Part shown: in pieces, positions 1-33,316 of the stretch | Layout: every line of letters begins with the position of its first letter | Numbering within the stretch: position 1 is the stretch's first letter | DNA from: a virus | Virus record (IMG/VR): IMGVR_UViG_3300025853_000340 | Location: 1-33,316 of that record | Length of the DNA stretch: 33,316 nucleotides | Strand: one strand, 5' to 3' | Translations under genes and position numbers: made by a program | The notes under the pieces: generated by a model | What the model was told of the DNA's origin: nothing | Seen by the model: the letters and a program-made list of their open reading frames with translations, nothing else | Databases searched by the model: none

Positions 1-1597
1 TTAGAGTCATTTCAGAATTAAGAGGTACTGAAGTTCTATCTGGAATTGCTCCAGTAATATTATACGAATTAGTTATTTCAACGTGCTTAACTTGAGCAAT
101 CTTACCTGTCCCAGCAGGACCACGATCACCTTTATAACCACCTAGTTCAGAATTAGCATAGAATTTGATGCCCCATTTAGATAAGTCCGGAGTAGTATTG
201 AATCCTGTCCCATCTTTCTTTAAAATTGATAATGCATATCCAGGAGCAACTACCCACCTACAATTTGTAGCATCTACTGAACTCATGTGAGTAGTATCAT
301 TACCAGATCCATTATTAATAAGACCGCCAGCAATATCGATTTCATCTCCTACATCATAAGTACTGTCGGACTCTAAACAGAGAAATACTGTTCTGAATGA
401 TTTCGGTTTTTGCCCTAACCCATGAGGTAATATAAATAAAGGATTTCGTGATGCATCAGTCAAATGAGTGTTAGTTGTAGTGATTTGAATTGCACTTGAT
501 TCAAACTCAGTAGCAGGAGTATTAACCGCAGATATTACTCCGTTTGTTCCTCCCATTTCTTCATTAGCGTAAACAACGGCTCCCCATTTGGAGAGATCAA
601 TGGTTTGATGAACATAAGATGCATCTAGAACATAAAATGCTCCAGCAACATCTTTATCAAATCTAAGACTAATTGTAGATGATGTAATTATTGGCGTTAC
701 TAAAGGGTCTTGAACTGTATCTGCCTTAAATCCTTGGATAGGCACTTCATCATTTACGCTATAACCATGCTCAGCCGAAAGACATTTTAATCTAATTTCT
801 ACAGATTTCGGAATGACTCCTAAACCATGATTAAATACAAAATTAGAATCATCTTGTATATTACTTGTTTCTGTAGTAGACGTTAATGCTAAAGGAACAG
901 GAACTCCAGAATTGTAATCAGTCGAATTAGTAGGAGTAACTGGATTAACAGCTTTTATTACACCTAAATAACGAACTTTTATTTTAACGGTATCTTCTGG
1001 TGCTTCTGTAAATTGCAATCTTCTTGGATTTCCGTTTCCGTCACCTATTATATCATAAGCTTCAATTGATTGGAAAATAGCTCCTACGAAAACCATCACG
1101 GATTCGGCATAAGCAACATCAGTTGGCAAATCAAAGTTAACAGAACTTCCGTCGCCGGTAAACTCAAACTCTTGAAAAGCATATGTTCCGTCTACACCAC
1201 CAACAGAAAATCCTCTCATCGGTGATACGTGAATCGTGTTTGTGTCAATTACAAAACCAACAGGTTTACTTACGCCTAATGTAGGTTCAACGTTTGTCAT
1301 CAAACCACCAGTATCAGCACTTAAATATAACGTGTCACCATCAGAACCATATCCATGTGATGATACGGTTAATTCTCCCTGTGTAACTACATTAAAACTA
1401 GATGATGTTGCTGATTCCACCACACCCCAAACCTCAGCAGTCGCTGACATAGAAGCATATGACAAAACAGCAACCGAGCCAGATCTATATATAACATCCC
1501 CAGCACTAAATGTGTTCGCCTGTGTTACAGACTTGGTTAGGTCTTCTCCACTTCCACCTCCGCCTACCGTTTCAATGTGATCTACTATGTTTCCCAT
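1..1597 (-). CDS. Tail fibre / adhesin protein, 3' end beyond window
   Basis: Open on the minus strand from ATG at 1597 to the window edge, about 531 codons without a stop. It is a paralogue of 3281-5626 and 7069-9081. The N-terminus is Gly/Ser-rich. A phage tail module follows (about residues 20-125, ending H-V-S-P-M-R-G-F), then a fibre module carrying G-N-P-R-R, then two tandem copies of a roughly 130-residue unit (each with F-x-x-x-H-G-L-G-x-x-P-K and W-G-x-x-x-Y-A-N). A short collagen-like G-D-R-G-P-A-G stretch comes next. By comparison with the paralogues only the C-terminal jelly-roll-like domain is missing. No Shine-Dalgarno is seen; TATTTAT ends 4 nt before the ATG. The role as a receptor-binding fibre is inferred from the modules. 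Confidence 0.8.
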   Translation of the reverse strand, partial: MGNIVDHIETVGGGGSGEDLTKSVTQANTFSAGDVIYRSGSVAVLSYASMSATAEVWGVVESATSSSFNVVTQGELTVSSHGYGSDGDTLYLSADTGGLMTNVEPTLGVSKPVGFVIDTNTIHVSPMRGFSVGGVDGTYAFQEFEFTGDGSSVNFDLPTDVAYAESVMVFVGAIFQSIEAYDIIGDGNGNPRRLQFTEAPEDTVKIKVRYLGVIKAVNPVTPTNSTDYNSGVPVPLALTSTTETSNIQDDSNFVFNHGLGVIPKSVEIRLKCLSAEHGYSVNDEVPIQGFKADTVQDPLVTPIITSSTISLRFDKDVAGAFYVLDASYVHQTIDLSKWGAVVYANEEMGGTNGVISAVNTPATEFESSAIQITTTNTHLTDASRNPLFILPHGLGQKPKSFRTVFLCLESDSTYDVGDEIDIAGGLINNGSGNDTTHMSSVDATNCRWVVAPGYALSILKKDGTGFNTTPDLSKWGIKFYANSELGGYKGDRGPAGTGKIAQVKHVEITNSYNITGAIPDRTSVPLNSEMTL

Positions 1598-1636
1598 ATC
1601 AATAAATATCGTTGAGTTTTATTATATTCAGTTTTG

Positions 1637-2673
1637 TTACGCTCTCCACTTGAATGCGAATTTAACTCTATCTTCTAAATCTGTAATTGTATCAAAGTCA
1701 TTAGCTGCAGTGGTAGTATGACCAATATTTACTGCGTCTCCACTATCGAACCAATAATCCAATCTGAATTGAGTTGCAGATGATATGGTTATGATACCTG
1801 TAGCTTTTCTTGGAGCTGTGCTCCAATTATAGGGATGACTACCTACCTCGCTTAGAGATTCAGAAAATTCTATAGCACTATCAGTTATATTATATAATTT
1901 GAATACTTCCGATACATTACCGGTAGAAGTTACTGGAATTGTAACTTCAAACTCATACGTTCCTGCTTGAAGTGTAAATAGATTTGAACCATCAACTGTT
2001 ACTTTGTTTCCGGTGTCTAATCTTTCATGGTCAATTGTAAGAGTATTAGCTTGCTTTGCAGTTAATCCTAAAGGAGCTGTTTGCATCGCAGTTCTCCAAG
2101 TAATTTCTCCAAAATGTTCCCAGTCTCTTCTCTGTAAATTAGCAATTACCGGAGTTTGTGAAGTTGTGATGTTGTATGAGATAATGACAGCACCTGAATT
2201 ACCGTTACCTGCATTACCTGTTCCACCTGTTCCTACTGTTAAATTAATGTCCCCATTAACAATACGAGAGAATCTTTTGACATCACCTACATTGCCTAAC
2301 TTCCTTCCGTCTCCAGAAACTGAAGCACCATAATGATTTGAACCGTTAGTACAAATACCTTGAGTGTAAGTTATGGCATCTGAGTCAACAATGTCGTATA
2401 ATCCTTTGCCGGCCAATCCTGAAGAATTATCACCAAATATTTTACCTGCTCCGCCATCAACAGATAATGCTTCAGATGCAGTGTTCCAAATTGTATCTCC
2501 ACCATCTGTAGCTGCTCCTGATGTATCTTGACTACCTCCACCTCCACCAAATGCTTCAACGAATACTTCAATATTTTGTCCTGGTAGCGGATGTGTCCAA
2601 GTATGATTTCCACGGTATCAAATACCTCTGTCTTTTGATAAATAGCTTGTCCTTGTGATAGTTTTACACTCAT
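1637..2673 (-). pseudogene. Glycine-rich tail adhesin, interrupted by a -1 frameshift
   Basis: Two minus-strand frames make one protein homologous to 5740-6762. The first frame starts at ATG 2673 (M-S-V-K-L-S-Q) and matches the paralogue through V-F-D-T. The homology then jumps frame near 2611-2616 to give H-T-W-T-H-P-L-P-G, then a Gly-rich region and the C-terminal domain, ending at 1637. Restoring one base gives about 345 residues, close to the 340 of the paralogue. The C-terminal 110 residues carry F-T-L-Q-A-G-T-Y-E and L-Y-N-I-T-D, the jelly-roll-like domain shared with the neighbours. There is no slippery heptamer, so a real deletion or a sequencing error is more likely than programmed frameshifting. 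Confidence 0.75.
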
Positions 2674-2680
2674 GTTTATT

Positions 2681-3259
2681 TTATCCTATTTTGTAAATTT
2701 TAATGTCAGCATGAGATATAAGCTGAGAAGCTCCAAATTCATTTGTGCCTAAAGCCGCTATTGAATCAACCGGACCCAGTCCTGCGTTTTCCATTCTAAA
2801 TTCTTTAGAAGCTCCAGTTACAGAAACATAACAAGAAAATGACGGAGAGAAATTAGAATAATTAACATAACCTATAGTGGTTTCTATAATATCATCAGTA
2901 ATGTTATATAACTGAGCTGCACTTTCTCCAGTAGGTTGATTTCTAAATTCAATGAAATATTCCCCAACAGGTAATACGAATCTACTTAATTGATTATTAG
3001 TTCCAGTTGTAGGAGAATTGATAGGAGTTGCTCTACCTACATCTGCTCCAAAGAATCCCTTCGTAGTATGAAGAGTTGTATTGTCAGGCTTGATTCCTGC
3101 TCCAGTGATTGTATTCTTTCCGATCCAGTTTAAATCACGAGTATACCAAGTGTCAGCAGTAGTCATGAAACCACCACCAACATTTCCGTTCTTACGATCC
3201 TGAACCCAAATGACTGGGTGTGATTTTTCCATTAAAGGATTTTGTTTACTTAATGCCAT
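2681..3259 (-). CDS. Short tail protein with C-terminal jelly-roll-like domain
   Basis: A 192-residue protein. The first 90 residues (M-A-L-S-K-Q) are not recognised. The second half carries F-V-L-P-V-G-E-Y-F-I-E and L-Y-N-I-T-D-D and ends I-K-I-Y-K-I-G. This pattern is typical of a beta-sandwich domain at the C-terminus of many phage tail proteins, and it is shared here with 1637-2673 and 5740-6762. It sits between a long fibre gene and the frameshifted adhesin gene, 7 bp from the latter, so a tail-tip or fibre accessory role is likely. The leader is A-rich (AAACAAATAAAAAATT) with no Shine-Dalgarno. Confidence 0.7.
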   Translation of the reverse strand: MALSKQNPLMEKSHPVIWVQDRKNGNVGGGFMTTADTWYTRDLNWIGKNTITGAGIKPDNTTLHTTKGFFGADVGRATPINSPTTGTNNQLSRFVLPVGEYFIEFRNQPTGESAAQLYNITDDIIETTIGYVNYSNFSPSFSCYVSVTGASKEFRMENAGLGPVDSIAALGTNEFGASQLISHADIKIYKIG

Positions 3260-3280
3260 AATTTTTTATTTGTTTAAAGT

Positions 3281-5626
3281 TTAAGGAAGGATTTCTGTTA
3301 CAGAGAATGTTGATCGTATAACTCCGCCTAGTCCGTTTGTCCCAGTTCCATCATTAATATAGTAAGTACCTGAAGTTCTACCAACTCTTAGCTTATATGT
3401 TCTTGTAGAAGTTCCATTTGCTTGCTCGTAGATCTTAAATGTTTCCATCGAACCATCGTTTCTGATAGCAGCTAAGGCATCTGCTTCTGAATCTTTGAAA
3501 ATTGCTTGACCTACAGCGACATCTGAATTTACGTTAGCTTCTATTATTAAAGTAGAGTCTGGATTCTTAGGAGTAATTTGCACCTCCATTATCTGATCCC
3601 CTTCAGTATTTTGAGGGATAGTAGAATCCATAGGAATGATTCCAGTCCCACTAGAAGGACCTATTAATTGATCATATTTAACCTGAGCAATCTTACCTGT
3701 TCCAGCAGGACCACGATCACCTTTATAACCACCTAATTCAGAATTAGCATAAACTTTGATTCCCCAACGTTCAAGATTCATTGTAGCATAATTTGTATCG
3801 GAATCTGTCTTTGGTGTTAAGTTTAAAGAAGAAACATTGTGTAAGAATAATGCTTGAACGTGAGTTGAATCGGATACCAACTGTACCTCATCATTACTGC
3901 TGCTCCCGTATTCTAGCTCATCCCCAACTGCATAAGAAGCGTCTGTTTGTAGACAAACTAATACAACTCTTGCAGACTTAGGTTTTTGACCTAATCCATG
4001 AGCAAACTTAAAGTTATCATTACCTTGAATGTTAGATGTATCAGTTGTAGCACTTAAAGCTAGAGGAACTACATTTGATTCAAACTCAGTAGCAGGAGTA
4101 TTAACCGCAGATATTACTCCATTAGTGCCACCCATTTCTTCATTGGCGTAAACTACCACGCCCCAATTACCAAGATCGATATTTGGAATAGATCCAGCAT
4201 CATTTACTATAGTGTATGGGATAGTTGATGATTTTCTAAATCTCACTGTTATATTGCTAGTATCAGCAGCAACAGTAGCACAAACCTCACCAACACCAGA
4301 ACCACCATAATTTACACTAGATAATGGAACTTCATCACCAACAGAATAATCGGAATCTGCGGATAAGCAACGTAATACAATATTTATATCTTTAGGTTTA
4401 ACTCCTAAACCATGTGCAAATATAAAATTAGCTCCTGCTTGAATGTTTAGTGAATCCGTAGTAGAACTTAAAGCAAGAGGAACAGGAACTCCAGAATTGT
4501 AATCAGTAGAAGCAACTGGTGTAACAACAGATACTTCTTCAATTACTCCAAGATATCTTACCCACATTTCAGCGTCATGTGGAGGGTAATCTGACAATTG
4601 AACTCGTCTTGGATTTCCGTCACCATCGCCGATGATGTTATAAGCACTCGCTGGTTGCGGAACTCCGCCCAATGTCAACAATAAAGTTTCAGCATTAGCA
4701 ACGTCAATAGGCAAATCATAATTTACTGAAGCACTATCCGCTAGGAAACTAAACTCTTGATATGTTCTTAATGTATCATTTCCGCCTAACTCAATCGTAT
4801 CTCCAATTCTAACATGAATTGTGTTAGCATCAACTACAAATCCTAATTGTTTGTAAATTCCACCAAGAGATGCTGTAACAGTTGCCTGACCAGCAACTTC
4901 ATCTAAATATAATACACTTCCTACCGTGAACCCATGACCAGTTAAAGTAGCTTCACCTTCCGTAGTCACAGTGAACGTAGGGTCGCCTGCTGTCGTTACA
5001 ACACCAAACACAGGTTCAGATGTAACTGAACTTGTAGCGTTCGCTAAAGCGGTGGATGACCCACTTACATATATCCACTCTCCTACACTATATCCGTTAG
5101 AAGCCTGTGAAATATCGGATGTGTTGTTTGAACCAGATCCTCCGCCAGAAGGAGCATTAACAAACTCCAAAGCACTACCACCAGAATTTACAGCAACAAA
5201 TTTATTTCCTTGACCAGACAACGAACTAGGTGTATCAGTCAATCCAACAAATGTAGTAGCTCCACTTCCACTTCCAGCCGCTCCGTATTCCAAAACAGCA
5301 ATCGGATCACCAGCATCAGCGCCATTGTTTAATGTCAATTGTGACGTGGTTAATGTATATTCACTAGAGTCCAATAAATGACCCAAACGAAATACAAACG
5401 AGTTATCCACACTACTAAGTGTCGGACTTAAATTGAAAACTGTTTGGTCTTGTGAAGCAGTTAACTCTTGTTGTGATACAAGTCCACCACCACCTCCAGA
5501 ACCAGAAACATTAGCATACAAAAGCCCGTCTCCGCCTGAATTTACAACCAAAGCCTGTCCAACAGCTCCAATAGGAGGAACTGGAACATAATTTCCAAAC
5601 AATGAATTGTCTCTTGCTTTGCCCAT
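3281..5626 (-). CDS. Long modular tail fibre protein (781 aa)
   Basis: Modules visible in order: a conserved N-terminus (L-F-G-N; G-Q-A-L-V-V) ending in a Gly linker (1-50); a fibre module around S-Q-D-Q-T-V-F-N-L (52-115); G-L-T-D-T-P-S-S-L-S-G (about 125-135); a module with Y-S-V-G-E-W-I-Y-V and G-H-G-F (about 165-280); a second fibre module ending V-R-Y-L-G-V (about 285-360); two tandem repeats of about 130 residues with F-A-H-G-L-G-x-K-P-K (about 370-640); collagen-like G-D-R-G-P-A-G; and a C-terminal beta domain ending S-V-T-E-I-L-P. Its closest relative here is 7069-9081, followed by 1-1597. TATTTATA lies 6 nt before the ATG. It probably forms a trimeric host-binding fibre, which is inference. 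Confidence 0.85.
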   Translation of the reverse strand: MGKARDNSLFGNYVPVPPIGAVGQALVVNSGGDGLLYANVSGSGGGGGLVSQQELTASQDQTVFNLSPTLSSVDNSFVFRLGHLLDSSEYTLTTSQLTLNNGADAGDPIAVLEYGAAGSGSGATTFVGLTDTPSSLSGQGNKFVAVNSGGSALEFVNAPSGGGSGSNNTSDISQASNGYSVGEWIYVSGSSTALANATSSVTSEPVFGVVTTAGDPTFTVTTEGEATLTGHGFTVGSVLYLDEVAGQATVTASLGGIYKQLGFVVDANTIHVRIGDTIELGGNDTLRTYQEFSFLADSASVNYDLPIDVANAETLLLTLGGVPQPASAYNIIGDGDGNPRRVQLSDYPPHDAEMWVRYLGVIEEVSVVTPVASTDYNSGVPVPLALSSTTDSLNIQAGANFIFAHGLGVKPKDINIVLRCLSADSDYSVGDEVPLSSVNYGGSGVGEVCATVAADTSNITVRFRKSSTIPYTIVNDAGSIPNIDLGNWGVVVYANEEMGGTNGVISAVNTPATEFESNVVPLALSATTDTSNIQGNDNFKFAHGLGQKPKSARVVLVCLQTDASYAVGDELEYGSSSNDEVQLVSDSTHVQALFLHNVSSLNLTPKTDSDTNYATMNLERWGIKVYANSELGGYKGDRGPAGTGKIAQVKYDQLIGPSSGTGIIPMDSTIPQNTEGDQIMEVQITPKNPDSTLIIEANVNSDVAVGQAIFKDSEADALAAIRNDGSMETFKIYEQANGTSTRTYKLRVGRTSGTYYINDGTGTNGLGGVIRSTFSVTEILP

Positions 5627-5676
5627 ATACTATATAAATATTAAGTTGTTTTAATTTACGTTTGTCCAGATACAAA

Positions 5677-5711
5677 AGAAGCGGAAATCTATTTTTCTCA
5701 GTTCCGCTTCT
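5677..5711 (-). terminator. Rho-independent terminator downstream of 5740-6762
   Basis: On the minus strand a 10-bp perfect stem (AGAAGCGGAA / TTCCGCTTCT) encloses a 15-nt loop and is followed by TTTTGT. It lies between the stop of the upstream glycine-rich adhesin and the start of the long fibre gene at 5626, so the fibre gene probably has its own transcription start. Confidence 0.8.
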
Positions 5712-5739
5712 AAATGTTTTATTACTTGTTATTAATTTT

Positions 5740-6762
5740 TTAACTATACGCTTTACGAGTAAGAAGTAATCTCACTCTTGAATCAACTCCTGCATCAGAA
5801 TTAGTGAAATCCGTAGAGATTGTGCCTATAGATCCTGTTCCTGTACTATTCATAGCTCTTAATTTGAATATCTTAGGAGATGCTATTTTGATAAATCCTA
5901 CACTATTACTCTCTGACTTACTCCCACCATAAACTTCTTTAAAAATAAGATCAACAGAAGCATCTGTAATATTATACAAATTTATAATGTAGTCATTGCC
6001 ATTATTAATATAAAATTCCGCTAAATTAACTTCATAAGTCCCTGCTTGAAGAGTGAATGTATCATCTCCATTTACTACAACATTATTTCCAGTATCAATA
6101 ACTTCTGTATTTAAAGTTACATCAGTGAACGTATTGGTGCCTATAGGCAAATCAGCTTCATCTGGAGCACTTCTCCAAGCTACTTCAGCATACTCATCAA
6201 CTTGTGGTGTTGCACTTACTTGAACAGGAGTTTCTGATTCAATTACATTATAATGAACAATACAAGCTCCGTCTTGTCCCGCATTTACAGCGGCGCTACC
6301 TTCGTCTAATCCGCCGCCGGCTCCTACTGTAATATTAATATCACCAGAAATTGTAGCATTAAATCGTTTTACGTATCCAGAACCTCCTGTTGCGAAAGCT
6401 CCTCCAGTAATACCAAATCCAGCATTCCCATATAATCCATTAGCAATTGTATGATTTACAACTGCGTCTCTAACGTCGGTATTATATAATCCATTTATAA
6501 ATCCGACCCCTGGAGCATTATTTGCAGATGCGCCTGTTCCTCCGGAAGCAGTATTATTTGATCCAGCTGTATCCCAGATAGAATCTCCTCCATCCTTTTG
6601 AGAACCACCTGTAGAGAATCCACCACCCGCAGCTCCAATTAATTCTACAAATACTTCAATATTCTTCCCTGGTAGAGGATGAATAAAAGTGTGTGCTCCC
6701 GCTGTATCAAATACCTTAGTCTTTTGATACGCTATTTTTGTACTTCCTATTGTTACACTCAT
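5740..6762 (-). CDS. Glycine-rich tail adhesin (340 aa)
   Basis: Intact paralogue of the frameshifted 1637-2673. The N-terminus (Y-Q-K-T-K-V-F-D-T, then H-P-L-P-G) starts a glycine-rich domain (about residues 20-185) with G-A-A-G-G-G and V-G-A-G-G-G clusters. Such stretches resemble the polyglycine-type domains of phage tip adhesins (for example the gp38 family), which bind receptors. The C-terminal 130 residues hold F-T-L-Q-A-G-T-Y-E and L-Y-N-I-T-D-A, the beta domain shared with 2681-3259. A terminator follows it. The start at 6762 is supported by identity with the paralogue's M-S-V. The family role is known; the receptor is not. Confidence 0.75.
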   Translation of the reverse strand: MSVTIGSTKIAYQKTKVFDTAGAHTFIHPLPGKNIEVFVELIGAAGGGFSTGGSQKDGGDSIWDTAGSNNTASGGTGASANNAPGVGFINGLYNTDVRDAVVNHTIANGLYGNAGFGITGGAFATGGSGYVKRFNATISGDINITVGAGGGLDEGSAAVNAGQDGACIVHYNVIESETPVQVSATPQVDEYAEVAWRSAPDEADLPIGTNTFTDVTLNTEVIDTGNNVVVNGDDTFTLQAGTYEVNLAEFYINNGNDYIINLYNITDASVDLIFKEVYGGSKSESNSVGFIKIASPKIFKLRAMNSTGTGSIGTISTDFTNSDAGVDSRVRLLLTRKAYS

Positions 6763-6777
6763 CTTAGTATGTTTCTA

Positions 6778-7014
6778 TTAATAATATTCTATTACTTCAA
6801 ATGTTACATTTCTTACAGTAGCGTCAGTGATTCTAACAGTAGATGTGTCTATAAATTTAAACGTCATTGGCGTTGTTCCCCAACCTCCTATAACATTAAT
6901 TGAAGATTTATTGATATCTGACACTGTAGTTATCGGGACATCTGTATCACCTGATGCAGTAGTAGCCTCATACTGATTTTTACTTTTAATCATTTTAATC
7001 CTTGAAATTGGCAT
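6778..7014 (-). CDS. Small tail-module protein (78 aa), unknown
   Basis: M-P-I-S-R-I-K; the body is rich in Thr, Ile and Val with alternating beta-like stretches (I-N-V-I-G-G-W-G, F-K-F-I-D-T-S-T-V-R-I-T-D-A). It is one of the few genes here with a proper Shine-Dalgarno, AAGGAG 11 nt before the ATG. It lies 15 bp upstream of the glycine-rich adhesin, so co-expression is likely. The composition fits a small beta-structured fibre accessory protein, but no family is recognised. Confidence 0.6.
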   Translation of the reverse strand: MPISRIKMIKSKNQYEATTASGDTDVPITTVSDINKSSINVIGGWGTTPMTFKFIDTSTVRITDATVRNVTFEVIEYY

Positions 7015-7068
7015 GTTATTGTTTCTCCTTGTTTATTATAAATATATGTCATTGTGGTTTAAATTTTC

Positions 7069-9081
7069 TTATGGTAGGATTTCTGTTATAGTAATATTTG
7101 ATGATAAAATACCACCCAATGTTATAGCAGAAGCATCAGTATTAACATAATATGTTCCGGCACTTCCTTTACCTGTTCTAACACTATATGTTCTTGTGTT
7201 AGTGCCGTTGGCCGGAATAACAACTTTAAATGTTTGGTGATCTGAAGTCCATTTACCACCATAAAATGCATCTGTTTCAGAATCTTTAAATATGGCAAGG
7301 ATATTATTACTAGAGTCTTCACCTGATAATGATACTTCAATCATTAATTGAGAATCTGGATTCTTAGGAGTTACTGTTTGAGTTAACAATAAATCGCCTT
7401 CAGTGTTTTGTGGAATAGTGCCATCGGCAGGTATTACTCCAGTAAATGTATGTGCAGCTTTATCTTCGGTATACTTAACTTGTGCAATCTTACCAGTTCC
7501 AGCAGGACCACGATCACCTTTATAACCACCTAGTTCAGAATTAGCATATACTTTGACTGCCCACTTAGTTAAATCAATTGCAGAATTATCACCGGTATCT
7601 TTATTAAGAATCTGAAATGATGTTGAAGATACGGTCTGATCGAATAGCGTTATAATATTAGTAGAATCAACTGAGATCGTAATAATCTGGTCAACGGTTG
7701 CGGAAGTATAGTATGGAAGTAGTTCTACTTCATCTCCTATAGAATAACCCTTTTCAGCAGAAACACACTGAATAACTGCTCTAACAGATTTAGGTTTTTG
7801 ACTAAGCCCATGGGCAAATGTAAAGTTGGTATTAGTCTTGAAAGTAGTAGCATCAGTTCCTAATACAACAGCACTTGATTCAAACTCAGTAGCAGGAGTA
7901 TTAACCGCAGATATTACTCCGTTTGTTCCGGCCATTTCTTCGTTAGCATAAACAACTACACCCCACTTAGAAAGGTCTATTGGAGAATCAGAAAAATCAT
8001 CTTTGTTTGTTAATGTATATGAATCAGCATTAGCATTTAAATTGACATATACTTTAGAAGAATCACATGAAACTGTTCCACCGGGACCGTAATCACCAGC
8101 ATCAATAGTAGATAAATTAGAAAAATCAACTTCTTCATTAACAGAATAAGAAACGTCAGAACTCAAACATCGTAACACTACTCTAACGTCTTTAGGCGTT
8201 GAACTCAATCCATGTGAAAAATAAAAACTAGAAGAATCAACAGTGTTGGTAGGACTTGTAGTGGATCCTGTTGCTAATGTAACCGGAACTCCAGAATTAT
8301 AATCTGTAGAATTGGTTGGTATGATCTCCGCTACAGGCTTAACAACACCTAAATATCTTACGTTGATCTCAACGTCTAAATCAGGAGCTTCTGTAAATTT
8401 AATTCTTCTTGGATTTCCATCACCATCACTGACAATACTATAAGCACTAACCGGCTGAATCTTACCATTGATTTCAATTAAAACTTGTTCTCTACTAGCA
8501 ATATCAACCGGAGTATCAAAGTTAACCGAACTTCCATCTCCTGTGAATGTGAAGTCACGAAACGCCCAATTAGAGTCACCGCCCAATACAATAGTGTCTC
8601 CGATTCTTACGTGGATCGTATTAGCATCCTTTACAAAACCCAACTGTTTATAAACCCCCTCAACAGAAGCTGTCACTGTTGCTTCTCCTGCGGTTTCACT
8701 TAAATATAAAACAGAACCAACTTCAAATCCATGACTTGTCAACGTCGCTTCACCCTCAGTCGTAACCGTAAAAGTCGGATCGCCTGCTGTTGTTACAACC
8801 CCAAGCATAGGTTCAGAAGAAGTTGAAGCAGTAGCGTTAGCTAATGCTGTAGACGATCCAGATACATAAATCCAATTGCCTACACTATATCCATTAGACG
8901 CTTGTGAAAATTCAGACGTATTAGCAGATGCACTTACAGCACCTCCGCCTCCACCAGAACCAGATACAGTAGCGTATTCCAATCCGTTCAAACCAGATTT
9001 GACTACCAATGCTTGGCCGGAGGTTCCGATGCCAGAGGGAACTAAACCCCCAAATAATGCGTTGTTTTTTGTTTGTCCCAT
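7069..9081 (-). CDS. Long modular tail fibre protein (670 aa)
   Basis: Paralogue of 3281-5626. The N-terminus (L-F-G-G-L-V-P; G-Q-A-L-V-V-K-S-G) is followed by a Gly linker, then the G-Y-S-V-G-N-W-I-Y-V module (about 60-165), the fibre module ending V-R-Y-L-G-V (about 170-245), two tandem 130-residue repeats (F-S-H-G-L-S-S-T-P-K and F-A-H-G-L-S-Q-K-P-K), the collagen-like G-D-R-G-P-A-G, and a C-terminal beta domain ending T-I-T-E-I-L-P. It lacks the first fibre module and the G-L-T-D-T-P segment of 3281-5626, which explains the shorter length. DNA blocks of about 45 bp are nearly identical among the three paralogues. The A-rich leader has no Shine-Dalgarno. Confidence 0.85.
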   Translation of the reverse strand: MGQTKNNALFGGLVPSGIGTSGQALVVKSGLNGLEYATVSGSGGGGGAVSASANTSEFSQASNGYSVGNWIYVSGSSTALANATASTSSEPMLGVVTTAGDPTFTVTTEGEATLTSHGFEVGSVLYLSETAGEATVTASVEGVYKQLGFVKDANTIHVRIGDTIVLGGDSNWAFRDFTFTGDGSSVNFDTPVDIASREQVLIEINGKIQPVSAYSIVSDGDGNPRRIKFTEAPDLDVEINVRYLGVVKPVAEIIPTNSTDYNSGVPVTLATGSTTSPTNTVDSSSFYFSHGLSSTPKDVRVVLRCLSSDVSYSVNEEVDFSNLSTIDAGDYGPGGTVSCDSSKVYVNLNANADSYTLTNKDDFSDSPIDLSKWGVVVYANEEMAGTNGVISAVNTPATEFESSAVVLGTDATTFKTNTNFTFAHGLSQKPKSVRAVIQCVSAEKGYSIGDEVELLPYYTSATVDQIITISVDSTNIITLFDQTVSSTSFQILNKDTGDNSAIDLTKWAVKVYANSELGGYKGDRGPAGTGKIAQVKYTEDKAAHTFTGVIPADGTIPQNTEGDLLLTQTVTPKNPDSQLMIEVSLSGEDSSNNILAIFKDSETDAFYGGKWTSDHQTFKVVIPANGTNTRTYSVRTGKGSAGTYYVNTDASAITLGGILSSNITITEILP

Positions 9082-9101
9082 GCTTTATATTTGTTTAAAA
9101 A

Positions 9102-9752
9102 TTAGTTTGTGTGTGGTATTGAGTATTTTAATAACAACGCTCCGTTGCTTCCTGATGTCGGAATTGAGTTCTGTGAGTCATTAGAACCATTAACTCCCCC
9201 TGCTCCGGCTTTACCAATATAATATGTTAAACTTCCAGAAACCGTCAGGTTGTCAAAAACGACACCTCCAGTTCCACCGGTTCCGCCACTGTTTGAATTT
9301 CCTGAAGTTCTATTAGGATATCCTCCATCACCAAAAGACGCTAATACATTTAATTTAGTGGGAAGTGATAGAGAGTCTGATGGTTTTCCACGAACTCCGT
9401 CAACACCATTGATATTGCCCGCAAGACCTTTACTTCCTTGTGCAGCAACAGATGAGTGGGCACCGTGTCCACCTCCACCCCCACCAATTCCACCAGGAGA
9501 GATAATTGATGAAAATATAGTAGGAGTTCCATTAGACCCGCTCGTTGCGCTTGATGTCGTTGTACCACTATCTTCACTGCCACCTGCACCCGCACCTCCG
9601 CCAATAGCAGTAACATTAACATAAATACCTGTTCCTGGAACAGGATGTGTCCAACTTCCTGTACCGTTGGTAGTTGACGAATAATCCAATATTTCCTCAC
9701 GATACTCGTAAGTTGTTACGCCTTGTCCTAATCCTATTGTTGTTGTAGCCAT
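9102..9752 (-). CDS. Glycine-rich tail adhesin (216 aa)
   Basis: The N-terminus ends with S-W-T-H-P-V-P-G, matching the H-P-L-P-G of the other two adhesins. A Gly/Ser-rich domain follows with repeated G-G-G-G clusters (I-G-G-G-A-G-A-G-G; G-G-I-G-G-G-G-G-G-H-G; G-G-T-G-G-T-G-G), ending with Y-Y-I-G-K-A-G-A-G-G and L-L-L-K-Y-S-I. It has the polyglycine domain without the C-terminal beta domain of 5740-6762. It lies 20 bp upstream of a long fibre gene. A tip-adhesin role is inferred from the glycine architecture and context. Confidence 0.7.
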   Translation of the reverse strand: MATTTIGLGQGVTTYEYREEILDYSSTTNGTGSWTHPVPGTGIYVNVTAIGGGAGAGGSEDSGTTTSSATSGSNGTPTIFSSIISPGGIGGGGGGHGAHSSVAAQGSKGLAGNINGVDGVRGKPSDSLSLPTKLNVLASFGDGGYPNRTSGNSNSGGTGGTGGVVFDNLTVSGSLTYYIGKAGAGGVNGSNDSQNSIPTSGSNGALLLKYSIPHTN

Positions 9753-9773
9753 AATGTTTTAAAAATTATTAAA

Positions 9774-10736
9774 TTAAACGATTCCCCATTTTGTTTTTAG
9801 TTCAGATAATACAGAATTTCTTTGGGATTCGTTGTGTGCTCCTGTATAAACTCTAAATTCTTTTACATTTTGAGATACAGATGAACCTCCATATGATGCT
9901 GGCGTATATGCAACGTTTCCCAATCCAATTGCATATGATCCAGGAACTTTCAATTTTTCAGGAATAGCACCTTCAAACGATTTAACAGAAGAAACTTCAC
10001 TTTCATAATTTACATTATCTTTATCAAAATAATTCAATGTTTCATACGGAATAAGTTCTCCTATATTTGAATCAAAAATAAACGTGGTAATATTTCCGTG
10101 ATTATTTGATATCGGAGAATTAGCAGAAGAAACATTACGATTTAGAATAATATCCACATCTTCATATGCTCTTTTAATAACAAAATCAGATCGTGTAGTT
10201 TGAGCATTTGAATCATTTACTCCCGAATACCCTGCTACTTGAGCAAATGGAGTTGCAATAAATTGACCAGTGGCTGATATAATGTTAGTCCATGCTGGGC
10301 AATAAACATTCATATCACCCACAAAATACACACTATATTTGTATAAATTCAAATAATTTTTATTAGCTTTCAACATTGTAAGATCTGTATTTGTGCTTAG
10401 TGTAGCATCAATATATTCAATGGTTGTGCTTGGTTTGTGGATTTTATATGGAGATGTCAATGATGCACTTGGAGTTGATAAATACTGTATATATTGAATT
10501 CCCTCAGATGAAACATTATCAATCCGCAAAACAGGATCATCATTTTCGGTTGCTTGTTGGGTTTTGTTTACATCTTTCCACATGGATGTACTATTACTAA
10601 CATCAATTTGTAACAACAATATATTATCGGGTATAACTGTATCCTGATCTATAAAAGATGAGTTAATCGGCAAAGATAATAACTCAGTTGTTTGTGGTTG
10701 TTCTGCCCTAAATAATCTACTATATGGAGTTGCCAT
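9774..10736 (-). CDS. LamG / concanavalin-like tail protein (320 aa)
   Basis: The order of motifs fits a LamG-like sandwich as seen in many phage and environmental proteins: an early W-K-D-V-N-K-T-Q-Q-A-T-E-N-D-D-P-V (like the W-x-D-x-S-G-N-x-x-x-A-T-Q pattern) at about residues 52-70, and a C-terminal S-Q-N-V-K-E-F-R-V-Y segment followed by an amphipathic helix ending L-K-T-K-W-G-I-V. These domains bind carbohydrate in known families; binding here is inferred. It lies 4 bp from 10741-12570, so the two are cotranscribed. A weak AGAGG lies upstream of the ATG. Confidence 0.6.
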   Translation of the reverse strand: MATPYSRLFRAEQPQTTELLSLPINSSFIDQDTVIPDNILLLQIDVSNSTSMWKDVNKTQQATENDDPVLRIDNVSSEGIQYIQYLSTPSASLTSPYKIHKPSTTIEYIDATLSTNTDLTMLKANKNYLNLYKYSVYFVGDMNVYCPAWTNIISATGQFIATPFAQVAGYSGVNDSNAQTTRSDFVIKRAYEDVDIILNRNVSSANSPISNNHGNITTFIFDSNIGELIPYETLNYFDKDNVNYESEVSSVKSFEGAIPEKLKVPGSYAIGLGNVAYTPASYGGSSVSQNVKEFRVYTGAHNESQRNSVLSELKTKWGIV

Positions 10737-10740
10737 AATA

Positions 10741-12570
10741 TTATGCCTCTATTCTGTATTTGTTGTTAAAATATCTTAGTTTTATGCTTCCGAAATTGGT
10801 ATCCAATATCAATGGTTGTGATGTAACACCTGTTATAATAGCAGCTGATTCAACAGCAACGTTATTAATACCCCAATCACCTTCATAGTCGTTAAATTCA
10901 AATAATGTTCCGTTACCAGGATTCGTCGGTAAACTAGCAGTAACGTTAGAACCTGTTATATAATATGTTGTATCTTTAACAGCAGCGAATGACCCACTCA
11001 TCACTTTGATGTTGTTGATCTCTGTTTCACCGCCAATGTTTACGCCTCTCATGTTATACACTATAACATTGTTAGCGTCCTTCACAGTAGCAACCGGCTT
11101 GCTTATTCCAGAAGTCGGTGCGGTTGTGGTCAATGACCCAGTAGCAGCCAAAAATAAAATCTCTCCAGCACTTCCCAATCCATGTGAAGATATGTTCGCC
11201 ACACCATTATACACAATTTGGAAATTAGCAGAACTAGCACTCGTCACCAATCCCAAAACCTCAGCAGTTTCATCCGCAGATACACTCGATGTAACCCATG
11301 TTGACGCTGTCAAATATACCGGAGTTCCAGCACTAAAGGTGTTCGCCTGAACGATCAACTCACCAGTAGCCTTACTAGCAGTAGTCGGTGTAGACGATCC
11401 GCCTCCAACAAAACTGGATGTTGCAATGAACTCTAAAGCACTTCCAGCATTATTTACTATTACAAATTTATTTGAGTTACCAGAATATGAACTTGGCGTG
11501 TCAGTCAATCCAGTAAACTCAGTAGCACCACTTCCACTAGCAGTTCCTCCGCCGACAAAATCTAAAACACATACATCACTTCCACTTGGAATAGCATAAT
11601 CCATTGTCAATTGACTTACAGTTAATGTATAGTCATCGGCTGGAATACGAACACCATTCACATATACTAAAGTAGCAGCCGTGTTAACGTCAGGAGATAA
11701 TGAGAAAATCGTGGTTGATGCTGTAGGAGCAAAACACTGTTCGTTAGCAGTAGCAATACCACCGCTTCCAGATGAAACAGATCCAGTTCCATTAGCACCA
11801 TAGTCAACGGCACAAACTTCATCTCCCGCCAAACTTCCAGTCACCAACGTCAATTGAGTAGTGGTTACTGTATAATCAGACGGAGAAAGTTTCCAACCAT
11901 TTACATATATTAAAGTGTTAGCAGCCGTTACATCGGGACTTAATGGAAATATAGTTTGTCCGCCTGTTGCTGTATAACATTGATGTGAAGCAATTCCACC
12001 TCCACCAGATCCACCTCCAGAACCAACAGCATCCAAATCAAAACCACGCATCAACCCTACAATGATTTGGTCACTTGCAATAGCAACACCAATTGGTTTA
12101 GAAATTCCAGTAGAAGGTTCACTGTCAGTTATAGCACCAGCAGAACCTTGACTTAAATAAAGAGGAGCACCTAATGTAAATCCATGACTGTCTACAAACA
12201 CCTTACCGGCATATACTACACTAAATGATGAACTATCAGCAGTTTCAATTATACCCAATACCTCCGCATTCGCTGTAGAGTCGGCCTGTGCTAATGTGTA
12301 TCCTCCAGAAGTTCTTCTAATAGCTTGACCAGCAGTAAAAGAATTAGCATAATTTATACCATCTTTAGTTACACCAGCACTATTTGATGAAGATAAAGCA
12401 TTCAATGCATCCGTTACAGTAACCCCTGGAACAGTAGATTGGTTTATATTAAAACTTGATGAAAACGCCTGTCTTAGACTACCAGTTGTGCTCCAAGGTA
12501 TATCCTCTGGTCTTAGTGCACCTGGAGAACTGTAATCTAAATCAACCCAATGTCTTGTTACTTTTGCCAT
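10741..12570 (-). CDS. Modular tail fibre protein (609 aa)
   Basis: Contains two copies of the module with S-F-T-A-G-Q-A-I-R / L-I-V-Q-A-N-T-F-S-A-G (about 75-175 and 395-510, each ending N-M-R-G-V or L-M-R-G-F). It also has two copies of the fibre module with T-L-I-Y-V-N-G-W / T-L-V-Y-V-N-G-V plus D-Y-T (about 195-260 and 280-340), and G-L-T-D-T-P-S-S-Y-S-G. The C-terminal 95 residues (D-T-T-Y-Y-I-T, A-S-L-P-T-N-P-G-N-G, I-K-L-R-Y-F) match a common fibre C-terminal domain. It shares modules with the three long paralogues but lacks their 130-residue repeats and collagen-like tail. TATTTATA lies 7 nt before the ATG. Confidence 0.8.
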   Translation of the reverse strand: MAKVTRHWVDLDYSSPGALRPEDIPWSTTGSLRQAFSSSFNINQSTVPGVTVTDALNALSSSNSAGVTKDGINYANSFTAGQAIRRTSGGYTLAQADSTANAEVLGIIETADSSSFSVVYAGKVFVDSHGFTLGAPLYLSQGSAGAITDSEPSTGISKPIGVAIASDQIIVGLMRGFDLDAVGSGGGSGGGGIASHQCYTATGGQTIFPLSPDVTAANTLIYVNGWKLSPSDYTVTTTQLTLVTGSLAGDEVCAVDYGANGTGSVSSGSGGIATANEQCFAPTASTTIFSLSPDVNTAATLVYVNGVRIPADDYTLTVSQLTMDYAIPSGSDVCVLDFVGGGTASGSGATEFTGLTDTPSSYSGNSNKFVIVNNAGSALEFIATSSFVGGGSSTPTTASKATGELIVQANTFSAGTPVYLTASTWVTSSVSADETAEVLGLVTSASSANFQIVYNGVANISSHGLGSAGEILFLAATGSLTTTAPTSGISKPVATVKDANNVIVYNMRGVNIGGETEINNIKVMSGSFAAVKDTTYYITGSNVTASLPTNPGNGTLFEFNDYEGDWGINNVAVESAAIITGVTSQPLILDTNFGSIKLRYFNNKYRIEA

Positions 12571-12590
12571 GATTATCTATAAATATCTTG

Positions 12591-13001
12591 TTATATCATT
12601 CTTTGGTAACGAACCGTCATGACATCACCATCACGAAGCTGTCCATCTAAATCCAAACCATTCCAACTTAATAAAGATTGTGTCACCGTATAATCAATAG
12701 CAAGAGTCTGTGCCGGAGCATGTCTTATGTCAACAACAACATCTCTAGCATCATGAACTTGATGTGTTAATGTTACTTGTGCTGATGCTGTAATAGCATT
12801 TGTTATATCAAATCTATCTGAGATGGCTTCTAAAGAACCAGACCATGTGTTTACCTTTACAGCAAGATCATGAAAATCTATATTCTTAGTTTCGCCTGTT
12901 GGTGATGTAGTAGCATCAGTGTCTACAACAATAAATAAATCCGGATTATCTATCGACGCAGTATTTAAACTTCTTAGCTCTGTTACTTTTTGGTTTGCCA
13001 T
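12591..13001 (-). CDS. Short tail fibre / connector protein (136 aa)
   Basis: The N-terminus K-V-T-E-L then D-L-F-I-V-V-D-T-D-A and G-E-T-K-N-I-D-F is the usual opening of small phage fibre proteins. The C-terminal 70 residues (S-A-Q-V-T-L-T-H, V-V-V-D-I-R-H, D-Y-T-V-T-Q-S-L-L) resemble a single copy of the fibre module found in 10741-12570. It is first in the late tail gene cluster after PhoH. TATTTAT occurs 22 nt before the ATG. A fibre-linking role is inferred. Confidence 0.65.
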   Translation of the reverse strand: MANQKVTELRSLNTASIDNPDLFIVVDTDATTSPTGETKNIDFHDLAVKVNTWSGSLEAISDRFDITNAITASAQVTLTHQVHDARDVVVDIRHAPAQTLAIDYTVTQSLLSWNGLDLDGQLRDGDVMTVRYQRMI

Positions 13002-13052
13002 GATTATTTACAATTTTATAATAATAAATATCAAACGATATGGTTTTTCTCA

Positions 13053-13760
13053 TTACAAATCAACGTCGGCTTCTTTCACTTTACTAACAATAAATTTCAC
13101 AAGAGCACTTCTTACAATGTCACTTTCATTGAACCCAAACTCAAATATACCATTTAGTTTACAATCATCACCCTCAAATATACGACAAAAATCAGCAAAT
13201 CCAGATTTATTTCGTATGTCACTTTGTGCTGGATCTCCCAATAAAAACATTTTTGTTCCTTCTCCACAACGAGTCATCAACGTAAACAACTCCTTCTTAG
13301 TCAAGTTCTGAGCTTCATCTACAACGATTATCTTGTTGTGCCAATCCTGACCACGACTGAATCCTACATGTTCACAATGAACTTTGTTATTGTCGTGTAA
13401 ATAAGATAACTCCGTAGGAGATAAAAAGTCGCTAAGCTTATCTCTAAGAGGTTTTAAATATGGTGCCATCTTCATCTCTTCTTCGCCCGGCAAAAACCCT
13501 ATCTTACCATCAGCACTTTCAATAGCACTTCTTATATAAATTAAACCATTATACATCTTGGTGTTTAATAACTCCAAAGCACTATAAATAGATAAATATG
13601 TTTTACTAGTACCAGCAGGCCCAGAAGTCAATATCATCTTCGTGTTTTTGTGTAACGCTAACTCGATAAAACGTTTTTGTTTTTCGGTTAACTCTAATTT
13701 TTGGGTTATCTTTATTTTCCGTTTTAAAACCTCATCAGGTTTAGATCGTTTATTTGACAT
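13053..13760 (-). CDS. phoH: PhoH-like ATPase
   Basis: PhoH-family P-loop NTPase of 235 residues. Walker A is G-P-A-G-T-S-K-T (47-54) and Walker B is I-I-V-V-D-E-A-Q-N (144-152). The family segments F-L-P-G (89-92), F-S-R-G (134-137) and L-G-D-P-A-Q (about 174-179) are all present. PhoH proteins are common in marine and T4-like phages, where an RNA-linked ATPase or helicase role is proposed but not settled. Its start overlaps the end of 13750-14109 by 11 bp, pointing to translational coupling. Confidence 0.92.
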   Translation of the reverse strand: MSNKRSKPDEVLKRKIKITQKLELTEKQKRFIELALHKNTKMILTSGPAGTSKTYLSIYSALELLNTKMYNGLIYIRSAIESADGKIGFLPGEEEMKMAPYLKPLRDKLSDFLSPTELSYLHDNNKVHCEHVGFSRGQDWHNKIIVVDEAQNLTKKELFTLMTRCGEGTKMFLLGDPAQSDIRNKSGFADFCRIFEGDDCKLNGIFEFGFNESDIVRSALVKFIVSKVKEADVDL

Positions 13761-14109
13761 ATTTTTTTTCTACGTTATTTTTTATTTTGAAAGCATATGA
13801 ACACAATTCATATTTTTCCGATTCCATATAAAAATTACAAATGTTTTTTACGTTGTCGTAAAAATCGTCTTCCTTTAAAGTAACCACAAAATCAGAATCA
13901 GAGAATTTAAACAACTCGATCGAATCTAATTCATTCTTCATAGCATACTCGATACGATTCAACGTCATTTGTGTCAACTCAGTTTTATGAGTTTGTAAAT
14001 AGTCGTCCAGTAAATCATATTCAGATGGAAGTTCAAATGGATATTTCTTTCTGGCTTTATATGACCTTTTGGGTTTTTTTGTAGACTTTTCTTTTTTCTG
14101 TGATGCCAT
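13750..14109 (-). CDS. Basic small protein upstream of phoH, unknown
   Basis: 119 residues from ATG 14109 (M-A-S-Q-K-K-E-K). An upstream start at 14163 is possible but would overlap the divergent gene that begins at 14134, and the late-promoter-like palindrome lies just before 14109. The first 25 residues are very basic (K-K-P-K-R-S-Y-K-A-R-K-K), the rest acidic and helical. It overlaps phoH by 11 bp. No family is recognised. A nucleic-acid-binding tail is plausible from charge alone. Confidence 0.65.
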   Translation of the reverse strand: MASQKKEKSTKKPKRSYKARKKYPFELPSEYDLLDDYLQTHKTELTQMTLNRIEYAMKNELDSIELFKFSDSDFVVTLKEDDFYDNVKNICNFYMESEKYELCSYAFKIKNNVEKKYVK

Positions 14110-14116
14110 TCGTTCT

Positions 14117-14130
14117 GATAAATATTTATC
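14117..14130. promoter_or_regulatory. Divergent late-promoter-like palindrome GATAAATATTTATC
   Basis: A perfect 14-bp palindrome in the 24-bp gap between two divergent starts (14109 on minus, 14134 on plus). Each strand reads GATAAATA, one mismatch from the T4 late -10 box TATAAATA, so it could serve as overlapping divergent late promoters or as an operator. No -35 box is present, as expected for T4-type late promoters. Confidence 0.5.
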
Positions 14131-14133
14131 AAT

Positions 14134-14484
14134 ATGGATATTCGTAAATTTAATCGAGAACAAATTAAAAAATTAATAAACTCACCGGATTTTTTAATCA
14201 TTTACGAATCGCTTGACGAACCATCAAAAAAAATATTACGTCCATATATAAAAGACAAAAAACTTCCATCTATGGCGAAACGCATAAAGTCAGCAACAAA
14301 AGATACGGTCGAATGGATCAAGAAAGGTTCAAAATTTGTATCAAACGAAGAGTTTGATAGACGTATGAAAATTTGTTACGAATGTGAATTCTGGAATAAA
14401 ACGCATTGTAGAGTGTGTGGTTGTTTTAAAGCTAAACAAAAAATGACATCTTCTAAATGTCCACTGCCTAATCCTAAGTGGTAA
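14134..14484 (+). CDS. Zinc-ribbon phage protein (116 aa)
   Basis: One of only two plus-strand genes. The C-terminal 40 residues hold C81, C84, C92, C95, C97 and C109 in the order C-Y-E-C, C-R-V-C-G-C, K-C-P-L-P-N-P-K-W. This pattern is common in small proteins of T4-like and cyanophages. The N-terminal 75 residues are basic and helical. The start is fixed by the palindrome 4 nt upstream. It converges on 14474-14779 with an 11-bp overlap of coding ends. Zinc binding is inferred from the cysteines; the function is unknown. Confidence 0.8.
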   Translation: MDIRKFNREQIKKLINSPDFLIIYESLDEPSKKILRPYIKDKKLPSMAKRIKSATKDTVEWIKKGSKFVSNEEFDRRMKICYECEFWNKTHCRVCGCFKAKQKMTSSKCPLPNPKW

Positions 14485-14779
14485 CTATCCTATATTCCCA
14501 ATTGTCGGGCTCCTGTTTTGTCAGAAAATGATTACGTTTGTGTTGGTCTAACGCCTGATCAACATCCTTCTCTGTCTTGTATCGACCAATTCTATACCAC
14601 TCACGTTTATATACCATCTCAAACAAAAACGTGTTCATATCAGAACGATCAGGACCAATATATCTACACTCTAACTTATAAGGTTTCTTTTTGGCCCCAA
14701 CCTTATGTTTAGTTTTGTCTGATGCTTGTTGTCTACGATTATCCTTATAGTCGTTTATACGTTTTCTCGTATCACTCAT
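14474..14779 (-). CDS. Small basic protein, unknown (101 aa)
   Basis: ATG at 14779 was chosen over a GTG one codon earlier. It is strongly basic in the first 40 residues (R-K-R, D-N-R-R-Q-Q, K-T-K-H-K), followed by a more ordered part with aromatic residues (Y-K-R-E-W-Y-R-I-G-R-Y) and a final W-E-Y-R-I-V. It overlaps the end of the zinc-ribbon gene 14772-15008 by 8 bp, so it belongs to that operon. No family is recognised. Confidence 0.6.
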   Translation of the reverse strand: MSDTRKRINDYKDNRRQQASDKTKHKVGAKKKPYKLECRYIGPDRSDMNTFLFEMVYKREWYRIGRYKTEKDVDQALDQHKRNHFLTKQEPDNWEYRIVTT

Positions 14780-15008
14780 CACTTATCCTATACATACCAT
14801 CCATTAATCGCTTAAAACAATACTGACATAATTCAAGTTGAACACGAGTTCCGTCACCAAATACACTTCCGTAACCACCAACAAAATCAATGCTTACAAT
14901 CTCCTGAAACTCAATCGGATTTCTTACAGATATGTCGCCATGACAACAATCACATTTGACGCTTTTTATAACGTCAATACACTTGGATTTAGTTTGATAC
15001 ATCTTCAT
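14772..15008 (-). CDS. Two-CxxC zinc-binding small protein (78 aa)
   Basis: Cysteine pairs C-D-C-C (19-22) and C-Q-Y-C (61-64) flank F-Q-E-I-V-S-I-D-F-V-G-G-Y-G-S-V-F-G-D-G. This resembles small bacterial and phage zinc-ribbon proteins with a central G-G-Y-G-S-x-F-G-D-G. Its ATG overlaps the previous stop (ATGA), and its end overlaps the next start by 8 bp. Metal binding is likely; the target is unknown. Confidence 0.7.
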   Translation of the reverse strand: MKMYQTKSKCIDVIKSVKCDCCHGDISVRNPIEFQEIVSIDFVGGYGSVFGDGTRVQLELCQYCFKRLMDGMYRISDE

Positions 15009-15280
15009 AGATAACGTTCAATTAACATCTTTTTAGCGTAATCGGGCGGTAATACAGTAACCAACGTTTTTGTTGTGTTGCTATATACTACTGGTAAATA
15101 AATATCGCCGATTTTTAACAAATGTATAGCTCTACTATTAGATTCTTTAAAAGACACTATTGATTTGTTGGCAATCACCATATTAGTTAAAACCGCATAA
15201 TTTTCTCTGTCAATGTCAAGATTATAACGTTCTTTTACGCGATCACGAAAATGAAAAAAATTAGCGGTTCTGTGTTTCAT
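15005..15280 (-). CDS. Small conserved-looking phage protein (91 aa)
   Basis: The start at 15280 gives a TAATG overlap with the upstream stop and is preferred to an in-frame start 7 codons earlier. The sequence opens M-K-H-R-T-A-N-F-F-H-F-R-D-R-V-K-E-R-Y. The C-terminal half has I-Y-L-P-V-V-Y-S-N-T-T-K-T-L-V-T-V-L-P-P. The R-V-K-E-R-Y plus V-V-Y-x-x-x-x-K-T-L-V-T-V-L-P combination is seen in small phage proteins that recall RelE-like folds, but that link is weak. Confidence 0.6.
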   Translation of the reverse strand: MKHRTANFFHFRDRVKERYNLDIDRENYAVLTNMVIANKSIVSFKESNSRAIHLLKIGDIYLPVVYSNTTKTLVTVLPPDYAKKMLIERYL

Positions 15281-15588
15281 TAAATATCCCAATAATCCCA
15301 TTCAGTATAAGGAAATTCTTTTAAAAATTCATTATACCCATCTTCACTATCAGCATACACAATATCCTCGAAATTACCCCAAACTCTTCCAAATTTAGGG
15401 TGATTCGCCTTAAAGTCGTTTATCCAATAATAATAATCTTCATGAATAACAGCTTTAACTGTCCAATCATTATCATGTGTCAACTCATGTTCACCGTCAG
15501 CATATTTAACGTCACTTACAACAAAAGGATCTAATGTTCTAGCTTGATGTGGAAAATCTAAACTAAACTTTTTTTCAAATATTTTCAT
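15280..15588 (-). CDS. Acidic aromatic-rich small protein, unknown (102 aa)
   Basis: It starts at ATG 15588, overlapping the kinase stop (ATGA), and ends in a TAATG overlap with the next gene. It is acidic and rich in Trp, Tyr and Phe (D-Y-Y-Y-W-I-N-D, T-E-W-D-Y-W-D-I at the end). No family is recognised. Tight coupling to the polynucleotide kinase gene suggests joint expression rather than a known joint function. Confidence 0.6.
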   Translation of the reverse strand: MKIFEKKFSLDFPHQARTLDPFVVSDVKYADGEHELTHDNDWTVKAVIHEDYYYWINDFKANHPKFGRVWGNFEDIVYADSEDGYNEFLKEFPYTEWDYWDI

Positions 15589-16061
15589 TTTACAACAACT
15601 ATGGTTTCAAACCCTTCACTCTTACTAGGTAATACAAAACGATCCGCAAAACGTTGGATGACATCAACAGACACCTTTCTGTCACGTTTGTTCTGACGAT
15701 CAATAGCAACACTCACATCAATAGGAAACGCAACAGCATGAACCGCCACGCCATACTTCCGAGCAACCTTAATCGGTTGTTTTCGTGAACGTTTGTCTAC
15801 CATCGTAGCATCAAACACAACATCCTTACCATTCTGTAAAGCTTGATGTAAACGCTTATAAGCAGTATCCCACACCAAAGCATTTTGACTTTGATCCGAT
15901 GCATCACCTGTCAATTCTTCACGAATGTCATCAGGACAAATTAAAATTTTATCGGCTAACTTCGATTTGATATAGGTCGATTTTCCAGATCCTGGAATGC
16001 CAACCATCAAGTGTAACGTATTGGTTACTGTTTTTTCGTTTATTAAAGATTTTAAATTCAT
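15585..16061 (-). CDS. pnk: Polynucleotide 5'-kinase (kinase domain only)
   Basis: A P-loop kinase of 158 residues. Walker A is G-I-P-G-S-G-K-S-T (21-29). C-P-D-D-I-R (42-47) matches the acceptor/catalytic Asp-Arg segment of T4 Pnkp, and N-K-R-D-R-K-V (124-130) fits the lid arginines. T4 Pnkp is about 300 residues with a C-terminal 3'-phosphatase; that half is absent. It transfers the ATP gamma phosphate to 5'-OH ends of nucleic acids. With the RNA ligase at 31520-32584 it could repair tRNAs cut by host anticodon nucleases. TATAAATA lies 6 nt upstream of the ATG. Confidence 0.8.
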   Translation of the reverse strand: MNLKSLINEKTVTNTLHLMVGIPGSGKSTYIKSKLADKILICPDDIREELTGDASDQSQNALVWDTAYKRLHQALQNGKDVVFDATMVDKRSRKQPIKVARKYGVAVHAVAFPIDVSVAIDRQNKRDRKVSVDVIQRFADRFVLPSKSEGFETIVVVK

Positions 16062-16067
16062 GATTTT

Positions 16068-16075
16068 TATTTATA
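16068..16075 (-). promoter_or_regulatory. T4-type late promoter box TATAAATA before the kinase gene
   Basis: An exact match to the T4 late -10 consensus on the minus strand, 6 nt before the ATG of the kinase gene. With usual spacing, transcription would begin at or next to the ATG. In an AT-rich genome one such octamer can occur by chance. Confidence 0.4.
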
Positions 16076-16084
16076 CTAAAAAAA

Positions 16085-16111
16085 TGGCGACAGTCAAAAA
16101 GAAAGTCGCCA
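16085..16111 (-). terminator. Rho-independent terminator after 16125-16352
   Basis: Minus-strand stem TGGCGAC / GTCGCCA with a 13-nt loop, followed by a run of T (TTTTTTTA). It separates the small gene at 16125 from the kinase operon. Confidence 0.8.
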
Positions 16112-16124
16112 CTTTATATTAAAA

Positions 16125-16352
16125 TTAAGAACTACAGTTGGGATTGTCAATTCCAATAACAGAAATCTTTGTGCCATCTGGCCATCGTCTTAAAATGTTT
16201 CGCCAATATTCAGCTTCATTTTCAGCTGACTGATTAGATACGTGATTACGATCACTTACCCTACGATTAGACCGTAATACTACGAAATACTTGTTGTATT
16301 CCGGAGATACGGTGTTAACAAAAACTTTATCAATATATCTACGTTTCGCCAT
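16125..16352 (-). CDS. Small phage protein (75 aa), unknown
   Basis: M-A-K-R-R-Y-I-D; the core V-L-R-S-N-R-R-V-S-D-R and N-E-A-E-Y-W-R-N-I-L-R-R-W-P-D-G-T-K-I looks like a recurrent phage protein with Y-W-x-x-I-L-x-R-W-P-D-G-T. It is transcribed from a sigma70-type promoter at 16394-16421 and closed by a terminator, so it is a one-gene unit. The function is unknown. Confidence 0.65.
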   Translation of the reverse strand: MAKRRYIDKVFVNTVSPEYNKYFVVLRSNRRVSDRNHVSNQSAENEAEYWRNILRRWPDGTKISVIGIDNPNCSS

Positions 16353-16393
16353 TTATTTATATTTTGTAATTAATATTTAAGTTTACGATTATA

Positions 16394-16421
16394 ATATTAC
16401 CACATTTTTTGCATATGTCAA
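16394..16421 (-). promoter_or_regulatory. Sigma70-type promoter for 16125-16352
   Basis: TTGACA, 16-nt spacer, TAATAT on the minus strand. The leader is about 36 nt and ends in ATAAATAA just before the ATG, without a Shine-Dalgarno. Confidence 0.7.
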
Positions 16422-16451
16422 CAAAAAAATAAAAATCATATATATAAAATT

Positions 16452-16688
16452 ATGGAAGCATGGAACGTAAAAACATTTGTAGACATTAAACAAGCAATCG
16501 CAACAGGTAAAACAGTTAGTATTATCTTACATGAGAATATCGCTAGTTACGGAAGAGTAACTTCAGAAAACGCTCATAAAGTTACACAAGTTAGAACCTG
16601 TAGAAACCCAAATGAAGTTGAAGTAGAACTCGATAATAGAGGAACTTTTATTCCAATCGGAGAAAATGACCTCATTCTGATAAAATAG
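16452..16688 (+). CDS. Small plus-strand protein (78 aa), unknown
   Basis: M-E-A-W-N-V-K-T-F-V-D-I-K-Q-A-I; short beta-like stretches (T-V-S-I-I-L-H, V-E-V-E-L-D-N-R-G-T-F-I-P-I) suggest a small barrel-like fold. It is divergent from 16125-16352 and convergent with the sheath-like gene, whose end it overlaps by 17 bp. The upstream sequence is very AT-rich with no clear -35 box. No family is recognised. Confidence 0.6.
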   Translation: MEAWNVKTFVDIKQAIATGKTVSIILHENIASYGRVTSENAHKVTQVRTCRNPNEVEVELDNRGTFIPIGENDLILIK

Positions 16689-17235
16689 TTTGCTTCTCTT
16701 TGTAGTTCTTTATTTTTAGTTTACGCTTTGCTACCTTTATATCTAAAGGATAACACGGTTGTAATCCTGATATTCTGATAAATAATACGCCGGATAGCTC
16801 GTCGTAGGTAAAATCTTTTATGAATCTTTTAACTCTAAGCGTTTTACATTCCTCAACCACATCTCCCACAAAATTTTCCAAATGCTGTAATATTTTATAT
16901 TCATTTATTCTATCCATTTTGTCATATGGAGAACGATGTAATATATTTCCAAAAATAACAAATCCACATCCAACATCATATAAAATAGGATTTATACGAT
17001 TATTATACAATTCATCGCGAACACGCATAGTCAACAAACTATCTTTGGGAATTGAGTTAATTAATTTTCCACGATTAAATCCGGCAATAGGAAAAAATGA
17101 ATCACTACAAACCTTCTCGACAATTTCATCTTTTAATTCTTGAGAAGCATCATTCGTTAAATAAAAATACGCACCCCAAGGATCGCTCGGTTTTAACTTC
17201 TTTTTGTCAGTAAAATATACGGGAATATTATACAT
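16672..17235 (-). CDS. Tail-sheath C-terminal-domain-like protein (187 aa)
   Basis: The part from F-F-P-I-A-G-F-N-R-G-K-L through R-D-E-L-Y-N-N-R-I-N-P-I-L-Y, V-I-F-G-N and D-R-I-N matches the C-terminal domain of contractile tail sheaths (A-G-x-x-R-G, then R-D-x-L-Y-x-x-x-I-N-P-I, then V-x-F-G, then D-R-I-N). Full sheaths are about 400-700 residues, so this is a stand-alone domain. The start is ATG 17235, because the GTG at 17250 lies inside the -10 box. It has a consensus sigma70 promoter with no leader, which is odd for a structural gene. It may be a sheath paralogue, an inhibitor or a remnant. The likeness is clear to my eye but was not tested by search. Confidence 0.6.
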   Translation of the reverse strand: MYNIPVYFTDKKKLKPSDPWGAYFYLTNDASQELKDEIVEKVCSDSFFPIAGFNRGKLINSIPKDSLLTMRVRDELYNNRINPILYDVGCGFVIFGNILHRSPYDKMDRINEYKILQHLENFVGDVVEECKTLRVKRFIKDFTYDELSGVLFIRISGLQPCYPLDIKVAKRKLKIKNYKEKQTILSE

Positions 17236-17241
17236 ACCAGT

Positions 17242-17270
17242 ATTATACACTTTAGTATAATATTTGTCAA
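17242..17270 (-). promoter_or_regulatory. Consensus sigma70 promoter, leaderless (sheath-like gene)
   Basis: TTGACA, 17-nt spacer, TATAAT, then 6 nt (ACTGGT) to ATG 17235. The first T of the -35 box is exactly 35 nt before the A of the ATG, so the predicted mRNA start is the start codon. Confidence 0.85.
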
Positions 17271-17273
17271 GAC

Positions 17274-17309
17274 AAAAAAAGAAGCACCCTATTGAGAATC
17301 GGGTGCTTC
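17274..17309 (-). terminator. Rho-independent terminator after 17351-19063
   Basis: A minus-strand 9-bp stem GAAGCACCC / GGGTGCTTC with an 11-nt loop, followed by seven T. It lies directly upstream of the promoter of the sheath-like gene and insulates it. Confidence 0.9.
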
Positions 17310-17350
17310 CTATTTACACTGTTTTAGCTAGGTAGTAGTTCAATATAGAA

Positions 17351-19063
17351 CTAAATAGTTTGTTCATACATCTCACGAGCTTTTGTGTAGAATTCAACCA
17401 ATTCAGAATAGTCAATCTGTTTTCCTCTGAATAAAAATGATCCCAATGTATAAATTAAAAATGCAGGTGTTCCTCTTGCAATTTTACTACGAATCTTAGC
17501 AAGATTAGCAGTTCTTAATGCTTTCAACATATCACTTGGGTTGTTATTAACAGATCCTTTGTCACCAATCTTACGACGGTCAAATTCAGGAAAATATTTG
17601 TCAATGGATATCTCAACCTGTTTTTGATTTTCCTTTTCCTTTTCATTCGCTAACTCTTTGGGGTCTTTGTATGTAGACAATTGTTTTTCTAAATTAGAAC
17701 GTTCATGTTTCAAGGCATTCCAAGTTTCACGATCATTTACAGACTGTGGATCTCCGCCAGTAAACATACGATCATTCATCTCCAATGACTTCATTCTATT
17801 GGAAATAGCATCAATCTTAGAATTAATATCATCGTCGGAATTCTCATTGACAACAGAATCTTCGCTTAAATAATCATTCTTTCCAGGTTTACGATCGTCT
17901 TTTTTAGTCCACATCGGTTTTACTCCAGTAGCACCCTTGTGCTTATTTAACCCACGTTTATCACCACGAAACTTTGCTCCTTTGATCGGAACGTTAACGG
18001 GATTTCCACTAGGATCTAAAGGCAAACCGTCTTCAGAATAATCTGGACCATCAGGATTATCAATATAATCTTCTTTATAACGACGTTCCATTTCATCATC
18101 AGCCATATAATCCCACAGATCAGGACGGTTAGCTAGATTTTGTTCATTCAATATTTCAGAAATACTTTCTTTTATTATTTTTTTTAATTCTGATTTTTTC
18201 ATAGTTTTATTCTCTTCTAAAGCAGGTCTGGCTGATTTCATTTGAACAACTGTATCATAACCAGCCTTTGATGATAGTTCCATTTCATTTTCACTACCGG
18301 TCTTTCTATTAAAAACATTTTGAACTAACATACGTATGCGATCAACGTTTATATCAGCTCCTTTTTGTTTATATTTATTCACAATGTCTTTTAATTTTTT
18401 ACTCAATTTAATACGTTCCGTCTTTGATGCTCCATGACTTAATTGAGAAATTAACATTGAAATTTCCATTCGTGCTTGTTTGGTTATATCATCAGTATCG
18501 GAATAACCGGCGGAAAAATAATCAATCGATGGATCGTATTGATGTATATCAACCAATTTATAATTTCCCTCTGCTTCATCATATAAATCCAATTTGTAAT
18601 TTGAAATATCAATTCCCACCGAAGAAAATAATTTTGACATCAACGGAACATCATATGTTTTTTCTGTTATATATTCCCAACTAGAAATTATCTTCTTGTC
18701 AAACCATATACGACCAGTTACATCACCATATGATCTAAAATTGTCAAGGTTTTCTTCATCCGATGATGATATATTCAATCTATTATTGATTTTACGTAAT
18801 ACTTCATCAGACATTGTATTAACAAGAATACCCAATCCTTTTAATTCATCAACTGATTTTGATGCTCTATTAACTAATTTTTTTAATATGTCATAATGTG
18901 TTAGTTTTTGCTTATAACCAACAATAATAAACGAATCAATTATTATAAATGGTCTAGCATCTTTATCATCCCAATCACCAACACCCACGATATTATAACC
19001 GCCCGTGTCAGCCACGACTTCATCAGGACTTTCAATTAATAAATCTGCTAACTTCAATTTCAT
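17351..19063 (-). CDS. Two-part protein of unknown function (570 aa)
   Basis: Residues 1-290 are paralogous to 19464-20312: L-K-L-A-D-L-L, D-A-R-P-F-I-I-I, T-G-R-I-W, S-H-G-A-S-K and A-G-Y-D-T-V-V-Q-M-K-S-A in the same order. The second half begins near residue 292 with M-K-K-S-E-L-K-K-I-I, a segment typical of the start of some phage virion proteins, and is hydrophilic with a coiled-coil-like part (about 430-490). The gene therefore looks like a fusion of two formerly separate genes. TATTTATA lies 5 nt before the ATG. A structural role is only a guess from position. Confidence 0.7.
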   Translation of the reverse strand: MKLKLADLLIESPDEVVADTGGYNIVGVGDWDDKDARPFIIIDSFIIVGYKQKLTHYDILKKLVNRASKSVDELKGLGILVNTMSDEVLRKINNRLNISSSDEENLDNFRSYGDVTGRIWFDKKIISSWEYITEKTYDVPLMSKLFSSVGIDISNYKLDLYDEAEGNYKLVDIHQYDPSIDYFSAGYSDTDDITKQARMEISMLISQLSHGASKTERIKLSKKLKDIVNKYKQKGADINVDRIRMLVQNVFNRKTGSENEMELSSKAGYDTVVQMKSARPALEENKTMKKSELKKIIKESISEILNEQNLANRPDLWDYMADDEMERRYKEDYIDNPDGPDYSEDGLPLDPSGNPVNVPIKGAKFRGDKRGLNKHKGATGVKPMWTKKDDRKPGKNDYLSEDSVVNENSDDDINSKIDAISNRMKSLEMNDRMFTGGDPQSVNDRETWNALKHERSNLEKQLSTYKDPKELANEKEKENQKQVEISIDKYFPEFDRRKIGDKGSVNNNPSDMLKALRTANLAKIRSKIARGTPAFLIYTLGSFLFRGKQIDYSELVEFYTKAREMYEQTI

Positions 19064-19080
19064 ATCTATATAAATATTCT

Positions 19081-19464
19081 TTAATTTAAAAACACATTCA
19101 TGTCATCATATTGATCAGGCATATTAAATCTAAACGCTTGCCCAAATTGATTTATCATCGCTTTGTTATTATACTCGATGTTTACCACAAAATTGCGGTT
19201 CTCCATCAATCGCTCAAATATAATATCACGCAACATATGCTTCTTGCCAACAATAGCATCATGTTTGCCTCGTATGTTCAATTGACCAAAATGATTCTGT
19301 ATGTGTATATACCCTGTCTCGTAAGGTATATCATGAACCTCTGCCTCATTAATCGGCTCACGACGAAATAATGTAGAAAAATTCTGTTTCATATAAGCAT
19401 AATGTCCATTAGGAGGACAATTTATTATTTGACCCCGTGGGTTTATCCAAAATGTTTGATTCAT
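19081..19464 (-). CDS. Protein of unknown function (127 aa)
   Basis: M-N-Q-T-F-W-I-N-P-R-G; rich in Asn, Phe and Arg with no low-complexity part. The start ATG overlaps the stop of 19464-20312 (TAATG), so the two are coupled. It sits between the two paralogues 17351-19063 and 19464-20312. No family is recognised. Confidence 0.65.
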   Translation of the reverse strand: MNQTFWINPRGQIINCPPNGHYAYMKQNFSTLFRREPINEAEVHDIPYETGYIHIQNHFGQLNIRGKHDAIVGKKHMLRDIIFERLMENRNFVVNIEYNNKAMINQFGQAFRFNMPDQYDDMNVFLN

Positions 19465-20312
19465 TATATTAAATCCTTTAAATTTATTTTATTTTCTTCT
19501 AAAAATGGCATCGCTGATTTTTGCTGTGCCACTGTATCATACCCAGCCTTTTTAGCTCTCTTCATTTCTTCTTCACTTCCCGTCCAACGGTTCAAAGCAT
19601 CTTTTACAAAATCTTCAATCTTGCCAAAATCTATATCCAATGAACTTTTACGAGTGCTGTCAATGATATTCTTTATCTTTCCAGCAATCTTCATCTTCTC
19701 CGACTTAGAAGCACCATGACTCAATTGCTTAACCAAATCAACAATCTCAGACTTAACTTTCTTCTCAACAGGATCAACGTCTTCACTTCCACCAAATTCA
19801 TTCCAAGGAATCATTTGATATAAATATTGCCATTCATCAACATGATATTCAGATAAATCAATGCCAGCAGATTTAAATGCTTTTTCCACATGTGAATAAT
19901 GCTTTTTAATGTCATCGTTGTCATCCCAAAATGATATAACACCACGATCTTTCCATATACGACCATGAACATCTCCCATAAGACGCCCAGCCTCAATACC
20001 ATACTTTTTATAAGATTCATTCATTTCGGAAGCTATATCAAGATCAATGTTGCCAAATATATCAGCTCCATTCTTGTTCAATACAATCTTAAACGCCTGA
20101 TTCTTCTTGTCTCCAGAATATAATTTGCTTTTCTTGAACGCTCTTGAAACGTTAACCGCAATATCTCCATGAGTAATTCCATTAGTCATCCCAATAATTA
20201 ACATGCTTCCAGCTAAAACAAAAGGTCTAGCATCATGATCATCATATTCAAACTCTTCCGGTCCTGAATCAGCGTAATCGGGATCTTCACTCAATAAATC
20301 TTTTAATTTCAT
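19464..20312 (-). CDS. Paralogue of the N-terminal half of 17351-19063 (282 aa)
   Basis: M-K-L-K-D-L-L-S-E-D-P, then D-D-H-D-A-R-P-F-V-L, H-G-R-I-W-K-D, Q-L-S-H-G-A-S-K-S-E-K-M-K, and A-K-K-A-G-Y-D-T-V-A-Q-Q-K-S-A near the end. These match the first 290 residues of 17351-19063 in order and spacing. The protein is acidic at the start and helical later. The ATG overlaps the stop of the 53-residue gene upstream (ATGA). The function is unknown. Confidence 0.7.
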   Translation of the reverse strand: MKLKDLLSEDPDYADSGPEEFEYDDHDARPFVLAGSMLIIGMTNGITHGDIAVNVSRAFKKSKLYSGDKKNQAFKIVLNKNGADIFGNIDLDIASEMNESYKKYGIEAGRLMGDVHGRIWKDRGVISFWDDNDDIKKHYSHVEKAFKSAGIDLSEYHVDEWQYLYQMIPWNEFGGSEDVDPVEKKVKSEIVDLVKQLSHGASKSEKMKIAGKIKNIIDSTRKSSLDIDFGKIEDFVKDALNRWTGSEEEMKRAKKAGYDTVAQQKSAMPFLEENKINLKDLI

Positions 20313-20470
20313 AATAAATCTCTATCACTCAAAAAATCTTTTAAAGAAGTCGATTTCATCTCAACTAATCCTTCAATTCCCTCAGATATTAATTCGTCAC
20401 TCAAACTCTCGCTATCATCAACCACTTCTTCTATCTCCATGATCAACTGCTTGTATAATGATTCAGACAT
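20309..20470 (-). CDS. Small acidic protein (53 aa), unknown
   Basis: Begins M-S-E-S-L-Y-K-Q-L-I-M-E-I-E-E-V and ends L-K-D-F-L-S-D-R-D-L-L. The stop overlaps the next ATG by 4 nt (ATGA). TATTTATA lies 3 nt before its own ATG, as at several other late starts in this window. The acidic helical composition and tight coupling support a real gene. Confidence 0.65.
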   Translation of the reverse strand: MSESLYKQLIMEIEEVVDDSESLSDELISEGIEGLVEMKSTSLKDFLSDRDLL

Positions 20471-20483
20471 AACTATAAATAGA

Positions 20484-21017
20484 TTATAAATCAGAAAAGT
20501 AATTTAAAATGTTACGTGAAATCTCAAACACGATTCGACTTTCACCTTCACCAATTTTAGTTCGATTCTTGATCGCTGCATTAAAAGCAGGTTTCTTCGT
20601 CTCGGGAACACCAGACAACCCCTTAGATATACCTTTTACCTTTCCACTAACACTCGCACCTCCAGCATCTATAATGTGAAACTTTCCACTCGAAATGTCA
20701 TACGCTATATTGTCAGGTTGATCATCGTAACTATAAATTCCATGATCACTCAATACAGGACCTATACGGTTCTGCATTATATCCATAATATCAACCTTGC
20801 CAGTCTTAGCCAAATCAGACAATACAGGATAAGGACTTTTCTCAGCATAATAACTTCCATTCCTCGTAGTCAATAACACCTTGGGGCCAATACCTAACTC
20901 ACCAAAAGCATATTGAGTCTGAGCACGACGCATCGGATCTTCCACAACATTCTTCTTTACCATGCTAACAATTATGTTGCTAACAGATTCTCTCGGTAAA
21001 CTCTTTAACGTTATCAT
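20484..21017 (-). CDS. Small protein with a kinase-like catalytic loop (177 aa)
   Basis: Numbering is from the GTG at 21041; the ATG at 21017 is preferred. G-E-L-G-I-G-P-K-V (48-55) resembles the N-lobe entry of kinase-like phosphotransferases. Y-D-D-Q-P-D-N-I (105-112) aligns with the HRD-x-K-P-x-N loop (D106, N111), and H-I-I-D-A-G (122-127) with the metal-binding D-F-G (D125). At 177 residues it is far shorter than a full kinase of about 250-300, so the fold may be minimal or degenerate. Substrate unknown. A GC-rich hairpin lies upstream at 21061-21084. Confidence 0.5.
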   Translation of the reverse strand: MITLKSLPRESVSNIIVSMVKKNVVEDPMRRAQTQYAFGELGIGPKVLLTTRNGSYYAEKSPYPVLSDLAKTGKVDIMDIMQNRIGPVLSDHGIYSYDDQPDNIAYDISSGKFHIIDAGGASVSGKVKGISKGLSGVPETKKPAFNAAIKNRTKIGEGESRIVFEISRNILNYFSDL

Positions 21018-21060
21018 GTCAATATATATCAATTCATCCACATATTTGTCGATGTTTGGG

Positions 21061-21084
21061 GGTTCGCCGCCGCTCCTGGCGACC
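21061..21084. other. GC-rich hairpin upstream of the kinase-like gene
   Basis: On the minus strand GGTCGCC pairs with GGCG(A)ACC through seven base pairs with one bulged A and a 9-nt loop (AGGAGCGGC). The base composition stands out from the AT-rich surroundings, and no T run follows, so it is not an ordinary terminator. It could be a regulatory structure in the leader or a trace of inserted DNA. Confidence 0.35.
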
Positions 21085-21117
21085 GCAAAAATCCAATATA
21101 TACAAAATTATAAAAAC

Positions 21118-21487
21118 TCAAGAAAATATTCGAGCAAATAACTCATACAATGCACCAACATACCCAACATATCCATTAACAATCAACGAAGTTAACATTC
21201 CACATAATCTATCCAACATAACTTTATATCCCCAATCCATCACTATATACTTCATGCCGCATAATATATCCAACATAACTTTATATCCCCAATCCATCAC
21301 TATATACTTCATGCCGCATAATATATCCCAACTTAGGAATTATATCACGCGACATTATATATTCTAAAAATAACTTTTCAAGAAAATTACAACCAGACAA
21401 CCCACCACCATCCACCATAACATCACATTGTATGTTATACTCAACAACTTCATAATCAGTTTTATGGCGTTTGTGCTTTATTTTCAT
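21118..21487 (-). pseudogene. Repeat-containing small protein gene with a +1 frameshift
   Basis: The reading frame from ATG 21487 (M-K-I-K-H-K-R-H-K-T-D-Y) enters a 57-bp tandem repeat and is thrown out of frame by one extra C in the run at 21327-21329, stopping at 21281. The other repeat copy lacks this base. Without it the frame runs on through two copies of a 19-residue unit (M-K-Y-I-V-M-D-W-G-Y-K-V-M-L-D-I-L-C-G) to a stop at 21118, giving about 123 residues. The plus strand is also open here, but the minus-strand operon context favours this reading. Function unknown. Confidence 0.5.
21217..21331. repeat. 57-bp tandem repeat, two copies plus a partial one
   Basis: Copies span 21217-21273 and 21274-21331. 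The second has one extra C and is otherwise identical. Degenerate further sequence lies to the left (about 21200-21216). 57 bp is 19 codons, so copy number can change without shifting the frame. Confidence 0.9.
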
Positions 21488-21510
21488 AACTATCGCTTAT
21501 CTTATAAGTA

Positions 21511-21780
21511 TTATTTAATAGAATTTTTGTATTTTTTTATTTTATGCTTTCGCAACGCGTTCTTGAATTCATCACTAACAAATACCTTGTTACGTGACGT
21601 CGCTAAACCATCGTTTAACCAAAAACCATCCCTATCAGCCCAAGCAGAAAAATATAACTCACCAGATGATACAAAATATAAATGACGCACATTATCATCA
21701 ACCATCAAAAAATCAAATGTTATATGCTCAGTGTTGCCATGCTTTAATTTGTGATTAACTAATACATCCTGTTTTTTCAT
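21511..21780 (-). CDS. Shared-tail cassette protein 8 (89 aa)
   Basis: Last gene of the array. The body has L-Y-F-V-S-S-G-E-L-Y-F-S-A-W-A-D-R-D-G-F-W, an aromatic acidic segment like its neighbours, and it ends E-F-K-N-A-L-R-K-H-K-I-K-K-Y-K-N-S-I-K. Its ATG overlaps the upstream stop by 4 nt. A 23-nt gap follows before the next, repeat-containing gene. The family is not recognised; the shared C-terminal tail is what ties it to the array. Confidence 0.7.
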   Translation of the reverse strand: MKKQDVLVNHKLKHGNTEHITFDFLMVDDNVRHLYFVSSGELYFSAWADRDGFWLNDGLATSRNKVFVSDEFKNALRKHKIKKYKNSIK

Positions 21781-22064
21781 GTTCTATTGTTTTTGTATTT
21801 TCTTATCTTATATAAACGAAGCGCATGTCTAAACGAGCTATCAACTAAAGCATCATTCTTAGTATATCCACCGTCTTCTTCATACGTATGCCAATCATCC
21901 CCTTCTTCATCTACCCAATAATATAATAATAAATCTAAACTTGGATAATATATGTTTTTATATTCACTGCCATCCAATACACTATCAAATATAAAATAAT
22001 CAGCGTCAGGAAATATACAACGTTCTCCAGAATAGTCTAAATAATATTCATCGTTTTCTTTCAT
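21777..22064 (-). CDS. Shared-tail cassette protein 7 (95 aa)
   Basis: Starts M-K-E-N-D-E-Y-Y-L-D-Y, the same as cassette 6, then F-P-D-A-D-Y-F, S-L-D-L-L-L-Y-Y-W-V-D, D-W-H-T-Y-E-E-D, and ends A-L-R-L-Y-K-I-R-K-Y-K-N-N-R-T. The two are recent duplicates at both protein and DNA level. The start lies within the tail codons of cassette 6 (17-nt overlap), and its own stop overlaps the next ATG. Acidic body, basic tail. Function unknown. Confidence 0.75.
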   Translation of the reverse strand: MKENDEYYLDYSGERCIFPDADYFIFDSVLDGSEYKNIYYPSLDLLLYYWVDEEGDDWHTYEEDGGYTKNDALVDSSFRHALRLYKIRKYKNNRT

Positions 22065-22326
22065 TATACTTTATTATTTTATGCTTTCTTAACGCTAGTT
22101 TGTAAGGTTCACTGTTTAAAACTTCTTCTTTCGTTTTTCCATGATCTTCTTCATACGTACGCCAATCATCATCGTCTTCAACAATATAATATAATAATAA
22201 ATCTAAACTTGAATAATAACGATTTTGACATTTATCAAAAATCGTGTAAAATTCAAAATACTCAACATCAGGAAAATCACATTCGTTACCATCATAATCT
22301 AAATAATATTCATCGTTTTCTTTCAT
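22048..22326 (-). CDS. Shared-tail cassette protein 6 (92 aa)
   Basis: M-K-E-N-D-E-Y-Y-L-D-Y-D, F-P-D-V-E-Y-F-E-F, S-L-D-L-L-L-Y-Y-I-V, D-W-R-T-Y-E-E-D-H-G-K-T-K-E-E, ending A-L-R-K-H-K-I-I-K-Y-N-E-R-K-R. It is the closest relative of cassette 7. The initiation sequence AAGTATAATGAAA lies inside the codons K-Y-N-E of cassette 5, giving a 17-nt overlap. Confidence 0.75.
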   Translation of the reverse strand: MKENDEYYLDYDGNECDFPDVEYFEFYTIFDKCQNRYYSSLDLLLYYIVEDDDDWRTYEEDHGKTKEEVLNSEPYKLALRKHKIIKYNERKR

Positions 22327-22534
22327 TATACTTTCTTATTTTGTTCTTTCTATCATACTCTAACAAAGCAGAATTATAATTAGGACAATCTAAATATACC
22401 AAACTATTTGTATAATTCCACCAAGGCACATGATACTGAATCATAGGCCAATTGTCACCATCGTTCCAACACATGTCTCGCTTACGAAAAGAACAATGCC
22501 ATCTTATACTATCTTCACTCGGCAACTTTTTCAT
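22310..22534 (-). CDS. Shared-tail cassette protein 5 (74 aa)
   Basis: The body is rich in Trp, Cys and Asn (R-W-H-C-S-F-R-K-R-D-M-C-W, V-P-W-W-N-Y) and unlike the other members, but it ends D-R-K-N-K-I-R-K-Y-N-E-R-K-R, the same tail. It starts inside the tail of cassette 4 (20-nt overlap). Different bodies with one constant tail suggest modular exchange. Confidence 0.7.
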   Translation of the reverse strand: MKKLPSEDSIRWHCSFRKRDMCWNDGDNWPMIQYHVPWWNYTNSLVYLDCPNYNSALLEYDRKNKIRKYNERKR

Positions 22535-22778
22535 TATACTTTCTTATTTTATGCTTTCTCATAGCAACCTTAAATTCAGTTGACTTTAAAATATTATCTA
22601 TGTGATGCGGAGATTCTAATTCAAATTTACACAATTCATTTTCCCTCCAAACAAACAAATTATCATATACAAAATATCTTTGATAATAATCATCATACAT
22701 AAAATCAATATACTCTGTTGTAGGCATCTTATAATACCTAGCATGAAAAGGATCATAATATTCTTTTTCTGTATTCAT
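22515..22778 (-). CDS. Shared-tail cassette protein 4 (87 aa)
   Basis: M-N-T-E-K-E-Y-Y-D-P-F, then Y-F-V-Y-D-N-L-F-V-W-R-E-N-E-L, ending E-F-K-V-A-M-R-K-H-K-I-R-K-Y-N-E-K-V-A-E. The start overlaps the end of cassette 3 by 26 nt. No Shine-Dalgarno; the A-rich tail codons of the previous gene stand in front of the ATG. Confidence 0.7.
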   Translation of the reverse strand: MNTEKEYYDPFHARYYKMPTTEYIDFMYDDYYQRYFVYDNLFVWRENELCKFELESPHHIDNILKSTEFKVAMRKHKIRKYNEKVAE

Positions 22779-23004
22779 TTATTTTTCTTTTACGAATGTA
22801 ATTTTTATATTCTGCTGTTTGTTTTAAACGATCATACGTCTTAGATTGTGCTTCTATCCACATACAGTCGTGTGAATTGAAATATACAAAATGCCCACAA
22901 TCCAAATAAAGAAACAAATCGTTTTCTACATTGAATAACGCATCTCCAATGCCATTCTTTATAATCTCGTTTTTATTAGATAAATACTGATCAATTGTTG
23001 CCAT
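22753..23004 (-). CDS. Shared-tail cassette protein 3 (83 aa)
   Basis: M-A-T-I-D-Q-Y-L-S-N-K, then D-L-F-L-Y-L-D-C-G-H-F-V-Y-F, W-I-E-A-Q-S-K-T-Y-D-R-L, ending E-Y-K-N-Y-I-R-K-R-K-I-N-E-Y-R-K-R-I-L, a diverged form of the tail. It follows cassette 2 after a 16-nt gap and overlaps cassette 4 by 26 nt. Confidence 0.7.
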   Translation of the reverse strand: MATIDQYLSNKNEIIKNGIGDALFNVENDLFLYLDCGHFVYFNSHDCMWIEAQSKTYDRLKQTAEYKNYIRKRKINEYRKRIL

Positions 23005-23020
23005 TTTTATACTTTGTATT

Positions 23021-23236
23021 TCATGGTGTTTTGCTTTTTTTGTAATTTACAATTCTTAATGTGCGCAAACATTCTATCTCATGATCACCAACCCAAGTAA
23101 TATCATCAATGTCTGAAATAAATACTCGATATAGCCAACCATTATCATCAACTACTTTTGTAATTACACCATGAAGACCGGCATGGCGTCCGTCTTTAAC
23201 TATAACCTTTTGATTTACTTTGTATTTGTGTTTCAT
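23021..23236 (-). CDS. Cassette 2, KOW-like small protein (71 aa)
   Basis: Y-K-V-N-Q-K-V-I-V-K-D-G-R-H-A-G-L-H-G-V-I-T-K-V is typical of a KOW motif (RNA- or protein-binding small barrel). The end, T-L-R-I-V-N-Y-K-K-S-K-T-P, is a short, weak version of the array tail. It begins in an ATGA overlap with cassette 1. The KOW call is supported by the V-x-G-x-x-G-x-x-G-x-V pattern, but the family was not checked. Confidence 0.65.
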   Translation of the reverse strand: MKHKYKVNQKVIVKDGRHAGLHGVITKVVDDNGWLYRVFISDIDDITWVGDHEIECLRTLRIVNYKKSKTP

Positions 23237-23463
23237 GCCGATTTCCTGTTTTTATATTGGTTTATTTTGTGTGTCCTCATAGCGTCTTTAAATTCAATTT
23301 GATCACGAATATATTCGTAACTAAGACTCGATTCTTTTTCCCAACCATTATATCCCGTGTCACGATAAAATGTTTTTCGTTTTAGATGATATCCATATTT
23401 AATTTTTCCTGAAGACCATTTCCAATCACAAGTAAATGTTATAAAATCATTATTTGTTTTCAT
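23233..23463 (-). CDS. Shared-tail cassette protein 1, first gene of array (76 aa)
   Basis: The start ATG at 23463 (M-K-T-N-N-D-F) was chosen because the GTG at 23481 lies upstream of the predicted transcription start. The body has W-K-W-S-S-G-K-I-K-Y-G-Y and W-E-K-E-S-S-L-S-Y-E-Y, ending E-F-K-D-A-M-R-T-H-K-I-N-Q-Y-K-N-R-K-S-A. A consensus promoter with no leader precedes it and should drive the whole array. Confidence 0.7.
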   Translation of the reverse strand: MKTNNDFITFTCDWKWSSGKIKYGYHLKRKTFYRDTGYNGWEKESSLSYEYIRDQIEFKDAMRTHKINQYKNRKSA

Positions 23464-23469
23464 ATACAC

Positions 23470-23498
23470 AATATACCGCACTTTTTATAAAAAGTCAA
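23470..23498 (-). promoter_or_regulatory. Sigma70 promoter, leaderless, for the cassette array
   Basis: TTGACT, 17-nt spacer, TATATT, 6 nt (GTGTAT), ATG 23463. The first base of the -35 box is exactly 35 nt from the A of the ATG. Confidence 0.85.
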
Positions 23499-23776
23499 GT
23501 ATTATATAAAATTTTTTTCTCCCAGTTTTTTTCGGAGCGTGATATTGTGTAACGCTTTTTGACACCAGAAAATGGGGATATATGATTATTTTATATTAAT
23601 TGACGCTTTGATATATACATGGGGCGCCATAGAGAAAAAAGTACCGTGTGTGTAAAATGTATTAGGGCGCTCGCCACACCCCCCGTTTACTGGTAGCGTG
23701 ATAGGGGGGCATACCCCCTGTTTTACGGGGGGTTAACTGGGGGAGGCCCGGACGGGGGTTTGTCAACCTTAAAGCT
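23499..23776. other. Gene-free GC-rich island, candidate origin or regulatory region
   Basis: About 280 bp with no convincing gene, in an AT-rich genome. Between 23685 and 23757 there are runs of six C, six G, five C, six G, five G and five G. The plus strand could form a G-quadruplex, and the minus strand several competing hairpins (for example ACCCCC with GGGGGGT at 23713-23734). A plus-strand promoter candidate lies at its left end. A 25-codon plus-strand frame from 23619 has no ribosome site and is not called. A T4 oriF-like R-loop origin is one possible reading. Confidence 0.4.
23559..23586 (+). promoter_or_regulatory. Plus-strand sigma70-like promoter candidate
   Basis: TTGACA, 16-nt spacer, TATGAT on the plus strand. 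It is opposite to all nearby genes and points into the G-rich island. No gene follows, so the transcript would be non-coding, possibly a primer or R-loop. Confidence 0.4.
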
Positions 23777-23805
23777 AAAAAAACGGGGCCCCCTCTCGGG
23801 CCCCG
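23777..23805 (-). terminator. Strong terminator after 23825-24343
   Basis: A minus-strand 8-bp all-GC stem (CGGGGCCC / GGGCCCCG) with a 6-nt loop, followed by seven T. It closes the right-hand early transcription units ahead of the GC-rich island. Confidence 0.9.
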
Positions 23806-23824
23806 GTGTCAAGAGAAAAGTTAA

Positions 23825-24343
23825 TTAAAATTCAATCTTCATTTTCTTGATTGACATACCATCAATGGAATCAACGTCGTAATCTCTTACAACAATTTCA
23901 TCGTCAATGTTTTTTTGGGTATTCGGTTTTTTGGATTGTGGTAAGAAATCTTTAATCACTTCCTTATTGATTGGCTCGTCATCCAAAAAATATTTTGGTT
24001 TATCTGAAGTTGATTGAACTTTCAAATTTACATACTGTTTAAATTCACCATTTTTATTTGTGTGATTGATAACACAAGGAATCTTTTCGTCATGTTTGCC
24101 CCATTTTCTTGACTGTGGTTTAAAGTTTTTTTCTTTTCCTTCTCGTTCAAGTTGATTATTACATGAGTTTTTATAGTTGAAGCCAACTATACCGTTGACT
24201 TTTGAAACCTTTGTAACACGTCCATGATACGGGTTGTTTGTCTTATTCATCTTAACACTTGTAGTAGTGTTAAAACTCACGGCAGACGTTCCTTTTACAG
24301 TTGAGAGGATATTAAGGAGGTTTTCTCTTTTAGTATTTTTCAT
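23825..24343 (-). CDS. Phage protein of unknown function (172 aa)
   Basis: M-K-N-T-K-R-E-N-L-L-N-I-L; the core N-P-Y-H-G-R-V-T-K-V-S-K-V-N-G-I-V-G-F, N-N-Q-L-E-R-E-G-K and F-K-P-Q-S-R-K-W-G matches a recurrent phage pattern (N-P-Y-x-G-R-V, N-x-Q-x-x-R-E-G, R-K-W-G). The first 60 residues are basic, the C-terminus acidic. It is the last gene of the early block before a strong terminator and has its own promoter with a CATAATCAAC leader. Confidence 0.7.
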   Translation of the reverse strand: MKNTKRENLLNILSTVKGTSAVSFNTTTSVKMNKTNNPYHGRVTKVSKVNGIVGFNYKNSCNNQLEREGKEKNFKPQSRKWGKHDEKIPCVINHTNKNGEFKQYVNLKVQSTSDKPKYFLDDEPINKEVIKDFLPQSKKPNTQKNIDDEIVVRDYDVDSIDGMSIKKMKIEF

Positions 24344-24377
24344 AATTTTTATCTTTGTTATTGTTGATTATGATATT

Positions 24378-24406
24378 AATATACAGGAGTTGTTGGTTAA
24401 AGTCAA
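24378..24406 (-). promoter_or_regulatory. Early promoter for 23825-24343
   Basis: TTGACT, 17-nt spacer, TATATT, then a leader with CATAATCAAC. No Shine-Dalgarno before the ATG. Confidence 0.8.
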
Positions 24407-24409
24407 GAA

Positions 24410-24505
24410 TTATTTATCATAAATTTCACAAAGTAATTCATAAACTTTTTCGTCTTCTAATTGTTCTACTGATTGTTTAATTTCTTCTGAAGTTTTTCTT
24501 TCCAT
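24410..24505 (-). CDS. Very small acidic protein (31 aa)
   Basis: M-E-R-K-T-S-E-E-I-K-Q-S-V-E-Q-L-E-D-E-K, ending E-I-Y-D-K. Helical and charged. It is called because it fills the space between two well-formed early promoters and has its own. The stop lies 4 nt before the -35 box of the next unit. Function unknown. Confidence 0.6.
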   Translation of the reverse strand: MERKTSEEIKQSVEQLEDEKVYELLCEIYDK

Positions 24506-24538
24506 AATTTTTCTTTCTTATTTGATTGTTATGGTATT

Positions 24539-24567
24539 AATATACAGGAGTTGTTGGTATATGTCAA
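24539..24567 (-). promoter_or_regulatory. Early promoter for 24410-24505
   Basis: TTGACA, 17-nt spacer, TATATT. The leader has CATAACAATCAAA, a variant of the CATAATCAA block. The spacer resembles that of the promoter at 24378-24406. Confidence 0.8.
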
Positions 24568-24571
24568 CTGT

Positions 24572-24733
24572 TTATTTGATTAATTTCTTAATATTTTTTT
24601 GGTCAACCGCGACGAAGAAATCACCGACTGATACCATTAGAATATCACAAATGTATTGAGCGTCCAATTCAGTATTGGCTGGCAGAGATACTCCGAATTT
24701 TGAGTGAATGTTGTTTTTGAGAATTACTTTCAT
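24572..24733 (-). CDS. Small protein (53 aa), unknown
   Basis: The start at ATG 24733 (M-K-V-I-L-K-N-N) was chosen because the frame upstream runs through the promoter. The body has S-L-P-A-N-T-E-L-D and V-S-V-G-D-F-F-V-A-V-D, and ends K-K-L-I-K. No family is recognised. Confidence 0.65.
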   Translation of the reverse strand: MKVILKNNIHSKFGVSLPANTELDAQYICDILMVSVGDFFVAVDQKNIKKLIK

Positions 24734-24752
24734 AGTTTTGATTATGTGTACT

Positions 24753-24780
24753 AGTATGGTTATTTTCTGGATAAAGTCAA
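24753..24780 (-). promoter_or_regulatory. Early promoter for 24572-24733
   Basis: TTGACT, 16-nt spacer, CATACT, then a short leader with ACATAATCAAAACT directly before the ATG, the shortest leader that still keeps the CATAATCAA block. Confidence 0.75.
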
Positions 24781-24792
24781 CTGGTTTTTGAG

Positions 24793-24818
24793 AAAAAGGA
24801 GAATTAAAAAAATTCTCC
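24793..24818 (-). terminator. Terminator overlapping the stop of 24804-25049
   Basis: A minus-strand 8-bp stem GGAGAATT / AATTCTCC with a 5-T loop, followed by five T. The stop codon TAA lies inside the loop and 3' arm. Confidence 0.8.
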
Positions 24819-25049
24819 AAATCCTTCTTCTTCTAACATTTCGTCAGCTGTTTCGATTGAAAGATCTTTTGCGTTTTGAATGTCACCGGCTTCAAGTGAA
24901 TCTTGAATAGAATCGAGTCCATTCATAAAGGTAACACTATCTGCAAGATCTAATGATGATAAACCGATTTTTCTTTGTAGAACTACGTCTACCATTTTGA
25001 TAGCTGTTTTTCTTGCGCCGTTCTTTTGAATTGATTGTTGTATAGTCAT
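24804..25049 (-). CDS. Early protein (81 aa), unknown
   Basis: M-T-I-Q-Q-S-I-Q-K-N-G-A-R-K-T-A-I-K-M-V; a basic helical first third, then acidic to the end (E-M-L-E-E-E-G-F-G-E-F-F). G-A-R-K-T-A plus L-D-x-x-D-S resembles other phage proteins, but I cannot name the family. It is transcribed from one of three near-identical promoters and ends in a terminator. Confidence 0.65.
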   Translation of the reverse strand: MTIQQSIQKNGARKTAIKMVDVVLQRKIGLSSLDLADSVTFMNGLDSIQDSLEAGDIQNAKDLSIETADEMLEEEGFGEFF

Positions 25050-25086
25050 AATTTATAATTTAGTGGTTATTGTTGATTATGTTAAT

Positions 25087-25115
25087 ACTATAGATTACCG
25101 AGCGGGAGTTGTCAA
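25087..25115 (-). promoter_or_regulatory. Early promoter copy 1 for 24804-25049
   Basis: TTGACA, 17-nt spacer (contains CCCGCTCGG), TATAGT, leader with CATAATCAAC and TAACCACTAAA. Nearly identical to 25500-25528 and 26430-26458. It also encodes the last residues of 25095-25463 (T-T-P-A-R). Confidence 0.9.
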
Positions 25116-25463
25116 CTGGTTATTTAATTTATTTTGGTCATTTGTGATAGCTTTATCAACAATTCTTTTGTATGTTTCAAAATCGGCTTCAAGATCATAT
25201 GTCAATAACATATCAACAGACTCAATTTTGATGAAAGAATCGTCTTCGTAATCACAAAGAACAATTACTAATTCTTTATCGTCTTCGTAAAATGGAGTAA
25301 CAGAATAAAACACATCTTCTTTATTTGTTGATACTGTAATTGTTCCACTTAATTCATCAGCTTCTAATTTTCTGCCACCTGCAACTGTGTGAGTTTGGTT
25401 TTGACATTTGTTTACACAAACGAATGAGAAAATCTCTTTATAATATTCGGTATTTCTTTTCAT
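25095..25463 (-). CDS. Early protein (122 aa), unknown
   Basis: M-K-R-N-T-E-Y-Y-K-E-I-F-S-F-V-C-V-N-K-C-Q; the middle has D-E-L-S-G-T-I-T-V-S and E-L-V-I-V-L-C-D-Y-E-D-D-S-F-I-K-I. The C-terminal residues Q-L-T-T-P-A-R are written by the -35 box and spacer of the next promoter, so the tail has probably been set by insertion of that promoter. No family is recognised. Confidence 0.65.
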   Translation of the reverse strand: MKRNTEYYKEIFSFVCVNKCQNQTHTVAGGRKLEADELSGTITVSTNKEDVFYSVTPFYEDDKELVIVLCDYEDDSFIKIESVDMLLTYDLEADFETYKRIVDKAITNDQNKLNNQLTTPAR

Positions 25464-25499
25464 ATTTTTTAATTTGGTGGTTAACTTGATTATGTTAAT

Positions 25500-25528
25500 A
25501 CTATAGATTACCGAGCGGGAGTTGTCAA
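25500..25528 (-). promoter_or_regulatory. Early promoter copy 2 for 25095-25463
   Basis: TTGACA, 17-nt spacer identical to copy 1, TATAGT, leader with CATAATCAAG and TTAACCACCAAA. Confidence 0.9.
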
Positions 25529-25532
25529 CTGG

Positions 25533-26045
25533 TTATTTCACTTCCCAGCCATTTTTTTTCCATAAATTTAGTTCATCTTTTTTAACAACGATTAGTTTAC
25601 CTAATGTTTCGCGTCTACCTACTACAGAAAGAAAAGCGGCTTTCTTTATTTTCTGGTGAGGTTTTTTATAATACCGACAACAAATTTCAACTTGTTTTTT
25701 ATTTTTGTCTGGGTATACTAAGAAGTAGTTATGTTCGGGCAGTTTGCCTACCTCAGATTGTTTTGCAGTACGTTCGGGCTTCGCTCCAATTCGTCTGCAT
25801 GCTGCCTGCCATAATAACCCATGACCGCTGCCTGGCGTTAACGCATGTGCGATTTCGTGAAGAATTGTGTCCTTAATTTTTTCGGGTGAAATATTTGTAA
25901 AGTGTTTAGAAAAGTTAATTTCTTTTTTATTATACCGACAAACACCCAAAGTAGTTTTGCCGTGGCTGAACTTGAACGACCAATCGTTCAGGTTATGTTG
26001 TTTTAGTTTTTCTTTCGCGTATTTTATGATTTCTTGATTATTCAT
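25533..26045 (-). CDS. SprT-like zinc metallopeptidase (170 aa)
   Basis: The SprT-like core is clear: I-L-H-E-I-A-H-A-L (61-69) gives HExxH (H63, E64, H67), followed by G-H-G (74-76) and W79, the usual third-ligand region. In the host family these domains act in DNA-protein crosslink repair or proteolysis. Many phages carry one of unknown use. The C-terminal half contains C122 and C123 and basic residues, possibly a zinc-ribbon remnant. A leaderless promoter precedes ATG 26045. Confidence 0.85.
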   Translation of the reverse strand: MNNQEIIKYAKEKLKQHNLNDWSFKFSHGKTTLGVCRYNKKEINFSKHFTNISPEKIKDTILHEIAHALTPGSGHGLLWQAACRRIGAKPERTAKQSEVGKLPEHNYFLVYPDKNKKQVEICCRYYKKPHQKIKKAAFLSVVGRRETLGKLIVVKKDELNLWKKNGWEVK

Positions 26046-26052
26046 GATTACC

Positions 26053-26080
26053 AGTATGGTTAATTCTGGATGAATGTCAA
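26053..26080 (-). promoter_or_regulatory. Leaderless early promoter of the SprT-like gene
   Basis: TTGACA, 16-nt spacer, CATACT, 7 nt (GGTAATC), ATG. The -35 first base is exactly 35 nt before the start. Confidence 0.75.
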
Positions 26081-26084
26081 CAGG

Positions 26085-26396
26085 TTATTTACAAATAGTT
26101 TTTAATAAGTCTTCATTATCTAATGTATCATCCCAAGCTTCAAGTTCTTTTCGCGTCAACGTGATAAGTTTATCAGCTTCGTTGTAATCTTCTAAATTAT
26201 AAGCATACCCAACATCAGGTGTTAAGCAGGTATCTTCACCTTCGATTGCCCAACCATATACGTATTCTTTAGCGGTTTCGTGATGTTTCTTGACATATGT
26301 TTCAGCTACCTTTGAATAATTTTCAGTAGTAACCTCATGAGTTTCTGTAAACCATTCGTTCCCGTTGTCAGTATAATAAGAAAAATGTAATTTCAT
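26085..26396 (-). CDS. Acidic early protein (103 aa), unknown
   Basis: M-K-L-H-F-S-Y-Y-T-D-N-G-N-E-W-F-T-E-T-H; acidic, with W-A-I-E-G-E-D-T and D-E-D-like clusters (W-D-D-T-L-D-N-E-D). An even hydrophobic pattern suggests a small globular protein. No family is recognised. It has its own promoter (copy 3). Confidence 0.65.
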   Translation of the reverse strand: MKLHFSYYTDNGNEWFTETHEVTTENYSKVAETYVKKHHETAKEYVYGWAIEGEDTCLTPDVGYAYNLEDYNEADKLITLTRKELEAWDDTLDNEDLLKTICK

Positions 26397-26429
26397 AATT
26401 TTAGTGGTTATTAATTTGATTATGTTAAT

Positions 26430-26458
26430 ATAATAGATTACCGAGCGGGAGTTGTCAA
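26430..26458 (-). promoter_or_regulatory. Early promoter copy 3 for 26085-26396
   Basis: The -35 box and spacer are identical to copies 1 and 2; the -10 box is TATTAT. The leader has CATAATCAAA and TAACCACTAAAA. Confidence 0.9.
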
Positions 26459-26465
26459 CTGGATT

Positions 26466-26762
26466 TTATATTAAACCCAGTAATTCTTTTTCTTCAAAGG
26501 ATAGCTTTTCGAGAGCTTCACGTTTCTTTTTTTGTGCTTCGGTTTCCTCTAAATCTTGAATTGAGTTGACATTCACAACCGCCGCAGGAAATGTTAGGAT
26601 GTATCCAATATCAGCTGCATCGAAAGATTCTTCAAACTCATTGTATTTTAGAAATTGACCGTTTTTATATTTGAAAGTGTCTGACCAAACTTTATTTTTA
26701 TATTCCCATACTAATACGAATTGTGTTTTTGGAAGGTCATTTACTGTGTATACTCTTTTCAT
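26466..26762 (-). CDS. Early protein (98 aa), unknown
   Basis: M-K-R-V-Y-T-V-N-D-L-P-K-T-Q-F-V-L-V-W; a beta-like first half and a charged helical second half (E-T-E-A-Q-K-K-K-R-E-A-L-E-K-L). The charge and heptad pattern suggest a short coiled coil near the end. No family is recognised. Confidence 0.65.
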   Translation of the reverse strand: MKRVYTVNDLPKTQFVLVWEYKNKVWSDTFKYKNGQFLKYNEFEESFDAADIGYILTFPAAVVNVNSIQDLEETEAQKKKREALEKLSFEEKELLGLI

Positions 26763-26801
26763 AGTTTTTTTAATTTGGTGGTTATTGTTAATTATGATAA
26801 T

Positions 26802-26830
26802 ACTATAAGAGAATACCGGCGAAAGTTCAA
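26802..26830 (-). promoter_or_regulatory. Early promoter for 26466-26762
   Basis: TTGAAC, 17-nt spacer, TATAGT, leader with CATAATTAAC and TAACCACCAAA. The -35 box abuts the terminator of the upstream gene. Confidence 0.75.
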
Positions 26831-26831
26831 G

Positions 26832-26860
26832 AAAAAAGCCAAGCGAAACCTGGCTTTTTT
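26832..26860. terminator. Bidirectional-looking terminator after 26861-27262
   Basis: 10-bp arms AAAAAAGCCA / TGGCTTTTTT with a 9-nt loop, immediately after the stop of 26861-27262. A and T tracts on both sides would work in either direction, but only the minus strand has a gene feeding into it. Confidence 0.8.
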
Positions 26861-27262
26861 TTAATCTACTAATGTATAATCAACTTTTAAAGACACATCA
26901 TATTTTCTTGGAAGGTCGATATAATATCCTGGATCGTCGCGTTCACCAGCTGTATACATTTGAATTATATCATTTAAAGGAATATCTTTTAATTCATCAA
27001 TTGTAACCTCATTTTGATCAGCTGCATATTGGTAAAGTTCATATTGAGAATATATTTGATTTTCTGTTCTTTTTATTTTATATTTGTATTTTAAATTGAC
27101 ATCAGGCTTTTTTAATAATTCCGCTTCAAAGTCTGACATATACATCTCATTATATTCTTTTTTAGCAGAGGTCAATTCTGAAATATCTTTATCTAATGCT
27201 TTTTGTAAATCATCAATATTTCTTTCTAATCTATCAATTTTTTCTTTAAGTTCTAATCTCAT
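26861..27262 (-). CDS. Coiled-coil early protein (133 aa)
   Basis: M-R-L-E-L-K-E-K-I-D-R-L-E-R-N-I-D-D-L-Q; residues 1-40 form a clear coiled-coil heptad pattern. Later, tyrosine-rich and acidic (Y-S-Q-Y-E-L-Y-Q-Y). Its ATG overlaps the stop of 27259-27576 (ATGA), so it is coexpressed. No family is recognised. Confidence 0.65.
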   Translation of the reverse strand: MRLELKEKIDRLERNIDDLQKALDKDISELTSAKKEYNEMYMSDFEAELLKKPDVNLKYKYKIKRTENQIYSQYELYQYAADQNEVTIDELKDIPLNDIIQMYTAGERDDPGYYIDLPRKYDVSLKVDYTLVD

Positions 27263-27576
27263 ATTTCCGAAACCCTTTTCATAATTTGTTTTACTTCTGT
27301 AAAGTCCAGATGTCCTACTACATCATCATATTCAAATAAATCCGGCAATTCATCTTGGCCGCAGAACTCGCCCATTTTATTAAATAAGGCAACTTCAAAT
27401 AAGCCATCTTCGCCGCCGTATGAGCCGTATCCACTAATAACTGACAATGAGAAGCCATTATTAAAGTTGAGCTTTAGTCGGCGAACCATATCGTCACTAT
27501 TGTCTTCGGTACTGACAATACCATAGTCTTTAGCTTTTAATTTTGTTGTGCGGGAAATTGCTATCATGTAACTCAT
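27259..27576 (-). CDS. Conserved-type phage protein (105 aa)
   Basis: M-S-Y-M-I-A-I-S; the core F-N-N-G-F-S-L-S-V-I-S-G-Y-G-S-Y, G-L-F-E-V-A-L-F and D-V-V-G-H-L-D-F-T-E-V-K-Q-I-M fits a small family common in T4-like and marine phages (S-Y-G then W/F-E-V-A, then D-V-x-G-x-L-x-x-x-E-V). Function unknown. No sigma70 box is seen upstream; a GCGGAA/TTCCGC hairpin (27608-27632) precedes it. Confidence 0.65.
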   Translation of the reverse strand: MSYMIAISRTTKLKAKDYGIVSTEDNSDDMVRRLKLNFNNGFSLSVISGYGSYGGEDGLFEVALFNKMGEFCGQDELPDLFEYDDVVGHLDFTEVKQIMKRVSEI

Positions 27577-27607
27577 AATTCTTAATCTAATTTTGTGGTT
27601 TATATTT

Positions 27608-27632
27608 GCGGAATATTTTCAGGAAGTTCCGC
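27608..27632. other. Hairpin upstream of 27259-27576
   Basis: GCGGAA / TTCCGC arms with a 13-nt loop, in the 71-bp gap before the gene. This is the only early gap of this size without a recognisable sigma70 promoter. No T run follows, so it is more likely regulatory than a terminator. Confidence 0.4.
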
Positions 27633-27647
27633 CCTACCTATCAACCA

Positions 27648-27836
27648 TTAAAAACCAAATGTTTTTCTGTGAATGTGTTCTGCGTCCAGACCTTCTAAAA
27701 TTCTTACTTCGTTGGTTCTTGTATCTTCTACTGAATATTTTACTTGTGGTGCTCGTGGAGCTTTTGTTTTTAACACGTAATGGCGTTTTCCATCTGAGGT
27801 TACTGTTTCTGAGATAATATTTTTTTTGTTTTTCAT
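27648..27836 (-). CDS. Small basic early protein (62 aa)
   Basis: M-K-N-K-K-N-I-I-S-E-T-V-T-S-D-G-K-R; basic N-terminus, then S-V-E-D-T-R-T-N-E-V-R-I-L-E. No family is recognised. It has its own promoter. Confidence 0.6.
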   Translation of the reverse strand: MKNKKNIISETVTSDGKRHYVLKTKAPRAPQVKYSVEDTRTNEVRILEGLDAEHIHRKTFGF

Positions 27837-27876
27837 AGTATTTTTATTTTTGGATTAATTGTTGATTATGTTTATA

Positions 27877-27904
27877 ACTTTAAGGATTTTTTAGATAATG
27901 TCAA
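27877..27904 (-). promoter_or_regulatory. Early promoter for 27648-27836
   Basis: TTGACA, 16-nt spacer, TAAAGT, 6 nt, CATAATCAAC leader. The -10 and leader match the next promoter to the right. Confidence 0.75.
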
Positions 27905-27912
27905 CTGGTTTT

Positions 27913-28077
27913 TTAAATTTCTACTGAATTTTCAATTTCATAATTTTCATTTACCGATTCAACATCATAATCCCATTCACCGGCGAGAGCTTTGTCTTCA
28001 GCTTCTTCAGCTGAATTAGCTTCAACTTCATATACTTCAAATCGTGTGCAACTTAGTGTAACTTGATATTTTTTCAT
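27913..28077 (-). CDS. DpnD/PcfM-like small protein (54 aa)
   Basis: M-K-K-Y-Q-V-T-L-S-C-T-R-F-E-V-Y-E-V-E-A-N, then S-A-E-E-A-E-D-K-A-L-A-G-E-W-D: a small beta-alpha-beta pattern with V-E-A-x-S-x-E-E-A, as in DpnD/PcfM-family proteins found in phages, plasmids and near DpnII. Those are of uncertain function. Own promoter; the stop is 9 bp from the next -35 box. Confidence 0.65.
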   Translation of the reverse strand: MKKYQVTLSCTRFEVYEVEANSAEEAEDKALAGEWDYDVESVNENYEIENSVEI

Positions 28078-28115
28078 AGTTTTTATTTTTGGATTAATTG
28101 TTGATTATGTTATAT

Positions 28116-28143
28116 ACTTTAGTGATTACCGTTTGAAAGTCAA
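28116..28143 (-). promoter_or_regulatory. Early promoter for 27913-28077
   Basis: TTGACT, 16-nt spacer, TAAAGT, 6 nt, CATAATCAAC leader. Confidence 0.75.
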
Positions 28144-28151
28144 GTTTATTT

Positions 28152-28316
28152 TTAATTATTTTCGTGTTTATATACAACGTTTACGATTTCAAAATTTGAT
28201 AGATTTGAACAACACGTCCAATCTTCAAGTTCTTCTTTAGCTTGTTCTAATGAGTTACATTTGGCGAGTATTGATAACTCGCCAAATCTATCATCTTTTG
28301 CCATTAAATAATACAT
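28152..28316 (-). CDS. Small protein, DpnD-like pattern (54 aa)
   Basis: M-Y-Y-L-M-A-K-D-D-R-F-G-E-L-S-I-L-A-K-C, then S-L-E-Q-A-K-E-E-L-E-D-W, similar in layout to 27913-28077 but not closely related. It starts 1 nt after the stop of 28318-28566 (TAAGATG). Codons for residues 10-19 form a strong hairpin (28259-28287). Function unknown. Confidence 0.6.
   Translation of the reverse strand: MYYLMAKDDRFGELSILAKCNSLEQAKEELEDWTCCSNLSNFEIVNVVYKHENN
28259..28287. other. Perfect 11-bp inverted repeat inside a small gene
   Basis: Arms TTTGGCGAGT / ACTCGCCAAA extend by one further A-T pair to 11 bp around a 7-nt loop (ATTGATA). It sits 30-57 nt into 28152-28316. No T run follows on either strand. It may be an operator, an mRNA processing or stability structure, or a translation brake. 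Confidence 0.6.
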
Positions 28317-28317
28317 C

Positions 28318-28566
28318 TTAATAACCGTTCATAGCAACGTGGGAAGCAATCTTACCCCACTCAGAACCGAATGTATTTTCAATTGTTATAGCCCAATGAT
28401 CAATATTGCTGTTAGTGTATTCATGGTATTCATCGTCAACACCAGCGGGTTCTACGATTGCCTTTGCAGCAACCCAGAATGCTTCTGTGTTGTACTCAGT
28501 TGACATATCGTTTAAATTCACGTTACTGATTGAGTTTTCTATAGGTGTAATCCATTCTGGTTTCAT
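28318..28566 (-). CDS. Early protein (82 aa), unknown
   Basis: M-K-P-E-W-I-T-P-I-E-N-S-I-S-N-V; acidic with W-V-A-A-K-A-I-V and W-A-I-T-I-E-N-T-F-G-S-E-W. It ends H-V-A-M-N-G-Y. No family is recognised. Translation is coupled to 28152-28316. Confidence 0.65.
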   Translation of the reverse strand: MKPEWITPIENSISNVNLNDMSTEYNTEAFWVAAKAIVEPAGVDDEYHEYTNSNIDHWAITIENTFGSEWGKIASHVAMNGY

Positions 28567-28607
28567 AGTGTTTTTATTTTTTTATGGTTAACTTGATTAT
28601 GTTTACT

Positions 28608-28635
28608 AATTTATATTATTTTGGATGAAAGTCAA
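28608..28635 (-). promoter_or_regulatory. Early promoter for 28318-28566
   Basis: TTGACT, 16-nt spacer, TAAATT, 6 nt, CATAATCAAG leader, TTAACCAT. Confidence 0.7.
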
Positions 28636-28913
28636 CAATAATTTGAAATATTTTTGTATATTTCGCTAGCTTTTATTTGTTCACCGTTTTCAAGTTCTAT
28701 ATACTTAAAATGTTTATAACCATCACCATTAGTGCAAAGTTTATATGAAGTATCTGGATACATTCTTTTCAGGATTCCGCTGAGAAGGTTCAAAGCAGAG
28801 TTCTTTACTGTTTTACCGACCAGGCGTTCATCTTGATTTAGAACGTCAATCAGTTCTCTGGCCTCTATGTCTTTATACACAGCGGCCTTTGGTTCTTCTA
28901 TCATTAACTTCAT
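28632..28913 (-). CDS. Early protein (93 aa), unknown
   Basis: M-K-L-M-I-E-E-P-K-A-A-V-Y-K-D-I; helical first half (N-S-A-L-N-L-L-S-G-I-L-K-R-M), then C-T-N-G-D-G-Y-K-H-F-K-Y-I-E-L. It ends in K-N-I-S-N-Y-C, overlapping the -35 box of the next promoter. Leaderless promoter. No family is recognised. Confidence 0.65.
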   Translation of the reverse strand: MKLMIEEPKAAVYKDIEARELIDVLNQDERLVGKTVKNSALNLLSGILKRMYPDTSYKLCTNGDGYKHFKYIELENGEQIKASEIYKNISNYC

Positions 28914-28920
28914 ATAAATC

Positions 28921-28948
28921 AGTATGATGATTTTTTATTGAAAGTCAA
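28921..28948 (-). promoter_or_regulatory. Leaderless early promoter for 28632-28913
   Basis: TTGACT, 16-nt spacer, CATACT, 7 nt (GATTTAT), ATG. The -35 first base is exactly 35 nt before the start. Confidence 0.7.
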
Positions 28949-28951
28949 CTA

Positions 28952-29218
28952 TTATTTTGTTTTCATAGGAATTAAACGAGCTTTAATTGTATTCCCGCGT
29001 TCTTTAATTTGGCCAAGTGAATAAAGTTCCTCTACTTTGGTAAGAGCTGCTCGTTCACTCCGAAAAATGTGTGCCTGACTGCGTGTCATAATCATATCAG
29101 TTCCTTCGGTAGCATACCACTCACCACATCTTACTTTGTAGCCGGTAGGATTTTTAACCTTTCCATATTTTATTAAAGAGTTATCTTTTACGATTTTATT
29201 TAGTTCTTTCTTTTTCAC
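28952..29218 (-). CDS. Basic early protein, GTG start (88 aa)
   Basis: GTG at 29218 (encoding the initial M of M-K-K-K-E-L-N-K-I-V) is preceded by AAAGGA, a genuine Shine-Dalgarno. Basic, with K-N-P-T-G-Y-K-V-R-C-G-E-W-Y-A-T-E-G and S-Q-A-H-I-F-R-S-E-R-A-A-L-T-K. DNA or RNA contact is plausible from charge only. No family is recognised. Confidence 0.65.
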   Translation of the reverse strand: MKKKELNKIVKDNSLIKYGKVKNPTGYKVRCGEWYATEGTDMIMTRSQAHIFRSERAALTKVEELYSLGQIKERGNTIKARLIPMKTK

Positions 29219-29261
29219 AGAGATTCCTTTATTTTTAGTGGTTAACTTGATTATGTATATT

Positions 29262-29289
29262 ACTATAGTGATTTATCTCCAGAAGTCAA
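29262..29289 (-). promoter_or_regulatory. Early promoter for 28952-29218
   Basis: TTGACT, 16-nt spacer, TATAGT, leader with CATAATCAAG and TTAACCACTAAA. Confidence 0.8.
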
Positions 29290-29297
29290 ATACTTTT

Positions 29298-29549
29298 TTA
29301 TAAAATATACATATTTAATTCGTATGTTCCGCTTCTGAATCTCCAAATTTGAACTTGAAGACCTTTGCGTGTTCTACGTCCATTATATTCATCAATGATG
29401 AAAGACTTACGCAAATCTTCATCATAACCAAGAGCACCCCATACAGCGGAATCTAGCTCCTTACTGATAACTCCTGATTGTTTACTTATAGATTCAACTT
29501 CTTGAATCGCGTGTCCTAATGTTTCGTGATATACTTTGTAAGTTTTCAT
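29298..29549 (-). CDS. Conserved-type small phage protein (83 aa)
   Basis: M-K-T-Y-K-V-Y-H-E-T-L-G-H-A-I-Q-E-V; near the end R-K-G-L-Q-V-Q-I-W-R and Y-E-L-N-M-Y-I match a common small phage protein with R-K-x-L-Q-x-Q-x-Y/W and Y-E-L-N-x-Y-I. Function unknown. Leaderless promoter. Confidence 0.65.
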   Translation of the reverse strand: MKTYKVYHETLGHAIQEVESISKQSGVISKELDSAVWGALGYDEDLRKSFIIDEYNGRRTRKGLQVQIWRFRSGTYELNMYIL

Positions 29550-29556
29550 AGATATA

Positions 29557-29584
29557 AATCTACACTATTATATCCAGAAGTCAA
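29557..29584 (-). promoter_or_regulatory. Leaderless early promoter for 29298-29549
   Basis: TTGACT, 16-nt spacer, TAGATT, 7 nt (TATATCT), ATG. Exactly 35 nt from the first T of the -35 box to the A of the ATG. The -10 box is weaker than in the other units. Confidence 0.6.
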
Positions 29585-29779
29585 ATACTTTTTTTAATTT
29601 TTCTAGAATAAATTTATTGTACGTACTTTATTTTATAATTGTATAATTTGCAAAAAGTGGAGCGTAGCGCAACTTTTAATTCATGAACAGAAGGAAGGAA
29701 ATAATATGCTTTTATTGCATAATATAATCCAGGTGTACATTTCTGGACTATAAAAAGTCAAAACTCACTTCTTATAGCT
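29585..29779. other. Structured non-coding gap
   Basis: About 195 bp without a credible gene. Two inverted repeats are visible: TATAATCCAG with CTGGACTATA around 29717-29750 (10-nt loop, one G-T pair on the minus strand), and AAAAGT...GCG/CGC...ACTTTT around 29654-29678, the latter followed by TTTTT on the minus strand and so a possible weak terminator for the gene pair at 29780-30177. A small RNA cannot be excluded. Confidence 0.4.
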
Positions 29780-29902
29780 TTATTTTTCAATTATCTTAGC
29801 AAACCGCTGACGCAAGTCTTCATATTCTTCAGCGGTTTCATCTTCGCGTAGCAGGTGCAATTCATCTTCTGCAATGATTTTAATCAAAATTTCTTCGTTC
29901 AT
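29780..29902 (-). CDS. Very small acidic helical protein (40 aa)
   Basis: M-N-E-E-I-L-I-K-I-I-A-E-D-E-L-H-L-L-R-E, ending Q-R-F-A-K-I-I-E-K. One continuous amphipathic helix by pattern. Its ATG overlaps the stop of the upstream gene (ATGA), which supports it as real. Confidence 0.65.
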   Translation of the reverse strand: MNEEILIKIIAEDELHLLREDETAEEYEDLRQRFAKIIEK

Positions 29903-30177
29903 AAAATTCCTCTATACAGTGTTATTGTAAATGCTCTTCTTGTTTCTTCGTCAACTGAATGATATGGAATCATTTCACCATCAAACCATTCATTTCTTTC
30001 AAGTTCATGATGGTCAATTGAAAAAATTAACTCTTTTCCTGTAGTTGAAGATTTTACCACAAATGAATCATCAGTAACAATAAATTCATCCATTGATCCA
30101 CCAGCGGAAAAATGATTTCTATCTTTTTTCCATTTGAATTGATTTGTCTCAAAGACTACTAAGTGTTTTTTAATCAT
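29899..30177 (-). CDS. Early protein (92 aa), unknown
   Basis: M-I-K-K-H-L-V-V-F-E-T-N-Q-F-K-W-K-K-D-R; beta-rich, with F-S-A-G-G-S-M-D-E-F-I-V-T-D-D-S-F-V-V-K. Coupled to the 40-residue gene after it. No family is recognised. Confidence 0.65.
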   Translation of the reverse strand: MIKKHLVVFETNQFKWKKDRNHFSAGGSMDEFIVTDDSFVVKSSTTGKELIFSIDHHELERNEWFDGEMIPYHSVDEETRRAFTITLYRGIL

Positions 30178-30183
30178 GATATT

Positions 30184-30212
30184 ACTATACTGATTTATGG
30201 TTCAAATGTCAA
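30184..30212 (-). promoter_or_regulatory. Leaderless early promoter for 29899-30177
   Basis: TTGACA, 17-nt spacer, TATAGT, 6 nt (AATATC), ATG. The -35 first base is exactly 35 nt before the start. Confidence 0.85.
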
Positions 30213-30220
30213 TGGTTTTT

Positions 30221-30424
30221 TTAATTATACATTCTTTTTTCCAATGGCTCCATTTTATTTTTCAACCACTTCAACTGTTCATTAAGTTCAATCAGTTTAG
30301 CCTTAACCTCAATCGCTTCCTCAATATAAACGGAATATTCTTGTTCCACCTCGGACTCATTCTCAAACGGAAAGCATTCCCATTTATTAATTTTTCGTTC
30401 AAGTTCTCTAATTAGTTCATTCAT
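30221..30424 (-). CDS. Coiled-coil small protein (67 aa)
   Basis: M-N-E-L-I-R-E-L-E-R-K-I-N-K-W-E; two heptad-like stretches (residues 1-15, 35-62: V-K-A-K-L-I-E-L-N-E-Q-L-K-W-L-K). Shine-Dalgarno AAAGGA lies 8-10 nt before the ATG. No family is recognised. Confidence 0.65.
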   Translation of the reverse strand: MNELIRELERKINKWECFPFENESEVEQEYSVYIEEAIEVKAKLIELNEQLKWLKNKMEPLEKRMYN

Positions 30425-30454
30425 AATGTGGTCCTTTGTTTTGATTATGATAGT

Positions 30455-30483
30455 ACTATACTTTATTATGGTTCAAAAGTCAA
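30455..30483 (-). promoter_or_regulatory. Early promoter for 30221-30424
   Basis: TTGACT, 17-nt spacer, TATAGT, 5 nt, CATAATCAAA leader. Confidence 0.85.
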
Positions 30484-30488
30484 CTCTT

Positions 30489-30752
30489 TTATAAAAAAGT
30501 TCGCATATCTTGTAATGCTTCGTTGATGTCTTCTTCAGTGGTTGGTGTAAAACGATCAACTTCTGAGTATATACTGTTATCGGTCAATCCACAAGGCATT
30601 GAATCTTTTGTTGATATATTAGCAATATAAGAAGATTTTTTACGTTTTTCTTTATATTCAGAGTCAGTCTTCATTCTAACTTGTCTGCGTTTATAACGAG
30701 TGATTCTTTTTCTCTCTATTTTTTCTTCGTTTGTTAATAGATTTTGAAACAT
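30489..30752 (-). CDS. Highly basic early protein (87 aa)
   Basis: The start at ATG 30752 (M-F-Q-N-L-L-T-N-E-E) was chosen; the longer frame from 30812 runs back through the promoter -10 box and leader. Residues 10-45 are strongly basic (K-I-E-R-K-R-I-T-R-Y-K-R-R-Q-V-R). The rest is acidic. The pattern suggests nucleic-acid binding, but no family is recognised. Confidence 0.65.
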   Translation of the reverse strand: MFQNLLTNEEKIERKRITRYKRRQVRMKTDSEYKEKRKKSSYIANISTKDSMPCGLTDNSIYSEVDRFTPTTEEDINEALQDMRTFL

Positions 30753-30791
30753 GGTTTTTCTTTCGTTGGTGTTTTTGTGATTATGTTTATT

Positions 30792-30819
30792 ACAATAGGA
30801 ATTTTTTATCAAATGTCAA
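30792..30819 (-). promoter_or_regulatory. Early promoter for 30489-30752
   Basis: TTGACA, 16-nt spacer, TATTGT, 6 nt, CATAATCACA leader. From AATTCC through the -10 box it is the same as the leaderless promoter at 31261-31288. Confidence 0.8.
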
Positions 30820-30827
30820 TACTAAAT

Positions 30828-31253
30828 TTATATTTTTCTTGTATTGACTACAGGTTTCCAATCAACATTTATATTATACCAAGAATGTATACCTCCGCCA
30901 TCAAAAGCATATACGATAGAAACTTTGAAACCAAACTCTTTTAATTTTTCTACAAAGTATTCCCATTTCAAACCATCTTCTTTTAGATTGAATTTGGGAT
31001 TATCCCTGTTACCGTTGTTTAATACTGCTGAATAAGACTTTAATTCAGCAACAACAATAGCATATTGTGCTCTTGCAGCAGCACCTTCAATTTTACTTAA
31101 TGCTTCTTTAAATTTTTCCTCCGCCCAAGTTTTTGCCTGATTAATTCTGAGTAGTTCTTTTTCGTTGTTTCTATTTTGGAGTTCCAATCTTTCAAGTTCA
31201 GATGCCTTGATAGCTTGTTCAGTGAGTGATTGTATTTGTTTTAATGTCATCAT
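30828..31253 (-). CDS. Early protein with coiled-coil N-terminus (141 aa)
   Basis: Starts M-M-T-L-K-Q-I-Q-S-L-T-E; residues 1-70 are helical with coiled-coil character. The C-terminal segment F-D-G-G-G-I-H-S-W-Y-N-I-N-V-D-W resembles a motif (D-G-G-x-x-x-S-x-Y-N-x-x-V-x-W) seen in phage proteins of unknown role. The ATG pair stands where the CATAATC block sits in the related promoter. Confidence 0.65.
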   Translation of the reverse strand: MMTLKQIQSLTEQAIKASELERLELQNRNNEKELLRINQAKTWAEEKFKEALSKIEGAAARAQYAIVVAELKSYSAVLNNGNRDNPKFNLKEDGLKWEYFVEKLKEFGFKVSIVYAFDGGGIHSWYNINVDWKPVVNTRKI

Positions 31254-31260
31254 GTTTATT

Positions 31261-31288
31261 ACAATAGGAATTAATTGTCAGAAGTCAA
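31261..31288 (-). promoter_or_regulatory. Leaderless early promoter for 30828-31253
   Basis: TTGACT, 16-nt spacer, TATTGT, 7 nt (AATAAAC), ATGATG. Exactly 35 nt from the -35 box to the first ATG. Confidence 0.8.
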
Positions 31289-31412
31289 CTTTTTATTTAA
31301 ATAATTTTGAATTTGTTTCTTGTATTCATTTACACGTAAAACGTGAGGCCAGTTTTCATCTTTTTGAATTCCATATGGGTCAACTCTGCCTGGTTCTTTT
31401 CTTAATTGTTAT
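31271..31412 (-). pseudogene. Decayed small leaderless gene (about 46 codons)
   Basis: The frame ending at 31271 encodes K-E-P-G-R-V-D-P-Y-G, then D-E-N-W-P-H-V-L-R-V-N-E-Y, which has natural protein composition but no start codon. A -35/-10 pair upstream points to position 31412, where ATA stands in place of ATG. If ATA were ATG and one A were removed from the A run of AAGAAAAGAAC, the frame would be continuous (M-T-I-K-K-E-P-G-R). Either a pseudogene or two sequence errors. Confidence 0.4.
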
Positions 31413-31419
31413 AATAATA

Positions 31420-31447
31420 AGAATAAGAATTTCCGGCCGATTGTCAA
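31420..31447 (-). promoter_or_regulatory. Promoter of the decayed gene
   Basis: TTGACA, 16-nt spacer, TATTCT, 7 nt to ATA at 31412, the same geometry as the leaderless promoters. Confidence 0.5.
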
Positions 31448-31457
31448 ACACAAAGCT

Positions 31458-31495
31458 AAAAAAAGTCAGGCAGGAGAACCACCAACCTGCCTGAC
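31458..31495 (-). terminator. Strong terminator after the RNA ligase gene
   Basis: A minus-strand perfect 10-bp stem GTCAGGCAGG / CCTGCCTGAC with an 11-nt loop, followed by seven T. Confidence 0.95.
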
Positions 31496-31518
31496 AACAT
31501 AATCAACCACCATGAAAA

Positions 31519-31537
31519 CTCAGGTAATCAGCCTGAG
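31519..31537 (-). terminator. Weak hairpin at the RNA ligase stop
   Basis: CTCAGG / CCTGAG with a 7-nt loop and TTTT after it, overlapping the stop codon. It may assist the stronger terminator 24 bp downstream. Confidence 0.45.
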
Positions 31538-32584
31538 CAAAAGTTTTTTATGGACTTCTTCACAAATTTCTTTGCCATCCAATTGAGTAAACACCAGACC
31601 TGCATCTTTGCCAAATCGTCTAGTGATTGCCAATGCCGCGTTGCGTCGTTGCATTCCCTTGCAGTATGTAGCAAATGTTTTTGCATTCTTAATCAAAGCA
31701 TCTACCTTATGACTTGCCTGTAAAACGGCATAAACATCGTCAGCAGCATCCTGAGCGGTTTCCCAGTCAATGTCCTTTTCAATTAAACTCATCATTTCAT
31801 TTTTATCCAATCTATTATTTTTATACCAGTAATCTACAATAGATTTAATTGAACGTAATGAAGATTTTAATTTATGACGGATCAAATAATCTTCACCTTT
31901 TACCTTATAGATTTTGCCATCAACTGTATACAATACAACGCCTTCGCTATTCACGAATTGTTTTACATCATCAGTTAATGCCTGTAAATCAGAATATGCA
32001 AATCGCTTTGGCCGTTCAACTCCTAAAGAGTCCGCCAAGACATCCAAGGCATCTTGACTAGCAAGCGAATAGTTGTCATGATAAACGGCACCGATTAGGC
32101 GTAACGCCAGCGTATCGTGGCGTATCACAATGCGGTTTGTAGGCGATAACCATTCGTATAGATAGCTAACCTTTGATGATTTGTGTGCAAATACGTTTGG
32201 ATATAATGCCTTTAATTCAGCAATTTCATGTCCGTTTTCTAATTCAGTAGCATCGACTGTACCTCTGGTTCTGACAATCAACTGTCCGTTGTACCACGAA
32301 ACAATTAGCAGGCTGCCATCCATCTTTTCCAGAATGTCAGCACCGGCGATGCTTTCAGGCAACCCGAACACAGCAGGATTTTCTCCAAGATTGCCGAATT
32401 TAGGAAACCCGGCAGAAATCAATTCGCCTTCTGAATTCCAGATGCTTGAGCGTAAGTGCAAATTATCAGCAGCCCATTCACAGCCGATGTGTTGCGGAAT
32501 TACTAGTGTGCAATCTTCACCAGCAACCGATACCGCCTTCGTTATGAAGTTTGCGGTATCTATACTATTCAAGTTTATTTTCAT
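31520..32584 (-). CDS. rnlA: RNA ligase, T4 Rnl1 family (354 aa)
   Basis: Motif I K-M-D-G-S (87-91) gives the adenylated lysine K87. F-P-K-F-G-N-L-G-E (60-68), R-T-R-G-T (105-109), Y-L-Y-E-W-L-S-P-T-N-R-I-V (141-153), E-G-V-V (214-217) and K-V-K (227-229) complete the nucleotidyltransferase set as in T4 RNA ligase 1 (374 residues). It joins 5'-phosphate and 3'-OH RNA ends with ATP. With the kinase at 15585 it can restore tRNAs cut by anticodon nucleases. The kinase here lacks the 3'-phosphatase, so that step would need another protein. It follows directly after the 55-residue gene. Confidence 0.88.
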   Translation of the reverse strand: MKINLNSIDTANFITKAVSVAGEDCTLVIPQHIGCEWAADNLHLRSSIWNSEGELISAGFPKFGNLGENPAVFGLPESIAGADILEKMDGSLLIVSWYNGQLIVRTRGTVDATELENGHEIAELKALYPNVFAHKSSKVSYLYEWLSPTNRIVIRHDTLALRLIGAVYHDNYSLASQDALDVLADSLGVERPKRFAYSDLQALTDDVKQFVNSEGVVLYTVDGKIYKVKGEDYLIRHKLKSSLRSIKSIVDYWYKNNRLDKNEMMSLIEKDIDWETAQDAADDVYAVLQASHKVDALIKNAKTFATYCKGMQRRNAALAITRRFGKDAGLVFTQLDGKEICEEVHKKLLLRLIT

Positions 32585-32752
32585 TTAAATTCTTTCTAAA
32601 TCATACATTGTTCCGTCATAGTCTATCAAAAGACTGTCCGCCTTATCCTCAGCAGCCATCTTACTACCACTGAAATATTGACTGTGAACCTCTTCAAAAG
32701 ATCCATCGCCATCGTTAAATTGTTTTATAATGATTAAGTATTTATCTTTCAT
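32585..32752 (-). CDS. Small protein before RNA ligase (55 aa)
   Basis: M-K-D-K-Y-L-I-I-I-K-Q-F-N-D-G-D-G-S-F-E, then M-A-A-E-D-K-A-D-S-L-L-I-D-Y-D-G-T. The stop TAA is followed at once by the ligase ATG. It has a promoter and is probably translated as the first gene of the ligase unit. No family is recognised. Confidence 0.65.
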   Translation of the reverse strand: MKDKYLIIIKQFNDGDGSFEEVHSQYFSGSKMAAEDKADSLLIDYDGTMYDLERI

Positions 32753-32760
32753 TATTTATT

Positions 32761-32788
32761 ACTATATAGATTAGTAATCAGAAGTCAA
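32761..32788 (-). promoter_or_regulatory. Near-leaderless promoter for the RNA ligase unit
   Basis: TTGACT, 16-nt spacer, TATAGT, 8 nt, ATG 32752; 36 nt from the -35 box to the ATG, one more than in the other leaderless units. Confidence 0.8.
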
Positions 32789-32790
32789 CA

Positions 32791-32819
32791 AGAAAACCCT
32801 CAAAAATGAGGATTTCTTG
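32791..32819 (-). terminator. Terminator after 32800-33117
   Basis: A hairpin AAGAAA-CCTCA / TGAGG-TTTCTT with a small internal loop, overlapping the last codons of the gene, with TTTTCTTG after it on the minus strand and the next -35 box adjoining. Confidence 0.7.
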
Positions 32820-33117
32820 AATATGATCTATGACCGATAACAAAATCCCATCCTGTTCTCATTGGATCACCCTGTCTGACCCATTTTCCATTTTTACGTT
32901 TTGTCAATACCACAATGTTACCATCTGGATTTGGAGTGAACACACACTCTAAAGAACCCTCTTTTAAATACGCGTCTTTTTCAATAACTTTGTAGTTATC
33001 AGACTGAACGAGTATTGTTTTTGGAGATCTTACTTCGATTACTGTATATGGATAACAATCTCCATTGAATCCTGTAGTAGCTCCCATTCCGACTTGTGGT
33101 TTAATTTCTTTATTCAT
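32800..33117 (-). CDS. Conserved-type phage protein (105 aa)
   Basis: K-P-Q-V-G-M-G-A-T-T-G-F, T-V-I-E-V, then F-T-P-N-P-D-G, V-L-T-K-R-K-N-G-K-W-V and P-M-R-x-G-W: this resembles a small protein found in many phages (V-G-M-G-A-T, P-N-P-x-G, R-K-N-G-x-W-V). Function unknown. It has a promoter with a CATAATCAAC leader and TAACCACAA. Confidence 0.7.
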   Translation of the reverse strand: MNKEIKPQVGMGATTGFNGDCYPYTVIEVRSPKTILVQSDNYKVIEKDAYLKEGSLECVFTPNPDGNIVVLTKRKNGKWVRQGDPMRTGWDFVIGHRSYSRNPHF

Positions 33118-33158
33118 AATTTTATTCTATATTGTGGTTATTGTTGATTATGTATATA

Positions 33159-33186
33159 ACAATACATTATTGTGATCAGAAGTCAA
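33159..33186 (-). promoter_or_regulatory. Early promoter for 32800-33117
   Basis: TTGACT, 16-nt spacer, TATTGT, 5 nt, CATAATCAAC leader. Confidence 0.8.
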
Positions 33187-33266
33187 CACTTATTTTAAAA
33201 AGTTTTATTTTTATTTTCACCAGCGTTGCTTTTTTCCTTCCAGGCCACCCTCCCACCCTTTTTAAT

Positions 33267-33295
33267 AGTATAACAAAGAGCGAAGCGCTTGTCAA
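33267..33295 (-). promoter_or_regulatory. Consensus sigma70 promoter at the right edge
   Basis: TTGACA, 17-nt spacer, TATACT. The spacer includes the palindrome AAGCGCTT. What it drives is unclear: the 70 bp downstream (33190-33260) hold only a frame of about 17 codons starting with GTG. It may simply add transcription to 32800-33117. Confidence 0.65.
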
Positions 33296-33316
33296 TGTTA
33301 TTATGAAAAAAGTTTT

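Follow-up and report, generated by a model that had tools for sequence, protein, structure and literature searches.

The DNA analysed here (the window) is a 33,316-base IMG/VR record from a T4-like phage that is uncultured and has no close relatives. In the best phage records listed, the identity of its PhoH protein to that of cyanophages did not exceed about 38%, and in IMG/VR the best identity was 46% or less. Between 21511 and 23463 the minus strand carries eight tightly packed small open reading frames, which confirmed the eight consecutive genes for proteins of 71-95 residues named in a preliminary description of this DNA. Our numbering follows transcription and counts down, so that gene 8 starts at 23463 and gene 1 ends at 21511:

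23470-23498, minus strand: sigma-70-like promoter TTGACT-17-TATATT, matching the consensus at 10 of 12 positions
23233-23463, minus strand: gene 8, transcribed first, 76 residues, tail EFKDAMRTHKINQYKNRKSA
23021-23236, minus strand: gene 7, 71 residues, KOW domain body, weak tail CLRTLRIVNYKKSKTP
22753-23004, minus strand: gene 6, 83 residues, tail EYKNYIRKRKINEYRKRIL
22515-22778, minus strand: gene 5, 87 residues, tail EFKVAMRKHKIRKYNEKVAE
22310-22534, minus strand: gene 4, 74 residues, Trp/Cys-rich body, tail DRKNKIRKYNERKR
22048-22326, minus strand: gene 3, 92 residues, acidic body of net charge -17, tail like those of genes 4 and 5
21777-22064, minus strand: gene 2, 95 residues, acidic body of net charge -17, tail FRHALRLYKIRKYKNNRT
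21511-21780, minus strand: gene 1, transcribed last, 89 residues, tail EFKNALRKHKIKKYKNSIK

The one strong promoter expected ahead of the array was found as one strong match to the consensus, unmapped, and its -10 hexamer ends 6 nt ahead of the gene 8 ATG, making it nearly leaderless. A longer reading of gene 8 from the GTG at 23481 would begin within the promoter spacer, so the ATG at 23463 is the likely start. Terminator-like sites were absent within the array, the only ones nearby being at 23805-23784, 23682-23664 and 24818-24798, and scans for tRNA genes and Rfam families returned nothing relevant. Further along the minus strand, three near-identical promoters of the form TTGACA-ACTCCCGCTCGGTAATC-TATAGT (TATTAT in one of them) stand at 25115, 25528 and 26458, each followed by ATTAACATAATCAA. 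A leader, ACATAATCAA, is common to many other promoters of this strand.

All eight proteins share a basic C-terminal tail. The preliminary description had credited seven of them with it and the eighth, gene 7, with a weak form. The motif R-x2-[KR]-I-x2-Y in fact ends 5-6 residues before the stop in every one of the eight, usually preceded by [FY]-[KR]-x-A-[LM], so that the restriction to seven falls and the weakness of gene 7, as judged by profile, stands. The net charge lies between +3 and +7 in all tails. In a leave-one-out test, a profile of seven tails scored the eighth against 12,862 windows of 18 residues from the rest of the window. The tails of genes 1, 2, 3, 5 and 8 outscored all background windows, and those of genes 4 and 6 were equalled by exactly one. 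The gene 7 tail was weak (four background windows as high; 1 of 2,000 shuffles), but we take it as real, the motif being at its fixed position despite the weak score. We also scanned the window, a second phage described below and 36 PhoH-anchored T4-like loci for the motif within 12 residues of a C-terminus. Outside the array it was met only in a sheath-like protein of the window, in two copies in the second phage and in one spurious frame; none of the 36 loci, which are at most 46% identical, had a tail.

The second phage was reached by searching IMG/VR with a DNA pattern for A-[LM]-R-K-H-K-I-x-x-Y. The search returned L004 and L006, which are two records of one uncultured phage, differing by one base over 2 kb. 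Its features are:

L006:10908-11087, plus strand: gene of a 59-residue protein ending in EFKNALRKHKIKQYKIQ, an array-type tail
L006:10127-11278, plus strand: region in which two near-identical tails (by eye, alike at 29 of 30 nt) flank an HNH endonuclease gene whose GTG start falls within the first tail

The gene of the 59-residue protein is followed by a short gene whose N-terminus resembles a lipoprotein signal. The other tail, KEALRKHKIKQYRESRD, directly follows an open reading frame of 141 residues that lies in a different frame, and it extends over the GTG start of the HNH gene (Pfam HNH, 32.7 bits). Since only 37 residues are open in its own frame, this copy is a tail without a proper body, and is either a relic or a mini-protein. 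The promoter ahead of this tail-bearing operon contains the TTGACTTTTTATAA block that is also present in the array promoter. Beyond this phage the tail was not recovered. Gene 5, an alignment (A2) and the adjacent 282-residue protein had no relatives in IMG/VR. Using tblastn, genes 1 and 5, the proteins of the second phage and the tail consensus gave chance-level matches or none among 50,697 phage records. Relaxed DNA patterns of the tail led in IMG/VR to L004 and L006 only, plus chance matches in unrelated frames, and the 14 matches to the tail pattern in 85k prokaryote genomes were about as many as expected by chance, none of them ending a small gene in a related setting. With two phage lineages bearing the tail in the collections searched, its turnover is not traceable across many genomes.

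In a full scan with the tail profile, the top-scoring stretch outside the array lay close to the C-terminal end of the sheath-like protein:

16672-17250, minus strand: truncated protein derived from a tail sheath, 192 residues, with a tail-like C-terminus ending in KVAKRKLKIKNYKEKQTILSE

Homology to the C-terminal region of sheath proteins extends over only about 85-125 residues (2e-8 to the sheath of DSL-LC02), and a real sheath continues for about 60 residues beyond the tail-like end of this protein. It is not a full-length tail sheath (gp18) with the conserved C-terminal domain. Judged from its sequence, it is probably a ninth bearer of the tail. The gene has its own TTGACA-17-TATAAT match at its start, and its product is possibly a sheath fragment made early.

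In contrast to the tails, the bodies have little in common. As proposed earlier, genes 2 and 3 are duplicates by their bodies (Z of 24.8); the other 35 pairs, the protein of the second phage included, stayed at a Z of 3.2 or below, with a slight excess in the mean pairwise Z (about 0.4). The KOW-like body was identified as that of gene 7, whose residues 8-40 pass the Pfam cut-off for KOW (PF00467; 24.4 bits against 22.3), and the Trp/Cys-rich body as that of gene 4. Genes 1-6 and 8 matched no family significantly or above the curated cut-off in Pfam, PHROG and PADLOC, and the sole PADLOC match was a weak one for gene 7 (0.014). The net charge of the bodies spans -17 to +3, genes 2 and 3 being very acidic and the others not, and so does not suggest a single type of target. 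By sequence, the bodies thus do not appear to make up one ordinary family, an outcome the preliminary description had seen as fatal to its proposal: only genes 2 and 3 are detectably related and gene 7 is a KOW protein.

Structure prediction was less clear-cut. The AlphaFold2 model of gene 1, from a seven-row alignment, was poor (pLDDT 54) and consisted of three strands and a C-terminal helix at residues 70-88. The model of gene 8, from a single sequence, was poor as well (pLDDT 64), with three strands and a C-terminal helix at residues 49-74. Both place the tail inside the C-terminal helix. Foldseek searches with the models returned nothing below E = 0.001, and the tail profile found no match in the PDB. 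As the two weak models share a plan of three strands plus helix, most of the bodies may nevertheless have a common ancestry, and the tail, instead of being a separate handle, might belong to the fold of each individual protein. Stated in full, this alternative takes most of the array for one fast-diverging family of a small beta-meander and a C-terminal helix, with the tail as the most conserved structural element, a helix packed against the sheet, and gene 7 and the sheath-like protein as exceptions or chance. It is doubtful in our eyes but has to be taken seriously: the two models came from different inputs and agree on three strands and a long C-terminal helix, several bodies have by eye an aromatic/hydrophobic strand pattern in common, and the small excess in body similarity noted above points the same way. 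Such a family, however, would have to explain why bodies other than those of genes 2 and 3 cannot be aligned beyond chance while their tails can, why gene 7 is a KOW protein, why the second phage has a tail that lacks a body, and why a sheath fragment probably bears one too.

Between the two phages, the tail is conserved as protein and not as DNA. In the core of the tail, 13 of 14 residues are identical between gene 1 and the 59-residue protein; pS is about 1 and pN 0.03. Over a slightly longer stretch the two have 14 residues in common, 7 of them encoded by the same codon, against a chance expectation of 8.0. Residues were thus kept while codons agree no better than chance, indicating that the tail is old and held by selection on the protein.

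Within the array, the DNA told of more recent events, concentrated at the joints between genes:

22524-22559, minus strand: joint from gene 5 to gene 4, AGAAAGCATAAAATAAGAAAGTATAATGAAAAAGTT
22316-22351, minus strand: joint from gene 4 to gene 3, a near-copy of the joint from gene 5 to gene 4
22054-22089, minus strand: joint from gene 3 to gene 2, another near-copy of it

AGAAAGCATAAAATAAGAAAGTATAATGAAAAAGTT codes for the tail and also contains AGAAAG, a stretch like a ribosome site, as well as TATAAT and the next ATG. The tail DNA of genes 3, 4 and 5 is 91-94% identical over 33 nt, and their bodies are unrelated. In the gene pairs 3-4 and 4-5, the same codon is used for nine of nine shared residues (4.9 expected, P = 0.0024), and in the two tails of the second phage for 10 of 11 (P = 0.011); these P values are for single pairs and uncorrected, and the pairs that stand out are array neighbours and the two tails of one phage. 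Genes 2 and 3 behave in the opposite way, with 75% DNA identity in the body against 53% in the tail (Fisher p = 0.0016), even though elsewhere the tail is what has been preserved best. Near-identical tails on unrelated bodies, together with the discordant tails of genes 2 and 3, show that tails and bodies have recombined within the array, on the evidence of short stretches of 33-57 nt. The simplest reading of these sequences would be an exchange at the tail joint that ran, in these genes, through the ATG of the next gene (AGAAAGTATAATGAAA). This supported the idea, put forward in the preliminary description, of a cassette that duplicates and swaps bodies: genes 2 and 3 have like bodies and unlike tails, and the tail of gene 3 resembles those of genes 4 and 5. 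The different histories of tails and bodies in genes 2-5 also weigh against a single fast-diverging family. The joints of genes 3-5 contain, on the minus strand at 22063-22092, 22325-22352 and 22533-22562, a TATAAT preceded, at a distance of 16-18 nt, by a hexamer resembling a -35 element (10 of 12 positions), so that internal promoters may lie within the tails.

The overlap of functions in the joints raises the question of whether the tail is merely a chance reading (ALRKHKIRKYN) of a DNA or RNA element, namely the ribosome site, the start or the -10-like TATAAT of the next gene, that was copied from joint to joint. At most junctions the next start is adjacent to the tail DNA or overlaps it, genes 3-5 have nearly the same DNA there (AGAAAG...TATAATG), and the same arrangement precedes the HNH gene of the second phage. 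Over most of the array and between the phages, however, synonymous sites are saturated and the residues kept. The distance between the tail and the next start also varies: at the extremes, this start precedes the Tyr codon by 5 nt (gene 6 to gene 5) or comes after the stop (gene 7 to gene 6). In gene 1, the last of the array, the tail is complete even though 23 nt separate its stop from the following start. Codon saturation and the variable position of the start largely refute a mere by-product of the ribosome site, and we regard this origin of the tail as very improbable.

Concerning timing, the promoter type matches the early, sigma-70-like consensus, and the array is therefore likely to be expressed early. 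The motif TATTTATA is absent upstream of the array and present 5-7 nt before several starts of structural or large genes; on the minus strand it lies at this distance upstream of the gene starts at 5626, 12570 and 19063. The motif, which reads TATAAATA on the plus strand, was counted 11 times in all where 5.8 were expected. Perhaps it is the late promoter of this phage, nearly leaderless and in an orientation unlike that of T4's TATAAATA.

These observations bear on the resemblance of the array to the internal proteins of T4 (IPI, IPII and IPIII), which are diverse small proteins that share no more than the capsid targeting sequence and of which the known ones act against host defences (PMC3012670, PMC9391042). 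Both cases combine a short constant address with diverse small phage proteins. In T4, however, the tag is N-terminal, whereas the constant part of the array is C-terminal and basic, and the array differs further in its eight copies, its single operon and its early-type promoter; a link to the virion was not found in what is known of it from sequence alone. The N-termini of the array proteins differ except in the duplicates 2 and 3, so that a T4-type N-terminal capsid targeting sequence is not among their features. The array resembles the T4 internal proteins in form and, judged by the position of the tag, is not a member of that group. A further reading takes the tail as an address for packaging into the virion, equivalent to the capsid targeting sequence but C-terminal, on proteins that enter the head and are injected against host defences, like the internal proteins of T4. 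It would fit the sizes, which match those of the T4 internal proteins. It is nevertheless improbable, given the early-type promoter, an array devoid of the TATTTATA motif, a tag at the C-terminus and no packaging-protease site recognised by eye.

Two mobile or amplifying arrangements of small phage genes offer further comparisons. PeSLs are mobile promoter-stem-loop cassettes that shuffle small genes in T4-like phages (role summarised in PMC4503421). They are alike in having short repeats at gene borders that enable the shuffling of small genes, and unlike in that the joints of the array are coding, conserved as protein and devoid of a terminator-like stem-loop, with a single strong promoter match ahead of the whole array. 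An early promoter and a terminator-like stem-loop at each border, by which PeSLs are recognised, were not found here. The original papers on PeSLs are reportedly Arbiol 2010 and Comeau 2014. In T4, small early anti-toxin genes (dmd-tifA) that counter host defence are amplified in tandem via microhomology repeats of 6-10 bp (PMC9391042). Those copies are identical and recent, whereas the bodies of the array have diverged beyond recognition and the tail was kept. A grouping with KOW or SH3-like proteins would cover only gene 7 of the eight, and there the array tail follows the KOW domain. In a limited literature search we came across no account of varied small phage proteins that all carry the same C-terminal tail.

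A tag for a common partner, the other idea of the preliminary description, is compatible with constraint at the protein level combined with unlike bodies, and would be the best explanation for it. We favor, with a probability of about one half, an early operon of small effectors with a shared C-terminal docking helix, which grows by duplication and by recombination at the joints; we infer the helix, the common partner, the early timing and the anti-host or anti-defence role. Each protein would consist of a short, mostly beta-rich body followed by the basic tail. The invariant R, K/R, I and Y (i, i+3, i+4, i+7) would line one face of a helix and bind the common partner, and F, A/L and H, as the sequence suggests, would lie on another face and pack onto the body. 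The targets would differ from body to body and would most likely be proteins of the host or of its defences; small phage proteins made early often serve host takeover or counter-defence. Tandem duplication, together with recombination at these joints, would give rise to new members. Because the ribosome site and start codon of the following gene lie in the tail DNA, a body could be exchanged there with frame, tail and next start kept. A more specific version, an array of effector cassettes in which one docking helix on unrelated bodies brings them all to one common host or phage machine and the joints act as recombination sites for the gain, loss and exchange of bodies, possibly aided by the HNH endonuclease, appears to us rather unlikely.

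Should the tail be a docking handle, then R-x2-[KR]-I-x2-Y, ending 5-6 residues before the stop, would be a tag by which effectors without homologues could be recognised, and a bait for their shared partner. An early operon growing as proposed would mean that a T4-like phage swaps small early proteins in frame, with joints that serve simultaneously as tail, as ribosome site and as start of the following gene. How phages invent new small early proteins would then become testable in one operon.

Some minor observations concerned the surroundings of the array. A 57-bp tandem duplication, 95% identical, lies at 21196-21309 of the window, within a short open reading frame just downstream of the array. 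On the minus strand, the adjacent proteins encoded at 17351-19063 and 19464-20312 look paralogous and share DARPF[IV], QLSHGASK and AGYDTV.Q.KSA.P.LEENK; neither matches a family. The pair looks like another sign of local duplication.
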